The position numbers and the translations under genes are program-made. Shown in pieces: positions 1-64,000 of a DNA stretch of 64,000 nucleotides. This stretch comes from Oscillatoriales cyanobacterium M59_W2019_021. Its GTDB lineage: Bacteria > Cyanobacteriota > Cyanobacteriia > Cyanobacteriales > Geitlerinemataceae. Numbering within the stretch: position 1 is the stretch's first letter; each line of letters begins with the position of its first letter. The notes beneath the pieces were generated by a model. The model saw only the letters and a program-made list of their open reading frames with translations, was not told the origin of the DNA and searched no databases. Location of the stretch: the NCBI GenBank assembly GCA_015295945.1, contig DVED01000065.1, forward strand, positions 1 to 64,000. Reading direction: 5' to 3'.

Positions 1-811
1 CAACTTTTTTCATTCATACCAGTCCCGCCGACATTCCCCTCAAAACCTTAAAGATCGGTTGGGATCGTTAGCCCGGTTTTGATATCATCGGAATTATCGT
101 ACTGTTGTTGTGGATTGGAATTTTGCTGCAAAAGGAGGTTCTGCTGCCGCTGAAATATTTAGATCGGGCGATCTCCGCCAGCCGAGATACGGGAGAGTTT
201 GCCATTCCCCACGGCTTATCCGATAACGAAATTCGCTTTCTCGCCGCCACGTTTCAAGCGGTCTTCGATCGACGCCAGCAAGCCGAAGCCCAATTGCGGA
301 AAAGCGAAGCGCGAGAGCGGGCAAAATCGCAGGAATTAGAACGGGCGATCGACAATCTCAAAAAACTGCAATTGCAACTGATTCAAACGGAGAAAATGTC
401 GAGTTTGGTGCAACTGGTGGCGGGGGTCGCTCACGAAATCAACAATCCCGTCAGCTTCATTCACGGCAACTTAGTTCACGCCCAAGACTACATCCGAGAT
501 TTAGCGTTAGAAGAGTCAAAAAGCAAACATCCGCAGATTGAAATTCACCTAGAATCGATCGCCCCAAAACAAGTGCGCGTCCGCATTGTCGATAACGGCA
601 CGGGATGAGCGAAACCGTGCGATCGAAACTGTTCGACCCGTTTTTCACCACCAAACTCATCGGTAAAGGAACGGGATTGGGAATGTCGATTAGCTATCAA
701 ATTATCGTCGAGCGTCACGGCGGCAAATTAACCTGCCAATCGACCCCGGGCGAGGGAACGGAATTCGCGATCGAAATCCCCATCCGTCAGTCTGCCGTTC
801 ACGTGGCTTGA
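1..811 (+). pseudogene. Decayed sensor histidine kinase (5' end outside window)
   Basis: Remnant of a membrane histidine kinase. From base 3 the frame reads TFFIHTSPADIPLKTLKIGW, which looks like the start of a THI5/NMT1-like periplasmic binding domain, then hits an in-frame TAG at 69-71 where a Trp would fit (W-D-R-stop-P-G). The frame then enters a membrane helix (about 90-130), a HAMP-like/coiled region and the H-box AHEINNPVSFIHGN (about 430-470). The dimerisation helix 2 and the N-box present in the intact relative at 14691-16574 are missing, so there is a large internal deletion near 505-535. The G1 box (DNGTG) ends at a stop at 606-608, and the F and G2 boxes (FDPFFTT, GTGLGMS) continue in the +1 frame from 605. 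One nonsense change, one or two deletions and one frameshift indicate a dead gene. Confidence 0.75.
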
Positions 812-961
812 GTGCCGGAGTTGGGGGAGCAGGGGAGGTAGGGGGAGAGAAGCAACTAACCCCAAACCCCAAATGACAAATATTGACAAGTGCCGGGAAC
901 GCGATAAGCTTGAGAGGTTAAGGATCGATCGACTCATTACAGTGTGAGGTTTGAAGCATCC

Positions 962-2524
962 ATGCGGGTTTTACTGTTATATCCCTTGTTTCCTAAAAGT
1001 TTCTGGTCGTTTGAGAAAACCCTGGAACTGGTCAACCGCAAAGCGTTGTTACCCCCTCTGGGTTTGGTGACGGTGGCGGCGATTTTGCCCCAAGAGTGGG
1101 AGTTCAAACTCGTCGATCGCAACGTGCGCGATGTCACCGAAGCTGAGTGGGATTGGGCGGAATTGGTGGTGCTTTCCGGCATGATCGTGCAGAAAGACGA
1201 TATGGTTGCCCTGACGCGGGAAGCTAAGTTGCGCGGCAAGCGAGTTGCCGTTGGCGGTCCGTTCGTCACGTCGGTTCCCCAAGAAATGGAAGCAGCAGGG
1301 GTCGATTACCTGGTTTTGGACGAAGGGGAAATCACCCTGCCGATGTTCGTCGCGGCGATCGAACGAGGAGAAACCCACGGCGTGTTTCGCGCTACCGAAA
1401 AGCCTGCCGTGACGGAAACGCCGATTCCCCGATACGATTTGCTGGAGTTCGACGCCTACGACAATATGTCGATCCAGTTTTCGCGCGGCTGCCCCTTCCA
1501 GTGCGAATTTTGCGATATCATCGTCCTCTACGGTCGCAAACCCCGCACCAAAGACCCCAAACAACTCATTGCCGAATTGGAACGCCTCTACGAGCTCGGT
1601 TGGCGAGGGAGCGTGTTTATGGTGGACGACAACTTCATCGGCAACAAGCGCAATGTCAAGCTGTTGCTGAAGGAAATGAAGGGTTGGTTGGCACAGAAGA
1701 ACTATCCGTTCATGTTCACCACCGAAGCCTCTGTAGACTTAGCCCAAGATCCGGAACTGATGGATTTGATGGCGGAATGCAATTTCCGGGCGGTGTTTCT
1801 GGGCATCGAAACGCCAGATGAGGATAGTTTGGCACTGACGAAGAAGTTCCAAAATACTCGCGATTCGCTCAGCGAAGCGGTGGATGCGATTACGGCATCG
1901 GGATTGCGGGTGATGGCGGGGTTTATTATGGGGTTTGACGGGGAAAAACCCGGTGCGGGCGATCGCGTGGTGCGGTTTGTGGAGAAAACCAACGTGCCGA
2001 TGGCGATGTTCAGTATGCTACAAGCGCTTCCCAATACGGCGCTGTGGCATCGTCTGGAAAAGGAAGGACGGTTGCTGGGGAAAGGGGCGAATGCCAACCA
2101 AACCACGTTGATGAATTTCATACCGACTCGACCGATCGAAGAAATTGCCCTCGAATATATTGATGCGTTCTGGAAGCTGTACGAACCGAAGACTTATCTC
2201 GATCGCACCTTCCGCCATTTCATGAAAATCGGCATTCCCCGCCATTCTCGATCGGGCAGTTTGGATTGGAAAAGCATTCGCGCCTTAAGCATTTTGCTGT
2301 GGCGGCAAGGGGTAGTTCGCAATACCCGATTCCGCTTTTGGGTGAATTTATATAAAATCTACCAACGCAGCCCCAAATTGATCGCGCACTATCTCACGGT
2401 GTGCGCGTTTTTCGAGCATTTCCACGAGTACCGCCAACTCGTTCGCGACCAAATTACCGCCCAGTTGGAAGCGTATTTGGCAGCGAAAAAAGAGATGCCG
2501 ACGGAAGTGGAAAAGGTGGCTTAA
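962..2524 (+). CDS. B12-binding domain radical SAM protein (DUF4070-type C-terminus)
   Basis: Radical SAM enzyme of about 520 residues with an N-terminal cobalamin-binding-like Rossmann domain (about 1-130) and a radical SAM core holding the cluster motif C-x3-C-x2-C at Cys177, Cys181 and Cys184 (RGCPFQCEFC). The C-terminal third resembles DUF4070. Such enzymes methylate or rearrange unreactive carbons. HpnP, the hopanoid C-2 methylase, has this architecture, but many paralogues exist and the substrate cannot be read from sequence. I start at ATG 962 (MRVLLLYP, the usual beginning of the B12 fold) rather than at the in-frame GTG 944. A dispersed hairpin repeat and then a bidirectional terminator follow. 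It appears to be a single-gene transcript. Confidence 0.88.
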   Translation: MRVLLLYPLFPKSFWSFEKTLELVNRKALLPPLGLVTVAAILPQEWEFKLVDRNVRDVTEAEWDWAELVVLSGMIVQKDDMVALTREAKLRGKRVAVGGPFVTSVPQEMEAAGVDYLVLDEGEITLPMFVAAIERGETHGVFRATEKPAVTETPIPRYDLLEFDAYDNMSIQFSRGCPFQCEFCDIIVLYGRKPRTKDPKQLIAELERLYELGWRGSVFMVDDNFIGNKRNVKLLLKEMKGWLAQKNYPFMFTTEASVDLAQDPELMDLMAECNFRAVFLGIETPDEDSLALTKKFQNTRDSLSEAVDAITASGLRVMAGFIMGFDGEKPGAGDRVVRFVEKTNVPMAMFSMLQALPNTALWHRLEKEGRLLGKGANANQTTLMNFIPTRPIEEIALEYIDAFWKLYEPKTYLDRTFRHFMKIGIPRHSRSGSLDWKSIRALSILLWRQGVVRNTRFRFWVNLYKIYQRSPKLIAHYLTVCAFFEHFHEYRQLVRDQITAQLEAYLAAKKEMPTEVEKVA

Positions 2525-2540
2525 GTAGCTGTAGGGGAAG

Positions 2541-2605
2541 GGGAGAAGCATTTGCTAGGACAATTTCGTCCGCTAAACTACAAGGTTTATGCAAATGCTT
2601 TGCCC
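2541..2605. repeat. Dispersed hairpin repeat, family B, copy 1
   Basis: Inverted-repeat element: an AGAAGCATTTGC arm, an internal block related to GACAATTTTGTCCGC, then a GCAAATGCTT(T/C)GCCC arm. The same organisation recurs at 57031-57094 and 61704-61772. It lies between the radical SAM stop and the terminator. Confidence 0.7.
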
Positions 2606-2628
2606 GATCTTTACCCGCTCGTCTTTAT

Positions 2629-2664
2629 AAAAAAAGGTTAGATTCGTAACATCTGACCTTTTTC
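2629..2664. terminator. Bidirectional intrinsic terminator
   Basis: AAAAGGTTAGAT and ATCTGACCTTTT form a near-perfect stem around a short loop. A T-run follows on the plus strand and a matching T-run on the minus strand, so it can serve the radical SAM gene (plus) and the DndD-like operon (minus). Confidence 0.75.
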
Positions 2665-2826
2665 TTTTCGATTAATTCAGCTTCCGAAGAAGTCTAGATG
2701 CACCGTACCATAAAACCCACATCCCGCAACACTTCCAACCCGCATTTTGGCAAACCTCCCATTTTGCCCCCACAAAATGGAGCAGAAGGTGAGGGGAGAA
2801 GGTTGTTACAAATGACCAATGACCGA

Positions 2827-4893
2827 TCAAAACTCCGGTTCCACTTCGATAATTTCGGTATATTCAAACTCATTGGGACTGCGACGAACTAAGGGATAAA
2901 AAACGCCACCCCGCTCGATCAAATCTTCCTCACAATCGGGTTTCGACGAGTTATAAGAGAGTACGTATTCTCGACCGATATACGGTTCCATTTCCTGTTC
3001 CACTTCTCCCCGCCACTGGGTTTTACTCACCAGAACGATCAGTTGGTTAGCGAGTTTGGGAATGGCTTTTGCCACCTGACGGCGATAAATTTCATCCAAA
3101 CTACCAAACGGAGAATCCATCACAATCGGGAAGGTACTACTATCGGGTCCCATTAACGTATTTTTCTGACTCCACTCGCGCACGCTTTCGATAATTCCGC
3201 CGATAAAAGATAAGCTGAGAATTTGATTTTCTCCGGTAGAAGCAGCAACCTCGGTTTCGGTTCCCGAGGTGTTTTCGACTAAGGTTAACTCGTATTTTTC
3301 GCTGAGTTTGGGAAGATACGGCGTAAAGGAAATTTGACTGAAAAGTTCTCGAACTCGCCGTTCTAGGGAAGTTCTAAACTTTTCTTCCAGGAGAGAACGA
3401 ACGGTGGTTAAACGATCGATCGCGTCTTGGGTGGCACTGATGCGGCGTTTGGCGAGATCTTGCCGTTTTTCGTTGGTTCGTTGCTTTTCGAGTTGCTTGT
3501 CTAATTTTTCGATTTCGGCGATAAAACTCTCGCGTTGTTGTTGGTTGTAACCCGTTTCTCGATGCAAATCGCTCAACCGTTTTTCCGTTGCATCCAAACG
3601 TTTCTGTAAGTTTTGAATGTCTTCGTCGGGATAGTTTCGTAATTTACCCGCGATGTCGTCGAGTTGGGTTTGTCGCCGGGAAAGTTCGGTTCTGTAACGA
3701 TCGATCTCTGCACACAGGCGATCGAGTTCTTGCCAAAATTCATCCGCCGATCGATCGATTTCATCAACTTGTGCGTTCAGCCAAATGGTGGTTTCCTCCA
3801 CCGCAGCAACTCCGGCTTTTTCCATCCAGCTTCGCACGCGATCAAACTCGCTAGAACCGGGTTGCAAATTCGTTCCACAAATACAACTTTGCCGATGCAA
3901 TAAGTCTTGCACGAATTGTTTTTTGATTCCCGTGGGTAACTCGCCGCGATCGCGCATTTCTTCGATAAATTGGCGAAAGTCTGCGGTTTGGGTGCCGAGT
4001 AAAACGGTATAAGCTTGGCGAGAAAGAATTTGTTTGAGCTTAGCTTTGGCTTGCACGAGTTGTACGGAAATCGCGGCTTCTTGGTGCTGCAATTCGTCGC
4101 GAAGTCGCTGCAATTCTTCCGCACCGCTGAGTTCGCGCAAGCGATGACTTAACGTTTGTTTGAGTTCCGTTTCTTCAGTAAGGTCTCGTTCGATCTCTGT
4201 TTGTTTTTGGGCAATTTTTTCGACTTCTTTCTCTAATTTTTGCTTCTCTCTGATAAAATATTTTGTTTCGGTATCGCCAATATTTTTGAGATGGGTTTCT
4301 AAAGCTTTTCTGGCTTCTCCTAAATGGCGAACTGCACGCAAAATAACTTCGACGCCGAGTAAAGTTTTGGTAGCTTCGGCAATTTCTGATTTTTTATCGT
4401 CTCGGACGATCTTTTCAATCCGTTCGCCGTCGAAGAAGAAATATCGATGCAAACTTTCGGGTAAAATTCGCGATATAATATCGTCAGGATGTTCGGGAGG
4501 GAACGACCAACGACCATCTTCTCCGGCAACTTGCAAAAAGAGTTTATTTTGAGCTTGCTCGATTCCCGAACTAGTTTTATAAGCACGACACCAACGCTTA
4601 GCTTGGTACCGCTTGCGATCGTGTTCAAAAATAACTTCGACCCAACATTGTACGGGTTGTTCGGGTTCGGCTTCGGCAAGTGCGCGTTTGTTCACCAGTC
4701 GATCTTCCGAGGAAAATGCCGTACTGAATTTGTCGTACAATACCCAAGTAAACCCATTCATCAGGGTAGTTTTTCCCGAACCATTGTTCCCGTGAATAAT
4801 TGTGGTATTTTTAGCACCATTGCTGAGAAGGACTTCGGGAGTCTCTCCGTAAAACTGACGAAAATTACAGAACTTAATCGAAATCAGTTTCAT
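2827..4893 (-). CDS. DndD-like SMC/Rad50-type ATPase
   Basis: 688-residue ABC-type ATPase of the SMC/Rad50 class. Walker A GNNGSGKT lies at 35-42, followed by a FFFDGERIE segment (about 152-160) typical of DndD-like proteins. Coiled coils (about 190-330 and 375-510) flank a minimal hook CICG at 337-340. A signature-like ENQILSLSFIGG lies at 555-566 and Walker B/D-loop FPIVMDSPFGSLDE at 588-601. DndD is the ATPase of DNA phosphorothioation (Dnd) systems. The product starts with an ATGA overlap onto the 81-residue gene, and a helicase lies upstream in the same operon. DndB, DndC and DndE are not in the window, so it may serve a split Dnd locus or a different helicase/ATPase defence system. Family call firm; role inferred. 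Confidence 0.8.
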   Translation of the reverse strand: MKLISIKFCNFRQFYGETPEVLLSNGAKNTTIIHGNNGSGKTTLMNGFTWVLYDKFSTAFSSEDRLVNKRALAEAEPEQPVQCWVEVIFEHDRKRYQAKRWCRAYKTSSGIEQAQNKLFLQVAGEDGRWSFPPEHPDDIISRILPESLHRYFFFDGERIEKIVRDDKKSEIAEATKTLLGVEVILRAVRHLGEARKALETHLKNIGDTETKYFIREKQKLEKEVEKIAQKQTEIERDLTEETELKQTLSHRLRELSGAEELQRLRDELQHQEAAISVQLVQAKAKLKQILSRQAYTVLLGTQTADFRQFIEEMRDRGELPTGIKKQFVQDLLHRQSCICGTNLQPGSSEFDRVRSWMEKAGVAAVEETTIWLNAQVDEIDRSADEFWQELDRLCAEIDRYRTELSRRQTQLDDIAGKLRNYPDEDIQNLQKRLDATEKRLSDLHRETGYNQQQRESFIAEIEKLDKQLEKQRTNEKRQDLAKRRISATQDAIDRLTTVRSLLEEKFRTSLERRVRELFSQISFTPYLPKLSEKYELTLVENTSGTETEVAASTGENQILSLSFIGGIIESVREWSQKNTLMGPDSSTFPIVMDSPFGSLDEIYRRQVAKAIPKLANQLIVLVSKTQWRGEVEQEMEPYIGREYVLSYNSSKPDCEEDLIERGGVFYPLVRRSPNEFEYTEIIEVEPEF

Positions 4894-5135
4894 TCTGGAA
4901 TCGCTTCTTGGATAATTTTGAGAATATCGTCGTTAATGCCCCGATAATTTTGAGTATACAAGCGATCTTTTTCCACTTGCAAAACTCGCTCGATAATTTT
5001 TTTGACTTCTGGGGGTGCGCTGCTAATGGGTTCCACGATTTCGATCGCTTGTGGGTTAACTTTTCTACCGTAGGACGATCGCTTTTCTCCAAGGAGTTTG
5101 GAGAGCGATCGAAGGTGGTGGCTGGAATAGGTCAT
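4890..5135 (-). CDS. Small protein between helicase and DndD-like ATPase
   Basis: 81-residue protein that I do not recognise. It has a basic, Ser-rich N-terminal part and a helical C-terminal half (EVKKIIERVLQVEKDRL, DDILKIIQEAIPE). Its stop overlaps the ATPase start by four bases (ATGA), indicating translational coupling, and it begins 36 bp after the helicase stop. The tight packing argues for a real subunit or adaptor. It lacks the features I would expect of DndE, so I do not name it. Confidence 0.7.
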   Translation of the reverse strand: MTYSSHHLRSLSKLLGEKRSSYGRKVNPQAIEIVEPISSAPPEVKKIIERVLQVEKDRLYTQNYRGINDDILKIIQEAIPE

Positions 5136-5171
5136 GTATTTTTGGGAATGGGTGATTGGACTAATATTTTA

Positions 5172-6524
5172 CTATTTTATATCATATTTTGTTTGAATTT
5201 TTAATAACTTTAACTGTGCTGATTCTGCATTGTCAGCTAATTCGGAAAACTCGATAAATCGCCGCAGTTCTTTCTTGAGAAGATTGCGTTCGATATCCCA
5301 AGTTTCGCGATCGAGATCGGGAGGAATGACGATAAAATCGAAGAGGGTGGCGCGATTTTTTCCCGGATGGGGTCGCAGGATTCTTCCCCGTCGCTGAACG
5401 AACTGACGCGGATTGCTACTGCTAGCCAGAATCACCGCTGTTTGAATGGCGGGAATATCCACGCCTTCGTCCAAACAGCGAATGGCAACTAAGCCTTGTA
5501 GTTGACCTGTTTCTAACTGCTGGCGCAGACTTTCTCGATCGTCAACTGAGGTTTGTGCGGTATAACTATTGACGCGGTAGCCAATCTCATGTCCCAGAAT
5601 TCTGACGACGGCATCGAGTTGCGATTCTCCAGTTTCTTCGATCGTGCCATCCCCGCAATAAAATAAGGTGTGGGTGGTATTTTTGCGCGTTGACATCAAG
5701 TCTCGCAACGCGGTTAATTTATTAGCTGCTGCACCCACCAATCGCGATCGTTGCATCAATAACGCCGTCACCTCTTCGCTCGTGAAATTACCGTCGCATT
5801 CCGCTAAAGCCCAGCCAATTCTATGAGTTATTTTAGCATAAATCTGCGATTCTGCTTCAGTTAAATGAACCAGAACGGGATGATAGTTGTAGCGAACTAA
5901 AGCCCCACGATCGATCGCATCTGCCAGGGTTAATTCGGGTTGCAAGACCTCACCAAAATAGTTAAAAATAGTCTCCGTTCCTTCTTCGTCAAAATGGCGC
6001 TCTGGTGTTGCCGAAAGCGCCAAACGCAACCCAATTTTGGTCGGCAAACTTTCCTCTAATCGCGGCGCACCGAGATTGTGCGCTTCATCGCCAATAATTA
6101 AGGTTTTGTCGGGAAAATATTTGAGTAAAGATTGAAAGCGATCGCCAATTAACGTCGAATTGGTTGTAATAATCGTAACAAACGCGCGATCGCCCTGGCG
6201 AACGGTATACAATTGATTGGCAAGTTGGCTTTGCCAATTGTGGGCATTTTCAAACGCTAAAATGGGTTCTAAGTTAAAGAGTTGGCACTCTCGCGACCAT
6301 TGCGCGACCAAATGTCTGTAGGGACACACTACCAATAAAACTTGCAACTCAATTTGTCGATACAGTTCCGTGGCAATGGCTAAAGCGGCGATCGTTTTTC
6401 CGCTTCCCGTTGCCATTTTCAAAGTTCCCCGTCCGTTATTAGCAAACCAACTGGCGATCGCCTGCTGTTGGTAAGGTCGCAGTTTGATCGAATCTGGAAT
6501 TTTGGGGGTTTGGTTATTGGTCAT
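5172..6524 (-). CDS. DEAD/DEAH-box helicase, Dnd-restriction-like
   Basis: 450-residue superfamily 2 helicase. A Q-like region RPYQQQAI (16-23) precedes Walker A MATGSGKT (37-44), DEAH (146-149), SAT (171-173), a CLDEGVDIP motif V-like segment and the arginine-finger motif QRRGRILRP. Size and architecture match the helicase family reported alongside dnd genes as the phosphorothioation-linked restriction protein (TIGR04095-type), though general SF2 restriction helicases look similar. It is the first gene of a three-gene minus-strand operon with the 81-residue protein and the DndD-like ATPase. No nuclease domain is visible in it. Confidence 0.82.
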   Translation of the reverse strand: MTNNQTPKIPDSIKLRPYQQQAIASWFANNGRGTLKMATGSGKTIAALAIATELYRQIELQVLLVVCPYRHLVAQWSRECQLFNLEPILAFENAHNWQSQLANQLYTVRQGDRAFVTIITTNSTLIGDRFQSLLKYFPDKTLIIGDEAHNLGAPRLEESLPTKIGLRLALSATPERHFDEEGTETIFNYFGEVLQPELTLADAIDRGALVRYNYHPVLVHLTEAESQIYAKITHRIGWALAECDGNFTSEEVTALLMQRSRLVGAAANKLTALRDLMSTRKNTTHTLFYCGDGTIEETGESQLDAVVRILGHEIGYRVNSYTAQTSVDDRESLRQQLETGQLQGLVAIRCLDEGVDIPAIQTAVILASSSNPRQFVQRRGRILRPHPGKNRATLFDFIVIPPDLDRETWDIERNLLKKELRRFIEFSELADNAESAQLKLLKIQTKYDIK

Positions 6525-6530
6525 CGGTCA

Positions 6531-6581
6531 TTTGGGGTTTGGGGTTAGGAGTTTGGGGTTTGGGGTTTGTTAGGGGTTAGT
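6531..6581. repeat. Heptanucleotide tandem repeat (TTTGGGG type)
   Basis: Imperfect tandem TTTGGGG/GGTTTGG units, the STRR class of cyanobacterial repeats. Similar tracts lie near 10930, 14139, 35917, 39770, 40172, 50476 and 63330. It sits just upstream of the helicase start codon. Confidence 0.7.
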
Positions 6582-6776
6582 TGTTCTCTCCCCCTGCTCA
6601 AGAAAGCTTCCCCGGCTCTCTTCGCTTCTTGAACTCCCGAACTCCTTCAAACAATATTTTCATATTAAAGACTAAAGTCCTTAAAGATTTTGTAAAGTAA
6701 GGGCAATTTGAAAGCTTTCTTAAAAAATGAAGAATTTAAATAAAGGAAAGTCTTCTCGATCAATCCCGTCCTCTTT

Positions 6777-7508
6777 ATGACCTATAGCCTGAGAATAGCC
6801 GATTTACCCACCACCGAACGACCGCGCGAACGCTTGATGGCACACGGTGCGAAAAATCTCTCCACAGCCGAACTGATTGCTATTTTACTGGCGACAGGTC
6901 AGGGAAAAGGCAAGCTGTCTGCGGTGGGTTTGGGACAGCATATTTTGCAAAAACTCGGAGAACACCAGCGCGATCCCTTAGAGGTTTTACGAGAAATTGG
7001 GGTTCGGGAATTGACGCAAATTCCCGGCATCGGTCCGGCAAAAGCCACGACAATTTTAGCGGCAGTTGAATTAGGAAAACGGGTGTTTCAAACTCGTCCG
7101 GGCGAACGTACGACCATCGACAGTCCCGATACGGCTGCCGCTTGCCTGAGTCACGATCTCATGTGGCAAGTGCAAGAACGTTTCGCCGTGTTGCTGCTCG
7201 ACACCAAACACCGCCTCATCGGTACGCAAACCATCACTATCGGCACGGCAACCGAAACCCTGGCGCATCCTCGCGATATCTTCCGAGAAGCCATTCGCCA
7301 TACCGCCACCCGCGCCATCGTCGCGCACAATCACCCCAGCGGTAACGTCGAACCCAGTCCCGAAGATATCGATCTCACCCGCCAACTTCTGCAAGGCGGA
7401 CAATTTCTGGGGATTCCCATCTTGGATCACCTGATTCTCGGGAATGGGAACTATCAAAGCTTGCGCGAAATCACAACCCTTTGGGACGAGTATCCTCAGG
7501 GAGATTGA
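6777..7508 (+). CDS. radC: RadC family protein (JAB/MPN metalloprotease fold)
   Basis: 243-residue RadC/DUF2466 protein. A helix-hairpin-helix segment ([12 protein letters not shown], about 79-90) precedes a C-terminal JAB/MPN domain with the zinc motif HNHPSGN at about 184-190 followed by PSPED. The family was once linked to DNA repair, but its biochemical role is unsettled; members often lie near mobile or defence genes. Here it diverges from the helicase/DndD-like cassette across a 250-bp gap. Length is normal. Confidence 0.93.
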
Positions 7509-7570
7509 ACCAGAAAGACACATTTTTAATTCCGCGTCGCGATACCACTCAGATTTTGCCCCTCGATGGG

Positions 7571-7704
7571 TCTCAAATCCCGCCAGGAACTTTAAGTTCC
7601 TGGCTAATAACTCAACTCCATTAAAATGGACTGAACTTCATTGAGAGTTTTCTTGAGAAAACTTCAGCGATTCACCTGGGGTTTGAACTCCAGGCGGGTT
7701 ATGG
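7571..7704. repeat. Compound palindromic repeat, family A, copy 1
   Basis: About 134 bp built from nested hairpins: CCAGGAACTTTAAGTTCCTGG, then a CTCCATTAAAATGGA block, a TTTTCTTGAGAAAA block and CCTGGGGTTTGAACTCCAGG. Other copies are at 54211-54343 and 57155-57288. It encodes no protein and looks like a MITE or folded RNA element. Confidence 0.75.
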
Positions 7705-7766
7705 CAACTGATGCCAGATTTAGGACTAGCCATCCGGGAGATCGGTATGCTATAGTAGAAAGCCTT

Positions 7767-7838
<72 letters not shown>

Positions 7839-7863
7839 TTTAATCCATCCAAAAAAAACACAA

Positions 7864-7896
7864 ACCTGTCGGCGATCTCGATCGACAGGTCTTTTT
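7864..7896 (+). terminator. Intrinsic terminator of tRNA-Val
   Basis: ACCTGTCG (7864-7871) pairs with CGACAGGT (7883-7890), followed by a C and a run of five T. It lies 25 bp past the tRNA. Confidence 0.85.
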
Positions 7897-7997
7897 GTCA
7901 TGAAACCGTGACCTAGGAGGGCAATGGGAGTCCTCAAGCTCGCTTGTTATGATGGAAATCAGAGGCTTGGTGACTACATTTAACTTAACCGATTAGA

Positions 7998-8768
7998 ATG
8001 CTCCCTCCTGATTTTTCCGATGCAGTCAGCATTTTTGAGAAGCTTCCCCAAGAAGCACGTCAATGGGCGGAAGGCTTGCATTGGAACGAACGACGTTATG
8101 TTCTTTCACTCTGTCATATTTTATGTGCGGCGACCTCAGAACAGCAAGCCGAATTTCTCGATGAATATACCGCAGATGGATTGGTCTATCGTTTGCTCGA
8201 AGATTATGATTCTAAGGAAAAAGTGAAACGACATTTAAAACGATTTCGCATTAAAACCAAACTGACAGAATCCTTGCTAAGGCGGTATATTCGTCAATTT
8301 TACATTCATTGCGCCCAAGATCTTCATCGCAAACCCGATTGCTATCTGGAAACTGCCGTTCGCTTAATGGGAAGTACGGAAGAAAGCAATAACGCTTTTA
8401 ACTATACATTAGGATTTGAATTACTAAAGATGATATTTCAAATGAGTTGGCTACAACACGAGAAGCTATACTTGATGCAAAAAAACCAGCAAGATTTTAT
8501 TATTAAATACATTAAGCCAATTCAACAAACCCATAAATTAAATGGGTTGATCGTCCCTAAAGATAAAACTAAATTTTTTGCCAAACGAGATTATTACGTT
8601 CGGGTTCCAGAACTCACAACCAAAAAACTAGTCGAACTGACGATCGCCACATTTCCTGCCAAAGTCGTCACTGATTTTGGTTTTGAGATTATCCGCCATC
8701 CCAACTCGCTGCAATTTGACTACGACTATATTTTTGCTCGGGAAACCGATGAGATTTTTCGCGTGTAG
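7998..8768 (+). CDS. Conserved cyanobacterial protein of unknown function
   Basis: 256-residue soluble protein beginning MLPPDFSDAVSIFEKLP. It belongs to a cyanobacterial family that, from memory, some databases label cobyrinic acid a,c-diamide synthase. No nucleotide-binding or synthetase motif is visible to support that. The middle is helical and rich in aromatic residues, and the C-terminus contains a conserved-looking RHPNSLQFDYDYIFARET segment. It has its own upstream region after the tRNA terminator. Function unknown. Confidence 0.8.
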   Translation: MLPPDFSDAVSIFEKLPQEARQWAEGLHWNERRYVLSLCHILCAATSEQQAEFLDEYTADGLVYRLLEDYDSKEKVKRHLKRFRIKTKLTESLLRRYIRQFYIHCAQDLHRKPDCYLETAVRLMGSTEESNNAFNYTLGFELLKMIFQMSWLQHEKLYLMQKNQQDFIIKYIKPIQQTHKLNGLIVPKDKTKFFAKRDYYVRVPELTTKKLVELTIATFPAKVVTDFGFEIIRHPNSLQFDYDYIFARETDEIFRV

Positions 8769-8919
8769 TCGTTTGGGCTTTATGCCGATTTTGATCGTTT
8801 TTTAAAAAATGACTCCCGAACCTTACTTGGGATCGAAATTTACAAAACGCTACATAAAACTCGATCTTTAACGTCCTCAAGCTACGATATACTGAGATCG
8901 GTTGTTGTCCTCCAGTTGT

Positions 8920-9240
8920 ATGGCTCTCAAAATTATTGAAAACTTTGACGCTCGCTTTACTTTAGATCCAGAAGCACAGCAGACCTTATTTTCCTTGCTT
9001 GAAAGCGATCGCTTTCTCCAACAAATTGCCGAACAAATCGGGGGACAGCGAGTTGAGTTTACGCATCTCCTTTTCCAACCCGTTCCCTACAGCACGGCTA
9101 CTCCAAAAGGAATGCCAGCCGAATTCGAGTCGTATGGCAATTCAGATGACTACGTTATTATCAACGTTCCGCCTAATTTTACATTCCAGGCAAAAATTTT
9201 TAAACCCAGTCGCCTGTGTGCCATTTATCGGAAAATTTAG
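8920..9240 (+). CDS. Small conserved hypothetical protein
   Basis: 106 residues from ATG 8920 (MALKIIENFDARF). In-frame TTG codons lie upstream but ATG is more likely. No domain recognised; the sequence looks like a small globular alpha/beta protein (QQTLFSLLESDRFLQQIAEQ helix, then strands). It lies 14 bp ahead of the GIY-YIG gene, which is followed by a methyltransferase 10 bp further on, so the three probably form an operon. Confidence 0.6.
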   Translation: MALKIIENFDARFTLDPEAQQTLFSLLESDRFLQQIAEQIGGQRVEFTHLLFQPVPYSTATPKGMPAEFESYGNSDDYVIINVPPNFTFQAKIFKPSRLCAIYRKI

Positions 9241-9254
9241 ACCGGATTGTATCG

Positions 9255-9803
9255 ATGAGCGATCGACCTGAAATTCTCTCCTTAGCCCGTCTCGAATACT
9301 CACCCTATGTGGATGATTCGGGAATGATTCCCGAATCACCCTTTCAAGGAAAAGTGGGGGTCTATGCGATCTTCGATCGCGATCGAGTCCTGCAATTTAT
9401 CGGCTATTCACGCGATATCTATCTCAGCCTCAAACAGCATTTAATCCGCCAACCCCAACACTGTTTTTGGATTAAGTTTCAGACCATCTCTCGTCCCAAT
9501 CGGATGATTTTAGAAACCATTAAAGAGGCTTGGATTTCTGAAAATGGTAGGACTCCGCCGGGGAACGATACTGACGAAACCCAATGGACGCAACCGATCG
9601 ATGTCAAACCTTTAATGACCGACGAAGAACGCACGGCTTACGATAACGCAGCGGGAGAAGAACTCGCTCAAATGAAACTGTTGAAAAAAGTCTCTCGGCG
9701 CGTCGAAGCCGATATTTTAGAGCAGTTAAAATCCCGAGGCGTTCAAATGGAGTTGCGCTTCAATCCAAAACTGAAAGAAACGGGTTTATTAGATTTAAAA
9801 TAA
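9255..9803 (+). CDS. GIY-YIG nuclease-fold protein
   Basis: 182 residues from ATG 9255. The N-terminal part shows the strand pattern VGVYAIFD...VLQFIGYS, matching the GIY and YIG elements, followed by an RDIYLSLKQHL helix. The family includes UvrC-type and homing nucleases, but cyanobacterial stand-alone members such as this have no known role and the catalytic residues are only partly conserved. The C-terminal half carries a long charged helix (about 120-165). Second gene of a likely three-gene operon. Confidence 0.7.
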   Translation: MSDRPEILSLARLEYSPYVDDSGMIPESPFQGKVGVYAIFDRDRVLQFIGYSRDIYLSLKQHLIRQPQHCFWIKFQTISRPNRMILETIKEAWISENGRTPPGNDTDETQWTQPIDVKPLMTDEERTAYDNAAGEELAQMKLLKKVSRRVEADILEQLKSRGVQMELRFNPKLKETGLLDLK

Positions 9804-9813
9804 CTAAAAACTG

Positions 9814-10482
9814 ATGTTCGAGCAACAACCCCCAGATCTGCGCCAAAAAGTGAAAGAACTCGCCGATCGATTTCTCGATAGCAACGATCCTTCGGGATGG
9901 TTTGACGTGCTGTATGCCGATGCTGCTGGGGATGCCGCCCGAGTGCCGTGGGCGCGGTTGACGGTGCATTGGGCGCTGCAAAATTGGATTGATCGCGCCT
10001 CACCCCAGGGAGAGGGAAAATCGGCGCTGGTTGTCGGTTGCGGCTTGGGAGACGATGCCGAAGCGCTTGCCCGTTTGGGCTTTCGGGTGACGGCATTCGA
10101 TATTGCCCCCACGGCGATCGCTTGGTGTCGGCAACGATTTCCCGATTCTGCGGTCAATTATACCGTGGGCGACATCTTTGCCCCCGATCCGTCTTGGGTG
10201 GGTGCGTTCGATTTGGTGTTTGAAAGTCGCAACTTGCAAGCCTTGCCCGTCAGCGCGCGATCGCGAGCCATCGAGGCGATCGTTCCTTTAGTCGCCCCCA
10301 ACGGGACTTTACTGGTATTTACCCGCTATCGCGACACCGACGCCGCCCCAGACGGTCCGCCGTGGCCCCTGTCCGAAACCGAACTTGATCGATTTCGAGA
10401 ACTGGGATTGGTCGAACGCGATCGCCATCCGTTTCCCGAAGGCGAAGGCGTCCAACAGTTTCGGATTGAATATCGCCGATAA
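9814..10482 (+). CDS. SAM-dependent methyltransferase (thiopurine-methyltransferase-like)
   Basis: 222-residue class I methyltransferase. Motif I LVVGCGLGDDAEAL starts at about residue 71, an acidic end to strand 2 follows (VTAFDIAPTAI), and strand 4 reads FDLVFES. An N-terminal helical cap with a GWFDVLY segment recalls the TPMT-like group. Substrate unknown. It begins 10 bp after the GIY-YIG gene and converges on the minus-strand gene at 10489. Confidence 0.83.
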   Translation: MFEQQPPDLRQKVKELADRFLDSNDPSGWFDVLYADAAGDAARVPWARLTVHWALQNWIDRASPQGEGKSALVVGCGLGDDAEALARLGFRVTAFDIAPTAIAWCRQRFPDSAVNYTVGDIFAPDPSWVGAFDLVFESRNLQALPVSARSRAIEAIVPLVAPNGTLLVFTRYRDTDAAPDGPPWPLSETELDRFRELGLVERDRHPFPEGEGVQQFRIEYRR

Positions 10483-10488
10483 ATTGCC

Positions 10489-10878
10489 TCAATCCCGGAT
10501 GTAGGAAGCATCTCTTTGCGAAATCTGCCAGAGTTGACCGATCAGCGCTTCGCAAGAGGGTGAGAGCGTCGCTAGAAAAATCCCCTCAGCGGTATCCGCG
10601 TGATCGGCAATCCAAGTCCCTCGCAAGCTAACTTCCACGAAATCCGCATCGGCAACGCACATCGAGATCGATCGCCCGCGATCCTCCCGCGCGGCAACTT
10701 CCAGTTGGACGAGATCCGACAGATGACTCGGCAACAAGAACGAAGCCTGGCTCGGTTCGATGCAAACGCTTTGCCCCACGCGCATCGCCAGCGTGACGCG
10801 CTGCGCCGCCATCGCTTCGGCTGAAGCACTCAAGCGCTCCAGTTGCACGCCCGTTTCAGTATAAGTGAACTTCAACAT
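10489..10878 (-). CDS. Conserved cyanobacterial protein, Alr0857-like
   Basis: 129 residues from ATG 10878 (MLKFTYTETGVQLERL). This start matches the typical beginning of a small cyanobacterial family. The sequence is beta-rich (RVTLAMRVGQSVCIEP, SISMCVADADFVEVSLRGTWI), suggesting a barrel or sandwich fold. Function unknown. It converges with the methyltransferase six bases away. Confidence 0.7.
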   Translation of the reverse strand: MLKFTYTETGVQLERLSASAEAMAAQRVTLAMRVGQSVCIEPSQASFLLPSHLSDLVQLEVAAREDRGRSISMCVADADFVEVSLRGTWIADHADTAEGIFLATLSPSCEALIGQLWQISQRDASYIRD

Positions 10879-11098
10879 GACTGGGATTTTCCTCCGATTG
10901 CGGATAAATCTGGGGGCATAGCGATTTGGTTCTTTGGGGTTTGGGGTTGGGGGTTTGTAGGGGCGAAGCATAAGTGCTACGCACAGGCTTCGCCCATGGG
11001 CGATACGTTATTGGTTTAACCCAAAGATCTCGATCCGAATGCTTCGCCCTTCGCCCGTACCAGTTTTTGTAGGGTGTGTTGAGGCACGAAACGCACCA

Positions 11099-11635
11099 TT
11101 ACCCATTACCCATGACCTCTTCACAATTTTGGCAATCGCGCCAGAACTGTTCGGCAAACGCCACCGCCGGGTGCATCGGGGCTTTCGGCTGCGTTTTCAG
11201 CTTCATTCCCACCTGGTGCAGGAGGCGATCGCCCTTGCGAGCGTTACACGGACTGCACGCGGTCACGACGTTATCCCAGGTATGGGTTCCGCCTTTGGAA
11301 CGGGGAACGACGTGATCCAGTGTCAGATGCTTGCGGCTGCCGCAGTATTGGCAGGTGTGGTTATCCCGACGCAGCACCTCCCGGCGATTGACGGGAGGTA
11401 CTTTCCAAATGCGTTCCATTCCCGCCATTTTCAAGCGAATATGCTCGGGAACCCACATCACCACGCTGGGAGCGCGAACGTACCAACCCCCGAGATTGTC
11501 GGCAAACTCTAAGGGTTCGGCTTTATCCGTCACCAGCAGAATGATCGCCCGCTTAACATTTATTCGGCTAATCGGGAGGTAATTCTGCGAGAACACCACC
11601 ACCGATTGCCGCAATACATCCGTTATCGTCGTCAC
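11099..11635 (-). CDS. HNH endonuclease family protein
   Basis: 178 residues from a GTG at 11635 preceded by GAGGAG at normal spacing; a longer in-frame ATG lies inside the upstream terminator and is unlikely. The N-terminal half is a beta domain, and the HNH zinc-finger region (about 95-145) shows CQYCG, LDHVVPRSKGG and NVVTACSPCNARKGD, with the expected Cys pairs and catalytic His. The family is ubiquitous in cyanobacteria and its role is unproven. Its C-terminus, VMGNG, and its stop codon come from a heptamer repeat. Confidence 0.88.
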   Translation of the reverse strand: MTTITDVLRQSVVVFSQNYLPISRINVKRAIILLVTDKAEPLEFADNLGGWYVRAPSVVMWVPEHIRLKMAGMERIWKVPPVNRREVLRRDNHTCQYCGSRKHLTLDHVVPRSKGGTHTWDNVVTACSPCNARKGDRLLHQVGMKLKTQPKAPMHPAVAFAEQFWRDCQNCEEVMGNG

Positions 11636-11653
11636 CGTTTGACTCCTCGATCT

Positions 11654-11686
11654 AAAAACCCCCGTCTTCGGAACTCGAAGCGGGGG
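11654..11686 (-). terminator. Intrinsic terminator or attenuator ahead of the HNH gene
   Basis: On the minus strand CCCCCGCTTCG (11676-11686) pairs with CGAAG(A)CGGGGG (11659-11670), followed by TTTTT. It lies about 20 bp upstream of the HNH start, so it ends a transcript coming from 11690-12050 or attenuates the HNH gene. Confidence 0.75.
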
Positions 11687-11689
11687 CAA

Positions 11690-12035
11690 AACACAGTCGG
11701 TTTTGGGGTTAGTCGGGTATGGCGATCGAAGATCGATACCCTCCGCTTCTAAAGTCGGTTTCGGGCTGACGATTCAGCCGAATCCGGTTGTAACCTCGAT
11801 GTCCTGAGAAAAAACGTTCTGAAAAAATAAGCTTGTTGTTATTTCCGGTTTCCGGATTGAAAGGGAGTAGGCTTAGCAAGTTCGCGCCTCCCATGTTGAT
11901 TTTCGTGCTTGCGACATCCTCGCACGCGCGATCCCACGTCCCTAATGTAGCCGATTTCTCAAAATCGGGTCGATCGGGAACCGCAGACACGCAGCGCAGT
12001 AAGGGATAGAGTCGTTTCACAGAAAGTTTTAACCC
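11690..12035 (-). other. Structured minus-strand region, possible small RNA
   Basis: This stretch ends in the strong terminator at 11654-11686. On the minus strand it contains several hairpins, e.g. GGGTATCGATC/GATCGCCATACCC and GGCTGA/TCAGCC, plus a GGGAGGC...GCCTACTCCC element near 11870-11895. A 103-codon frame (12020 to 11709) exists but looks unlike a protein. Candidate leader or non-coding RNA of unknown type. Confidence 0.3.
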
Positions 12036-12110
12036 TGGGAATTGTAATTCTTACCGATGACATACTACACTAATATTACAAACACGTCCACAACTTTGGA
12101 GAAAAAAATC

Positions 12111-12452
12111 ATGCAAGCTACGACTCGCACCAAAACTTCCACCACCGACATGGAAGTGACGAGCATCCGCTTGGAACGAGAGTTAAAGGAGAGACTCAAA
12201 GATCTGTCGGGCAACCAAGGCTACCAAGCGCTCGTGCGCGACATCCTGTGGAATTACGTACAATACAAATCCGGAGAGTACAAGCCCCAATTTTCACGCG
12301 CCGATATTCGCGCGACTCTCGACGCCACCGCCCAGAAAGAAGAACGCTGCGTCCTGACTGGCAAGCTGATTGCACCACACACCCCCATGTTATTGGGACT
12401 CACAACCCAAGGCGATTTGGTTCCGCTATGTATTGATAGTTTGGCTGGCTAG
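12111..12452 (+). CDS. CopG/ribbon-helix-helix-like regulator
   Basis: 113 residues from ATG 12111, preceded by GGAG at good spacing; an earlier in-frame ATG at 12057 lacks this. The N-terminal part, MEVTSIRLERELKERLKDLS followed by a second helix, fits a ribbon-helix-helix DNA-binding module (about 14-50). The C-terminal half contains a CVLTGKLIAPHTPMLLGL segment resembling a small ligand or regulatory region. Likely a DNA-binding regulator; targets unknown. Confidence 0.65.
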   Translation: MQATTRTKTSTTDMEVTSIRLERELKERLKDLSGNQGYQALVRDILWNYVQYKSGEYKPQFSRADIRATLDATAQKEERCVLTGKLIAPHTPMLLGLTTQGDLVPLCIDSLAG

Positions 12453-12526
12453 CAACAATGACGGGGAGTGGCGCTGGCTGCTCCCCTTTATGGTAAGTAA
12501 TAAGTGGTAAGAGATAAGTAATAAGT

Positions 12527-12898
12527 ATGCTCGAGGTTTCTCAACTTCCCCCGTTAACTTCAGAAACGATTTGGGGGATTCTCAATGAAGAGATTGACGA
12601 TCGCACGGTCAATCAACTGGTGTGGTACTATCTGGGCTATCGCTACGATGCGGCAGCGGACAGTTGGGATGCGACGGCAGTAGACCCGAGTTGGCGCGAA
12701 GATTATCCCGAACCACCGGATTTTATAGAAAGTCGTCCGGCAACGGTGAAGTTGACGCGATCGATCGCGCCGGAAAACAAACAATTATTGAAAGAAAAGT
12801 TAGGCTTTAAGGGATATAAAATCGGCGAGTTTGGACCCCGGCAAACGCGACGGGCGACGATGGCGAATTGGTTGATGGGGTGGATGGAAGAGGGGTAA
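12527..12898 (+). CDS. DUF1823 family protein
   Basis: 123 residues. The pattern LPPLTSETIWGILNEEIDD...VWYYLGYRYD...W and the C-terminal NWLMGWMEE are characteristic of cyanobacterial DUF1823. Function unknown. The stop codon TAA is part of a GGGTAAT heptamer run that continues into the next gap. Confidence 0.85.
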   Translation: MLEVSQLPPLTSETIWGILNEEIDDRTVNQLVWYYLGYRYDAAADSWDATAVDPSWREDYPEPPDFIESRPATVKLTRSIAPENKQLLKEKLGFKGYKIGEFGPRQTRRATMANWLMGWMEEG

Positions 12899-12913
12899 TG
12901 GGTAATGGGTAAT
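12893..12913. repeat. GGGTAAT heptamer repeat, three units
   Basis: Three perfect GGGTAAT units, the first supplying the stop of the DUF1823 gene. It is followed directly by a family D dispersed repeat (about 12915-12948). Confidence 0.8.
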
Positions 12914-12956
12914 ATGGTGCGTTTCGTGCTTCAACACACCCTACCAACTACCAACT

Positions 12957-14123
12957 ATGGCATCTTCAAAATCTAGAAAACCGTCTTCCGAACAGAGAAA
13001 ACCCGCATCGGAGGAAGTGGCGACGCCATCGCCTTCAACTTTGGATACTCATATACTGCGGCAACAGGCAGAACGAGAGTATGCCGAGGAACTGGCAGCC
13101 CTCAAAGCTGCCGAAACGCATCCCCTGCCGCCGAACTGGCAACTTTCGCCGCGATCGGTCTTGACTTATATTTTGGGAGGGACGCTTGAGAATGGGGTGG
13201 AGATTTCGCCGAAGTATATTGGCGATCGGCGGGCGATCGAAATTGCCATCGCCACCCTGACGACCGATCGCGCTTTGCTGTTGTTAGGCGTACCGGGAAC
13301 GGCAAAATCCTGGGTTTCCGAACACCTCGCCGCCGCCATTTCCGGAGATTCGACCCTGTTGGTACAGGGAACGGCGGGAACCTCGGAAGATGCTATTCGC
13401 TACGGTTGGAACTACGCCCGGTTGCTTGCCGAAGGACCCTCTCCAGAGGCGATCGTTCCCAGTCCGGTGATGCGGGCAATGGAAGCAGGCAAAATCGCTC
13501 GCGTGGAAGAACTGACGCGCATTCCCGCAGATGTACAGGATACGCTGATTACGATTTTGTCGGAGAAAACCCTCCCCGTTCCCGAACTGAATTTTCAAAT
13601 TCGAGCCATTCGCGGATTCAACGTCATTGCCACTGCCAACGATCGCGACAAAGGTGTTAACGACCTCTCTAACGCCCTCAAACGCCGCTTTAACACCGTC
13701 GTCCTCCCCCTCCCCAGAACCACCGAAGAAGAAGTCGAAATCGTCCGGCGTCGGGTAGAAAGTTTGGGACGTGCCTTAGAATTGCCCGTGGAACCCCCTG
13801 CCTTAGAAGAAATCCGCCGCATTGTCACCGTATTTCGAGAATTACGCAGCGGCATTACCGCCGATGGCAAAACCAAACTCAAATCGCCCAGCAGCACCCT
13901 GAGTACGGCTGAAGCAATTTCGGTCGTCAGTAGCGGCATGGCACTGGCGGCTCATTTTGGCGAGGGACGTTTGACCGCACGCGACCTAGCAGCGAGTTCG
14001 ATCGGGGCAGTGGTGAAAGATCCGGTTCGAGATGGCGTCGCGTGGCGGGAGTATCTGGAGACGGTCGTCAAAGAACGAGAAGAATGGGCGGATTTTTATC
14101 GAGCTTGTCGGAACATGAGTTAA
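12957..14123 (+). CDS. MoxR-type AAA+ ATPase
   Basis: 388-residue AAA+ ATPase of the dynein-related/MoxR group. A basic, disordered N-terminus (1-50) precedes Walker A GVPGTAKSW at about 110-118. A Walker B-like IARVEELTRIP (about 180-190), sensor 1 IATAND (about 224) and sensor 2-type ALKRRFN follow. MoxR ATPases usually remodel targets together with a vWA-domain partner, often in one operon and sometimes in conflict systems. No vWA or other partner is encoded next to this gene, so it is an orphan here. The 560 bp downstream hold no convincing gene. Confidence 0.85.
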   Translation: MASSKSRKPSSEQRKPASEEVATPSPSTLDTHILRQQAEREYAEELAALKAAETHPLPPNWQLSPRSVLTYILGGTLENGVEISPKYIGDRRAIEIAIATLTTDRALLLLGVPGTAKSWVSEHLAAAISGDSTLLVQGTAGTSEDAIRYGWNYARLLAEGPSPEAIVPSPVMRAMEAGKIARVEELTRIPADVQDTLITILSEKTLPVPELNFQIRAIRGFNVIATANDRDKGVNDLSNALKRRFNTVVLPLPRTTEEEVEIVRRRVESLGRALELPVEPPALEEIRRIVTVFRELRSGITADGKTKLKSPSSTLSTAEAISVVSSGMALAAHFGEGRLTARDLAASSIGAVVKDPVRDGVAWREYLETVVKEREEWADFYRACRNMS

Positions 14124-14690
14124 CATCAGTTGAGTTATTTGGGGTTTGGGGTTGGTCATTGCTAGTTGCTAGTCGCGCTTTCGCTAGTTTCTTTCTTCCC
14201 CTGCTTCCCTGGCTTCCCCTACTCAAGAAAGCTCCCCTCCACCGGAAACTGCTTATCCCGTATAGACGTTCAGTAATAGGCGACGCCTCCGATTACCGAT
14301 GTTACGATAGTGAAAGATGGCAAGGATTGGCAAGGGAGCTCGCACGTTCGGCATCCGATTCCGATTGATGTCAGTCAAGCGTTTGACCCATTTGTCGGCA
14401 AAATTCCTGCCGAAACCGACCCCATCGCCATCTGGAAATTTCTTGAAGGCAATCTACGTCACTCAGAAGTCGCAAAGGGTGTTTTTTGGGCATTTGTAGG
14501 TTTCTATCATTTCCCTTCCGCCCGCATTCAGGATGGGTGCTGCCATTGGTTTTGTCTCGGTTGTAGACTCTGCCCGTACTTTCGTTGGCAGTACGGTGCT
14601 GCTAATTCTCGTTGACATAATTTAGATTTTAAAATCAATCGTGTTTAATTAAAAATTAAAGCACGTCAATCGTGTCGAGTTTATCGCTTT
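14124..14690. other. Gap with repeats and a possible gene fragment
   Basis: It contains a TTTGGGG-type tract and a pyrimidine-rich block shared with other gaps (CTCAAGAAAGCT). From GTG 14310 a frame opens as MKDGKDWQGSSHVRHPIPID. Near 14530 a +1 shift would join it to a hydrophobic stretch, GAAIGFVSVVDSARTFVG, ending at 14624. This may be a decayed small gene; nothing else is seen. Confidence 0.3.
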
Positions 14691-16574
14691 ATGGACAATC
14701 TTCGTTCGATCGCATCCAAAGCAACTCCGATCGAATTTTCTCAGATCGAACCGTTATCATCTCCTGTGCGAATAGTGTCCGATCGCGATCGTCTCCGTAA
14801 GACCAATATCAGCAAGTTGCTCGATCTATCGCTAGAAATGCTCGGTATCATGGGTTTAGATGGTTATTTCGAGCAACTTACACCGGTTTGGGAAGAATGC
14901 CTGGGATTTTCTCGGGACGAGTTACAAGCTAAACCGTGGATGTCGTGGATTGATGACGAAGATATTGCGCTCACCCGAAAGCACATCAAACGATTGCTCG
15001 ATGGAGAAGCGCCAACGGTCACCTTTCAAAATCACGTTATCTGTAAAAATGGCGATCGCAAGTTATTGCAATGGCAGGTTATCTTTTGTACGGACAGTAA
15101 ACTTTTATATGCAAAACTTCAAGAGAGTAAAAATAGAAATAAAAGGCATCATGCGACCGATATTACTTCTTTTAAAGATGACGAAGTTCGGTTTCGCAAT
15201 TTAGTTGAAGGGATTAAAGATTTTGGTATTTATTTACTCGACAAACGAGGACTAATTCTGACTTGGAATCTGGGTGCGGAATCCATCGGGGGTTGGTCGG
15301 CACGAGAAATGATCGGAAAACCGTTTCGATTGTTATTTACTCCCGATCTCATCGATCGGGGAAAACCAGAAGAACTGCTCAAACTTGCAGCCAAAACCGG
15401 AAGCTCGGAATATGAAAATTGGCAATTGCGCCGCGATGGAAAGCAGTTTTGGGGCTATTTTGCAATTTCCGCGTTAAAAAATGAAAACGGAAAGCTGGTG
15501 GGGTTTGCCGTGGTTATGCAGGACAAAACCTTACAACATAAAATTGAAGAAGCTTTGCAAGACGCTTACGAAGAAATGGAGGAAAGAATTGCCGCTCGAA
15601 CAGCCGCTCTCGAACAAAACAACAAAAAACTATCAGATGAAATTCGAGTTCGCAAACGAACAGAACTGTACCTAAAACAGTCAAAAGCCTCTCTCAAGCA
15701 CCAGGCGCAACAACTCCAAAATACCCTCCGAACCCTGCAACAAACTCAAGCTCAACTCGTTCATAATGAAAAAATGCTGAGTTTGGGTCAGTTAGTTGCT
15801 GGAATTGCTCACGAAATTAACAATCCCGTCAACTTTATTCATGGCAATATTGGTTATGTTAAAAACTACGTTGAGGATTTACTCGAGTTAATCAAATCTT
15901 ATCAGGCATGCTATCCAAATCCTCCTGAAAATCTGCAAGAAATCCTCGAAGAAATTGACTTTGAATTTATTCAATCTGACGTTTCCAACATTCTGGCTTC
16001 AATGAATGTGGGAACGCAACGCATCATCAAAATTGTGGATTCGCTCCGAAATTTTTCTCGCCATGATGAAGCTCAAGTTAAAAAAGTCGATATTCACGAA
16101 GGAATTGAAAGCACGTTGGTCATTTTATCTCACCAGCTTACAATCGGCAACAAGACCCCGATTGAAGTTGTTAAAAAATATTGCAAATTACCAAAAGTTG
16201 AATGTTATGCCAGTCAGATCAATCAAGTGTTAATGCATATTTTGCAAAATGCGATTGATGCGCTTACCGAAAAGTTTCAAACCCTTCAAGACTATGCTTC
16301 TCCAACCATTTGGATCGAAACTGAAACCCAAGGTAAATCGATTTTGATTCAAATTAAAGATAATGGGGTGGGCATGAACGCGGAAGTTTGCCAGCGAGTT
16401 TTCGATCCGTTCTTCACGACCAAACCCGTCGGACAAGGGACGGGTTTGGGACTGTCAACAAGTTATCAAATTGTGGTCGAGCGACATCGAGGACGGTTAA
16501 CTTGCGTGTCAACTCCAGGGGAAGGGACGAAATTGACGATCGAAATTCCGATCGAGCAACCCAGTCATGGGTAG
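14691..16574 (+). CDS. PAS-domain sensor histidine kinase
   Basis: 627-residue soluble hybrid-less histidine kinase. Two PAS domains (about 45-135 and 165-285) are followed by a coiled coil (290-365). The HisKA region has H-box AGIAHEINNPVNFIHGN (His about 373), and the HATPase domain has N-box HILQNAIDAL, G1 DNGVGM, F FDPFFTT and G2 GQGTGLGLS. No transmembrane segment is visible, so it probably senses a cytoplasmic signal such as redox, light or ligand through PAS. No response regulator is adjacent. Its catalytic half closely resembles the pseudogene at 1-811. Confidence 0.92.
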   Translation: MDNLRSIASKATPIEFSQIEPLSSPVRIVSDRDRLRKTNISKLLDLSLEMLGIMGLDGYFEQLTPVWEECLGFSRDELQAKPWMSWIDDEDIALTRKHIKRLLDGEAPTVTFQNHVICKNGDRKLLQWQVIFCTDSKLLYAKLQESKNRNKRHHATDITSFKDDEVRFRNLVEGIKDFGIYLLDKRGLILTWNLGAESIGGWSAREMIGKPFRLLFTPDLIDRGKPEELLKLAAKTGSSEYENWQLRRDGKQFWGYFAISALKNENGKLVGFAVVMQDKTLQHKIEEALQDAYEEMEERIAARTAALEQNNKKLSDEIRVRKRTELYLKQSKASLKHQAQQLQNTLRTLQQTQAQLVHNEKMLSLGQLVAGIAHEINNPVNFIHGNIGYVKNYVEDLLELIKSYQACYPNPPENLQEILEEIDFEFIQSDVSNILASMNVGTQRIIKIVDSLRNFSRHDEAQVKKVDIHEGIESTLVILSHQLTIGNKTPIEVVKKYCKLPKVECYASQINQVLMHILQNAIDALTEKFQTLQDYASPTIWIETETQGKSILIQIKDNGVGMNAEVCQRVFDPFFTTKPVGQGTGLGLSTSYQIVVERHRGRLTCVSTPGEGTKLTIEIPIEQPSHG

Positions 16575-16666
16575 GTCATGGGTAATAGGTAATTGGGATC
16601 AGTGTAGCCTCAAAAGTGGGGGAAAACCTCCATCATCTGGCTAAGACCAAGCTGACGGCTGATAGC

Positions 16667-17443
16667 TTATCCTTTAGCGGCGATCGAATTTTCCAAACAG
16701 CCAATTCCCTCGATTTCCACCCGCACGCGATCGCCCGGTTGCAGGGAACCCACTCCTGGCGGCGTTCCCGTCAACACCACATCTCCGGGCACCAGCGTCA
16801 TAATGTGAGAAATATAAGAAACCAGAACTTCGGGAGAATACACCATTTGTTCGATGGATGCCGACTGTACCGGATCGGGGCGATCATTGACAAAGGTTTG
16901 CAACTTCGCCCCCGGATTGATGTCCCGCACGATCCACGGTCCGAGGGGACAGAAGGTATCGAAGCCTTTGGCGCGAGTCCACTGATTGTCTTGGCGTTGC
17001 AAATCCCGTGCCGTCACGTCGTTGGCGATAGTATAGCCCCAAATTTTCCCCAGTGCTTCCAGTGGGGAACAGTCCCTACAAATTTCCCCGATAATCAACG
17101 CCAGTTCGCCCTCGTAATCGACTTGTTGGGATTGGGAGGGGTAGAGAATGGGGGTTTGGGTGGCGATAACCGTGGTGGGGGGTTTCAGAAATAATAAGGG
17201 TTCTTTGGGGACGACACCGCCCATTTCCGCCGCGTGTTCCGCGTAATTTTTACCCACGGCAACGATCTTAGACGGGGCACACGGTGCTAACAAGCGATAT
17301 TTATCGCAAGGCAATTCTAAATCCGTCGGTTTTCCGTTCAGCCAAGGCGGGGCATCGATCGCGCGAACGGCACGATTCACTTCCAGAATGCCATAGTAAA
17401 TGCGTTCTTCTGGGGTTTGGACGCGGACGTAACGCTGTGCCAT
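16667..17443 (-). CDS. Fumarylacetoacetate hydrolase family protein
   Basis: 258-residue FAH-family enzyme. Core motifs include KIVAVGKNYAEHA, metal-binding VDYEGELALIIG (about 107-118), ANDVTARDLQ, KGFDTFCPLGPW and LTGTPPGVG. Members act as acylpyruvases, oxaloacetate decarboxylases or isomerases on 2-oxo acids with Mg2+; the exact substrate is not evident. Length is typical for the short bacterial FAHD1-like group. Monocistronic, facing away from the duplicated symporter upstream region. Confidence 0.9.
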   Translation of the reverse strand: MAQRYVRVQTPEERIYYGILEVNRAVRAIDAPPWLNGKPTDLELPCDKYRLLAPCAPSKIVAVGKNYAEHAAEMGGVVPKEPLLFLKPPTTVIATQTPILYPSQSQQVDYEGELALIIGEICRDCSPLEALGKIWGYTIANDVTARDLQRQDNQWTRAKGFDTFCPLGPWIVRDINPGAKLQTFVNDRPDPVQSASIEQMVYSPEVLVSYISHIMTLVPGDVVLTGTPPGVGSLQPGDRVRVEIEGIGCLENSIAAKG

Positions 17444-17589
17444 ACGGTTAGAAAAAGTTTGAGTGGTTTACAGCCTTGTGTAATGATACATTGGGACTCC
17501 TAACCTTGAAAGCAACCCTCAACCGTGCGTCAAATCGATCGACCGATCGTCCGGTTCGATCGGGTCTTGACCATGGGAATAGGCTTGTA

Positions 17590-17695
17590 TCGCAACTGCC
17601 AAGGCGGTTAGGACACCCAAAATACTAGGTCTGAATTTTTTCCCTCCTCCCCTGCCCACTTTCACGCAGCGTCCCAATTGCTGTGGCGACTGCTA
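17590..17695. mobile_element. Small TA-flanked inserted element
   Basis: 106 bp interrupting the duplicate exactly between TTGTA and CCTGTCCCG, which are contiguous in the intact copy. It is flanked by TA on both sides (17588-17589, 17696-17697), and its ends are imperfect inverted repeats (TCGCAACTGCCA versus TAGCAGTCGCCA). No coding capacity. MITE-like, as for IS630/Tc1 relatives. Confidence 0.6.
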
Positions 17696-17716
17696 TACCT
17701 GTCCCGTAAAGCCTCT

Positions 17717-17806
17717 AGGACTTACGCAACGCCTCCATATGTAGGGTGTGAAGCGCGGAGCGTAACGCACCATCACCCCCAAGAGTAGCGTGGCTGCGTA
17801 AGTCCT
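17717..17806. mobile_element. MITE with AGGACTTACGCA terminal inverted repeats
   Basis: AGGACTTACGCA (17717-17728) and its perfect complement TGCGTAAGTCCT (17795-17806) bound a 90-bp element holding a family D-like hairpin. It interrupts the duplicate between GCCTC and CGAAGAG. A lone copy of the end sequence lies at 37351. Confidence 0.75.
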
Positions 17807-17919
17807 GGCATCGAAGAGTTTAGCGGATTTTTTCGTCTCGGGGCGATCGCGGTCATAGTGGTTGACGGGGTCGAGGAATGGTACATTGAGGGTTCTAACC
17901 TTGAAAGTCACCCTCCACC

Positions 17920-19713
17920 GTGCGTCAAATCGATTGGCTGATCGTCCTGTTTTATCTCGTCTTTACGATGGGAATAGGCTTGTACCTGTCCCGTAAAGCC
18001 TCGAAGAGTTTAGCGGATTTTTTCGTCTCGGGGCGATCGCTGCCCTGGTGGTTGACGGGGGCGAGTATGGCAGCCACCACGTTTTCCATCGACACGCCAC
18101 TACTGATTGCGGGGATCGTGGGCACTCAAGGCATTGCCGGGAACTGGCTGTGGTGGAGTTTTGGCATCTCCCACCTGACGATGATTTATATCTTTGCCCG
18201 GATGTGGCGGCGATCGGAAGTGATTACCGACGCCGAACTGACAGAACTGCGTTACGGGGGTCGCACGGCAGCGATTTTGCGCGGGGTGAAAGCCTTTATC
18301 TTTGCCGTTCCCGTCAACTGCATCGGCATCGGTTACGCCATGCTGGGAATGGTTAAAGTGATGGATGCTTTAGAAATTTGGCAGGGATTTGGCTTTGATA
18401 CCGGAGAAACCACGCTAAAAATTCTCAGCGTCATTGGCGTCAGTATTTTCGTGTTAATTTACTGCGGGTTAGCCGGACTGTGGGGGGTGGTGGCTACGGA
18501 TTTCTTCCAATTCGTGCTGGCGTTGTTGGGGGCAATCATTGTGGCGGTCATCGCTCTCGATAGCATCGGCGGCATTCATCTCCTCGTCGAGAAAGTGTCC
18601 CAACTTCCCGATAAAGACTATTTGGCGATCGTTCCGTTGACTTGGGGGGAAAATGGCGGACTTCTCGGTTTTAGCAAAACCGCCGGAATCACCCTCAGTG
18701 CCTTTTCTGCCAATATTTTCATTCAATGGTGGGCGTGGCGGCGTAGCGATGGCGGCGGGGAATTCGTCCAGCGATTCGCCGCGTCCAAAGATGAAGGGGA
18801 AGCGGAGAAAGCGGCGTGGTTGTTTAATGTCATGCACTACGTGGTGCGGACTTGGCCCTGGATTATCGTGGCATTGGCGGCGGTGGTGGTGTTTCCCAAT
18901 TTGGAAGATAAGGAGTTGGGATATCCCAAGCTGATGCTGGAATACCTGTCGCCGGGTTTGTTGGGGTTGGTGGTTGCCTCGTTGATTGCGGCGTTTATGA
19001 GTACGGTGTCTACGTCGATTAATTGGGGGGCATCTTTTATTACTAACGATCTGTATTTGCGGTTTGTGGAACCGGAGGCGAGTCAGGAGAAATTGGTAGC
19101 GGTGGGGCGGATTTCTTCGGTGTTGGTGACGGCGTTTGGGGCGATCGCCGCTTTTGTGGCGCAAGATATTACCACGGTGTTCCAACTGATTATCGCCATC
19201 GGTACGGGATCGGGATTGGTGCTGATTTTGCGGTGGTTTTGGTGGCGGGTCAATGCGGTTGCGGAACTAACGGCGATCGTCAGCAGCTTTTTCGTGGGGA
19301 TGGCAACCAGTATCGGACCGTTGAGAATCGAAGATTACGGCATTCGGGTGATGGTGATTACGATCGTCGTTTGCGCCCTGTGGATTGCCGTCATGTTCCT
19401 GACGCCGCCCGAATCGGAAGCTACGTTAAATGAATTTTATCGGCGGGTGCGTCCCGGCGGTTCCGGCTGGCATCGCCAACAGCAACAAACCGGGTTGACT
19501 CCCGCCCAAGATCTGCTCGAGGATGTCAAGCGATCGATCGCTGCCAATCTCTTACTCTTCGGCATTCTCCTCAGCACGGGCGGGTTCTTACTTTTGCAAC
19601 CTCGCATGGGTTGGCTGTCTCTCATCGTTGCCGTTGGCGGTTGGATGTGGCTGCGACAACTCAACAAACGCAAATATCCCCCCATGCCACGACCGGGTTC
19701 GGAAGAAGGCTAA
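17920..19713 (+). CDS. Sodium:solute symporter family protein
   Basis: 597-residue inner-membrane transporter of the SSS family with about 13 predicted helices. It starts at GTG 17920, giving MRQIDWLIVLFYLVFTMGIG as the first helix; the next in-frame ATG would cut that helix. Core features include LSRKASKSLADFFVSGR, SMAATTFSIDTPL and a sodium-site-like AAFMSTVSTSINWGASF in the middle. The substrate is unknown (sugar, amino acid or osmolyte in other members). The upstream region and first codons are present twice in tandem, the upstream copy decayed. Confidence 0.9.
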   Translation: MRQIDWLIVLFYLVFTMGIGLYLSRKASKSLADFFVSGRSLPWWLTGASMAATTFSIDTPLLIAGIVGTQGIAGNWLWWSFGISHLTMIYIFARMWRRSEVITDAELTELRYGGRTAAILRGVKAFIFAVPVNCIGIGYAMLGMVKVMDALEIWQGFGFDTGETTLKILSVIGVSIFVLIYCGLAGLWGVVATDFFQFVLALLGAIIVAVIALDSIGGIHLLVEKVSQLPDKDYLAIVPLTWGENGGLLGFSKTAGITLSAFSANIFIQWWAWRRSDGGGEFVQRFAASKDEGEAEKAAWLFNVMHYVVRTWPWIIVALAAVVVFPNLEDKELGYPKLMLEYLSPGLLGLVVASLIAAFMSTVSTSINWGASFITNDLYLRFVEPEASQEKLVAVGRISSVLVTAFGAIAAFVAQDITTVFQLIIAIGTGSGLVLILRWFWWRVNAVAELTAIVSSFFVGMATSIGPLRIEDYGIRVMVITIVVCALWIAVMFLTPPESEATLNEFYRRVRPGGSGWHRQQQQTGLTPAQDLLEDVKRSIAANLLLFGILLSTGGFLLLQPRMGWLSLIVAVGGWMWLRQLNKRKYPPMPRPGSEEG

Positions 19714-19925
19714 TCGGGAAAATCGGGAATAATCCATTTCGGGGGTTCGCTCATTTTCTTCCGGAATGCCATGTCCGCGATCTCGTGCATTTTATCGATC
19801 GAGGTATTTTGAATAAATTGGGAAGCTCGATCGACATACTGGAGATTGGGACATTTGTCCCCGAGCACGCAGCCATCAACACAGGCTTCGGCACAGTTAA
19901 TTTGGGTTTCGTTGGGGTTTTCCAT
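19710..19925 (-). CDS. Small Cys-rich conserved cyanobacterial protein
   Basis: 71 residues with a compact cysteine cluster, CAEACVDGCVLGDKCPN, near the N-terminus (Cys at about 11, 15, 19, 25), suggesting a metal or Fe-S site, then a helix and a KKMSEPPKWIIPDF tail. It is a recurrent cyanobacterial family of unknown function. It converges on the symporter with a 4-bp stop overlap. Confidence 0.7.
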   Translation of the reverse strand: MENPNETQINCAEACVDGCVLGDKCPNLQYVDRASQFIQNTSIDKMHEIADMAFRKKMSEPPKWIIPDFPD

Positions 19926-20102
19926 GGGTTTTCTGGCTAGAAAAGGGTCTCTGAGTTCCGTTACGCCATCCCCAATTTTAAAGGCGTGTCGGGACGATGG
20001 GCAATTTTTCTATGTTTTGAGTCAAAAAAAGTTACACAATATACATTTGACCCCGCAGTGTTGGGAGAGCCAGACGATCTGCCGATGAGGGCGGGGAATT
20101 GG

Positions 20103-20173
20103 GAATGGTGCGTTTCGTTCCGGTGGCACTCCCTACAGTTTCGCTCGCATAGCGACTCCAAAGGAGTATCGCC
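20103..20173. repeat. Adjacent dispersed repeats, families D and C
   Basis: 20103-20136 is family D (GGTGCGTTTCGTTCCGGTGG...CTCCCTAC); 20143-20173 is a family C palindrome (CGCATAGCGACTCC...GGAGTATCGCC). Together with heptamer-like TTACTTA tracts and a further D variant at about 20226-20256 they fill the 477-bp gap 19926-20402, in which I see no gene. Confidence 0.7.
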
Positions 20174-20402
20174 CAATTCTTACTTATTGCTTATTACTTA
20201 TTAGGGATTACTCGATCGTGGATAATGGTGTGTTAAGGAATGAAACACACCCTACATACTTATTCCTAAGCACTCTAAGTTTGATAGAATCTCGCATAGA
20301 TATTAATTGATCGAATCCGGATCGACTTGTGTCTCTTATCGTGGAAATTGTTCTCAACAAATTCCACAAAAATGACATGAAAAGATTGAGTTTAGGTTAA
20401 CT

Positions 20403-20759
20403 TTAAACAATTGGGAGAATTTTGACTAAAAGTTCGTTGACAATACTCAATGCCATAGAACCCAAGAGCGCACTCCACACCCCCCAACGCAATCGAAAGC
20501 CCTCCACCAGCCAAGCCGACAATCCAAAGATAATGGCATTAATGACTAGGGTAACGAGAAATCCAGAAAATATCACTTCCGCTGGAAGCGTGACCACTTC
20601 TAAAACCCCACGCAGCAAAACGTTTAAAATGCCAAAGACCGCCGCCGAAATCAAAGCTTTATTAAAATTATCAATTTCTACGCCGATCGGGATTTTGGAA
20701 ATGATGACAAAGCTAACTGCCGTCACCAGCCAGGTTAATACAAGAAGAAGAATATTCAT
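20403..20759 (-). CDS. Phage holin family 4-like membrane protein
   Basis: 118 residues from ATG 20759 (MNILLLVLTWLVTAVSF). It has four hydrophobic segments and the pattern GILNVLLRGVLEVVTLPAEVI, typical of PF04020 proteins, which are widespread chromosomal membrane proteins despite the phage holin name. No prophage genes are nearby. Function unknown. Confidence 0.8.
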   Translation of the reverse strand: MNILLLVLTWLVTAVSFVIISKIPIGVEIDNFNKALISAAVFGILNVLLRGVLEVVTLPAEVIFSGFLVTLVINAIIFGLSAWLVEGFRLRWGVWSALLGSMALSIVNELLVKILPIV

Positions 20760-20831
20760 AGGTTTGATGTTTGATTTGGATCTGTTGACATCCAGTTCAA
20801 GTGCCTGGAAAGACAACAACACAACTGGATA

Positions 20832-21923
20832 TTAAACATTAAACCGGAATAACATCACATCGCCCTCTTGTACAACATATTCTTTACCTTCGCTGCGAAC
20901 CAACCCCTTATCCTTCGCGGCTGCCATCGAACCCGATTCCACCAAATCTCGGTAGGCAACGGTTTCCGCCCGGATAAACCCGCGCTCGAAGTCCGTATGA
21001 ATGGCTCCAGCGGCTTGGGGGGCTTTCATTCCGGCGCGAATCGTCCAGGCGCGGGTTTCTTGGGGTCCGGTGGTGAGGAAGGTGCGCAAGCCTAATAACT
21101 CGTAGGTGGCGCGGATCAGCGATCGCAATCCGCCTTCTTCTACCCCCAACGCCTCTAGAAAATCCACTCGCTCCTCTTCGGACAACTCCACCAATTCCGA
21201 CTCCACCTGGGCAGAGATAATGACAACCTGGGCATTTTCCGTGGCTGCCAGTTGCCGCACCTGTTCCACCCAATCGTTCCCCTCTGCCAAATCCTCTTCC
21301 GATACGTTGGCGGCATAGATAATCGGTTTCGCCGTCAGGAGGCCTAAAAACTTCACCGCTTCGGTTTCTTCTTCCGTCAACTCGGCTTGCCGCGCGGCTT
21401 TCCCTTCATTCAACACTGCCGCCAACTTTTCCAACGCCCCCAATTCCAATTGAGCATCTTTATTGTTGCGGGCTTGCTTGCGGGTGCGATCCATGCGACG
21501 CTCGACTTGATCCAAGTCTGCCAATCCCAACTCTAGGTTAATCACCTCGATATCGCGCAGGGGATCGACGGAACCGGAAACGTGGATGATATCATCGTTC
21601 TCGAAGCAGCGAACCACTTGGACGATGGCGTCTACTTCCCGAATGTTGGCTAAAAACTGGTTTCCCAAGCCTTCCCCTTGACTCGCGCCTTTGACTAATC
21701 CGGCAATATCGACAAACTCGATGCGGGTGGGGACGATTTGCGCGGAGGTGGAAATCTTCGCCAAGACTTGCAAGCGTTCGTCGGGAACGGCAACCACGCC
21801 GACATTGGGTTCGATCGTGCAAAATGGGAAATTGGCGGCTTGGGCTTTGGCATTGGCAACCAAAGCATTAAATAAGGTCGATTTTCCGACGTTAGGCAGT
21901 CCAACAATACCGGCTCTGAGCAT
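20832..21923 (-). CDS. ychF: Redox-regulated ATPase YchF
   Basis: 363 residues from ATG 21923 ([20 protein letters not shown]); the frame extends upstream but this is the canonical start. P-loop GLPNVGKST, switch [10 protein letters not shown] and the noncanonical G4 (NxxE, NVSEED) mark YchF/OLA1, a GTPase-fold protein that hydrolyses ATP. A C-terminal TGS domain ends [15 protein letters not shown]. It binds ribosomes and influences stress responses in other bacteria. Complete length. Confidence 0.97.
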
Positions 21924-22093
21924 CTTTGAAATGGCTGAATTTGAGAGTTTGGCAGGGATGAGTCGGGCGATCGCGCATTGCATCACCCCGAACCCCTTTG
22001 CTACTTTATCAGTGACCCGCAACTAATGGGTAATTAACCAACCCCAAATCCTAACTGATTACTGATTACTTAAAAATCCCCAAATAACCCATC

Positions 22094-22696
22094 ATGCCCT
22101 CCCCCCTTTGGCCCTACGTTACCCCTGGTATTCCCGACGATTTGTTCGATCGCCTGCCGGGAATTCCCATGAGTAAGCGCGAATTACGGCTGTTGCTGCT
22201 GGCGCAACTGCGGTTGACTCCCGATGGGGTGGTGTGGGATATCGGTGCGGGAACGGGGACGATTCCGGTTGAGTGCGGGTTGCTGTGTCCCCAAGGGCGA
22301 ATTTTGGCGATCGAACGGGATGAGGACGTGGCTAAGTTAATTCGGCGCAATTGCGATCGCTTTAGCGTCAATAATGTGGAAGTCATCGAAGGCAATGCCC
22401 CCGAATGCCTGAAAGATTTGCCCCAAAAACCCCACCGCGTCTGTATTGAAGGAGGGCGTCCCATTCGGGAAATCTTGCACCAGGTTTGGCCCTATTTGCC
22501 CCTCGAAGGTCGAATCGTTGCCACCGCAGCCAATCTGGAAAATCTCTACGCCATTTCCGAATGCTTCGCCCAGCTACAGGTTCGCAACATCGAAGTTGTC
22601 CAATCGAGCGTCAATCGCCTGGAGAAGCGGGGGACTCACCAAGTCTTCGCCCCCCTCGAGCCCCTATTTATCCTCAGCGGCGAGAAGTTGGAATGA
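22094..22696 (+). CDS. cbiT: Precorrin-6B/cobalt-precorrin C15-methyltransferase, CbiT type
   Basis: 200 residues. SAM-binding motif I is DIGAGTG (49-55), followed by acidic IERD at the end of strand 2 and a CIEGGRPIREIL segment. This is the CbiT half of CobL, which decarboxylates and methylates precorrin during cobalamin ring synthesis. In cyanobacteria cbiE and cbiT are commonly separate, as here; other cobalamin genes are not in the window. Single gene divergent from ychF. Confidence 0.9.
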   Translation: MPSPLWPYVTPGIPDDLFDRLPGIPMSKRELRLLLLAQLRLTPDGVVWDIGAGTGTIPVECGLLCPQGRILAIERDEDVAKLIRRNCDRFSVNNVEVIEGNAPECLKDLPQKPHRVCIEGGRPIREILHQVWPYLPLEGRIVATAANLENLYAISECFAQLQVRNIEVVQSSVNRLEKRGTHQVFAPLEPLFILSGEKLE

Positions 22697-22885
22697 CATC
22701 TGTTTGGAACAGAGATGATCGGGTGAGGACTGGTAATGGGTAATGGGTAATGGGTAGGTAATAGACATCTGGAGGAAATCAAGAAAGACCCCTCTCCAAA
22801 CCTCTCCGGGTAATTGTTTGTGCGTTTCGTGCCTCAACACCCCCTACCAACCTCAAACCCCCAACCCCCAACCCCTCTTCAAGAT

Positions 22886-23047
22886 TTAAATATTTTCGAT
22901 CGTCTTTTCTAATAGTCTTAACGTCTCGTTAAACTGATAAAGATGGTGGAGAGCGAGGTTAAGCCTTCGATCGACGATCTCCCAACTGACGTACTGCTCT
23001 AGCCGATCTCCGATCGAGAAGCCATTTCGGTAACGTTCTCCACCCAC
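22886..23047 (-). CDS. Possible small protein antisense to the cdsA leader
   Basis: 53-codon frame from GTG 23047, with no Shine-Dalgarno recognised. The peptide reads as plausible helix: SIGDRLEQYVSWEIVDRRL, then LHHLYQFNETLRLLEKTIEN. The rest of the 22697-23080 gap contains a GGGTAAT heptamer run (about 22735-22757) and a family D variant (22819-22849). It may be a remnant or a short real gene; no homologue recognised. Confidence 0.3.
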   Translation of the reverse strand: MGGERYRNGFSIGDRLEQYVSWEIVDRRLNLALHHLYQFNETLRLLEKTIENI

Positions 23048-23080
23048 CCATTTATCTTTGTCTCCGCTGTCTATTTATCT

Positions 23081-23995
23081 ATGAACACAACGACCGTTTC
23101 TCCCGCTCGGCTGATCAGTGGAATTGTAGCGATCGCCGTTGCTTTGGGAATGATTATCGCTGGAGGATGGTACTTTACCATTGGTTTGGGCGTCCTCATT
23201 TTTCTCGGTCAAGAGGAATACTTTCAAATGGTGCGGGCAAAAGGGATTGCTCCGGCGGGTAAAACCACGTTAGTGGTCAGTCAAATCCTGTTGATTACCG
23301 CCAATGTTGCACCCAATTTAGTCGAAGTTATTTTTCCCATTGCCGGAACCGCTATTTGTTGCTATCTGTTATTTCAACCCAGGCTATCCTCGATCGCCGA
23401 TATTTCCAGTTCGATTTTGGGTTTATTCTACGGTGGTTTGCTGCCGAGTTATTGGGTCCGGTTGCGGCTGTTACCCGATACCACCACATTTGCCCAAAAT
23501 TCTAGCCTCGTTGCTAGCAGCCAACCCTTTGCCTTCTCTTTGCCCCCGCAGTGGTCGGATGTCCATCATTTTCTCACCCCAGGATTAGCCGCTACCCTAG
23601 TGGGATTTACCTGTATCTGGGCAGCAGATATCGGTGCTTACTTTTTCGGTAAGTTTTTCGGTCGCACCCGCTTGTCGGAAATCAGCCCCAAGAAAACCGT
23701 CGAAGGGGCTGTCTTCGGTGTGGGCAGCAGCATGGCAGTGGGGATGGCTTGGGCGTGGTTCCTGCATTGGTCCTATTGGGGACTGTTGGGGGCGACATTG
23801 GGATCGATCGTCGGCTTGGCGAGTTTGATGGGCGATTTAACCGAATCGATGATGAAGCGAGATGCTGGGGTGAAAGATTCCGGGCAATTGATTCCCGGTC
23901 ACGGGGGCATTCTCGATCGCGGCGACAGTTACGTCTTTACTGCCCCTTTGGTCTACTATTTTGTCACGCTGGTGTTACCGTTGCTACAGAGCTAA
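23081..23995 (+). CDS. cdsA: Phosphatidate cytidylyltransferase
   Basis: 304-residue inner-membrane enzyme making CDP-diacylglycerol from CTP and phosphatidate, the precursor of phosphatidylglycerol. The family signature occupies 257-283 (KRDAGVKDSGQLIPGHGG, then DRGDS), with about eight transmembrane helices before it. A longer loop at about 125-160 is typical of cyanobacterial versions. A downstream gap and a separate GTG-started gene suggest monocistronic expression. PlsC, another lipid enzyme, lies 1.5 kb downstream on the other strand. Confidence 0.95.
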   Translation: MNTTTVSPARLISGIVAIAVALGMIIAGGWYFTIGLGVLIFLGQEEYFQMVRAKGIAPAGKTTLVVSQILLITANVAPNLVEVIFPIAGTAICCYLLFQPRLSSIADISSSILGLFYGGLLPSYWVRLRLLPDTTTFAQNSSLVASSQPFAFSLPPQWSDVHHFLTPGLAATLVGFTCIWAADIGAYFFGKFFGRTRLSEISPKKTVEGAVFGVGSSMAVGMAWAWFLHWSYWGLLGATLGSIVGLASLMGDLTESMMKRDAGVKDSGQLIPGHGGILDRGDSYVFTAPLVYYFVTLVLPLLQS

Positions 23996-24150
23996 AAGGC
24001 GGACGGGCTTTAAGAATTAAGGTATAACATTTCTTAACAGCGACTTGATCGCGATCCGGCAGCAACCAGAAAGTGCGATACTCCCTATGAGAGTCGCGCT
24101 TCGCGATCGGTCGAGATCGGGAAACGCTTGCAGATGGGGGAGTGTGAATC

Positions 24151-24579
24151 GTGAACGCAGCAGAACAAGCCAACGATTTTCAATTCGCCAGCAAAATTGC
24201 TGCGGTTGTCAACCTGTTTAAAACCGAGTTTCCCGATTTGCGATCGGATCTCAAACCCTGGACGAACGATCCCGAAACTCGGCAACTCCTCGACCCCGAC
24301 TCGATCGATATCGGTTTCCATTTTCCCGGTCGCAGTCGCCTCCTCCAAAGTCGCAGCTTGCTCGTTCAAATCCGCTTCCATCAAGATCCCCTGGAACAAC
24401 AACGCCGTGCCATCGGCATCGAAACCGCCGGATACGACCACAACGGCAAACAGTGGCAACTCTCGACTGTGGAAAACTGGCAGTTTGTCGGCAATACCGA
24501 ACCCGTCCCGGAAATGAAGGAAAAACTCAAACGCTGTTGTCGGCAAACCCTAGAACTGTTCAACGGTCTGGGCAATTGA
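24151..24579 (+). CDS. Conserved cyanobacterial hypothetical protein
   Basis: 142 residues from GTG 24151, preceded by a G-rich GGGGGAG ribosome-binding site. An N-terminal helix (NDFQFASKIAAVVNLFKTEF) is followed by a beta-rich middle with an IDIGFHFPGRSRLLQSRSLL pattern. No known domain recognised. The codon usage and conserved-looking hydrophobic pattern support a real gene. Confidence 0.65.
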   Translation: MNAAEQANDFQFASKIAAVVNLFKTEFPDLRSDLKPWTNDPETRQLLDPDSIDIGFHFPGRSRLLQSRSLLVQIRFHQDPLEQQRRAIGIETAGYDHNGKQWQLSTVENWQFVGNTEPVPEMKEKLKRCCRQTLELFNGLGN

Positions 24580-24767
24580 GTTCGTCTTCGCGCGATCGAC
24601 AATCCGATACTCCCGTCCTCTATACCCACTGAAAGAGGGCATTTTTTTATCCGGTCTATATCGGTAAAACAGAAAAGGCGATCGCCCCAGAAAAAAGGCA
24701 CTATGAATCGGATGAAAACTTACGGCTAGAATGGGGGATGATATTTCGACTGAAGGACTCAAGCTGG

Positions 24768-25376
24768 ATGGATGTATGGATCGCTGATATCATGGTGAAA
24801 ATGGGCTACGTGGGAATAGCCCTACTCATGTTTTTAGAAAACTTATTCCCCCCCATTCCTTCGGAACTAATAATGCCTTTAGCGGGGTTTACCATTGCCC
24901 AAGGCAAGCTCGAGTTTTTTCCGGCGATCTTGGCAGGTATTATCGGCACCGTGGCAGGTGGCTTTGTTTGGTACTATGCCGGGGTCTTTTTTAGCGAAGC
25001 TCGTTTGGAACGCTTAGCCGATCGCTACGGAAAGTGGATTTCTGTCTCGTCTAAAGATATCCAAAAAGCCAATCATTGGTTTAACCGACACGGCGTCAAA
25101 GCCGTTTTTCTTTGTCGTTTAGTTCCCGGCGTCCGCACCTTAATTTCTCTCCCCGCCGGACTCAATAATATGGCTCTCATCCCCTTTACCTTTTATTCCA
25201 CCTTGGGAACGGCGTTGTGGGTTTCTTTCCTCACCTACGCGGGTTATAAATTAGGAGATCATTACGAAGATGTTGAGAAGTATATCGGTCCATTTTCTAA
25301 AATTGCTCTGTTGAGTTTAGCCATCTGGTTTGTTATATGGGTCATCCGCAAACAACTGCGACGACAAAATGGGTAA
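24768..25376 (+). CDS. DedA family membrane protein
   Basis: 202 residues from ATG 24768 (MDVWIADIM); ATG 24738 is possible but sits directly on a GGGGG tract and adds residues absent from relatives. The VTT/SNARE-associated motif ENLFPPIPSELIMPLAGF (about 26-43) and FLCRLVPGVRTLISLPAG mark the DedA family, undecaprenyl-phosphate or phospholipid flippases with re-entrant loops. It ends RRQNG, with the stop supplied by a TAATGGG heptamer run. Confidence 0.9.
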   Translation: MDVWIADIMVKMGYVGIALLMFLENLFPPIPSELIMPLAGFTIAQGKLEFFPAILAGIIGTVAGGFVWYYAGVFFSEARLERLADRYGKWISVSSKDIQKANHWFNRHGVKAVFLCRLVPGVRTLISLPAGLNNMALIPFTFYSTLGTALWVSFLTYAGYKLGDHYEDVEKYIGPFSKIALLSLAIWFVIWVIRKQLRRQNG

Positions 25377-25399
25377 TGGGTAATGGGGGATTCATCGAG

Positions 25400-25432
25400 A
25401 ATGGTGCGTTTCGTTCCGGTGGCACTCCCTAC
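25400..25432. repeat. Dispersed repeat, family D
   Basis: ATGGTGCGTTTCGTTCCGG...CACTCCCTACC, nearly identical to copies at 20103, 44118 and 60634, and preceded by a GGGTAAT heptamer run as at 60602. Confidence 0.75.
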
Positions 25433-25441
25433 CAACTTCTC

Positions 25442-26077
25442 TTACCTTCCCAAATCATGCAGGGAATTAATGGTGTCCGTCCACTGTTGGGTGAGGGTTT
25501 CCAGTTCTTCTCGCTTGCTGGACTCGGGCGGATCGCAGAGTTGACCGATGCGGATGGTGACGGGAACGGGACGGGGAATGGAACCGGATTTGAGGATGCC
25601 TTCGGTTCCCCACAGACAGACGGGGAGGACGGGAACTTGAGCTTTAGCGGCGATCGTGGCGGCACCGAGTTTGGGTTGGGTAATGCGTCCGTCGGGGGTG
25701 CGCGTTCCTTCCAGAAATACCCCCGTCGCCCAACCGTCATCTAACGCTTTCAAGGCGGAACGGATGGCACTGCGATCGGCACTGGTTCGCTTCACCGGAT
25801 ACGCACCGTAGAGGACGATCGCCTGTTTGAAAACCGGAACCTCAAACAGTTCTTCTTTCGCCATAAAGGCAACCGGACGGCGCATGGCACAGGATAGGAG
25901 AGGCGGATCGAAGTAGCTAGCGTGATTGCTGACGGCGATAAAGGGTCGATCTTGAGGAACGTTCTCTGCCCCGTAAATGCGTCCCCGAAAATAGGTATGC
26001 AGCAGGGGACTGACGACCGACCACTTCAACAGGTGGTACAACACTAAGCTTTGGACAGGTTCGCGGTTTCGACCCAT
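25442..26077 (-). CDS. plsC: 1-acyl-sn-glycerol-3-phosphate acyltransferase
   Basis: 211-residue PlsC/AGPAT-type enzyme that acylates lysophosphatidate at sn-2. Catalytic motif NHASYFD (NHx4D) is at 51-57, and the substrate motif FLEGTR ends at 126. A hydrophobic N-terminal segment (10-30) anchors it to the membrane. Possibly followed in metabolism by CdsA, encoded 1.5 kb away. Confidence 0.9.
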   Translation of the reverse strand: MGRNREPVQSLVLYHLLKWSVVSPLLHTYFRGRIYGAENVPQDRPFIAVSNHASYFDPPLLSCAMRRPVAFMAKEELFEVPVFKQAIVLYGAYPVKRTSADRSAIRSALKALDDGWATGVFLEGTRTPDGRITQPKLGAATIAAKAQVPVLPVCLWGTEGILKSGSIPRPVPVTIRIGQLCDPPESSKREELETLTQQWTDTINSLHDLGR

Positions 26078-26261
26078 AGGTTTTGCGAGTAACAGGGTAA
26101 ATAGCAGGATGTATCATCCATCCTAAGACCAAACCCCTCACAACTCACCGAAGTTGGGGTCGAATCCCCTGCCAACCGCCGAACTCTCTCCCCTTCGCAA
26201 GTTGTCTGCCAAGATTAACGGTAAAATAACAAACATTCGATGCCGTCCAGGATAGCGAACC

Positions 26262-28898
26262 GTGACTGAAGCGAAAACCTACAAGGATACCGTCAACTTG
26301 CCCCAGACTGGGTTCGATATGCGGGCAAACGCCGCCAAACGCGAACCGGAAATTCAGAAGTTCTGGGAAGAACGCCGCATTTTTGAAACGGTATCCCAGG
26401 AAAATCCGGGAGAACCGTTTATCCTCCACGACGGACCGCCCTATGCCAACGGGTCGCTGCACTTGGGTCACGCCCTCAACAAGATCCTCAAAGATATCAT
26501 CAACCGCTACCAACTGCTGCGGGGGCGCAAAGTCCGCTACGTCCCCGGTTGGGACTGCCACGGTTTGCCCATCGAACTGAAAGTCCTACAAAACCTCAAA
26601 TCCAAAGAACGCCAAGCACTAACGCCCCTCACCCTGCGCCAAAAAGCCCGCGAATTTGCCCTCAAAGCTGTGGACGAACAGCGCGAAAGCTTCAAGCGGT
26701 ATGGGGTGTGGGGCGATTGGGACAACCCCTATCTCACCCTAACTCCCGAGTACGAAGCGGCACAAATCGGCGTCTTCGGAGAAATGGCGCTGAAGGGGTA
26801 CATCTATCGCGGACTCAAACCCGTGCATTGGAGTCCCAGTTCGCAAACGGCACTGGCAGAGGCGGAGTTGGAATATCCCGAAGGTCACACGTCTCCCAGT
26901 ATTTACGTTGCTTTTCCCGTGGTGGGAACTCAACCCACTCAAACCAAACTGGCAGAATATCTCCCCTACCTCCACGTTGCTATCTGGACGACGACGCCGT
27001 GGACGCTCCCTGCCAACTTAGCCGTCAGCGTCAATCCCGATCTCACGTATGCTGTGGTGGAAGCGGGATTGGAGTTTGAACCTGCTGCCGGGAAATTCCT
27101 GCTGGTGGCGGCGGAAGCGGTGGAACGGTTAGCCGCCACCTGGGGAACCGAACTCACCGTTCTGACAACGATCGCGGGGAAAGACTTAGAACATTGTACC
27201 TATCGCCATCCCTTGTTCGATCGCACCAGCGAAATCGTCATCGGCGGCGATTACGTGACCACGGAATCTGGAACGGGGTTGGTACATACCGCACCGGGTC
27301 ACGGGTTGGAAGACTATCAAGTGGGGTTGCGTTACGGGTTGCCGATTTTATCCCCCGTGGATGCCAAGGGTAATTTTACGGAAGAGGCGGGGCAGTTTGC
27401 CGGGTTGAACGTCCTCAAAGATGCCAACGACGCCATCATCCAGGCGTTGCAAGCGGGAGGATTTCTCTTGAAACGAGAGCCTTATCTGCATAAATATCCC
27501 TACGATTGGCGCACCAAAAAACCCACCATCTTTCGGGCGACGGAACAGTGGTTCGCTTCGGTGGAAGGGTTCCGAGATGCGGCACTGCGAGCCATTTCCC
27601 AAGTGCAGTGGATTCCGGCACAAGGGGAAAATCGGATTACTTCGATGGTGCAAGAGCGCTCGGATTGGTGCATTTCCCGCCAGCGCAGTTGGGGCGTGCC
27701 GATTCCGGTGTTCTACGACGAGGAAACTAACGAACCCTTGCTCAACAAAGAGACGATCGATCGCGTCCGTTCGATTATTGCTGAAAAGGGGTCTGATGCC
27801 TGGTGGGAGCTGTCGGTAGAAGAATTACTCCCCGAATCTTACCGCAACAACGGTCGCACGTACCGCAAAGGCACGGATACGATGGATGTCTGGTTCGACT
27901 CCGGGTCGTCTTGGTCGGCAGTGGCACTAGAACGGGGTTTGGGATATCCGGTGGATGTCTATTTAGAAGGTTCCGACCAGCATCGGGGTTGGTTCCAATC
28001 CAGTTTGCTAACCAGCGTGGCAACCAACGGTATTGCCCCCTACAAAACCGTATTAACCCACGGGTTTACCCTGGACGAAAAGGGCTACAAAATGAGCAAA
28101 TCCTTGGGGAATACGGTCGATCCCGCTGTGGTGATTAATGGGGGCAAGAATGCCAAGCAAGAACCCGCTTACGGGGCAGATGTGCTGCGGTTGTGGGTGT
28201 CTTCGGTGGACTATTCTGCGGACGTTCCCCTGGGGCAAACGATTCTCAAACAGATGGCGGATGTGTACCGCAAAATTCGCAATACGGCGCGATTTTTGTT
28301 GGGGAATTTGCACGATTTCAACCCGGCAGAACACGCGGTGTTTTACGAAGATATGCCGGAGTTGGATCGGTATATGCTGCACCGAATGACGGAAGTGTTT
28401 GCCGAAGTTACGGAAGCATTCGATACCTATCAGTTTTTCCGGTTTTTCCAAACGGTGCAAAATTTCTGCGTGGTGGATTTATCGAATTTCTATTTGGATA
28501 TTGCTAAAGATCGGCTGTATATCAGCGCGGAAAATGCCCAACGCCGCCGCAGTTGCCAGACGGTACTGGCGATCGCCCTGGAAAATCTCGCCCGCGCGAT
28601 CGCTCCCGTATTGTGCCACATGGCAGAGGATATCTGGCAGAATATCCCCTACGAAACCCCCTGCGAATCGGTGTTTCAAGCGGGTTGGGTCCAAGTGGGC
28701 GACTACTGGAAAAATCCGGAACTAGCGAAGAAATGGGAAACGTTGCGCTTCTATCGCTCGGAAGTTAATAAAGTGCTAGAAAAAGCGCGGACGAATAAGG
28801 CGATCGGCTCGTCGCTGGATGCGAAAATCTTATTATACGTTAGCGATCCCGAACAGCGATCGATCCTCGAAAATCTGAATTCAACCCATAACTCATAA
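26262..28898 (+). CDS. ileS: Isoleucyl-tRNA synthetase, main body, separated from its C-terminal zinc domain
   Basis: 878 residues from GTG 26262. Class I signature HLGH at 67-70 within [18 protein letters not shown]1 editing domain (about 190-400; [11 protein letters not shown]), KMSKS at about 609-613 and the anticodon-binding helical domain to the end. Bacterial IleRS of this type normally has about 950 residues and ends in a Cys4 zinc domain. Here the frame stops after [12 protein letters not shown], just where relatives run into DNGVDELRYLFL-type sequence. That tail is found at the end of the next frame. A 7-bp tandem duplication, CATAACT CATAACC (28886-28899), causes the shift: removing one unit fuses the two frames into about 1,295 codons. 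Confidence 0.92.
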
Positions 28899-28911
28899 CC
28901 TATTAAAACCC

Positions 28912-30156
28912 ATGGAACCAAAATACAACCCCAACGATCGCCCCTCAACTTATCAAGTTAGCGAAATTGTCGATCGCGTTGTCGAATTTCTAGCAGAAGC
29001 ACCGAGTATCCTCGCCTATGGTTGGAAGACATATCGCCGTCCCATTGTCAATGTGGCGATCGTTCTGGCTTTACTGTCGGCGATCGTCGCCATTTTTGAT
29101 TTCATCGAATCGGTCAACCATCTGATCTTGATCCCAACGTTATTTACAGTACTAGGAATCGTCCAAGCGTTACGATTTGCCTATCGCAACGTCTTGTTTG
29201 CCAAAGATCGTCAGAAGTTATTGCAGCAAATCAGATCGGTTAAAAAAGAGTTAATCGGTTCGAGTTCGATTCCCTTGTTAGAGTCCGATCGAGCCATCGA
29301 AGTTCAGGCGATCGCCGTTGAAGAACCCGCATCGATCGAGCCTCCTGTCATCGTTGAGGAAACCGCAGTCGAGGAGATCTCTCCAGAAGTTGAAGCCGTA
29401 CAAACGGCGGAAGATACCAACGCGGTTTTAGTTCCCGAGGAGATCGAAACCCCAACAGAATCCGAACCGATCGAAGATTCGCTTCCCGAAGTTCTCCCTC
29501 CGGAAGTTGCCGCTATTTCGGTCGAAGAAGAAACGACTTTAAACCCCGAACCGCTGACAGAAACGACGATTGGGGAAGAAGATGAGATCGTCGGCGAAAC
29601 CGAACCAGAAGTTGCCTCTTCAGATGCCGAAAGTTCGAGCGAAATCGCTGTCGAACCCACAGCAGAAACAATTGAAACCGTCGAAGAAGTCAAAGAAATT
29701 GTCGAAGCGGCGATCAGCGATGCTGACGCTACCGAAGAGAACAAAACAGAGTCCAATGCTCGAGGTTTTCAAAAAAAAACTCCCAACGAAAGCCCAAAAA
29801 AAAGCGGCGATAAAACGGAAGGAGTCGTAATAAAAAACACTCCCTTAGAAACAACAGAAACGCCAAGTTCGATCGCCTCTACCCCTGCATCTTTAGACGA
29901 TCTATTATTCTACACCAATGGTGTAGACGAACTGCGCTATCTCTTCCTCAGTTCTCAAGTTGAATTACTCGACTCTCCTGAAAAACTGGAAGGATTAACC
30001 TACAGCCAAAAAACAGAGACTTTCGGTATTGGCGTCGTCAATGCCGAGGGAACTAAATGCGAGCGTTGTTGGAATTATTCAACCTTTGTCGGCAAATCCA
30101 GCGAGCACCCCACGTTGTGCGATCGGTGTATCGCTGCCCTCAACGGGAAATTTTAA
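28912..30156 (+). CDS. ileS: CAAD membrane domain plus acidic linker plus IleRS C-terminal zinc domain
   Basis: 414 residues in the frame following the ileS stop. Residues 1-100 form a CAAD domain (cyanobacterial aminoacyl-tRNA-synthetase appended domain) with two transmembrane helices (about 44-64 and 70-90), which anchors synthetases to membranes. A highly acidic, Glu/Val/Thr-rich low-complexity linker fills about 110-320. Residues 324-414 are the missing IleRS tail: TNGVDELRYLFLSSQVELL and zinc ligands Cys383, Cys386, Cys403 and Cys406. ATG 28912 lacks a Shine-Dalgarno, and the frame is open upstream to the 7-bp duplication. Either a separate trans-acting subunit or the 3' part of a frameshifted single gene. 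It ends overlapping the convergent cyclase gene by 4 bp. Confidence 0.88.
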   Translation: MEPKYNPNDRPSTYQVSEIVDRVVEFLAEAPSILAYGWKTYRRPIVNVAIVLALLSAIVAIFDFIESVNHLILIPTLFTVLGIVQALRFAYRNVLFAKDRQKLLQQIRSVKKELIGSSSIPLLESDRAIEVQAIAVEEPASIEPPVIVEETAVEEISPEVEAVQTAEDTNAVLVPEEIETPTESEPIEDSLPEVLPPEVAAISVEEETTLNPEPLTETTIGEEDEIVGETEPEVASSDAESSSEIAVEPTAETIETVEEVKEIVEAAISDADATEENKTESNARGFQKKTPNESPKKSGDKTEGVVIKNTPLETTETPSSIASTPASLDDLLFYTNGVDELRYLFLSSQVELLDSPEKLEGLTYSQKTETFGIGVVNAEGTKCERCWNYSTFVGKSSEHPTLCDRCIAALNGKF

Positions 30157-32513
30157 GACTTACAAGCCTCGTATTGTTGTTTTAAAAAAACTTCTACTTC
30201 TGGCAGCGAAGACGTTAAACCGATGTAGAACTCCGTTTCATTTCGAGCGGATTTCTTCCGCACTTTACCGTAAAATTCGCCATCGGAATTTCCGTTATAT
30301 TTCGGATCGACGATCGCAAATCGAAGATTGCTCAACGGAGAAACTAATGCAAGAGATCGAACGAGCGCACTATGATGTCCCAGTTCGACAACCTCCCCGT
30401 CAAATAGGGTATCGCTAACGTGTTTGCCATCTAAAATCGCAAACTTGACGGCGATCGCCTCTGGCAAAGCTACCAAAATATCTTCTTCTTTTTTCAGGAA
30501 AAGATCGTGCTTGCCACCAATTCCGGCGATCGAATAAATCGTAATCGGTTTCTTTACCCCTTTGGGCGACACTTTTTGCTCGTCGTCAATTTTAACGATA
30601 TCTTTCACGAATTCGAGGGTGGACTCGCTAATTAAAATTTGTCCCCCCTCCGTGTAGGATTCGATCCGATAAGTCAAATTCACTTCCCGACCGACAACCC
30701 CGTATTTCGTCCGCTTCAGCGAACCAATATTACCAACCACCACTTCACCCGTATTAATCCCGATCCCCATTTCCAATTCCAGATCGAACTCCTTCATTTT
30801 GCGGTTCACTTCGGTCATCGCCAACTGCATCGCCACTGCACAAGCGACAGCACGTTCCGGGTCGTCCGGACGGGGAACCGGCGCCCCAAACAGCACCAAA
30901 ATACCATCCCCCATAAACTCGTCGATCGTTCCTTGATAGGCAGTAATCACATTCGCCATCGCATCCAAGTAAATATTAAGAATGGAGACCACTTCTTTGG
31001 CATCTTTGCGTTCGGCAGTTGAGGTAAACCCGCGCAAATCCGAAGTAAGGATGGTAATCGTGCGTTTTTCTCCCCCCATTTCCAAGCCTTCCGGCGTTTC
31101 CAAAAGCGTCGCCACCACTTCGTCGGTGAGATAGCGACTGAAGGTTTTGCGGATCTCGCCTGCCGTTCGCGCCACGTAAGCAGTAATCACCCCCACCGAA
31201 CTGGCTAACGCCAACGCTGGCGGCACGACGGGAATCCACCATCCCCCCAAAAAGGCAACGTAAGCAATCCCCCCTAAACCCCCCAAAACCATCATCGGAG
31301 GCAAAAATTTAACAACGCCTTTGGCATATCGCCACTGCCAACTTAAAATCGCACCCGCAGTCGAAGCTACCAGAACCCACAGCCACTCGACAGGATCGGA
31401 CCAAACTTTAATCAGCGTTCTGCCGTCGAGGGTCGCACTTAAAATTTGGCTAGTGAGATTGGCGTGAATTTCTACCCCACTCATTCGATCGGATACTGCT
31501 GTGGTACGGTCCTGTTTCTGCCAAAGTGTACTCAACCACCGCAATCGACGAAAACCTTTCCAGTTTTTATTCGTTCCCCGTGTATAAGGTGTATCCAAGT
31601 AATCGTTGAGACTGGGTGCAGTGGAGCCAATGAGTACGATGCGATCGCGAAATAAATTCGAGGGAATTTTATTGTTGAGAACTTCTTGGAGTTCGACAGT
31701 TTGGAAACTAGCAGTCGGTCCTCGATAGTTCAATAACACTTGATAGCCCGCATCATCCGCACGAACATATCCGCCGTCATTAGTAGAAAACACGGGAAAA
31801 ACAGCCGTTTTAAATCTAACCCACTCCTCTTTTTCCGTGACATCTGGAACGATTCCTTCTTTCTCTAAGTAGAGCATGGCTAACCGAAAGGCTAAACTCA
31901 GCACTGTATCGCCGGTTTGAGTATCTTGGAGGTAGAACAAACCGCGACGAACTTTGAGATCTGAATCTCGAGGAATATCGTTAGAGGCTACTCGATCGAG
32001 TTCTTTGAGTAAAGGCGGTGCTGCCACTCGTCCATTGCCATCATTATCTGCGGTAATCTTTTCAATTCCGATTAAATTCTCGGTAGTCTTAAAGACATCC
32101 ATCAAACTTTCATAGCCCGGTTCGATCGGTACTTTTCGATCGAGCAAATTTGGATTTTTACGAAAGGTTTCAACCAGGCTATCGTAGTTAGGTGGAACGG
32201 GAAGGTCGCGATAAATATCCAAACCGATCACCCTCGGTTGTTGTTGTTTTATTTTGTTGAGAGCATCCGCTAACAGGCGATCGGAAATGGGAAAATTATA
32301 AGTTTGTAAATCTTTTTCGGAAATGCCAACAATTACAATGCGATCGTCGGGTTCTTCCTGTGGGCGCCAACGAACCAGTTGGTCGAAAGCCCACAGTTCG
32401 GCTCCCTGCAACAACCCCAGCCCGCGAATTAACAGCACCAATCCAGCCGCACTGGGAGCAGCAAATAACACGCCTCGCCACTGCCAAATCTGTCGTTTAA
32501 GTTTTGCCCACAT
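30153..32513 (-). CDS. CHASE2-domain adenylate/guanylate cyclase
   Basis: 786-residue membrane cyclase: one N-terminal helix (about 15-35), an extracytoplasmic CHASE2 sensor (about 36-365) and a three-helix bundle (about 374-460). The class III catalytic domain (about 480-660) has metal Asp residues in TSDLRGFTS and DEFMGDG, and the Asn/Arg pair in VGREVNLTYRIES. A Lys in KRTKYG suits adenine recognition, so cAMP is the likelier product. A beta-rich C-terminal extension (about 670-786) may be PilZ-like. It lies downstream of two DUF928 genes on the same strand; CHASE2 and DUF928 genes often neighbour each other in cyanobacteria. Its ATG is immediately preceded by TTAGTTG-type heptamer repeats. 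Confidence 0.92.
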   Translation of the reverse strand: MWAKLKRQIWQWRGVLFAAPSAAGLVLLIRGLGLLQGAELWAFDQLVRWRPQEEPDDRIVIVGISEKDLQTYNFPISDRLLADALNKIKQQQPRVIGLDIYRDLPVPPNYDSLVETFRKNPNLLDRKVPIEPGYESLMDVFKTTENLIGIEKITADNDGNGRVAAPPLLKELDRVASNDIPRDSDLKVRRGLFYLQDTQTGDTVLSLAFRLAMLYLEKEGIVPDVTEKEEWVRFKTAVFPVFSTNDGGYVRADDAGYQVLLNYRGPTASFQTVELQEVLNNKIPSNLFRDRIVLIGSTAPSLNDYLDTPYTRGTNKNWKGFRRLRWLSTLWQKQDRTTAVSDRMSGVEIHANLTSQILSATLDGRTLIKVWSDPVEWLWVLVASTAGAILSWQWRYAKGVVKFLPPMMVLGGLGGIAYVAFLGGWWIPVVPPALALASSVGVITAYVARTAGEIRKTFSRYLTDEVVATLLETPEGLEMGGEKRTITILTSDLRGFTSTAERKDAKEVVSILNIYLDAMANVITAYQGTIDEFMGDGILVLFGAPVPRPDDPERAVACAVAMQLAMTEVNRKMKEFDLELEMGIGINTGEVVVGNIGSLKRTKYGVVGREVNLTYRIESYTEGGQILISESTLEFVKDIVKIDDEQKVSPKGVKKPITIYSIAGIGGKHDLFLKKEEDILVALPEAIAVKFAILDGKHVSDTLFDGEVVELGHHSALVRSLALVSPLSNLRFAIVDPKYNGNSDGEFYGKVRKKSARNETEFYIGLTSSLPEVEVFLKQQYEACKS

Positions 32514-32516
32514 AGA

Positions 32517-32547
32517 GTTAGTTAGTTGTTAGTTGTTAGTTGTTGGT
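32517..32547. repeat. TTAGTTG heptamer tract at the cyclase start
   Basis: Tandem TTAGTTG units ending four bases from the cyclase ATG, so the mRNA leader reads as CTAACAA repeats with no Shine-Dalgarno. Confidence 0.7.
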
Positions 32548-32658
32548 TGCTATCCCCTCACATCCTCATTTTATTTCTACCTTTTGTTCTATAAAATAAT
32601 CCTCGGTTGCCAATAAAATCTGACGCACCGAGGAAAAATATGGCTTAGAAATAGAGTT

Positions 32659-33510
32659 TTAGTTATGCGTTGTCAAATCCGGATCGTCACTTGCCGATTC
32701 CAAACTACAGCAATCTAGAAACTCTGCATTAACGATTGATTCCTTCATAGAATCTTCAACCTTAATTGCAGCGTACTCAAGTAGGGATTTCCAGCTACTT
32801 TCGAGATCTGGTGTATCTGAGTTGCGACGTGCTTCAGCCAGAGTATTGAGAGCCTCGAACCAAATTCCTGCATCTCCGTAAGCCTTGGACTTTTCAATGG
32901 ATGTCTGCGCCACAGCCAATTGATTCTTAAGAGTTGAAGTTTCCTCGATCCGCTCGACAAAACCATTCATCCAGCTGACTTCAACAGCACCAGTTGGACA
33001 TCCCATTTCCATATACCACTCATAGCTTTTTCCTTCTTCTAAAACTACTTCAGAAGGAATATTGATGGCAATCATGCCCGATCGATCGGGTAAGTTAAAG
33101 GTTGTTTCGTAGATATCTTTATTATCTCCTTTTCCCGGTCCATTTAAATCTGTTAGAACAAATGTAACCTCTTCGCCGATATACTCTTGCGACCCTTTTG
33201 TATAGAAAAGTAAAGAAGGTTGTGAGGAGACAGTTAACCCTAAATAAGCTTTTTGATTGGCTTGGTCTTGAATATCTACTTCTGGACTCAAAGCCAAGAT
33301 TTCCCCGCACAACGGTTCGCCACGTGTAGCCCCACCAACGGCTGTGGTGGGTGCCCCTCGATCGGGTGGGTTAAATTGACTCACTTGCCAGGTTTTCGGA
33401 GTTGTTGAAGTGCTGACTCCAGCTTGGGCGGAGATGGCTAAGGTTGCCACTTCCAGGCACATCCCGAGAGACAAGGCAGTGACGATCGATAAAGATTTAT
33501 TCCAAGCCAT
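32659..33510 (-). CDS. DUF928 exported protein (first of two paralogues)
   Basis: 283 residues from ATG 33510 (MAWNKSLSIVTALSLG); a TTG three codons earlier is less likely, since the paralogue also begins MAW. A Sec signal peptide ends near AISAQA. The mature part has the DUF928 hallmarks NPPDRGAP and GGATRG, a beta-rich domain (SLLFYT, IAINIP), the Y-E-W-Y segment and a helical C-terminal part with AGIWFEALNTLAEAR. Function unknown; found with CHASE2 and CHAT proteins in cyanobacteria. Probably cotranscribed with the cyclase 145 bp downstream. Confidence 0.85.
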   Translation of the reverse strand: MAWNKSLSIVTALSLGMCLEVATLAISAQAGVSTSTTPKTWQVSQFNPPDRGAPTTAVGGATRGEPLCGEILALSPEVDIQDQANQKAYLGLTVSSQPSLLFYTKGSQEYIGEEVTFVLTDLNGPGKGDNKDIYETTFNLPDRSGMIAINIPSEVVLEEGKSYEWYMEMGCPTGAVEVSWMNGFVERIEETSTLKNQLAVAQTSIEKSKAYGDAGIWFEALNTLAEARRNSDTPDLESSWKSLLEYAAIKVEDSMKESIVNAEFLDCCSLESASDDPDLTTHN

Positions 33511-33829
33511 GGTTTTCAAGTCCCACTCTATTTATGAAATGACCGACATCTAACTCACTGCTCGAAATTCCAGCACCCTTTAGATCGGGACTTTGTCGAG
33601 TCGAGCAGGTTCTGAAACCTCGACGTACGAGAACTTTCTACATAAAGTCGTCTAAATCCGGAAAATTGTTCCGAATTTAACGCTCGAGGTTTGACATTCT
33701 GCCTCTATTGTGAATCAAAAAGACAACTGTATCTCGGGATGAACACAATTGTTAAAGTTTTTAAAGCACGATCGCCGAGCCACGGCTGACAGCCGAGCCA
33801 AAAGGGACACGCTTCCCTGACCTACAATC

Positions 33830-34660
33830 TCAATTCTGCGTGGTCAGCCTCGGGTCGGGTAATTCAGCTGCCTCGCGACAGCAATCCAGAAAGGGTTCGC
33901 GAGCAAAATTGCCAAGCTGCACGTCGTCATCTTCGAGCAGTGCCGCCCAGTTGGCTGCGAGTTCGGGCGAATCTGCGGTCAGCCGAGCTTGTGCCAGAGT
34001 ATCTAGGGAATCGAACCAGATTCCCGATTCGGCATAGATTTTCGACTGGGCGCTGGGGGTGAGCGCGAAACGCAAACGACGATCGAGATGGGTGTCGGCA
34101 TCCACCCGATCGAGCCAACCGACGATCGTGCCGACTTCCCCCGTATCGTCGCAGTTCATTTCGACATACCAGTGATAGCTTTTCCCCGCTTCCAAGGTTA
34201 AATGGGGGGGTAAATTGAACCCGACGATTCCCGGTTCTTCCGGCAAGTTTAGAGGAGCTTCGTACAGGAGCGTTTCATTGCTGGCTGCATCCACCTCGTA
34301 CAGGTAAAACATGACGGTTTCTGATGGATTGCCCTGACTGTGCCAGAAAAAGGTTGGATTGTCCGCAACCGTCAAGCCAAAGTAGCGATCCTTGCTGTCC
34401 TTGGGCATGAGCGGCGTGACGCGATCGACAACCGCCGCATCGCAGTAGGTTCCGCGCGTCGCTCCTCCCACTGCCGTATTGGGAGCGCCGCGATCGGGCG
34501 GGTTAAATCGACTCACCATCCAGGTTTGATGGGGCGCGGAGGTTGGAGTCGAGCCAACCCGCGTTGCCGATTGAGCGGACGCACTCGCGCCGATTGCCAG
34601 TTCCAGCGACAATCCCAGGGAAAAAACGGTTAGATTGAGTAAGGGGTTCGTCCAAGCCAT
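33830..34660 (-). CDS. DUF928 exported protein (second paralogue)
   Basis: 276 residues from ATG 34660 (MAWTNPLLNLTVFSLGLSL). The signal peptide ends near ASASAQS. It shares FNPPDRGAPNTAVGGATRG, the central beta domain (TFFWHSQG, VGFNLPP), SYHWYVEMNC, AGIWFDSLDTLAQARL and a C-terminal FLDCC...LTTQN tail (LTTHN in the neighbour) with the gene at 32659, so the pair arose by tandem duplication and then diverged. The 319-bp gap between them holds only a short CGGCTGACAGCCG hairpin (about 33783) and no gene. Confidence 0.85.
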   Translation of the reverse strand: MAWTNPLLNLTVFSLGLSLELAIGASASAQSATRVGSTPTSAPHQTWMVSRFNPPDRGAPNTAVGGATRGTYCDAAVVDRVTPLMPKDSKDRYFGLTVADNPTFFWHSQGNPSETVMFYLYEVDAASNETLLYEAPLNLPEEPGIVGFNLPPHLTLEAGKSYHWYVEMNCDDTGEVGTIVGWLDRVDADTHLDRRLRFALTPSAQSKIYAESGIWFDSLDTLAQARLTADSPELAANWAALLEDDDVQLGNFAREPFLDCCREAAELPDPRLTTQN

Positions 34661-35042
34661 ATTGATTCTAGTGTCCCACATTCACCTGATACAGACTGAC
34701 CCAGAGCTAACCAATTGGGATGCGAAACATGAATATCTTCCCACCAGCGAGGATGTTGCCACAGAGAATCGGTTGTTGTATTCGCGATCGCCTTGAGAAC
34801 GAGCCATCTAAACTCTCAAGTCAGTTAGCTAACCGAGCATTCAATACTTTCTTGCTCCTTTAATCCTCTATGGTAGACGAATCCTTCAAAATAGGGATCG
34901 CATTCGCACCCAGCTCGAATCGGTACTAGGATCGGGTATCTCTAATGTAATTGAAGGTGGAGATTCCGTCTAATAAGGATTCGAGATATCGGACGAACTT
35001 TGAACGACGAGCGCTAGCGATTTACAATTTTTTACTTCAAAA
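34661..35042. other. Gap without recognised gene
   Basis: 382 bp between the DUF928 start and the tRNA. No open frame with coding character and no clear repeat; it must hold the promoter of the DUF928 genes (minus). Confidence 0.5.
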
Positions 35043-35114
<72 letters not shown>

Positions 35115-35320
35115 AGTTTGTTCTATAGAATACCAATATACCAGAACTCGCTCGCTTGGGGAATTATCCCAACAGAAAAAATACCCCTATTGCGATCGCA
35201 TCTTGGATTACGATTGAGTCGTGTCAATCCGGCGAGGTGGAAATGACGATCCCAAAACCGAGTAGCCCCTTCTATCCCCGAGTGTCAGTTTTCCCCGAGC
35301 GGGTAGTGGAGTAGTTCGTC

Positions 35321-35914
35321 GTGCCATCCGGTCGCACTCACGATCGCGTCACCCTCTGGAGTCTGCCCGTTGTTGCCGCGATCGCCTTCGAGCGAACTCG
35401 AAGTAGCAATTTAACCTTGCTCGTGGCGGGAGGGTTCTTATTGGGCGGATTGATGTTCGGTCCCGATTTGGATACCTATTCTCGGCAATACCAACGCTGG
35501 GGCATTCTCCGCTGGATCTGGTTACCCTATCAAAAAAGTATCCGCCATCGTTCCCCTCTGTCCCACGGTCCTTTACTCGGTACGGCGATCCGAGTCGTCT
35601 ATATTGCCCTTTGGGTTGCCTTTCTAGGCGCGATCGCCATCAGCCTCTCGGCAGTGGCACGCCAACTCTCTGGCGACGATCTCGCTTGGCACGTCTTGGC
35701 ATCCCAGAATATTGGAGTCATGGCAGCGTGGATGGGGCGATCGCTACAATCCAACCTTTCCCAATGCTTCGCCCTGCTGGTGGGCTTAGAATTGGGCGCT
35801 ATGAGCCATTCCCTATGCGATTGGGGAGGTTCGGCTTACAAGCGCTTCCAAAAACAAGGGTTAAAAGGCGTGTTTCCCCCGAAGAACAAAAAGAAACGAA
35901 AACGTCGGCGATAA
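35321..35914 (+). CDS. DUF2227 putative metal-binding membrane protein
   Basis: 197 residues from GTG 35321 (MPSGRTHDRVTLWSLP). It has conserved His/Asp residues in THDRVT, FGPDLDTYSRQYQRWG, IRHRSPLSHGPLLGT and SHSLCDW, which look like metal ligands, and about four hydrophobic segments. It belongs to the same broad superfamily as YdjM-type membrane metal-dependent hydrolases. A basic tail, KKKRKRRR, ends the protein. Function unknown. Confidence 0.87.
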   Translation: MPSGRTHDRVTLWSLPVVAAIAFERTRSSNLTLLVAGGFLLGGLMFGPDLDTYSRQYQRWGILRWIWLPYQKSIRHRSPLSHGPLLGTAIRVVYIALWVAFLGAIAISLSAVARQLSGDDLAWHVLASQNIGVMAAWMGRSLQSNLSQCFALLVGLELGAMSHSLCDWGGSAYKRFQKQGLKGVFPPKNKKKRKRRR

Positions 35915-36098
35915 TTTGTTTTGGGGTTTGGGGTTTGGGGTTTGAGGTTGGTCATTGGCACACATCTTCTCCCCCCGCTACCCTGGTTGCTTTTCCCTCA
36001 CCTCCTCAACTCCTGACTTTCTTGCCATCTTCTTCTCCTTCTGCCTTCTGCCCTGGAGCCCTCTGCCTTCATCATTCCCGAACTCCTATCAAAAAACT

Positions 36099-36953
36099 AT
36101 GTCTCGTTTTTCTTCTCATCCTTCTGCCGCCACCGATCCGGACGTGTTAGCGGCTTTACAACAGTTAATCGAAGTGGTCGAACGCTTGCGAGATCCCGAG
36201 GGAGGTTGCCCTTGGGATTTGGAGCAAACGCCGCAAACCCTGATTCCCTACGTCATCGAAGAAGCTTACGAAGTGGTGGATGCCTTGCGCCGAAACGATC
36301 CGGAGGCAGTTGCCGAAGAATTGGGGGATCTCCTCTTACAAGTGGTTCTCCAAGCGCAAATCGCCCGAGAAAACCAACAGTTTTCCCTGGCGGAGGTAGC
36401 GCGGGGGATTGCTGAGAAATTGGTGCGACGCCACCCCCACGTTTTTGGAGATGCCACGACCCAAACCCCCGAAGAGGTGCGCCAAAGCTGGGAACGCATC
36501 AAAGCGGAGGAGAAGGGAGAAACGGCACAGTCCCAGAGTGTCTCTGCGAAACTTCGCCGCTACGGACAAACCTTACCCCCGTTGATGGCAGGGATGAAAA
36601 TCTCGCAAAAGGCAGCGGGAATGGGTTTCGAGTGGGAGAATATCGCTGGAGTGTGGGAGAAGTTCCACGAGGAACTGGGGGAATTTCAACACGCACTCGA
36701 ATGTGAAAGTCGGGAACGGCAAGAGGAAGAACTGGGGGATTTGCTGTTTGTGTTAATCAATATTGCCCGATGGCAAGGGTTAGATCCGAGTGCAGCACTT
36801 CAGGGAACGAACGATCGATTTGTCGATCGGTTTTCCCGCGTAGAAGCCTGGATACAACAAACCCATCGAGATCGTCCCCTTAGCGATTTTTCCTTAGAGG
36901 AATTGGAAGCACTTTGGCAACAGGCCAAAGCTGAACTAGCGAAGAAGGCGTAG
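36099..36953 (+). CDS. mazG: Nucleoside triphosphate pyrophosphohydrolase MazG
   Basis: 284 residues from ATG 36099 (MSRFSSHPSAA); the longer frame from 35955 translates a repeat-rich gap. Two MazG modules are present: CPWDLEQT...EEAYEVVDA...EELGDLLLQV in the first, and FHEELGEFQHA...EELGDLLFV in the second, with acidic Mg2+ ligands. It hydrolyses NTPs to NMP and PPi, as a house-cleaning or stress enzyme. Length agrees with double-domain MazG. Confidence 0.95.
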   Translation: MSRFSSHPSAATDPDVLAALQQLIEVVERLRDPEGGCPWDLEQTPQTLIPYVIEEAYEVVDALRRNDPEAVAEELGDLLLQVVLQAQIARENQQFSLAEVARGIAEKLVRRHPHVFGDATTQTPEEVRQSWERIKAEEKGETAQSQSVSAKLRRYGQTLPPLMAGMKISQKAAGMGFEWENIAGVWEKFHEELGEFQHALECESRERQEEELGDLLFVLINIARWQGLDPSAALQGTNDRFVDRFSRVEAWIQQTHRDRPLSDFSLEELEALWQQAKAELAKKA

Positions 36954-37049
36954 TCGCCACCCCCGAGATCCGCCATTTGGCGGATGACGAATTTGACCCC
37001 TAGAGGGTTGAATAATCATATACACCCTGAAACGAATACCAAGTCATGC

Positions 37050-37090
37050 TCCCACCCTAACAAAAGTCGGTGGGACTTTTATTTTTTTTT
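37050..37090 (+). terminator. Intrinsic terminator downstream of mazG
   Basis: TCCCACC (37050-37056) pairs with GGTGGGA (37069-37075), followed by a long T-rich run (TTTTATTTTTTTTT). Confidence 0.75.
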
Positions 37091-37314
37091 AAGGTTAATA
37101 ATGGGGAATTGGCGATCGACTCCTAGCCACGAACCACTAACCCCAAAGGTGCGTTTCGTTCCGGCGGCACACCCTACCCACTAACCCCGAACAAATTTCG
37201 ATCGCTGCGATCCCTTAGCCAAAGCTTTACCCCAGGACAAGACGGTCATAATTTGTACGACTTATTCTCGACAAAGAGAGCTAGCCGTTTTAGCCACAAG
37301 ATTTGTTTTTGACA

Positions 37315-37340
37315 CCCAGTTTGCCCAAACTGGGTTTTTT
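37315..37340 (+). terminator. Stand-alone intrinsic terminator
   Basis: CCCAGTTTG/CAAACTGGG nine-pair stem with a two-base loop, then TTTTTT. No gene precedes it for 225 bp after the mazG terminator, so it may end a small RNA from about 37190-37310. Confidence 0.8.
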
Positions 37341-37771
37341 ATCGCAAAAGCAGGACTTACGCAGTCGTGTTAGGACACAAGAGATCGTGGGCAGGGGAGC
37401 AGGGGGGGCACTGACAAGGGTAGGTTTTTTACAAAGGTGCGGATTTGAGCTGTCTTGAGCCGGGGAAGCCGGGGAAGCAAAACCTTTGAATTTTCGTTGC
37501 CGTCACGCTCTGAATTGCCCGATCGTTAGTCCACACTCACTTGATTGTCAAAAACCTACACCTGTAAGCAGGGGGGCAGGGGGAGAAAGATAAAGATAAA
37601 AGATACGCTCATGTTGAATCGGGCTGTCCTAACCTCACTGAATACAGCTATAAAAAGCTAGAGGGAAGAGGGCTCCAGGGCTCCAGGGCAGAAGGGATAA
37701 CGTTCGATCGGGTCGAGGTTTCGGCGATAGCTGGTGTCCGAACCGATCGGCTCGCAGCTATCGCTGAGTGC

Positions 37772-38401
37772 TTACTGCGATCGCGCCATGGCATTGAGGA
37801 CGAATTCGCGGGTGAGGGCGATTTCTTCAGGACAGATTTCGTGGGCGATGTCGAACTCGCGATACTGGGCGGCAATCCCCAACTGAGTGAGGAGATCTCG
37901 CGCTTGGCGGGCGGCAGCAACGGGGACGATCGGGTCTTGAGTTCCGTGTAAAATCAGCACGGGGGGTCGGGTGGCGATCGCCGATTCGATGGGAGCGTGC
38001 AAGTAACCACTAAATGCCACCAACCCGGCAAACGGTTGGGGTCTGTCCCGATTGAGTCCCACATCCAACGCCATCGCCCCGCCTTGGGAAAATCCCGCCA
38101 CCAGGGTTCGCGACGGGGGAACTCCGGTGGTTGCTTCCAAACCGTTCAGCCAATCGGTCAGTAAGGTTTGGCTGTCTGCCAATCCCACATACTCGGAGGT
38201 TTCCAAGTCATACCACATTTTTCCTTCGGGAACGTGGGGGTGGGGAAATGGCGCGTCGGGACAAACAAATTGATAGTCCGGCAGGCGTAAAAGAGGGGCT
38301 AAAGATGCCAAATCTCGAGCGTTAGCTCCCCAACCGTGTAGCAAAACGATTAATCCCTGCGGGGGTTGATTATCATGGGGAGAAATGACGATCGTTTTCA
38401 T
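37772..38401 (-). CDS. Alpha/beta hydrolase, carboxylesterase/phospholipase type (YpfH-like)
   Basis: 209-residue serine esterase: oxyanion region LLHGWGAN, nucleophile Ser105 in GFSQGG, acid Asp156 in HGTQDPIVP and His187 in DIAHEI. Small carboxylesterases of this class hydrolyse short-chain esters or lysophospholipids; the physiological substrate is unknown. No signal peptide. Divergent from the MgtC-like gene 60 bp away. Confidence 0.88.
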   Translation of the reverse strand: MKTIVISPHDNQPPQGLIVLLHGWGANARDLASLAPLLRLPDYQFVCPDAPFPHPHVPEGKMWYDLETSEYVGLADSQTLLTDWLNGLEATTGVPPSRTLVAGFSQGGAMALDVGLNRDRPQPFAGLVAFSGYLHAPIESAIATRPPVLILHGTQDPIVPVAAARQARDLLTQLGIAAQYREFDIAHEICPEEIALTREFVLNAMARSQ

Positions 38402-38461
38402 AAATTCGCGATTTGGGGGGTTAGGCGTGGCAGGTCTTCGAGTTGACCGATACTACATAAC

Positions 38462-39718
38462 ATGGATCTAACCGTAACATTCAAATTGGCGATCGCCCTG
38501 GCATTGGGGCTAATTATCGGTCTCGAACGAGGGTGGGAAAGTCGCGATAGTCCCCAGGGTCTGCGGGTAGCTGGCGTTCGCAGTTTTGGGTTTGCCGGAC
38601 TGTTGGGCGGCGTCTCGGCGGTCTTAGCGGGCAAGTTGGGGGAAGGCGTGCTGGCAGTCGCTTTGTTGAGTTTGGGGGCGCTAGCGATCGTTTCTTACGG
38701 GTTGACTGCCAAAAACAGCGAGGATTTCGGCATTACGACAGAACTGGCACTGTTGATTACCTTTATTTTAGGGGCAATGTCGGGCAGCGGATTGGAAGGG
38801 GAAGCGGTGTCGGTGGCAGTGGTGACGGCTGCGTTGTTAGGCTTCAAGCAAGAATTGCATCAGTATTTAGAACGGTTGGATCGGCGAGAATTGTTGGCAA
38901 CGCTGCAACTGTTGCTGATTGCTGGGGTGGTGCTGCCGTTATTGCCCGATCGCGATCTCGGTCCGTGGAATGCCCTCAATCCCAAGGCGATCGGTTTTTT
39001 GGTGGCGTTGATTGCCGGAATTTCCTATGTCGGTTACTTCGCCATGAAGGTGTTGGGAACTCGCGCGGGGTTGCTGGCAACTGCCGTTCTCGGCGCGATG
39101 GTCTCGTCTACGGCAGTCACGGTGTCGTTCGCGCGGATGGCGCGGCAGGGAGAGGGTGCGATTCCGGTGTTGGGGGCGGGAATTTCCCTAGCGGCGGGGA
39201 CGATGGCGATTCGCATCCTCATTCTGGTAGGGGTGGTCAATCCGGCACTGCTGGGTGCGTTGGCGGTTCCCATTGCTCTGTTGGCGATCGTGCCGTTGGT
39301 GGCTGCCGGGGCGATCGTGCTGCGCCAATCTTCGACGGAATCTGCCGCTTCTGTGGAACTGCGCAACCCGATCGAATTGGGTTCGGCGCTGCTCTACGGT
39401 GTCGTTCTGTCGGTGTTGTTCGTCCTCATCCGCGCCGTGGAATCCACCGATTTCGGTCGAGAAGGGATTTACGCGCTGGCGGCGATTTCCGGCATTACCG
39501 ATGTTGATGCCGTTAGTTTGTCCCTGGCGCAGGCAACTCAGCGAGAGTTGCCTGTATCGGTGGCGGCAACGGGGATTCTGATTGCGGCGATCGTTAATAC
39601 GCTGGTGAAAGCGGCGATCGCCACCTCGATCGGCGGTTGGCGTCTGGCAAAATGGTGTGCGACCATTTTGCTGGCGGCATTGGGGTCGAGCGTTTTGGCA
39701 GCGCTGCTCTTTAAGTAA
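38462..39718 (+). CDS. MgtC/SapB family membrane protein with DUF4010
   Basis: 418 residues, about 12 transmembrane helices. The N-terminal MgtC/SapB module starts LAIALALGLIIGLERGWESR and continues SFGFAGLLGG; the C-terminal DUF4010 half contains GAMVSSTAVTVSFAR and AISGITDVDAVSLS. Such proteins are linked to Mg2+ homeostasis or to unidentified transport. Length is typical of the fused form. Confidence 0.9.
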   Translation: MDLTVTFKLAIALALGLIIGLERGWESRDSPQGLRVAGVRSFGFAGLLGGVSAVLAGKLGEGVLAVALLSLGALAIVSYGLTAKNSEDFGITTELALLITFILGAMSGSGLEGEAVSVAVVTAALLGFKQELHQYLERLDRRELLATLQLLLIAGVVLPLLPDRDLGPWNALNPKAIGFLVALIAGISYVGYFAMKVLGTRAGLLATAVLGAMVSSTAVTVSFARMARQGEGAIPVLGAGISLAAGTMAIRILILVGVVNPALLGALAVPIALLAIVPLVAAGAIVLRQSSTESAASVELRNPIELGSALLYGVVLSVLFVLIRAVESTDFGREGIYALAAISGITDVDAVSLSLAQATQRELPVSVAATGILIAAIVNTLVKAAIATSIGGWRLAKWCATILLAALGSSVLAALLFK

Positions 39719-39921
39719 TAAGTAATAAGTAACCTCAGTACGGGTTAAGCAAAACCCTGTATCCCTTGTTGGGGTTTGGGGATTTTAGATTTTAGATTTG
39801 GGGTTGGGATCTATGACCCATAACCGATCTCGGGTCACCGTTTCACCAATTGTGAAAAACATACCCTTGAGAGACCCCCTGTTCCCCCGCTCATCTCCAC
39901 CAGAAACAGTCTTTTCCCCAG

Positions 39922-40146
39922 TTAGGGTGTTTGCTGGAGTTCGGGGCGTTCTTCGTCAACGATCGCCCCTTCGACGGGACAAACTTGCAGGCAAATCCCG
40001 CAATCGATACAGGTCGAAAAATCGATCCAGTACCAATCCGTTCCTTTGGTATTTTTTCCCGGTCCTTCGTGAATGCAGGCAACGGGACAAGCATCGACGC
40101 AATCGGCGACGCCTTCGCAAGTGTTGGTGACAATGGTATGTGGCAT
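39922..40146 (-). CDS. Bacterial-type [4Fe-4S]/[3Fe-4S] ferredoxin
   Basis: 74 residues from ATG 40146 (MPHTIVTNTCEG). Motif 1 gives Cys10, Cys16, Cys20 and Cys24 (CEGVADCVDACPVAC), with wider spacing than the classic CxxCxxC. Motif 2, CIDCGICLQVCP, gives Cys46, Cys49, Cys52 and Cys56. It should carry two clusters, probably 7Fe or 8Fe type. A soluble electron carrier with unknown partner. The ATG is directly preceded on its strand by ATTACCC heptamers, with no Shine-Dalgarno. Confidence 0.9.
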   Translation of the reverse strand: MPHTIVTNTCEGVADCVDACPVACIHEGPGKNTKGTDWYWIDFSTCIDCGICLQVCPVEGAIVDEERPELQQTP

Positions 40147-40205
40147 GGGTAATGGGTAATGGGTAATTAGAGTTTGGGTTTTGGGGTTTGGGGTTCGGGG
40201 TTTGA
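40147..40205. repeat. GGGTAAT and TTTGGGG heptamer tracts
   Basis: Three GGGTAAT units (40147-40169) abut the ferredoxin start codon and run into an imperfect TTTGGGG tract to about 40203. Both repeat types sit side by side. Confidence 0.75.
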
Positions 40206-40277
40206 AGTCATAAGTAATCAGTGTTTTTTTACCAATTACCAATCGGTCACGGTTTCCTCACCTCTTTATCCCCTCAC

Positions 40278-41534
40278 CTACAGCGTTTCGATTTCCGAGG
40301 AACCGTCGGGATCGATCCAGGCAATTTGACCGATTTGACGGCGCCCGGCGTAGTCCCGAACGATCTCTGGGGTGTCGCCCTCGCCCAAGGCAACCTCAAC
40401 GCGCACTAACTGGGGAGACTGCCGCAGTTTTTGCGCGTATGCCAGGGTTGCCGCTTGAGCTTGAGGGGTTTTGGCAACCACCAGCCAATCGCTAGGCGGG
40501 GTGCGATCGGGCAATTGCCCCGTGGATTGGAGGGCTTGTTGCAAGTCTTCCAGATTCAGGGCGAAGCCGATACCGGGGAACTCTTCTCCCTGGGGATGGT
40601 ATAAGCTCAAGAGGCGATCGTAGCGACCTCCTTGCCCTAAAATCCGGGTTCCCGAGTCCGTTTCCCCCACCACTTCAAAGACGATGCCCGTGTAGTAGTC
40701 CAACGGTTGAATCAAGCTCAAATCCAGAACAGCCGACTCGAGAATTGAGGGCGAAGAGGGGGCATCCTCCAAACCCGCGCGACTCCGATCGCATTCACCC
40801 AGTAACTCGAACAACCCCTTGAGATTTTCTAAGGTCTTGCGGGCATCAGCATCGAGATCGAGATGCGACAATTTTTGCAGCACGTCTTGGGGACGACCCC
40901 GCAGATCGAATAAAAAGAGGGCGCGTTGGCGCAGTTCCGGCGTCAGGGGCAAGGTCTCTAACGCTACCCGATCGAGGTGAGACATCGCCCGCCGCACGGC
41001 TTCTCGCAGGGGAGCGGGAAAGGGTTCGAGGAGCGATCGCGTCAGTCCCGCTTCGCCGATGACGATCGACACCCGATCGAGTTGCAAATTCTGCAAGCAG
41101 TTGGCTAGCAGCAGCAAGATTTCGGCATCAGCCAGAGTTCCCCCCGCCCCCAACAGTTCCACCCCCGCTTGGTAAAACTCCTGTTGCTGTCCGTGTCCGC
41201 CGTTGCCATCGCGGCGGAAGACGTTGGCATTGTAGTACAGGCGTTGGGGAAAGGTGGTGCTCGCCATGCGGGTGACAGCAGCACGAGCGATGGAAGCGGT
41301 CAACTCCGGACGCAATCCCAAAATTTCGTCGTCGGCATCTTGGAATTGTATCACCGTCGATCGACCGATCGCCCCGCCCGCCATCAGGGTATCCAAGCGT
41401 TCCAGGGTCGAAGTGATAATCCGATGATAGCCCCAGCGCTGAAAGACCGATCGCAATCGCTTTTCGATCCAGCGCTTTTGGGTGACATCGAGGGGCAGCA
41501 AATCCCGCGCCCCAGCGGGGGGTTGATAAACCAT
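40278..41534 (-). CDS. hisZ: ATP phosphoribosyltransferase regulatory subunit HisZ
   Basis: 418 residues. HisRS-like catalytic fold without tRNA domains: N-terminal YQPPAGARDLLPLDV, motif 2-like YYNANVFRRDGNG and motif 3-like GGRYDRLL. HisZ pairs with short HisG to make the first enzyme of histidine synthesis and to mediate feedback. HisG is not in the window. The insertion of HGQQQEFYQAGVELLG is as in other HisZ. Starts 18 bp after the J-domain gene, so they may be cotranscribed. Confidence 0.93.
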   Translation of the reverse strand: MVYQPPAGARDLLPLDVTQKRWIEKRLRSVFQRWGYHRIITSTLERLDTLMAGGAIGRSTVIQFQDADDEILGLRPELTASIARAAVTRMASTTFPQRLYYNANVFRRDGNGGHGQQQEFYQAGVELLGAGGTLADAEILLLLANCLQNLQLDRVSIVIGEAGLTRSLLEPFPAPLREAVRRAMSHLDRVALETLPLTPELRQRALFLFDLRGRPQDVLQKLSHLDLDADARKTLENLKGLFELLGECDRSRAGLEDAPSSPSILESAVLDLSLIQPLDYYTGIVFEVVGETDSGTRILGQGGRYDRLLSLYHPQGEEFPGIGFALNLEDLQQALQSTGQLPDRTPPSDWLVVAKTPQAQAATLAYAQKLRQSPQLVRVEVALGEGDTPEIVRDYAGRRQIGQIAWIDPDGSSEIETL

Positions 41535-41551
41535 CGTTCCTTAGTTAATTT

Positions 41552-42529
41552 CTATTTCTTTTTCCCACCAAATAATCCACCAAACAATCCACCACCCCCG
41601 TTCGATTTGGGTTCGGTTTTTTTCGGTGATTTGGCTCCAGCCGTTTGACGGGTGATTGCCGCTTTCGCCACCATTTGGTTGATGAGCTTGCGGACTTCGA
41701 GGGCGACGGGTTCTTGGGGGTTTAATTTGAGGGCTTGGGTGACGTGCTGCTTTGCCAGAGTCATATAGGCAGTCGAGGGTTTGATCTGATTTTGCGCGAA
41801 ATATAACTTGCCCATCAGTCCGTGTGCCGTACTGCTGTTGGCATCGAGCTTGAGGGCTTCCTGCAATTCTTTCCGTGCCATCATCAAACTATTGAGATCG
41901 TTTTTGTGGATTAACCCGGCAGCGCGATTGCAGTATTGTTCCACGTAGGGGTTTTGCCGAGAGGTGGGAGCGGTTGCCCCGACGCCAGCCGTGGTGGGCG
42001 GTTGAGTGGTCATGGGCAGTCGAGTCACCGGACGCGGATCTTTTTTAAGACCGCTGCCCGATCGTTCTTTCCGCAACAGATACACTAAGTTAAGTTCGCT
42101 GATGTCGGCGATCGTCTCCAAGGTTTGGCTTAAGTTATCGTACTGCTTTTCGGCGATCTGAGCGAGGGTATTTTTGTAGGTTTGCTCGAAGGCGGCGCCT
42201 TGCAATAATTGTTTGGCGGCGTCGCTTTTTAGGGAGACCGACGAGTCTTCTTGCACGAGGCGTTTACCCATCATTTTTAGCAAGATCGCGTATTCGTCCC
42301 GTTCGCGATCGTTCGATAATTTGGCGTAAGCGGGGTTGGCTAACTTCGACAGTAAAGCCTCTGCCATTTGTTTGTCTTCTGCTTTACAAATATCGGGATG
42401 TAAGCGACGGGCGATTTTCAGAAACCGCTTGCGAATTTCTCCGGCACTGGCATCGATGGGCATTCCCAAGATGGCGTGGTGGTCGATGAAGTCGAATTTA
42501 AACAGCCCCCGGTTGAATTCAAAAGACAT
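41552..42529 (-). CDS. J-domain protein with TPR-like repeats
   Basis: 325 residues: an N-terminal J domain (about 12-80) with LHPD (HPD at 44-46), so it can stimulate an Hsp70. A Pro/Thr linker (about 170-200) is followed by TPR-like helices (AGLIHKNDLNSLMMARKELQEALKLDANSSTAHGLMG region, about 210-290). The tail is Gly/Lys-rich, GGGGLFGGLFGG. A cyanobacterial architecture of unknown client. Upstream of hisZ on the same strand. Confidence 0.88.
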   Translation of the reverse strand: MSFEFNRGLFKFDFIDHHAILGMPIDASAGEIRKRFLKIARRLHPDICKAEDKQMAEALLSKLANPAYAKLSNDRERDEYAILLKMMGKRLVQEDSSVSLKSDAAKQLLQGAAFEQTYKNTLAQIAEKQYDNLSQTLETIADISELNLVYLLRKERSGSGLKKDPRPVTRLPMTTQPPTTAGVGATAPTSRQNPYVEQYCNRAAGLIHKNDLNSLMMARKELQEALKLDANSSTAHGLMGKLYFAQNQIKPSTAYMTLAKQHVTQALKLNPQEPVALEVRKLINQMVAKAAITRQTAGAKSPKKTEPKSNGGGGLFGGLFGGKKK

Positions 42530-42571
42530 GATGCGTTGCTCTCCTTCCTTGCCATTGCTTCTTCTTTTACT

Positions 42572-43423
42572 TTACTGGTCTAGCTCTGAAATCCGCACCC
42601 AATCTTTCGGTTTGACTTGTAAGAGACGATGGCTCAATTCGTTGTGAATGCGACCGTTGGTTGCCAAAATTCGCCCGGATTCGATCGCCAAAGGAGTGCG
42701 ATCGTATGCGGTGACGCAACCTCCTGCTTCTCGGACAATTGCCACTCCCGCTGCCATATCCCAGGGAGACAACCCTCGTTCCCAATAACCGTCCAACCGC
42801 CCGCAGGCGACATAAGCCAAATCTAAAGACGCCGCCCCCGCCCGTCGCACGCCGTGGGTCAGATGGGTGAGGTAGGCAAACTCCGCATAGTTATTATCCG
42901 GTTGGGTGGTGCGATCGTAAGCAAAACCCGTGACTAACAAACTTTTGTCTAAAGTTGGAGTGGTCGAGACCCGGATGGGGAGACGGTTGCGGGTTGCCCC
43001 CAATCCCGTTGCCGCCCGAAAGAGTTCTGGGCGAAAGGGATCGAAGATGACGCCGACTTCGGGAACGCCGTCGATTAACAAGCCAATGGAAACGGCAAAG
43101 CAGGGATATTGGTGGGCGTAATTGGTCGTGCCGTCGAGGGGATCGATCGCCCACAGATAGGGACTGTCGGTGTCCCCCAAGCGTCCCGACTCTTCAGTGA
43201 GGATGTCGCGATCGCCGAAGTGGCGGCGCAATACTTCTAGGATAGCCACTTCCGAAGCCCGATCGGCATCGGTGACCAAATCTCCCGGACGACCTTTTTC
43301 TTCAATTTCGTCGAGTTTTCCCCAATAGGATTGCAATACCGCACCGCCTGCGAGGGCTGCTTCGGTGGCAATATCGAGGAAAATTGGTAATTCTGTGGTT
43401 CGATCGCTCATGCGAGGGTTCAT
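42572..43423 (-). CDS. Inositol monophosphatase family protein
   Basis: 283 residues (an in-frame ATG four codons in is an alternative start). Metal-site motifs EESG (77-80), WAIDPLDGTTNY (91-102) and SPWDMAAG near the C-terminus are intact. Mg2+-dependent, Li+-sensitive phosphatases of this family act on inositol phosphate, histidinol phosphate or PAP. The position two genes from hisZ makes histidinol-phosphatase activity possible, but this is only context. Confidence 0.92.
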   Translation of the reverse strand: MNPRMSDRTTELPIFLDIATEAALAGGAVLQSYWGKLDEIEEKGRPGDLVTDADRASEVAILEVLRRHFGDRDILTEESGRLGDTDSPYLWAIDPLDGTTNYAHQYPCFAVSIGLLIDGVPEVGVIFDPFRPELFRAATGLGATRNRLPIRVSTTPTLDKSLLVTGFAYDRTTQPDNNYAEFAYLTHLTHGVRRAGAASLDLAYVACGRLDGYWERGLSPWDMAAGVAIVREAGGCVTAYDRTPLAIESGRILATNGRIHNELSHRLLQVKPKDWVRISELDQ

Positions 43424-43553
43424 TTTAACGGGAGGACAGAAGAAGGAGTTCGGGAGGGGAAGAGAGCCGGGGAGGCAGAGGGAGCAGGGGGAGCTTTCTT
43501 GAGCCGGGGAGGCAGGGGAAGAAGAAGTTTGCCAAACCCCAAATGACCAACAC

Positions 43554-44081
43554 TTATCGATTTTGACGGCGAAACTCTGCCGGAGTTTGACGCATAGGGC
43601 GATCGGAGTTCCAAATTCCCCTGCCCGAGATCCGAGCGGATTCTTGGGCTCGCTGGAGCGTTTCTTGGTATTTTACATTGGGAGATCGAGGCATGGCTAG
43701 GGCGTATCCGGAGGCAACCAGTTGCTCGTTAACGAGTTGGTTTCCCACCCACAGGTACGCGAGCCATCGCCCGTATCCGTCCTGCTTTTCGATGTCGAAT
43801 TCCCACCGCACCGACTGCGACCCCACCAGTTGTTCTAACGCCTGTTTCGCCTCCATCCCCCAAGGTTGTTGTTGCAAATCCGGGGCGTCAATGCCGATCA
43901 GTCGTACGGTTTGAGCGGTTTGGGCGTTTTTCCCAAAATTGACAATCTCGACGGTTTGACCGCTAACGACTCGCCGAATCTCGATGGAATCTCCCGACGG
44001 CGCGATTGGTCGATCGCACCCTCCCAGTAATCCGACAAGACATAGCATAATAGCCAACAACTTAACTTTGAAAATTGTCAT
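43554..44081 (-). CDS. Thermonuclease-family nuclease, lipoprotein
   Basis: 175 residues with a lipoprotein signal (LLGGC, Cys22) and an SNc/thermonuclease domain. The domain shows metal/catalytic VRLIGIDAPD, WGMEAKQAL (Glu) and DGYGRWLAYLWV (Arg), the Arg-Glu-Arg set of staphylococcal nuclease. Likely a membrane-tethered Ca2+-dependent nuclease facing the periplasm. Confidence 0.88.
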   Translation of the reverse strand: MTIFKVKLLAIMLCLVGLLGGCDRPIAPSGDSIEIRRVVSGQTVEIVNFGKNAQTAQTVRLIGIDAPDLQQQPWGMEAKQALEQLVGSQSVRWEFDIEKQDGYGRWLAYLWVGNQLVNEQLVASGYALAMPRSPNVKYQETLQRAQESARISGRGIWNSDRPMRQTPAEFRRQNR

Positions 44082-44117
44082 TTGTTATTGGTCATTGGTC
44101 ACGGGTCACGGGTAGGG

Positions 44118-44151
44118 AATGGTGCGTTTCGTTCCGGTGGCACTCCCTACC
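44118..44151. repeat. Dispersed repeat, family D
   Basis: GGAATGGTGCGTTTCGTTCC...CACTCCCTACC between the nuclease and ferredoxin genes, preceded by GGTCACG tandem units. Confidence 0.75.
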
Positions 44152-44166
44152 AAACTCCTTCTCTGA

Positions 44167-44535
44167 CTAATCTTCATCCAACGGCAATCCGGTGCGGACT
44201 TTCCCTTTGCCGAAGTAACGACCGAACTGAAGTTCGTACACTTCGTCTTCGTCTTGAGTTTCGACCTCTAAGTCCGATCGCGCGTAGCTGACGCACAGCA
44301 GTGCGTACCCTTGTTTTTGCAGGTGGGGGGACAATCCCATCGCTTCTGGTTGGACGAGTTCGCCCGACAAAACGCGCACGGCACAAGTGGTACACGCGCC
44401 GTTGCGGCAGGAAAAGGGTAAGTCAACACCTTGATTTTCCGCGCTGTGGAGGATGTAGCGATCGTCACTGACGCGAACGGTGTAATGCTTGTCGGTTTGG
44501 CGGTGGTGAATTTTGACGGTGTGAAAACGGGTCAT
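44167..44535 (-). CDS. [2Fe-2S] plant-type ferredoxin
   Basis: 122 residues from ATG 44535 (MTRFHTVKIHHRQTDK). Cluster ligands are Cys43, Cys48, Cys51 and Cys81 (CRNGACTTC...LLC). It is longer than the photosynthetic PetF, with an extra C-terminal 25 residues (DEDEVYELQFGRYFGKGK), as in the divergent FdxH/FdC-type ferredoxins of cyanobacteria. Electron partner unknown. The start follows an ATTACCC heptamer leader. Confidence 0.92.
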   Translation of the reverse strand: MTRFHTVKIHHRQTDKHYTVRVSDDRYILHSAENQGVDLPFSCRNGACTTCAVRVLSGELVQPEAMGLSPHLQKQGYALLCVSYARSDLEVETQDEDEVYELQFGRYFGKGKVRTGLPLDED

Positions 44536-44791
44536 GGGAATTTTGGGTAATGGGTAATTGGAGTTTGTTAGTGGCTGGCGCAAGTGTGGCTGTTTCTCTC
44601 ATCTTCTCATCCGATCGCCCTTTATATAGCGATAACGATCGGTCGTCAGCTATAAAAACAATTGCCGCTGGGTCTTTTTCCTTCTTCCTTCTGCCTTACT
44701 CACCAATAATTTTTCGATTTTCTTCCCAGGAGTCGAAATATTCTGTTATGATGGTTAAGCTCGCATCGCGAGTCAATCTAAATATTCCCCT

Positions 44792-44878
44792 GGAGAGGTG
44801 GCCGAGCGGTTTAAGGCGCAGCACTGGAAATGCTGTTTAGGGGTGACTCTAACGAGGGTTCGAATCCCTCCCTCTCCG
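44792..44878 (+). tRNA. tRNA-Ser (anticodon GGA)
   Basis: 87-nt class II tRNA: acceptor GGAGAGG/CCTCTCC, D-arm GCCGAGCGGTTTAAGGC, anticodon stem CAGCA/TGCTG with loop CTGGAAA (anticodon GGA), long variable arm GGGGTGACTCTAACG region, T-arm GAGGGTTCGAATCCCTC. CCA not encoded. Confidence 0.96.
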
Positions 44879-44897
44879 TTAGTTTCCAACTAAACCA

Positions 44898-44928
44898 AAA
44901 AGGCGATCGCGACCGATCGCCTTTTTCT
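44898..44928 (+). terminator. Terminator after tRNA-Ser
   Basis: AAAAGGCGATCG (44898-44909) pairs with CGATCGCCTTTT (44914-44925), then a T-run. It also reads as a terminator for aqpZ on the minus strand. Confidence 0.85.
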
Positions 44929-44968
44929 TATCTAATTCCCATCTGCCAACAGGTTCGGCACTTTACCA

Positions 44969-45680
44969 TTAGATTTCCAACGTCTTGTTGTGGAAGAGGA
45001 AACCAGCAGCCACACCTGCCAGGGATGGAAAAATTAGGAACAACCACAACTGAGAAATTGCTTTAGCTCCAGCGAAAATTGCCGGTCCCAAGCTGCGGGC
45101 GGGATTGACGGAAACTCCGGTCACGGGAATGCCGACGATGTGAATGACTACGAGGGTAATCCCAATCGCCAAACCTGCCATTTGAGTGGGAACGCCATTT
45201 TGGGTCGATCCTAAAATCACGACAGCAAATAGGAAGGTAGCGACGAACTCAAACACAATTGCCGCCAGAGTATTGTATTCTCCCAAATAGCCTTTACCCC
45301 AGCCATTTTGCCCCAAGCCACTGACGGCGAGATCGTAGGCTTCTAACCGTCCGGTGACGATAACGGCGAGGACGGCAGCCCCAGCGATCGCCCCTAAAAG
45401 TTGCGCGATAATATAATTAATTGCCCAAATCCTTACCCGTCATCCGTCCGGCAGTGTACGCCGCCAAACTAACGGCGGGATTGATGTGGCAGCCGGAAAT
45501 CGGACCGATGCCGTAAGCCATACCAATCAGGGCAAATCCGAAGGCGAAGGAGATGCCTAACAAACCCACGCCGCCTAACTGTTCGCCCCCGACAACGACC
45601 AAATTGGCAATGACCGCACTCCCACAGCCCAAGAAAACCAGCGTAAACGTGCCTATAAACTCCGCAATGTACTTTTTCAT
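44969..45680 (-). pseudogene. aqpZ: Aquaporin Z gene with a one-base frameshift
   Basis: Read from ATG 45680 (MKKYIAEFIGTFTLVFLG). The first half contains the first NPA motif, GCHINPAVSLAAYTAGRMTG, then stops at GKDLGN. The rest (INYIIAQLLGAIAG..., then VSVNPARSLGPAIF with the second NPA) is in another frame and open to the end. Deleting one C from the CCC at 45424-45426 restores one frame of 236 codons, the normal length. Six helices and both NPA loops are otherwise intact, so the lesion is recent or a sequencing error. Aquaporin Z conducts water across the inner membrane. Confidence 0.85.
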
Positions 45681-45922
45681 AGACCTTTTCTGCATTTGGA
45701 TGCTAAAAACGCTATCACTTTACCAGAAACACCGTAATATCGCGTAAAAACTTAAGAAAATATACTGAAATTGCCCGTAAAAATAACGAAACACGAAAAA
45801 TTTTGACGATCGCCAACGAATTTCACGATCGCCCATCCTCAGTATTCGCGGAAACATACCGACACACTACGTCAACCGGGTGAAGTTAACACGTACGTAC
45901 GATCGAGACAAGTTGCGAAATG

Positions 45923-45963
45923 TCATGCCTTCAACTTTCTTTAATGGAGAGTTGAAGGCATGA
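45923..45963 (+). promoter_or_regulatory. 14-bp perfect inverted repeat over a start codon
   Basis: TCATGCCTTCAACT (45923-45936) and AGTTGAAGGCATGA (45950-45963) are perfect complements around a 13-nt loop containing a purine tract, AATGGAG. The second arm contains the ATG (45960) of a short frame ending at 46157, whose N-terminal part (MNVTEKIARSNSQAIERQP) is protein-like. It may be a translational switch or operator; the rest of 45681-45922 holds nothing recognised. Confidence 0.4.
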
Positions 45964-46079
45964 ATGTCACTGAAAAAATTGCTCGATCGAATTCTCAGGC
46001 GATCGAGCGACAGCCTATCTTAGCAACAATCGAGGAGGATGACCCATTAAACCTTGATTCTCATAAGTTCGTCAAAAAT

Positions 46080-46367
46080 TTAACTGAAGTTGTAATGTTT
46101 TTTCACATAGCGGCGAATCTGCCAGGTACACGACATTCCGGCAGGAAATGTCACTAAATCGCCTTTACCCATTTCGACGGGTTGACCGCCCTCGGGCGTC
46201 ACGACTACATCTCCTTCCAAAAAGTAACAGGTTTCTGCCATATCGTAAGTCCACGGAAATTCCGAGACTTCTTTCGTCCAAATGGGCCAACTGGAAATTC
46301 CCAATTCGTCGAGTCGCTCCGGACTGGGTTGGCGTTCGATTTTGATGTCTAATTTTTTGAGTTCCAT
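46080..46367 (-). CDS. Small cupin-domain protein
   Basis: 95-residue single-domain cupin. The barrel is seen in WPIWTKEVSEFPWTYDMAETCYFLEGDVVVTP-type strands (about 27-58) and KGDLVTFPAGMSCTW (about 68-82). It resembles the ureidoglycolate-hydrolase/EutQ-like cupin group; no classical His triad is seen. Function unknown. A family C palindrome (46380-46411) lies just upstream of its start. Confidence 0.83.
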   Translation of the reverse strand: MELKKLDIKIERQPSPERLDELGISSWPIWTKEVSEFPWTYDMAETCYFLEGDVVVTPEGGQPVEMGKGDLVTFPAGMSCTWQIRRYVKKHYNFS

Positions 46368-46379
46368 AGAGTACGGTTC

Positions 46380-46411
46380 GATCGCAAAGCGACTCCGGAG
46401 GAGTATCGCGC
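46380..46411. repeat. Palindromic repeat, family C
   Basis: GATCGCAAAGCGACTCC followed by GGAGGAGTATCGCGC, matching copies at 20143, 52758, 53601 and 56037. Confidence 0.75.
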
Positions 46412-46484
46412 GTTCGGTTCGAGTTTACCAGTTTTCCGCGAAACCTATCCAAATGCGATGTTTTTCCCAGCGATCGAATTGCTT

Positions 46485-47408
46485 CTAAGGGACATTCAAA
46501 GCACCATTAGCCTGAAGCCAGTGCTTTTGTGCCGCAGTCAGTCCTCGAGCTTCTGTAAAGCTGGCGTCGCGCACCCAACTGTTGGTAAAATCTACCCGAT
46601 CAAACACCGCATTTTCAAAATTGGCATTCTGCAAGTCCGCACCGTTGAAGTTGACATTCGACAGCGTTGCCCCTTGGAAATTAGCATTAAAAAACGAGGC
46701 TTCGGTACAATCTGCGTTTTCCAACTCGGCATTTTGCAGGGTTGCCGCCAACAAGTCGGCACCTTGCAAGACGATCGAAGTTAAACGAGCGGCGTTCAGG
46801 TTGGCAGCTAGCAAATTCGCTCCGGTTAAATTGGCTCCCGCTAAATCCGCACGGTTGAAATTCGCTCGTTCTAGGTTGGCTTTACACCAAACCGTGTTTT
46901 GAAGGCGAGCCGCTTCTAAATGAGCGAGATATAAATTCGCACCGCTAAAGTTCGATCGTCGCAAACACGTTCCCCCCAATCTAGCTCGTTCCAAGTTTGC
47001 CGCGCTGAAGTTGGCTTCGTCTCCTCGTGCGGCACGCAGATCGGCGCTGGAGAAGTTGGCAAGGGGAGCTTGCAGGCGATCAAGGCAGGCGCTATTAAAA
47101 TGGGCTTTGCTGGCGTTGGCTTCGCGGCAATTGGCATCGCTGAGGTCGGCATTATTCAGCCACGCATGGGAGAAATTTGCCCCGACTAAGTTTGCACCGG
47201 CTAACCGCGCAAACCCCAACACGGCATGGCTCAAATCGATCTGCTGACCGGAAACGCCTAACAAATTTGCCGATCGCAGATACGCGCGAGATAACCGACC
47301 CCGATCCAAGTTTACCCCTTGGAGATCGATCTGGCTCAGATCGACTCGGGTGAGCGCTTGTCCGCCGTGCAATCGAGCGATCGCTTCGTCTTTGCTCAGA
47401 ACTGTCAT
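46485..47408 (-). CDS. Pentapeptide repeat protein
   Basis: 307 residues, nearly all A(D/N)LxX pentapeptides (ANLLGVSGQ, ADLRAARGD, ANLERARLG and so on), predicted to form a right-handed quadrilateral beta helix. A short N-terminal helix region (LSKDEAIARLHGGQ) precedes it. Cyanobacteria encode many; some sit in thylakoid lumen or bind other proteins. No signal peptide or membrane anchor is seen. Role unknown. Confidence 0.92.
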   Translation of the reverse strand: MTVLSKDEAIARLHGGQALTRVDLSQIDLQGVNLDRGRLSRAYLRSANLLGVSGQQIDLSHAVLGFARLAGANLVGANFSHAWLNNADLSDANCREANASKAHFNSACLDRLQAPLANFSSADLRAARGDEANFSAANLERARLGGTCLRRSNFSGANLYLAHLEAARLQNTVWCKANLERANFNRADLAGANLTGANLLAANLNAARLTSIVLQGADLLAATLQNAELENADCTEASFFNANFQGATLSNVNFNGADLQNANFENAVFDRVDFTNSWVRDASFTEARGLTAAQKHWLQANGALNVP

Positions 47409-47675
47409 GGGCTTGCTTTAAATTTTTTGAAAAGAATTAGAGTAAATTTCTGTATCGAAATATACTTTATTTTTTCTATTTTAGGGGCGATCGGACTGAC
47501 GATCGGCGTGAGGTCAATAAAGCGTAACAAAATGCGAATCCGACATCGGGAATACCGAAACTCCTCGATCGCGTAGGATATTGTAGAAGCGCAAGGTTGA
47601 CCCTCAGCGATTTGTCCAGTTTGAGAAATGGGGTTTCCCACGCAAGATCGATCGTTGTTGCCAGATGGGTAAAGT

Positions 47676-48305
47676 TTACGGTTTAGACACGGCAGAACAA
47701 CGATCGAGATACCAGCGCCAAGGCAAATCTGTACCTTGAGAAATGCCGATGCGCGTGGTTTGTACCAAATCCAGTTGCCACTGGGGGGCGCGATGTTCCA
47801 AACTCAGGGGTTGACCCGGATATAAGGTTTGTCCGGATAAACGGCGATCGATCCCCAGGATGCGGCAGAGTTTCCCCGGTCCGGCGGCGACTCGGTGAGC
47901 TTTTGGTTCTCGCGTGCGATCGACCCATGGCGGAATTGAGTCCAGTTGTAGCGCTCGAATTAAGACAGCACTGGGCAAACCTTCTTCATCGGTCACAATA
48001 TTCAGACAGTGGTGAATGCCATAAATTTGGTAGACGTACGTGGTTCCGGCAGCCCCGAACATATGGCGATTGCGATCGCTGAGCCGCCGATACCCGTGAC
48101 ACGCGGGATCTCCGGGTGCGTAGGCTTCGGTTTCGACGATGAGTCCTCGAAAAACTCGTCCGTCCTCGAATTGTCGCACGAGGGTACAGCCGATGAGATC
48201 GGGGGCGACTTCCGGTGCGGGACGCGCCAGCCAGGAGGGTTCGATCGTCGGTTGAGTGTCCACAGCCTTCTGCCTTCTACCTTTTGCTATAGATAATAAA
48301 GACAT
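47676..48305 (-). CDS. DNA-3-methyladenine glycosylase (AAG/MPG type)
   Basis: 209 residues from ATG 48305; the frame extends upstream but relatives begin here. Family motifs include [19 protein letters not shown], catalytic Glu in [40 protein letters not shown] and [14 protein letters not shown]. It excises alkylated purines and hypoxanthine to start base-excision repair. Divergent from the hydrolase gene 39 bp away, so the two may share a promoter region. Confidence 0.93.
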
Positions 48306-48344
48306 TCCGATCTCAAGAATCGACCCGAAATTCCAGCCCGACCT

Positions 48345-49211
48345 ATGCCCATGTCCGAAACGCAACTGCAACTCGATCTCCATCGCCGGACGCTACATTT
48401 GCCCCAAATGCAGCTTTCGTACTTGGAATGGAATTCCGGGGGCGAACCCCTGTTGTTACTCCACGGTTTAGCTGACTGCGGGACGGTGTGGGTGAGCTTG
48501 GCGGAGGATTTGAGCGATCGTTACCACTGTATCGCCCCGGATTTACGGGGACACGGCGACAGCAGCAAACCCGATCGCGGCTACCGCTGTCAGGATATTA
48601 TTGCAGATCTCGAAGCGCTGATGGATCGCGTGGGTTGGTCTTCGGCGCACGTATTGGGGCATTCGTGGTCGGCGAAAGTGGCGGCGGTGTGGGCTAGGCA
48701 GCATCCGGAACGTTTTCGATCGCTGGTGTTGGTCGATCCGTTTTTTATCGATCGCTTGCCGGGTTGGATGACGCTAACCTTTCCCCTCCTGTATCACACG
48801 TTACCTTTTCTCAAACTCGTGGGTGCGTTTGATACCTACGAACGAGCGCGAGAACAAGCTCAACAACTCAAGCAGTATCGGGGATGGAGCGAATTTCAGG
48901 AAATGGTTTTTCAAGCCAGTGTCGAACAAAAACCGGACGGACGTTGGGGCAGCAAGTTCGTCACCCAAGCGAGGAACGAGATTTTTAAGGATACGATGCA
49001 AGTGGCGGGACTGACAGAGGCGATCAACATCCCCACGCTGTTCGTGCAACCGGAAACCGGACTGAATCGCACGGCGTGGCAACTGAAGCCCTTTCGCACC
49101 TACCTCAACAATCTGGAAATTCGCCAAGTTCCCGGCAATCACTGGGCGTTTTTGGTCGAACCCAAGGCATTCAATTCAACGGTGGCGGCATTTTTAAACG
49201 GGCAAGGGTGA
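48345..49211 (+). CDS. Alpha/beta hydrolase
   Basis: 288 residues. Oxyanion LLHGLADCG, conserved [11 protein letters not shown], nucleophile Ser107 in GHSWSA, acid Asp131 in LVDPFF (or a later Asp/Glu) and His266 in PGNHWAF. Cytosolic; an in-frame Met two codons in is an alternative start. The substrate is not predictable; the general fold covers esterases, haloalkane dehalogenases and MhpC-type C-C hydrolases. Confidence 0.87.
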
Positions 49212-49368
49212 GGAGAAGGAGTTCCGAATAACAGTGACCCGTGACCGAGAAGAATACAGAAGTTTAGGAGTTTAGGAGAAAAACGAGTGCCAAGCGATCT
49301 CTTTATATTCTGAACTTCTGTAACTCCTGTAGGCGTAGCCAGGGCGCTTACTTCTGAACTCCTTTCAA

Positions 49369-50385
49369 TTAATATCCCGATTCTTCTTCGTACTCGGGAA
49401 TTTTGGTTTTGCTGGGCAGGTTGACTTTCGGTGCTTGATAAGATGCGCGACGATCCTCGTCGGATGCCCAAGCATCGGCTTCGATGTCCTCGTATTCGTC
49501 GTATTCGGCGTATTCGGGGTACTTTTCTTCCCGATTGCTCGGTTCGGGTTCGTACTCCATTTGCTGGTAGTGATCGCGGCTGGTTTCGTTCCAGTTGTCT
49601 TCTTCTTCGTACTCGACGTAAACTTCTTCGGGTCGTTCGGCGTAGATGGGTTGCGGATCGCGCTCGCGTAGGGATGCCGGAGTTTGACGCCAGTCGTCGT
49701 CTTCGCTCCACGCTTCGGCGGCTACCGGGGGGGCTTGGGTGCGTTCGGGGATGGGAGCCGTACGCACGCCGCTTGCCAGTTGGTTTTCCGGACGTGCCAC
49801 GGGAGAGTAATACTCTTCGTCTTCTTCCCGTTCCCAAGGTGCCGTTCCCAATCCCAATCGCTCTAAAACGCCAACGCTAAGCTGAGAGAGCCGCTCTTGA
49901 GCGTTTTCAAACACGATCAGCCGATTGGGTCCGCTGCTGACGATTTCCTCGATGGGGAGTTCGTAGGTGCTGAGGATTTGTTCGGGGATTTGGGGAATGC
50001 CGATGGAGGCGATAATGAGGGAGACGAGGGTTCCGTCTTCGGTGTCGAATTTGAAGCCGCGCACTCGTCCGAGAAGATCTCCGGTTTCGGTGATCACTTC
50101 GCTTTGGATGAGGTTGCTATAACCTTCAACGTCGAGGTCGTCTTCGATCGCTTGCTCGTCTTCGACCAAAATTACGTCGCCGATTTGACCGATCTCCGAC
50201 AGCCTCATGTAGCGAGGAAGTGCTGTCATTGCCAAAATGTTTTCCCGGACGCCAAGAGCAACGACTTGGCGGCGATCAATGTCCACCCACAGTTGACTGA
50301 CCACCCCCAGCCGTTTTCCGGTGTCGCGGGTGATGACTTGGGTTCCCAATATCTCAGAGCGTTGACGGATGTGTTCTGTTGTCAT
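49369..50385 (-). CDS. PRC-barrel domain protein with acidic tail
   Basis: 338 residues: two PRC-barrel domains (about 10-85, GTQVITRDTGKRLGVVSQLWVD; and about 90-160, LIQSEVITETGDLLGRVRGF), then a long Glu/Tyr/Pro-rich disordered tail (about 190-338; EVYVEYEEEDNW, YAEYDEYED). Cyanobacterial PRC proteins of this layout are abundant; PRC barrels occur in RimM and in photosynthetic reaction-centre subunit H, and bind protein partners. Function unknown. Confidence 0.9.
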   Translation of the reverse strand: MTTEHIRQRSEILGTQVITRDTGKRLGVVSQLWVDIDRRQVVALGVRENILAMTALPRYMRLSEIGQIGDVILVEDEQAIEDDLDVEGYSNLIQSEVITETGDLLGRVRGFKFDTEDGTLVSLIIASIGIPQIPEQILSTYELPIEEIVSSGPNRLIVFENAQERLSQLSVGVLERLGLGTAPWEREEDEEYYSPVARPENQLASGVRTAPIPERTQAPPVAAEAWSEDDDWRQTPASLRERDPQPIYAERPEEVYVEYEEEDNWNETSRDHYQQMEYEPEPSNREEKYPEYAEYDEYEDIEADAWASDEDRRASYQAPKVNLPSKTKIPEYEEESGY

Positions 50386-50506
50386 TACAGGTGGAATCCC
50401 GAATCTCGAATCCTAAATCATATTCATACATTGTAATATCATACGCAGGAATCGTGGTCTTGCAACCTTGATCGGGGTTTGGGGTTTGGGGTGGATTGGT
50501 CATTGG

Positions 50507-51049
50507 TTATTGATCGATTGCGAGGATAAAACTGTCGCGGCGGTGAAAGTCGGGTCGATCGCCTGTGTGGGTTAATGCCCAGTAGGTGACCGTTTCGTCG
50601 ATATTTTGAATCACGGCGGTAATGGCGAGGTCTAGAGGTCGATCTCCCAATTTTAGGCGATCGAGATTGAGTTTAACGGACAGTGCGAAGCGATCGTCAT
50701 CGCGATCGATTGTAAAGGGGAGTTCGGTCAAGGTGGATTCGGTCTGCATTTTGTGGCGGTAATCTTCAAAATGATAGACGTTCCAGTCTCCGCTCGGGGA
50801 ACAGTTGAATTCCCAATACTGAGGTTCGTTAGGGATGCTGACGAACCATTCAAAGCAGGTTTTGCGCCACAATTCATCCTGACGTTTGGGCGAATCGGAA
50901 GGGGCAGGAATGGCAATTTTTTCTAGATCGCCAAGAAGTTGGTATTGGAGAGAGAGATGGTTCTGGCAGCGATCGATTTTGCCAACAATCTCGATGTCTG
51001 GAATGGGGCGATCGGCTCCAAAAGGTATGAGTTTAAAGTCGATACTCAT
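50507..51049 (-). CDS. DOMON-like domain protein
   Basis: 180-residue beta-sandwich protein. CFEWFVSIPNEPQYWEFNCSPSGDWNVYHF-type strands (about 65-95) and a DRRDDRFALSVKL-like region match the DOMON-like family that binds heme or sugar. Third gene of an operon: its ATG overlaps the GNAT stop by 4 bp. No signal peptide, so cytoplasmic. Confidence 0.82.
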   Translation of the reverse strand: MSIDFKLIPFGADRPIPDIEIVGKIDRCQNHLSLQYQLLGDLEKIAIPAPSDSPKRQDELWRKTCFEWFVSIPNEPQYWEFNCSPSGDWNVYHFEDYRHKMQTESTLTELPFTIDRDDDRFALSVKLNLDRLKLGDRPLDLAITAVIQNIDETVTYWALTHTGDRPDFHRRDSFILAIDQ

Positions 51050-51621
51050 GAGTCATTTTTTGAGTTGTCTTTAAACATTAAAGCATCTTCATAGTTTTTC
51101 AAATCTAAAAATTCTTCCCATCGAATTGTACCGATTTGTTTAAAGCCTTGTTTGAGGTGGAAATTCATCGATCGCTGGTTGACGATCGGGTTAATGACGA
51201 CGAATAAGGAGAAAAACGAGTTGGGAAAGGTGTCGTAGAGCGATCGATACATGAATTGTGCGACCCCTCGACCGCTCCATTCTGGTTGCGTGGCTAAAAC
51301 TTGAATGAAAATATGTCGGGGATCTCGAACTTTATCTTGGTAACTTTCCTCGTTCCAATCAATTTGTTTCAACATCTCCGTTGATATTTTGGGTTGGGAG
51401 ATGGCAACAAATCCCAGAATGTCGTTCGCTCGCGCTGCTACCCAGTATTGAGTTCCCCGACTCAGATTGTCTCGAACAGACTGTTCGTTCACTTCGGCAA
51501 TTAAAAAACCGCGATCGAGCGATGTTAAATTCATTCTAACATTGGAGTTATGGATATTAACAATCTCGGGAATATCGCGATCGTTAGCTTCTCGAAAGGT
51601 TAAATTGAGAGCGGACATCAA
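51046..51621 (-). CDS. GNAT-family N-acetyltransferase
   Basis: 191 residues. GNAT motif A is seen in IFIQVLATQPEWSGRGVAQFMYR (acetyl-CoA loop QPEWSGRGVA, about 112-121), preceded by a beta strand ILGFVAIS. The substrate is unknown. It starts 10 bp after the phosphotransferase stop and overlaps the DOMON-like gene by ATGA, so the three are translationally linked. Confidence 0.87.
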   Translation of the reverse strand: MMSALNLTFREANDRDIPEIVNIHNSNVRMNLTSLDRGFLIAEVNEQSVRDNLSRGTQYWVAARANDILGFVAISQPKISTEMLKQIDWNEESYQDKVRDPRHIFIQVLATQPEWSGRGVAQFMYRSLYDTFPNSFFSLFVVINPIVNQRSMNFHLKQGFKQIGTIRWEEFLDLKNYEDALMFKDNSKNDS

Positions 51622-51630
51622 AAATAAATC

Positions 51631-52728
51631 TTATGATTGAAATTGTTTGAAGATTAGAGCAATCGATCTCTCTCGAGATTCGATACTTTCAACGAGCTTA
51701 AATTGCACGATCGCTCTGGCTAAGTTATGTTCCGGATATCGCACTTTAAAATAAATATTTCCCGCGAGATAGTCGGTAAAAAATCTCAGTCCGAGTTCAA
51801 AGGTAATTAATCGAATGGAATCGTAAAAATAGGCGAGATCGTTTTCAGTCAGAAAGGTATGGGTAACGGCAAGATAGCTGTGTAAAATTGCTCTACATAA
51901 ATCGGTATCGAAATAAACCTCGTCCCAATTTTGGGTTTCTTCTCCTGCTGGATTGCAAGCCGATCGCAAACAGTCGCCGATGTCGTAGTGAATTAAACCC
52001 GGCTTGACGGTATCTAGATCGATTAAACTGACTGCTTTTTTCGTTTGGCGATCAAACAAGACATTATTAATTTTAGGGTCTCCGTGCATCAATCGCAGGG
52101 GTAATTTTCCTCGTTGTTTTGCAGCTTCTAGAACAGGAGCAAGTAACGCGCGATCGCCAATGAATTTCTCGCAATATTGGGTATCTGGCGTCTCTGGGTG
52201 AGTTGTCTTTTCTCGGACTATTTCGTACTGTTGTAAATAACGCGGTGTAATGTGGAAACCTTCGAGGGTATCGGCTAGTTTTTCTGGGGGTAAATCGATC
52301 GTTAAACGGTGAAATGTTCCTAGCGCGTAACCCACTTCGGCGGCACGTTCGGCATCGTCGATCGTATCGAACGATTCGGCATTTTTGATCGCGCTCATAG
52401 CCCGCCAAAATGACCCATCTGCGTCGATATGATGGTCTTGTCCTTTTTCGGTCAAAAATACTACAGGAACATCCCAACGGCGATCGGAGGATGTGCTTTG
52501 ACAGCGCGAGCGCATATGTTCGGTACAGATTCGTATATTCTGCATCACCCATTGGGGTTGGCGAAACACTTGGGTGTTGATGCGCTGTAAAATAAAAGAT
52601 GTTTCGGGTTGCGAAGCGGTTGTTGCCAGAAAAGTATCGTTAATATTTCCGTTTCCCAATGGACGAACTCGGGTGACATTTTTATCGGGGGTAAAAGTAT
52701 TGGCAATGGCAACCAGCTTATCGGTCAT
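51631..52728 (-). CDS. APH-family phosphotransferase (sugar-kinase-like)
   Basis: 365 residues of the aminoglycoside phosphotransferase/choline kinase fold. Nucleotide loop LGNGNINDTFLA (about 24-35), catalytic loop LMHGDPKINNVLFD (His-Gly-Asp...Asn, about 213-226) and metal Asp in SLIDLDTVKPG. The general pattern, including PRYLQQYEIVRE, recalls N-acetylhexosamine 1-kinase (NahK)-like proteins, so a sugar is a likelier substrate than an antibiotic. First gene of the operon with GNAT and DOMON-like genes. Confidence 0.87.
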   Translation of the reverse strand: MTDKLVAIANTFTPDKNVTRVRPLGNGNINDTFLATTASQPETSFILQRINTQVFRQPQWVMQNIRICTEHMRSRCQSTSSDRRWDVPVVFLTEKGQDHHIDADGSFWRAMSAIKNAESFDTIDDAERAAEVGYALGTFHRLTIDLPPEKLADTLEGFHITPRYLQQYEIVREKTTHPETPDTQYCEKFIGDRALLAPVLEAAKQRGKLPLRLMHGDPKINNVLFDRQTKKAVSLIDLDTVKPGLIHYDIGDCLRSACNPAGEETQNWDEVYFDTDLCRAILHSYLAVTHTFLTENDLAYFYDSIRLITFELGLRFFTDYLAGNIYFKVRYPEHNLARAIVQFKLVESIESRERSIALIFKQFQS

Positions 52729-52757
52729 GGGTCTCGTTTTCTAGGTTAATTTTTCGC

Positions 52758-52789
52758 GCGATCCTCCTCCGGAGTCGCTACGCGATCGA
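52758..52789. repeat. Palindromic repeat, family C
   Basis: GCGATCCTCCTCCGGAGTCG followed by CTACGCGATCGA, upstream of the phosphotransferase start. Confidence 0.75.
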
Positions 52790-52830
52790 GGCGTTCTAAA
52801 ATTGTAAACTATTCCCGTGCCAATTACCGA

Positions 52831-53535
52831 TTACCCATTCCCATTTTTCGTATTTTGCCAATCTTCCAAGGCGGCAACGACGAAACTGGCGAGGGGATGG
52901 TTGAGGAATTGTTCGATCGCCGAAATTCCTCCCGCTTTGCTAGCACTAAGAAGACGTTGGCTCAGCGAGGGATTTTCATCGACGAGGCGAACGATTTCAT
53001 CGGCGAAATTGTTTTTGGCGGCTCTCGTATCGGTGGTATAAGTTTGTGAAAGTCTCACCATTAATTCTTGAATTTCTTCGGCAGCGTCGGCGAGGTTTTG
53101 GGAAGTGACGATTTTGTTTCCGGCGATCGCGTCTCCGGCAACATTTCCCGTTTGCATTTTATTTCCGGCAACTTTATTGCCCGTAAATTTATCGCCTCGA
53201 ACGTAATCGTCGTGAAGGTGTTGTTGTTTGTCGTGGCTCATTTCTTGTTCCTGTTGGTTGTTGTTATTTAGGGTGAGAGAAAAATTGACGCTGGGAGGCG
53301 GTGGTGGATTTCTCGGTTTGGCTCGATCGCGCCTAAATTTAGGGATTCGATCGCGATCAAACTTTTCAGAAAACCCCTCTCGATAATCGCCATCGAAGAA
53401 TTCCGGATAATCGAAAGCATCGGTAATTACCCCATCAATTAAACCGCGCACGTTGACATCTTCTCCGCTCTCGTGACATTCGATCGTGAATCGACCGCGA
53501 TCGAGGCATTTGTAGAGGCGATCGAGGGGAAACAT
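52831..53535 (-). CDS. Hypothetical protein with G(D/N)K-type repeats
   Basis: 234 residues, not recognised as a named family. N-terminal part acidic (about 1-75), then a Pro-rich stretch (PPPPPS), an Asn/Gln run and a short repeat block DKFTGNKVAGNKMQTG, then NVAGDAIAGNKI (about 113-140), pentad-like and probably beta. A helical C-terminal domain (about 150-230) with ISAIEQFLNHPLASFVVAAL follows. Similar GDKxxGNK repeats occur in cyanobacterial proteins near STAND/NACHT or effector-associated modules. No such partner is adjacent here. The stop lies in a GGGTAA heptamer (tail TKNGNG). Confidence 0.6.
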   Translation of the reverse strand: MFPLDRLYKCLDRGRFTIECHESGEDVNVRGLIDGVITDAFDYPEFFDGDYREGFSEKFDRDRIPKFRRDRAKPRNPPPPPSVNFSLTLNNNNQQEQEMSHDKQQHLHDDYVRGDKFTGNKVAGNKMQTGNVAGDAIAGNKIVTSQNLADAAEEIQELMVRLSQTYTTDTRAAKNNFADEIVRLVDENPSLSQRLLSASKAGGISAIEQFLNHPLASFVVAALEDWQNTKNGNG

Positions 53536-53577
53536 AAAGGGAATTGGGGAATTAAGACCTAACCCCTCGCTGTCATC

Positions 53578-54186
53578 CTATAGCGTTTTTTTCACTCGTC
53601 GCGATCGCGTAGCGACTCCGGAGGAGTATCGCCCGTAAAATCGATAATATCCCCACCCATACAACCCATTGGTCGCCACCAAAACCACTCGCACCCACCA
53701 CAGTTCCACTCGGGGAAAAAGCCACACCGTCGCCATCGCCACCAAACTCAATTCCACGGCTGCGGCGATCGATCCGTAATGTTTCGGGTCCCAATACGAA
53801 ACCGGACTGATAAACCGATAATCGCTCAGCGGAAAAAAATGGCGGTGCGCGTCGCTATTGTGGACGGGAAAATCTTCCAAGGAATGCAAGATACAACTGA
53901 GGGCAATGATTTGACCGATCTCCCACCCGAAAAACCAAGACATGAGCCATCCCAAAAATGCGATCGGAATGGAATGAAAAAATGCGACGATATTTTGCAT
54001 AACGGGCGCATAATAGGCTTCGCCCCAAATTGTTTTTTCGGGCAACCGTGCGATCCATTTCGCCCAAAGATAAAAGCCAAAAATCGGTAAATCTGGTAAA
54101 ATTGCCCCAAAGGCGATCGCCCCTGCACTGGGCGAAATTTGGCTCAATAAGGCAACATTCAAAATGGCATGACTGGGGGTGTTCAT
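53578..54186 (-). CDS. Membrane metal-dependent hydrolase-like protein
   Basis: 202 residues with about five transmembrane helices. The N-terminus, MNTPSHAILNVALL, and conserved acidic/His residues (GAILPDLPIFGF, HSLEDFPVHNSDAHRHFFPLSD) match the YbcI/YdjM-like family of putative membrane metal-dependent hydrolases. The last 17 residues (RYSSGVATRSR...) are encoded by a family C palindrome (53601-53633), so the native stop has been replaced by repeat sequence. Function unknown. Confidence 0.78.
   Translation of the reverse strand: MNTPSHAILNVALLSQISPSAGAIAFGAILPDLPIFGFYLWAKWIARLPEKTIWGEAYYAPVMQNIVAFFHSIPIAFLGWLMSWFFGWEIGQIIALSCILHSLEDFPVHNSDAHRHFFPLSDYRFISPVSYWDPKHYGSIAAAVELSLVAMATVWLFPRVELWWVRVVLVATNGLYGWGYYRFYGRYSSGVATRSRRVKKTL
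53601..53633. repeat. Palindromic repeat, family C, inside a gene 3' end
   Basis: GCGATCGCGTAGCGACTCCG then GAGGAGTATCGCC. It codes the peptide RYSSGVATRSR at the end of the 53578 gene; the copy at 56037 would code the same peptide in one frame. Confidence 0.8.
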
Positions 54187-54210
54187 GGCTCTGCACTAAG
54201 GTTGGCTAGA

Positions 54211-54343
54211 TTCTAAATATCGCCGGGAACTTAAGTTCCCAGCTAACAGCAAAAGTCTTTTTTAGAAGACTAGAAAAAAATGGCAGTCCATTTCAATGGA
54301 GTTTCGCAATTAGCCTGGGGTTTAAACTCCAGGGGGGTTATGG
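54211..54343. repeat. Compound palindromic repeat, family A, copy 2 (inner part inverted)
   Basis: It begins with GGGAACTTAAGTTCCC and ends with CCTGGGGTTTAAACTCCAGG as copy 1 does. Between them the AGTCTT...AGAAGACT hairpin and the AGTCCATTTCAATGGAGTT block occur in reversed order and orientation relative to copies 1 and 3. Confidence 0.7.
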
Positions 54344-54374
54344 TTAAGCTGCGGAATATATAAATTCACGTAAA

Positions 54375-55676
54375 TCATAAAGTCGATTGTCCTAAATGGT
54401 CTAACTCCGATCGGGCAAACTCGATCGCCTCTTGGGCAGTCGCAATTTGACCGCAAGCACGGGCGATTTGAATGGCGGTTAACAGGCGACCGATATGGGG
54501 TCCTTTGGACAAATTCAGCGCCATCATTAAGGTTTTGCCATCGACCAGGGGTTGGGGATGCGCGACGGGATCGTCGGGGTTGACAAATCGATCGATTAAT
54601 GGAGCGATCGCCTCTAACTCGATTCCCGAGGCAACGGCAAATAGGGCAAACGCCGGAAACACTGCTCCTACGGATTTAAACCAGAAAAACAAGTCGGAAA
54701 CGGACAACTGGGCAATCGCCTCGGCGGAATTGACCGACTGCCAAGCTTGGAGAACGGTGACGACGCTGCGGATTTCCGCGCGAGAATATTTGAGGCGCAT
54801 CAGTTCGCGATAGGCAATGTCGGCGTCGTCGGATACCAAACAGGCGAGTTTGGCAACCGTCACCCAATTGGCGCGTAAGGTCGATCGCAAGTCCCGAGAG
54901 AGTTCGGCAGCGAATTCGGGGTAAAGTTCGCTTGATCGATCCGCCGCGCGATCGACGTCTCGCCCCCGCATTGCCCCCTCAACCGTGGCGCTGGGGAACC
55001 AACTGCCCAACACCCCATCCGCCAGTGCCGCCAGCAACCAAGGCGTTCCTTGGGGCATTTTTAATAAATAGCTCAACTCCGAGTTCACCCGTTCGGCGGC
55101 AACCCGACTCAACCGGGGGGCAAACTGACGAATGGCGCGTTGCGTCTCGCTTTCCAAGGAAAAACCCAGTTGCGCCGCTTGGCGATAAGCGCGTAACAAC
55201 CGCAGGGGATCGTCTTGCAGGTTATCCGGCGACACCATCCGCAACCATCCGCGTTGCAAGTCCTCGCTGCCCTGTAGCGGGTCGATTAACTGCCCGGTAT
55301 GGGGATTATAGGCGATCGCATTCACTGTAAAGTCTCGCCGCCGCAAATCCGCATCCAAGTTATCCCCTTCTTGCAGGGCAAAATCTGCCGTACCGTTGGC
55401 AAACACCGCGCGGGCGATTTGCCGTTCGGCATCGAGCAAGACGAATCCGGCACGATAACGCTTTGCCAACTCTCGCGCCGTTTCTACTGCATTGTTCGGC
55501 AACACGAAATCCAAATCGAGATACTCCGACGCGCGATCGAGCAAGGCATCTCGTACCGCACCCCCCACCAAATAAACTCGTTCCGGTAAATCCTCTAACC
55601 GGAAGGGCCAAGTCTCTGAGGAAAGTGCGGAGGGACGATTTCCTCTCCCATTCGCCCCGTACGGAGCGCTATTCAT
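54375..55676 (-). CDS. CCA tRNA nucleotidyltransferase / poly(A) polymerase family
   Basis: 433 residues from ATG 55676 (MNSAPYGANGRG). Class II nucleotidyltransferase head: LVGGAVRDALLDR, DLDFVLP (catalytic Asp pair) and RRDFTVNAIAY. The neck follows with DPLRLLRAYRQAAQLGF and a helical body. It adds CCA or part of it to tRNA 3' ends; since none of the three tRNAs here encodes CCA, such an enzyme is required. Some cyanobacteria split CC- and A-adding activities, so which it performs is open. Confidence 0.9.
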   Translation of the reverse strand: MNSAPYGANGRGNRPSALSSETWPFRLEDLPERVYLVGGAVRDALLDRASEYLDLDFVLPNNAVETARELAKRYRAGFVLLDAERQIARAVFANGTADFALQEGDNLDADLRRRDFTVNAIAYNPHTGQLIDPLQGSEDLQRGWLRMVSPDNLQDDPLRLLRAYRQAAQLGFSLESETQRAIRQFAPRLSRVAAERVNSELSYLLKMPQGTPWLLAALADGVLGSWFPSATVEGAMRGRDVDRAADRSSELYPEFAAELSRDLRSTLRANWVTVAKLACLVSDDADIAYRELMRLKYSRAEIRSVVTVLQAWQSVNSAEAIAQLSVSDLFFWFKSVGAVFPAFALFAVASGIELEAIAPLIDRFVNPDDPVAHPQPLVDGKTLMMALNLSKGPHIGRLLTAIQIARACGQIATAQEAIEFARSELDHLGQSTL

Positions 55677-55759
55677 TGAAATAAAACTAAACTCAACACG
55701 CAAGAAATTTATCCTTTACCTACGCTAAAGTAACAAGAAAGTGCCTGGAGGTTCGTACG

Positions 55760-56008
55760 ATGTGTATCTGCGTAAACTGCCACTACGTCGATCGCTGTAT
55801 CACCTACAATGCGGTGGAAGAAAAACACCAACAACCCCATTTAACCGAAACTCCGGATTTCGATCCCGTCGAACCGACGATTAACGTCAACATCCGCTCC
55901 CAAGGCGAGGAAATCCAGATGGAATGGGATGTGGTGGGTTGCGAGAGCTTCGAGCTGGAGCAAGGGAAGTGGGCGAAACTGCGTCCTGGCGAGCTAATTC
56001 CTACGTAA
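55760..56008 (+). CDS. ycf34: Ycf34 family protein
   Basis: 82 residues beginning MCICVNCHYVDRCITYNAVE, with conserved Cys residues (2, 4, 7 and 13), LTETPDFDPVEPTINVNIR and EMEWDVVGC-like core. Ycf34 is found in cyanobacteria and red-lineage plastids and has been reported as an Fe-S protein connected to photosynthetic electron flow. Complete. Divergent from the CCA enzyme. Confidence 0.95.
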   Translation: MCICVNCHYVDRCITYNAVEEKHQQPHLTETPDFDPVEPTINVNIRSQGEEIQMEWDVVGCESFELEQGKWAKLRPGELIPT

Positions 56009-56036
56009 GGACGCTTTCGGGGCAGCAGACAACAGG

Positions 56037-56068
56037 GCGATACTCCTCCGGAGTCGCTACGCGATCGC
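56037..56068. repeat. Palindromic repeat, family C
   Basis: GCGATACTCCTCCGGAGTCG followed by CTACGCGATCGC, the most symmetrical copy, between ycf34 and the Uma2 gene. Confidence 0.8.
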
Positions 56069-56191
56069 GTTTCCCAAGTCGGACAACGCGACAATTGACC
56101 AGTGTACAGCGAACCGCGCCGTCTTGTGGCGATCGCTCTGGGAATCTGTTGGGATCGATCGAGGGTACGAGCAGGGAGAAGAGGTAGAACG

Positions 56192-56761
56192 ATGACGGTT
56201 ACATCCGCGAAAATGACGCTGGCAGAATTCCTCGACTATGACGACGGCACGGATACCCTCTACGAACTAGAAAATGGAGAATTGATTCCCATGCCCTCCG
56301 AAAGCGAAATCAATCGCCGAATCGCTACGTTTCTGCTCGCTTATTTTCTGCAATTGGGTATTCCTTTCTATCGATTGAGTATGAAAACTGAGGTAGCAGT
56401 CAGCGGTTCGCGGGTATCGGTACGAGTTCCCGATTTGCTGGTGTTATCGGAAGAGTTGGCAACTGCGTTGGAAGGGGCTTCGAGATCGATCGTCCTGATG
56501 GATATGCCGCCGCCTTTGTTAGTCGTAGAAGTGGTGAGTCCGAACCAAGAAAAGCGAGATTATCGATACAAACGATCGGAATATGCAGCGCGAGGAATTG
56601 CCGAATATTGGATTGTCGATCCGATGTTGCAAAAAGTAACGGTGTTTGAATGGGTGGAAGGGTTGTATGAGGAGAAGGTGTATGCGGGGGAAATGGCGAT
56701 TGTTTCTCCGGTATTGGGGAATTTGGAGCTAACGGTCGAGCGGCTTTTGCAAGGGAAATAG
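56192..56761 (+). CDS. Uma2/DUF820 family endonuclease-fold protein
   Basis: 189 residues from ATG 56192 (MTVTSAKMTLAEFLDYD). PD-(D/E)xK fold: YELENGELIPMP, VPDLLVL (Asp), PPLLVVEVVSP (Glu of the active site) and DYRYKRSEYAARGIAEYWIVDP. Uma2 proteins are expanded in cyanobacteria with no known function. A paralogue lies at 61815. The predicted frame upstream of 56192 is repeat sequence. Confidence 0.9.
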   Translation: MTVTSAKMTLAEFLDYDDGTDTLYELENGELIPMPSESEINRRIATFLLAYFLQLGIPFYRLSMKTEVAVSGSRVSVRVPDLLVLSEELATALEGASRSIVLMDMPPPLLVVEVVSPNQEKRDYRYKRSEYAARGIAEYWIVDPMLQKVTVFEWVEGLYEEKVYAGEMAIVSPVLGNLELTVERLLQGK

Positions 56762-57030
56762 TCAGATGATCCGCACAAGCTGTCCGGACACCTATTGGAC
56801 TTTTTTACTTATTCGACAAATTATTCGTCGTCTTAAACTTTCTGACGATTGTATCAGAAATATTGATGATTATTTACCGAATATATTACGAAATTTTGGA
56901 ATCGTTGTGTATTCCTAACTAAGGATAAATTGAGATTAAATTCAAACTTAAAGGATTGCGCGATCGATTGTTGGCTAGTCCAGCCGAATAAAAAGTATAG
57001 CGCTACGCGCATACATTAGGACAAAATTTT

Positions 57031-57094
57031 GTAGTAGCATTTGCCCGACAATTTTGTCCGCGAGATGGCAAAGTTTATGCAAATGCTTCGCCCA
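57031..57094. repeat. Dispersed hairpin repeat, family B, copy 2
   Basis: GTAGCATTTGCCCGACAATTT opens the copy and AGTTTATGCAAATGCTTCG closes it; the GCATTTGC/GCAAATGC arms enclose GACAATTTTGTCCGCGA. Confidence 0.75.
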
Positions 57095-57154
57095 GCTACC
57101 ATGTCTAACCTAAGCGCGTAGTGCTATATCTTTAACTCAGATCGTCCACCAATT

Positions 57155-57288
57155 GCTATAACCCACCTGGGGTTCAAACCCCAGGCTAATAGCTTAAGTC
57201 TTCTTAAGAAGACTGAGAAAGAAGTTCAGTCCATTTTAATGGAGTTGAGCTATGAGCCAGGAACTTAAGTTCCTGGCGGGATTTGAGA
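57155..57288. repeat. Compound palindromic repeat, family A, copy 3
   Basis: Opposite orientation to copy 1: CCTGGGGTTCAAACCCCAGG, AAGTCTTCTTAAGAAGACT, AGTCCATTTTAATGGAGTT, then CCAGGAACTTAAGTTCCTGG. The hairpins are more perfect than in copies 1 and 2. Confidence 0.8.
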
Positions 57289-57394
57289 CCGATCGACAAG
57301 GACTGCGCCCATCGTTCGCTCGACTGCCGTACAGGCAAGCTTAAACTCTCGTTTCAGTTCTACCATTCCCGTCGATCACTCCCTTAATTAAATA

Positions 57395-57421
57395 ATTAAA
57401 AAGGGGCAAAATTTGCCCCTT
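57395..57421 (-). terminator. Terminator of desC
   Basis: On the minus strand AAGGGGCAAA pairs with TTTGCCCCTT and is followed by TTTTTAATTATTT, 42 bp past the desC stop. Confidence 0.8.
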
Positions 57422-57462
57422 CCATCAAACAATATTAAATTATGGCGATCGCGAATCGACTT

Positions 57463-58302
57463 TTAACCGACGGACATCGATTGCAGTTGTTCTTCAGAGG
57501 GCAGCTTCACTTTCTTCGCCAGTCCCAGGGTTTCTAACAATCGAATAGTCATCCAGGTCAGGTCGATTTCCCACCAACGCATACCGTGACGGGCAGAATA
57601 TTGGAAAGCGTGGTGATTGTTGTGCCAGCCTTCACCGTAAGTTACCAGTGCAACCCACCAGCAGTTTCGAGACTCATCACCAGATTGATAGCTGCGATAA
57701 CCAAACTTATGCGTGGCACTATTCACAAACCAAGTACAGTGGAAGACCGCAACAATGCGGACAAAAATGCCCCAAACGACGAAAGACCATCCACCGATGG
57801 CATACAGCAATAGCCCTAGTGCCACCTGTAGATGAATAAAATACTTTTGGCAGAACAGATAAAACGGATCGCTATCAATATCCTTAGTAAACTTAGGCAC
57901 TTCGGCATTAGCCGGGACATCGTAGAGCATCCAGACAACATGACTCCACCAAAAGCCTTTACTGGAATTATGGGGATCGAAATCTTGGTCGGAATGCAGG
58001 TGATGGATGCGGTGCATCCCAATCCAGTCGATGGGTCCAGCTTGGCAGCTTAGGGTTCCGCAAAGGACAAAAAAGTACTCTAATAATTTAGGTACTTGAA
58101 AGCTACGATGGCTAACGAGACGATGCCATCCGAGGGTAATTCCCAACCCTCCGGTTACCCAGTGGAGGACCAGGGCTAAGCCAACTGCCGTCCAACTAAA
58201 GTTACCCGGCAAGAATGCTAAACAGGCTAGCATGTGCAGCCCTCCGATCCACAATATGGCATACCAATTAAGAGGAAGTTTTGAAGAAGTTGCAACTGTC
58301 AT
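57463..58302 (-). CDS. desC: Acyl-lipid/acyl-CoA delta-9 desaturase, DesC type
   Basis: 279 residues from ATG 58302 (MTVATSSKLPLNWYAI). Three His boxes: HRLVSH (60-65), HRIHH (97-101) and HNNHH near 233, with four transmembrane helices between them. It introduces the first double bond into membrane fatty acids, using ferredoxin in cyanobacteria. Longer upstream frames are noncoding. The first 299 bp upstream hold its promoter, likely cold-responsive in relatives, though no motif was identified. Confidence 0.93.
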   Translation of the reverse strand: MTVATSSKLPLNWYAILWIGGLHMLACLAFLPGNFSWTAVGLALVLHWVTGGLGITLGWHRLVSHRSFQVPKLLEYFFVLCGTLSCQAGPIDWIGMHRIHHLHSDQDFDPHNSSKGFWWSHVVWMLYDVPANAEVPKFTKDIDSDPFYLFCQKYFIHLQVALGLLLYAIGGWSFVVWGIFVRIVAVFHCTWFVNSATHKFGYRSYQSGDESRNCWWVALVTYGEGWHNNHHAFQYSARHGMRWWEIDLTWMTIRLLETLGLAKKVKLPSEEQLQSMSVG

Positions 58303-58601
58303 GCAATGACCTTGAATTGTCCTTAAATTTTGTGTAAACCTGCTAGATTCTATCAGAATATGGGTCTCTGAAGATCTCGAAACAGGTTTTTGGGTTGGTA
58401 TCGAGCGATAATGTCGTACGGTGGTATGGCGGTAACAACTTCGGTTGTGCAATGATGCCTCAATGCCCAAAAAGGGGACCCCATCGGGCGAGAATCGTCG
58501 AAATGACTCATCTATCTCGCTCGATCGCGGCGAACCGCCGATTTCTATCGTCTTGACTTTTCTGCCAGATTTCCCATATTGTAACATTTTTTTACATTTC
58601 T

Positions 58602-59840
58602 ATGACTCCAGACGTCGATCAATCCCTCCAAGAAGCCCAAAACGCTCTCCTTCCTATCTTTGCGGCGATCGATACCCGAGTCAAGCACAATCTGAGGCGG
58701 GTTTTGACCGCTTTTCGCCGCCATCGAGTCGGCGCGCACCATTTTGCCGGGGTTTCGGGGTACGGTCACGACGATTTGGGACGGCAAACTCTCGATCGCG
58801 TGTTTGCGGAGGTTTTTGGAGCCGAGGCGGCGATCGTTCGGGTGCAGTTGGTCTCGGGTACGCACGCCATCGCCTGCGCGTTGTACGGCGTGCTGCGCCC
58901 CGGAGATGAGATGCTAGCCGTGGCGGGAGCGCCTTACGATACATTAGAAGAAGTCATCGGTTTGCGCGGCAACGGTCAGGGATCTCTATCGGAATTTGGG
59001 GTGGATTATCGGCAGTTGGAGTTAACCCCCGCAGGGACGCTCGATTGGGATGCGTTGGCGACGGCAGTGGGCGATCGCACGCGGTTGGTGCTCATTCAGC
59101 GATCGTGCGGCTACTCTTGGCGGTCGAGTTTATCCATCGACGATATCGCCAAAATCGTGCGGGTGGTCAAACAGCAAAATCCCAACACTGTTTGTTTTGT
59201 CGATAACTGCTACGGCGAATTGGTCGAGGAGTGCGAACCTCCCGCCGTGGGGGCGGATTTGATCGCCGGATCCCTGATTAAAAATCCCGGCGGGACGATT
59301 GTCACTGCTGGGGGCTATATTGCCGGACGTACGGACTTAGTGGAAGCGGCTGCTTGTCGCCTCACCGCACCGGGGGTAGGCAGTTCTGGGGGAGCTACTT
59401 TCGATCGCAACCGAGAACTGTTTCAGGGGTTGTTTCTCGCTCCGCAAATGGTGGGGGAAGCCATGAAAGGGAATCACCTGGTTGCCTATGTTTTCGATAA
59501 ATTGGGATATCCGGTGAACCCCCCACCAACTGCACCCCGGCGGGACGTGATTCAGGCGATCGAACTGGGGTCTCCGGAAAAACTGATCGCCTTCTGTCGC
59601 GCCATCCAGCAGTATTCCCCCATTGATTCCTATGTCGATCCCGTTCCCGGAGAAATGCCGGGGTACGAAAGCCAACTGGTGATGGCTGGCGGCACGTTTA
59701 TCGACGGTAGCACTTCGGAATTTTCCGCCGACGGACCTTTGCGGGAACCCTATATCGCCTTTTGCCAAGGGGGAACCCACTGGACGCACGTTGCGATTGC
59801 TTTAGAAGCGGCAATTGAGGCGGTAATGGGTAATGGGTAA
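58602..59840 (+). CDS. Methionine gamma-lyase family (PLP) protein
   Basis: 412 residues of the PLP fold-type I family often annotated as aluminium-resistance protein. VSGTHAIACALYGVLRPGDE, FVDNCYGELVEE and a PLP lysine in GSLIKNPGG (about residue 227). It probably acts on sulfur-containing or related amino acids; the true substrate is unproven. The C-terminal VMGNG and the stop come from the GGGTAAT heptamer run. Confidence 0.9.
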   Translation: MTPDVDQSLQEAQNALLPIFAAIDTRVKHNLRRVLTAFRRHRVGAHHFAGVSGYGHDDLGRQTLDRVFAEVFGAEAAIVRVQLVSGTHAIACALYGVLRPGDEMLAVAGAPYDTLEEVIGLRGNGQGSLSEFGVDYRQLELTPAGTLDWDALATAVGDRTRLVLIQRSCGYSWRSSLSIDDIAKIVRVVKQQNPNTVCFVDNCYGELVEECEPPAVGADLIAGSLIKNPGGTIVTAGGYIAGRTDLVEAAACRLTAPGVGSSGGATFDRNRELFQGLFLAPQMVGEAMKGNHLVAYVFDKLGYPVNPPPTAPRRDVIQAIELGSPEKLIAFCRAIQQYSPIDSYVDPVPGEMPGYESQLVMAGGTFIDGSTSEFSADGPLREPYIAFCQGGTHWTHVAIALEAAIEAVMGNG

Positions 59841-59846
59841 TGGGTA
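59822..59846. repeat. GGGTAAT heptamer repeat at a gene end
   Basis: Three to four GGGTAAT units overlapping the last codons and the TAA stop of the PLP lyase gene. Confidence 0.8.
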
Positions 59847-59897
59847 TCTGTAGACTTTAGCGAAAATCCAACCTCTCAAATCCCGACTGACGTCAAA

Positions 59898-60596
59898 TCA
59901 GCCGGGTTGCGGTTGATAACTGGCAACCACGCGACCCGCACCGCGGAATTGCTGATAATAATTGCGGGCAATGTCATCGCCTTCTGGGGACAAGATATCG
60001 ATCGCGATGCCGTTGCGTCCCTGTTCGATGCCGGAACTGTGAATATATCGCCCGTCGCCCAGATATAATCCGACATGAGTTGCCTTTTCCGGCGTGCCGA
60101 AAAAGACTAAATCTCCCGTTTGCAGCGCATTTAGGGGAATCGATCGGACAAAAGCTTCTTGTTGGTAAGCATCCCGTGGCAAACGCACGCCAACAGAGGC
60201 AAATGCCGCTTGCATCAATCCCGAACAGTCGTAATTCGGTCCGACGGTTCCCCCCCACAAATAGCGATCGTGGTGTTCCATGGCGTGGTAAGTAAAAGCG
60301 ACAACTTCGGGAATATGGCGTTGAATCTCCTCAGCAGACCAAACTGGAGCGCGATAAGATGTCGGAGCGGGTTCTAGGTATTGCGCGTCTTCAACCGCCA
60401 GCCAACCGGGATAGTCATCTTCGCACAGTCGAACGGCAATCGCTCTTTCTGCCGCCACCGGAAGCGAGACAATCCGGATGTGGCGTCCAGTTGCCGCTTG
60501 AGTTGCCAAGCGATCGCACTTCGGGGAATCATAGACATCGAGATCGATCGAACACCGATATTCCAAAGCGCGATCGAGCGTAGATACAGCAGGCAT
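59898..60596 (-). CDS. NlpC/P60 (C40) cell-wall peptidase with SH3b domain
   Basis: 232 residues from ATG 60596 (MPAVSTLDRALEYRCSIDL). An SH3b-like domain (about 10-80) precedes an NlpC/P60 catalytic domain with Cys in YDCSGLMQAAF (about 124), His in ATHVGLYLGDGRYIHSSG, and an aromatic GGTVGPN loop. It matches the architecture of the Anabaena/Nostoc gamma-D-Glu-diaminoacid endopeptidase used in murein recycling. No signal peptide, as in those enzymes. Confidence 0.92.
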   Translation of the reverse strand: MPAVSTLDRALEYRCSIDLDVYDSPKCDRLATQAATGRHIRIVSLPVAAERAIAVRLCEDDYPGWLAVEDAQYLEPAPTSYRAPVWSAEEIQRHIPEVVAFTYHAMEHHDRYLWGGTVGPNYDCSGLMQAAFASVGVRLPRDAYQQEAFVRSIPLNALQTGDLVFFGTPEKATHVGLYLGDGRYIHSSGIEQGRNGIAIDILSPEGDDIARNYYQQFRGAGRVVASYQPQPG

Positions 60597-60601
60597 GGTT
60601 T

Positions 60602-60666
60602 GGGTAATGGGTAATGGGTAATGGGTAATTGGTAATGGTGCGTTTCGTTCCGGTGGCACTCCCTAC
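60602..60666. repeat. GGGTAAT heptamers followed by a family D repeat
   Basis: About five GGGTAAT/GGTAAT units (60602-60637) abut GGTGCGTTTCGTTCCGGTGG (60634-60666), the same pairing as at 12893 and 25373. It lies next to the start codon of the peptidase. Confidence 0.8.
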
Positions 60667-60703
60667 GAACCCCAAACCCCAAATGACAAAGGACTAAGGA
60701 CAA

Positions 60704-61639
60704 ATGACATTTTTTAAAAAAGACGAGCAACTGACGAAACTGGGCGATCGGCTTCTCGAGATCGCGCGGGCAACTTTTCCCAGTTTGGCAGACAACCAAA
60801 TCGCCCTCACTTGGATCGTCTACGATCCGCCCGTCGTCGTCAATACGGGGGGAGCGATTACTGCCGAGGAATTTTGGAAACACCGACCCCGAGGCTTCCA
60901 CTATCGGGGTGTCGAGCGGATTTACCCCGCCAGCGTCGTTAAGTTATTTTATCTGGTTGCCGTACACGAATGGCTGGAAAAGGGGATGATTCAATCTTCT
61001 GCCGAGTTGGAACGGGCGATGCGAGATGCGATCGTCGATTCGAGTAACGACGCCACGAGCTTACTCGTCGATGTCCTCACCGGAACCACCAGCGGACCGG
61101 AACTTCCCCCCGGACCCTTTGAAACCTGGAAAGCCCAGCGCAACTTAATTAACCGTTACTTCCAATCCCTGCAATGGTCGGAGTTGGAGACGATTAACGT
61201 TAACCAAAAAACCTGGGGAGATGGGGCTTACGGACGCGAGCGGGCGTTTTTGGGGACGATGATGGAAAATCGGAATATGCTGACCCCCAACGCCACGGCG
61301 CGGTTGCTGCACAGTATTATCGGCGGGGTGGCGGTCTCGGCCCGGCGATCTCAGGCGATGATGGAACTGATGAAACGCAGTCTCGATCCCACCGATCTGG
61401 CTGCCGACCCGGAAAATCAAGTGATGGGATTTCTGGGTGAAGGATTGCCGCCAACGGCGCGAATTTGGTCGAAAGCGGGATGGATGAGCACCGTTCGCCA
61501 CGATGCCGCCTATATCGAATTGGATGATCGCCAGCCCTATTTGTTGGTCGTTTTTACGGAAGGAAAAGCCCAATCTCAGAATGAGAAATTATTGCCGTTT
61601 ATCTCCCAACAAGTTGCCGAAGCGATGAAGGAAATTTGA
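60704..61639 (+). CDS. Serine hydrolase, class A beta-lactamase fold
   Basis: 311 residues. SxxK is Ser77-Val-Val-Lys80 (YPASVVKLFY), an SxN-like SSND is at 113-116, and a KTG-like SKAG lies near 262. No signal peptide is visible, so it is probably not a secreted antibiotic-resistance enzyme. Such proteins are common in cyanobacteria and may act on peptidoglycan or other amides. It stands between a peptidase and the family B repeat, divergent from the peptidase. Confidence 0.85.
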   Translation: MTFFKKDEQLTKLGDRLLEIARATFPSLADNQIALTWIVYDPPVVVNTGGAITAEEFWKHRPRGFHYRGVERIYPASVVKLFYLVAVHEWLEKGMIQSSAELERAMRDAIVDSSNDATSLLVDVLTGTTSGPELPPGPFETWKAQRNLINRYFQSLQWSELETINVNQKTWGDGAYGRERAFLGTMMENRNMLTPNATARLLHSIIGGVAVSARRSQAMMELMKRSLDPTDLAADPENQVMGFLGEGLPPTARIWSKAGWMSTVRHDAAYIELDDRQPYLLVVFTEGKAQSQNEKLLPFISQQVAEAMKEI

Positions 61640-61703
61640 GGATATGGGTCAGTAGGCTGTTTTGCCTTTATAGCCGTCGTCATCCCAGTTAGGACAAACT
61701 TGG

Positions 61704-61772
61704 GTAGGGGCGTAGCATTTGCCCGATCGTCTTGTCCGCTAACCGACACAGTTTATGCAAATGCTACGCCCA
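61704..61772. repeat. Dispersed hairpin repeat, family B, copy 3
   Basis: GGGGCGTAGCATTTGCCCGA opens it and GCAAATGCTACGCCC closes it, giving a 14-pair arm, with CTTGTCCGCTAACCG between. Confidence 0.78.
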
Positions 61773-61814
61773 GTCTTCGCTAGAACAGAGACCAACAACT
61801 CGTTGGATAGAGAT

Positions 61815-62363
61815 TCAACGATCAATAATTTGCTCGACAGAAACCAAAAGATCTGAAAATGCTAAGGGGCTAATTTCTCCAGCAGTCGGTGTGAATTTGG
61901 TGGCGTAGTTTTCATCTAACGGATCTCGGAACACTACCAAATACATCTTTTTGAGATTGACGACCCAATATTCGGGGATACCGACTTCGGCATAAATTTT
62001 ACTCTTGGTTTCTAAATCTTTTTCTAAACTCGAGTTTGCATACTCGATTAACCAAAAGATATTTTCCGGGTAAGGATGGTGCTGTCGATACTCCCGTCCC
62101 AAACGCCGGACGATGGCAACATCCGGTTCGGGTTCTGAGTTGTTGGGGAGCGTAATCGGTTTAGCTTGACGGATTGTCGCGCGATCGCCTAAGAGTTGAG
62201 TTAGATATTCGCTGGCTTCGTGACTGCTATAAGCATGCGGTTCTCCTTCGGGTGGCATCTCCACAATTTCTCCGGCAATTAACTCAACCCGACGATCGCT
62301 TAAAATTCCAGCCTTTATCATCTGGTGATATTCATCAATCGTCCAGGCAGCGATCGCGCTCAT
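61815..62363 (-). CDS. Uma2/DUF820 family protein, second copy
   Basis: 182 residues, the classical Uma2 form: WTIDEYHQMIKAGILSDRRVELIAGEIVEMP-type opening, EPDVAIVRR (Asp), IFWLIEYANSS (active-site Glu), DLETKSKIYAEVGIPEYWVVNL. It differs clearly from the 56192 copy and belongs to another subgroup. Its ATG follows TAACNAC-type heptamers on its strand. Confidence 0.9.
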   Translation of the reverse strand: MSAIAAWTIDEYHQMIKAGILSDRRVELIAGEIVEMPPEGEPHAYSSHEASEYLTQLLGDRATIRQAKPITLPNNSEPEPDVAIVRRLGREYRQHHPYPENIFWLIEYANSSLEKDLETKSKIYAEVGIPEYWVVNLKKMYLVVFRDPLDENYATKFTPTAGEISPLAFSDLLVSVEQIIDR

Positions 62364-62417
62364 AATAGTGGTTAGTTGTTAGGGGTTAGTTGTTAGTTGT
62401 TCGCGACTTATTACCGA

Positions 62418-64000
62418 TTACCCATTACCCAAAATCAACCGTTTCCGATGCACTTTTAACAATCGAAATTCTTGCCCGGAAACCTGTTCTAGCATTTCCA
62501 AAACTTGACTGGGACGGAGGAGATTGCCATCGTTGCGGCAACTGCCGAGATAGCGCAATTGGAAAGCATGGGGAGTCTCGGATTCGAGGCGAGATAAGGT
62601 AAATAACCGCTCTCGCAAATTCACCTGTTGTTTCCGCCCCGATTTAGTTTTGCGTTCAGTCCAGATTTCCTCGGTGGCGAGAATGTCGGCAATCCAAGCG
62701 TCGATCCGCCCTAAATCGGGCATTTCGCCTTCGGTATCGATCGTTAGGTCATATTCAGCCTTTTCTAGCAATTGCGTGGCTGTAGGAGCCTGTAAATCCA
62801 CGGATTCGACACGGTATAGGGGGAGATCCACAGGGAGTTGCGCGGCGAGTTTCTCCCCAAATTCCTGGGGTTCCATTTCCTGGGTTAACTCGAATTCGAT
62901 AATTTCTCCGGTACTGGTGACGCCGAGGGAGAGGGCGTTGGCGGGAAGAATCCGGGGTCCGGGGTGGAATCCTCCGGTAAAGGCGATGGGAATGGCGGCA
63001 CGACGAATGGCGCGATCGAAAAGTTTGGCGAGGTCTAAATGACCCACCCGTGCCATATCCCCTAATTTGCCGTACTCCACTCGCAGGCGTTGAACTCGGT
63101 GGGTTGGGGGGGTAAACTGTCCCTGAAATTGGGGGATTGGCGGCGGCGGCAGGACGATATTGTGACCGAAATCGGGGGTACACACGCCGCAGTGGGAGCA
63201 TCCTTCAAAGGAACAGTCGGGGACAGTGGCTTCTTCTAAGGCGCGTTGTAGGTCTTCTTGCAGCCATTTTTTGTCGATTCCGGTGTTGAGATAGTCCCAG
63301 GGAAGGGGTTGGTCTAACGGGTTGGAGTTTGGGGTTTGGGGTTTCATCACGTTCCATTCCCCGTTTTCCACTTGGCGATATTTCCAAGTTAAATTCGATT
63401 CGTCGATCGCCTGGTTCCACGCCGCAAATGCCCGATCGAGGCTTTCCCACCAGGAATCCATTCCCGCACCCAATTCCCAGGCACGGCGCAAAACTGAAGA
63501 TAAACGCCGATCGCCTCTGCCGACAAAATCTTCCATTGCCGAAATTCTCACGTCGGTAAAATTCGCTTTCACCCCGCGCATTTTCCGGAATTCTTGTCGC
63601 AATAAGTCTTGTTTGCGGCGGAATTCGGCAGTGGAAACCGAGTGCCATTGGAAGGGGGTATGGGGTTTGGGGGTGAAGTTGGAAATAGTGAGGTTTACGT
63701 TTAATCGTTTGCGGTTGGGGGCGCTGCATTCTTGTTGCAACCAACGGACGGTTTCGGCAATGCCAATGACATCGGCATCGGTTTCGCCGGGAAGTCCGAT
63801 CATGAAGTAGAGTTTGACTTTATCCCAACCGCGATCGTACGCCGTTTTCACGCCGCGTAAGAGTTCTTCGTCGGTGAGTCCTTTGTTGACGATATCCCGC
63901 ATTCGTTGGGTTCCGGCTTCGGGAGCGAAGGTTAAACTTCCTTGGCGCGTTCCTCCGAGAATATCGGCAATATTATCGTCAAATCGATCAACCCGCTGGC
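62418..64000 (-). CDS. TIGR03960-type radical SAM protein fused to DUF2344 (C-terminal part; 5' end outside window)
   Basis: At least 527 residues; the frame is open to the window edge, so the CxxxCxxC cluster of the radical SAM domain lies outside. Visible are the end of the SAM barrel (SLTFAPEAGTQRMRDIVNKG, LYFMIGLPGETDADV, NLTISNFTPKPHTPFQW), a DUF-type middle with CSFEGCSHCGVC, and a C-terminal DUF2344 domain (about VEYGKLGDMARVGHLDL onward). Such fused proteins are conserved in cyanobacteria and other bacteria, with proposed tRNA- or ribosome-linked roles that are not settled. The tail ILGNG and stop derive from a heptamer repeat. Confidence 0.92.
   Translation of the reverse strand, partial: QRVDRFDDNIADILGGTRQGSLTFAPEAGTQRMRDIVNKGLTDEELLRGVKTAYDRGWDKVKLYFMIGLPGETDADVIGIAETVRWLQQECSAPNRKRLNVNLTISNFTPKPHTPFQWHSVSTAEFRRKQDLLRQEFRKMRGVKANFTDVRISAMEDFVGRGDRRLSSVLRRAWELGAGMDSWWESLDRAFAAWNQAIDESNLTWKYRQVENGEWNVMKPQTPNSNPLDQPLPWDYLNTGIDKKWLQEDLQRALEEATVPDCSFEGCSHCGVCTPDFGHNIVLPPPPIPQFQGQFTPPTHRVQRLRVEYGKLGDMARVGHLDLAKLFDRAIRRAAIPIAFTGGFHPGPRILPANALSLGVTSTGEIIEFELTQEMEPQEFGEKLAAQLPVDLPLYRVESVDLQAPTATQLLEKAEYDLTIDTEGEMPDLGRIDAWIADILATEEIWTERKTKSGRKQQVNLRERLFTLSRLESETPHAFQLRYLGSCRNDGNLLRPSQVLEMLEQVSGQEFRLLKVHRKRLILGNG

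Follow-up and report, generated by a model that had tools for sequence, protein, structure and literature searches.

A putative fission of a CAAD-containing isoleucyl-tRNA synthetase gene within heptamer-repeat DNA of a cyanobacterium

The isoleucyl-tRNA synthetase (IleRS) locus of Oscillatoriales cyanobacterium M59_W2019_021 (Geitlerinemataceae; assembly GCA_015295945.1) lies on contig DVED01000065.1, of which positions 1 to 64,000 (hereafter the window) were analysed, and comprises two reading frames on the same strand. The first of these, the ileS core (26262..28898, plus strand), starts with GTG, encodes 878 aa and ends with a TAA stop at 28896-28898. It contains the class I catalytic and editing domains and the anticodon-binding domain of IleRS (Pfam tRNA-synt_1 and Anticodon_1; PF00133, PF08264), matches TIGR00392 with 1028 bits, thus scoring as ileS without the tail, and ends five residues past the conserved Asn at the end of the core (N873). 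A search of the genome for IleRS revealed no second copy; the other matches, at 27-40% identity, are to pieces of related synthetases.

The second frame encodes a CAAD-zinc protein of 414 aa (28912..30156, plus strand) and is shifted by +1 relative to ileS (frames 0 and 1 modulo 3). Its ATG, 13 nt after the ileS stop, is the first ATG, GTG or TTG of that frame, which is nevertheless open for 11 codons above it (open frame of 425 aa). The protein begins with a CAAD domain of two hydrophobic helices (29023..29259, plus strand; residues 38-116; PF14159, 59.7 and 55.8 bits), whose hydropathy maxima fall in 19-residue windows starting at residues 44-50 and 71-72, and these predicted helices suggest that the protein resides in a membrane. 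An acidic linker of 219 residues with a net charge of -47 follows (29260..29916, plus strand), and then the IleRS zinc tail (29917..30153, plus strand), which carries zf-FPG_IleRS (residues 382-407) and, at positions 383, 386, 403 and 406, the only cysteines of the protein; its C-terminal residues match the tails of the solved IleRS structures PDB 1ffy and 8c9e. The frame and Pfam assignments and the cysteine positions thus uphold what a preliminary description had read from this DNA, namely that ileS stops at 28898 after 878 codons without its Cys4 tail, and that the tail ends the next frame behind a CAAD two-helix domain and an acidic linker. Downstream, a convergent gene of 786 aa (30153-32513, minus strand), which by eye we take to encode a CHASE2/adenylate cyclase-like protein, shares 4 nt with the CAAD-zinc frame at the latter's stop, tail to tail.

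The two frames meet in a spacer array (28883..28913, plus strand) of four degenerate AACCCAT-like heptamers, namely AACCCAT (28883-28889), AACTCAT (28890-28896), AACCTAT (28897-28903) and AACCCAT (28907-28913). The ileS TAA arises at the boundary of one unit with the next, and the fourth unit ends with the AT of the CAAD-zinc ATG. The heptamers CATAACT and CATAACC do stand back to back as previously noted, at 28887..28900 (plus strand) rather than 28886-28899. Because the frames are one base apart and the CAAD frame is open above its ATG, a 7-base difference would join them, in agreement with the earlier proposal. The accompanying claim of a single 7-bp duplication without any other change is not supported, given the unequal units, the degenerate array and the altered length of both linkers (below). 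The tandem pair is identical at 6/7 positions, the longest lag-7 identity run at the junction is 6 bases, and an exact 7-bp repeat occurs in no register; therefore, this is not a fresh slip. Identical copies would be expected from fresh, phase-variation-like slippage or from a copy-number error of assembly, whereas these units differ by one base.

The genome's habit of heptamer repetition, also raised in the preliminary description, is evident outside genes. Tandem heptamers with at least 6/7 identity start at 0.39% of coding versus 2.6% of noncoding positions of the window (about 7 times commoner outside genes), and 0.16% of coding versus 1.9% of noncoding 31-mers contain four AACCCAT-like units, frequencies that serve as guides and not as formal p-values because the array was noticed before testing. 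The junction spacer thus resembles the arrays of intergenic type. As a separate observation, intergenic tandem heptamers in the window include TTTGGGG, GGTAATG, TGGGTAA and ATGGGTA, for example at 6531-6569, 22732-22756, 40145-40204, 60601-60638 and 62366-62431.

CAAD inserted between the IleRS core and the zinc tail has already been described, in 11/279 species (PMC4893482). Within the family, ileS forms one frame of 1135-1239 aa with CAAD included in each of the ten other members whose tail is legible, so the comparison with close relatives called for earlier finds the fused CAAD there; G008 and G003 (contig ends) and G013 (no ileS match above related synthetases) were left out of this set. 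A recognisable zinc tail was found in 143 of the 155 sampled genomes of the class, and among 114 loci with a complete tail the only split one is the ileS described here. No second natural fission was detected in the family, in the class sample, in the families rich in CAAD-IleRS (f9, f2, f32) or in an order-wide survey confined to the best matches among those listed, and no report of a split IleRS was found in the literature searched.

The short ileS frames inspected elsewhere reflect contig ends, one N-gap or frame errors in the catalytic core. Twelve candidates run into contig ends, and wherever their tail can be read it is in frame (G335, G309, G374, G319, G008, G214, G463, G464, G437, G449, G452, G170); in G326, G396 and G446 the frame changes sit in the core, and in G443 an N-gap coincides with the frame change. 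In G326, ileS lies on a 3.05-Mb cyanobacterial contig (C1:544300-548800) and its frame changes at about query residues 218-279, by sequence error or damage, while the G446 gene (C217:16200-21400) runs through three successive frames, as is typical of an error-rich assembly. The IleRS of G150 (C31) has lost most of its front linker and is fused all the same; this protein of 1048 aa has also lost the first part of CAAD and has a rear linker of 6 residues, leaving a reduced CAAD module.

Both linkers of the split locus differ from those of the 33 fused relatives in which they were measured. The front linker, between core and CAAD, amounts to 35 aa (30 from the Met plus 5 of the core) versus 42-91 aa in the fused relatives and 60-88 aa in the family members measured, the shortest of the set with an intact CAAD. 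The rear linker of 219 aa, against 6-85 aa, is the longest by 2.6-fold. These differences point, without proving it, to a split that is not brand-new and to a tether that changed along with it, although linkers evolve fast and their lengths may have nothing to do with the split. Divergence of the zinc tail relative to the core (dZn/dCore) is 1.74, within the 1.28-1.90 of fused relatives, and indicates no relaxed constraint; a recent or artefactual break would also leave the constraint unrelaxed.

The split is known from one genome assembly, the single member of its genus among the genomes compared, and an error of one base at any point of the roughly 20 nt shared by the two frames would have the same appearance as fission. 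A break due to sequence or assembly error, or to a mutation that arose recently in the culture that was sequenced, with the gene otherwise fused, would accord with the fused state of every intact relative, with the unrelaxed constraint on both halves and with the ileS frame errors of public assemblies noted above. Those errors, however, lie in the core or in gaps, whereas the break here is confined to roughly 35 of about 1300 codons (~3% of the gene) in an inter-domain linker. It was proposed earlier that the break separates the CAAD/zinc module from the synthetase, and both products indeed end cleanly at domain borders; the junction is the one place where both keep whole domains. Further, the genome is listed as 99.99% complete and 0.01% contaminated, and of 42 orthologue pairs compared with one relative, drawn from sampled stretches of the genome plus the window, ileS alone is frame-broken. 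Because the repeat copies are unequal, the overlap holds no homopolymer longer than three bases and the other 41 orthologues are unbroken, we regard an error or culture mutation as possible but unlikely.

Our best reading is that the ancestral CAAD-inserted IleRS gene of this lineage probably did undergo fission where the core adjoins the CAAD/zinc module, that this event is not brand-new and that it yields two cooperating polypeptides. Of the three options raised earlier, we thus favour a two-polypeptide IleRS over copy-number variation between cells or an assembly error. In place of most of the relatives' front linker, this locus has heptamer-repeat DNA of the intergenic kind, which provides both the in-frame TAA that ends ileS and, 13 nt further along, an ATG for the other frame. 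Translation of a single transcript would then yield two proteins, the second through termination-reinitiation or direct initiation; no Shine-Dalgarno-like sequence is apparent by eye before the CAAD-zinc ATG, and no consensus match to an internal promoter was found before that frame. The putative products are an unanchored core and a membrane protein bearing the zinc domain.

Alternatively, the ribosome might join the frames and make some full-length IleRS, by +1 frameshifting at UCA-UAA-C or by a 7-nt hop from CAU to CAU or AAC to AAC. Around the stop, the repeat does place matching codons at a distance of 7 nt, and no stop interrupts the CAAD frame in the overlap. Yet the junction RNA is unstructured, with no stimulatory structure (z = 0.03), no recognised slippery motif is present, and the site is not conserved, since relatives need no recoding. 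Such a bypass would also be inefficient for an essential enzyme, and is improbable unless the split forms work as well; overall, we give it little weight.

Under the fission reading, the zinc domain on its 219-residue acidic tether would dock on the core in trans and complete tRNA(Ile) binding. It could instead be argued that the core, in which no catalytic, editing or anticodon domain is missing, suffices as IleRS by itself, and that the CAAD-zinc protein is either a novel membrane protein in its own right or a remnant. The zinc tail with its four Cys is, however, conserved as in fused enzymes and widespread in the class, and E. coli IleRS requires its zinc tail; we consider a self-sufficient core very unlikely. 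More tentatively, and with somewhat less than even confidence, fission may have produced a two-part IleRS, a soluble core plus a membrane-anchored zinc/tRNA-binding subunit, in which a protein contact, and not a covalent anchor, brings tRNA(Ile) charging to the thylakoid membrane.

Essential synthetases seldom undergo natural fission. CAAD-IleRS is already known, and what would be new is its split form. If real, the split has separated the enzyme from its anchor and zinc module, making the purpose of membrane anchoring of cyanobacterial synthetases directly testable. It also suggests intergenic heptamer repeats as a route to cutting genes: because 7 mod 3 = 1, the units of a heptamer array that contains TAA place stops in one frame after another.

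Shiba and Schimmel reportedly found in 1992 that artificially cleaved E. coli IleRS reassembles in vivo, an indication that IleRS can function when divided in two, although the break was engineered and not natural. Leucyl-tRNA synthetase of Aquifex aeolicus consists of two subunits (Xu et al., 2002, J. Biol. Chem. 277:41590, as cited in PMC9976931) and is likewise a class I synthetase, normally one chain, divided in two. As cited there, it is a different enzyme without a membrane anchor, and its two-subunit assembly was shown biochemically, whereas for the split IleRS we infer it. As in a split synthetase, two genes here together make one ancestral enzyme. The CAAD-containing IleRS-C of cyanobacteria (PMC4893482) shares the domain order core, linker, CAAD, linker and zinc tail, CAAD lying between core and zinc tail in both, but is a single polypeptide, whereas the stop at 28896-28898 and the frame change leave two frames on DVED01000065.1, the front linker being short and the rear one very long. 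CAAD is homologous to the CURT1/CurT thylakoid curvature proteins (PMC4893482), which, unlike the CAAD-zinc protein, have no acidic linker or zinc tail. The genome also carries one stand-alone CAAD protein, with a frame length of 180 aa.
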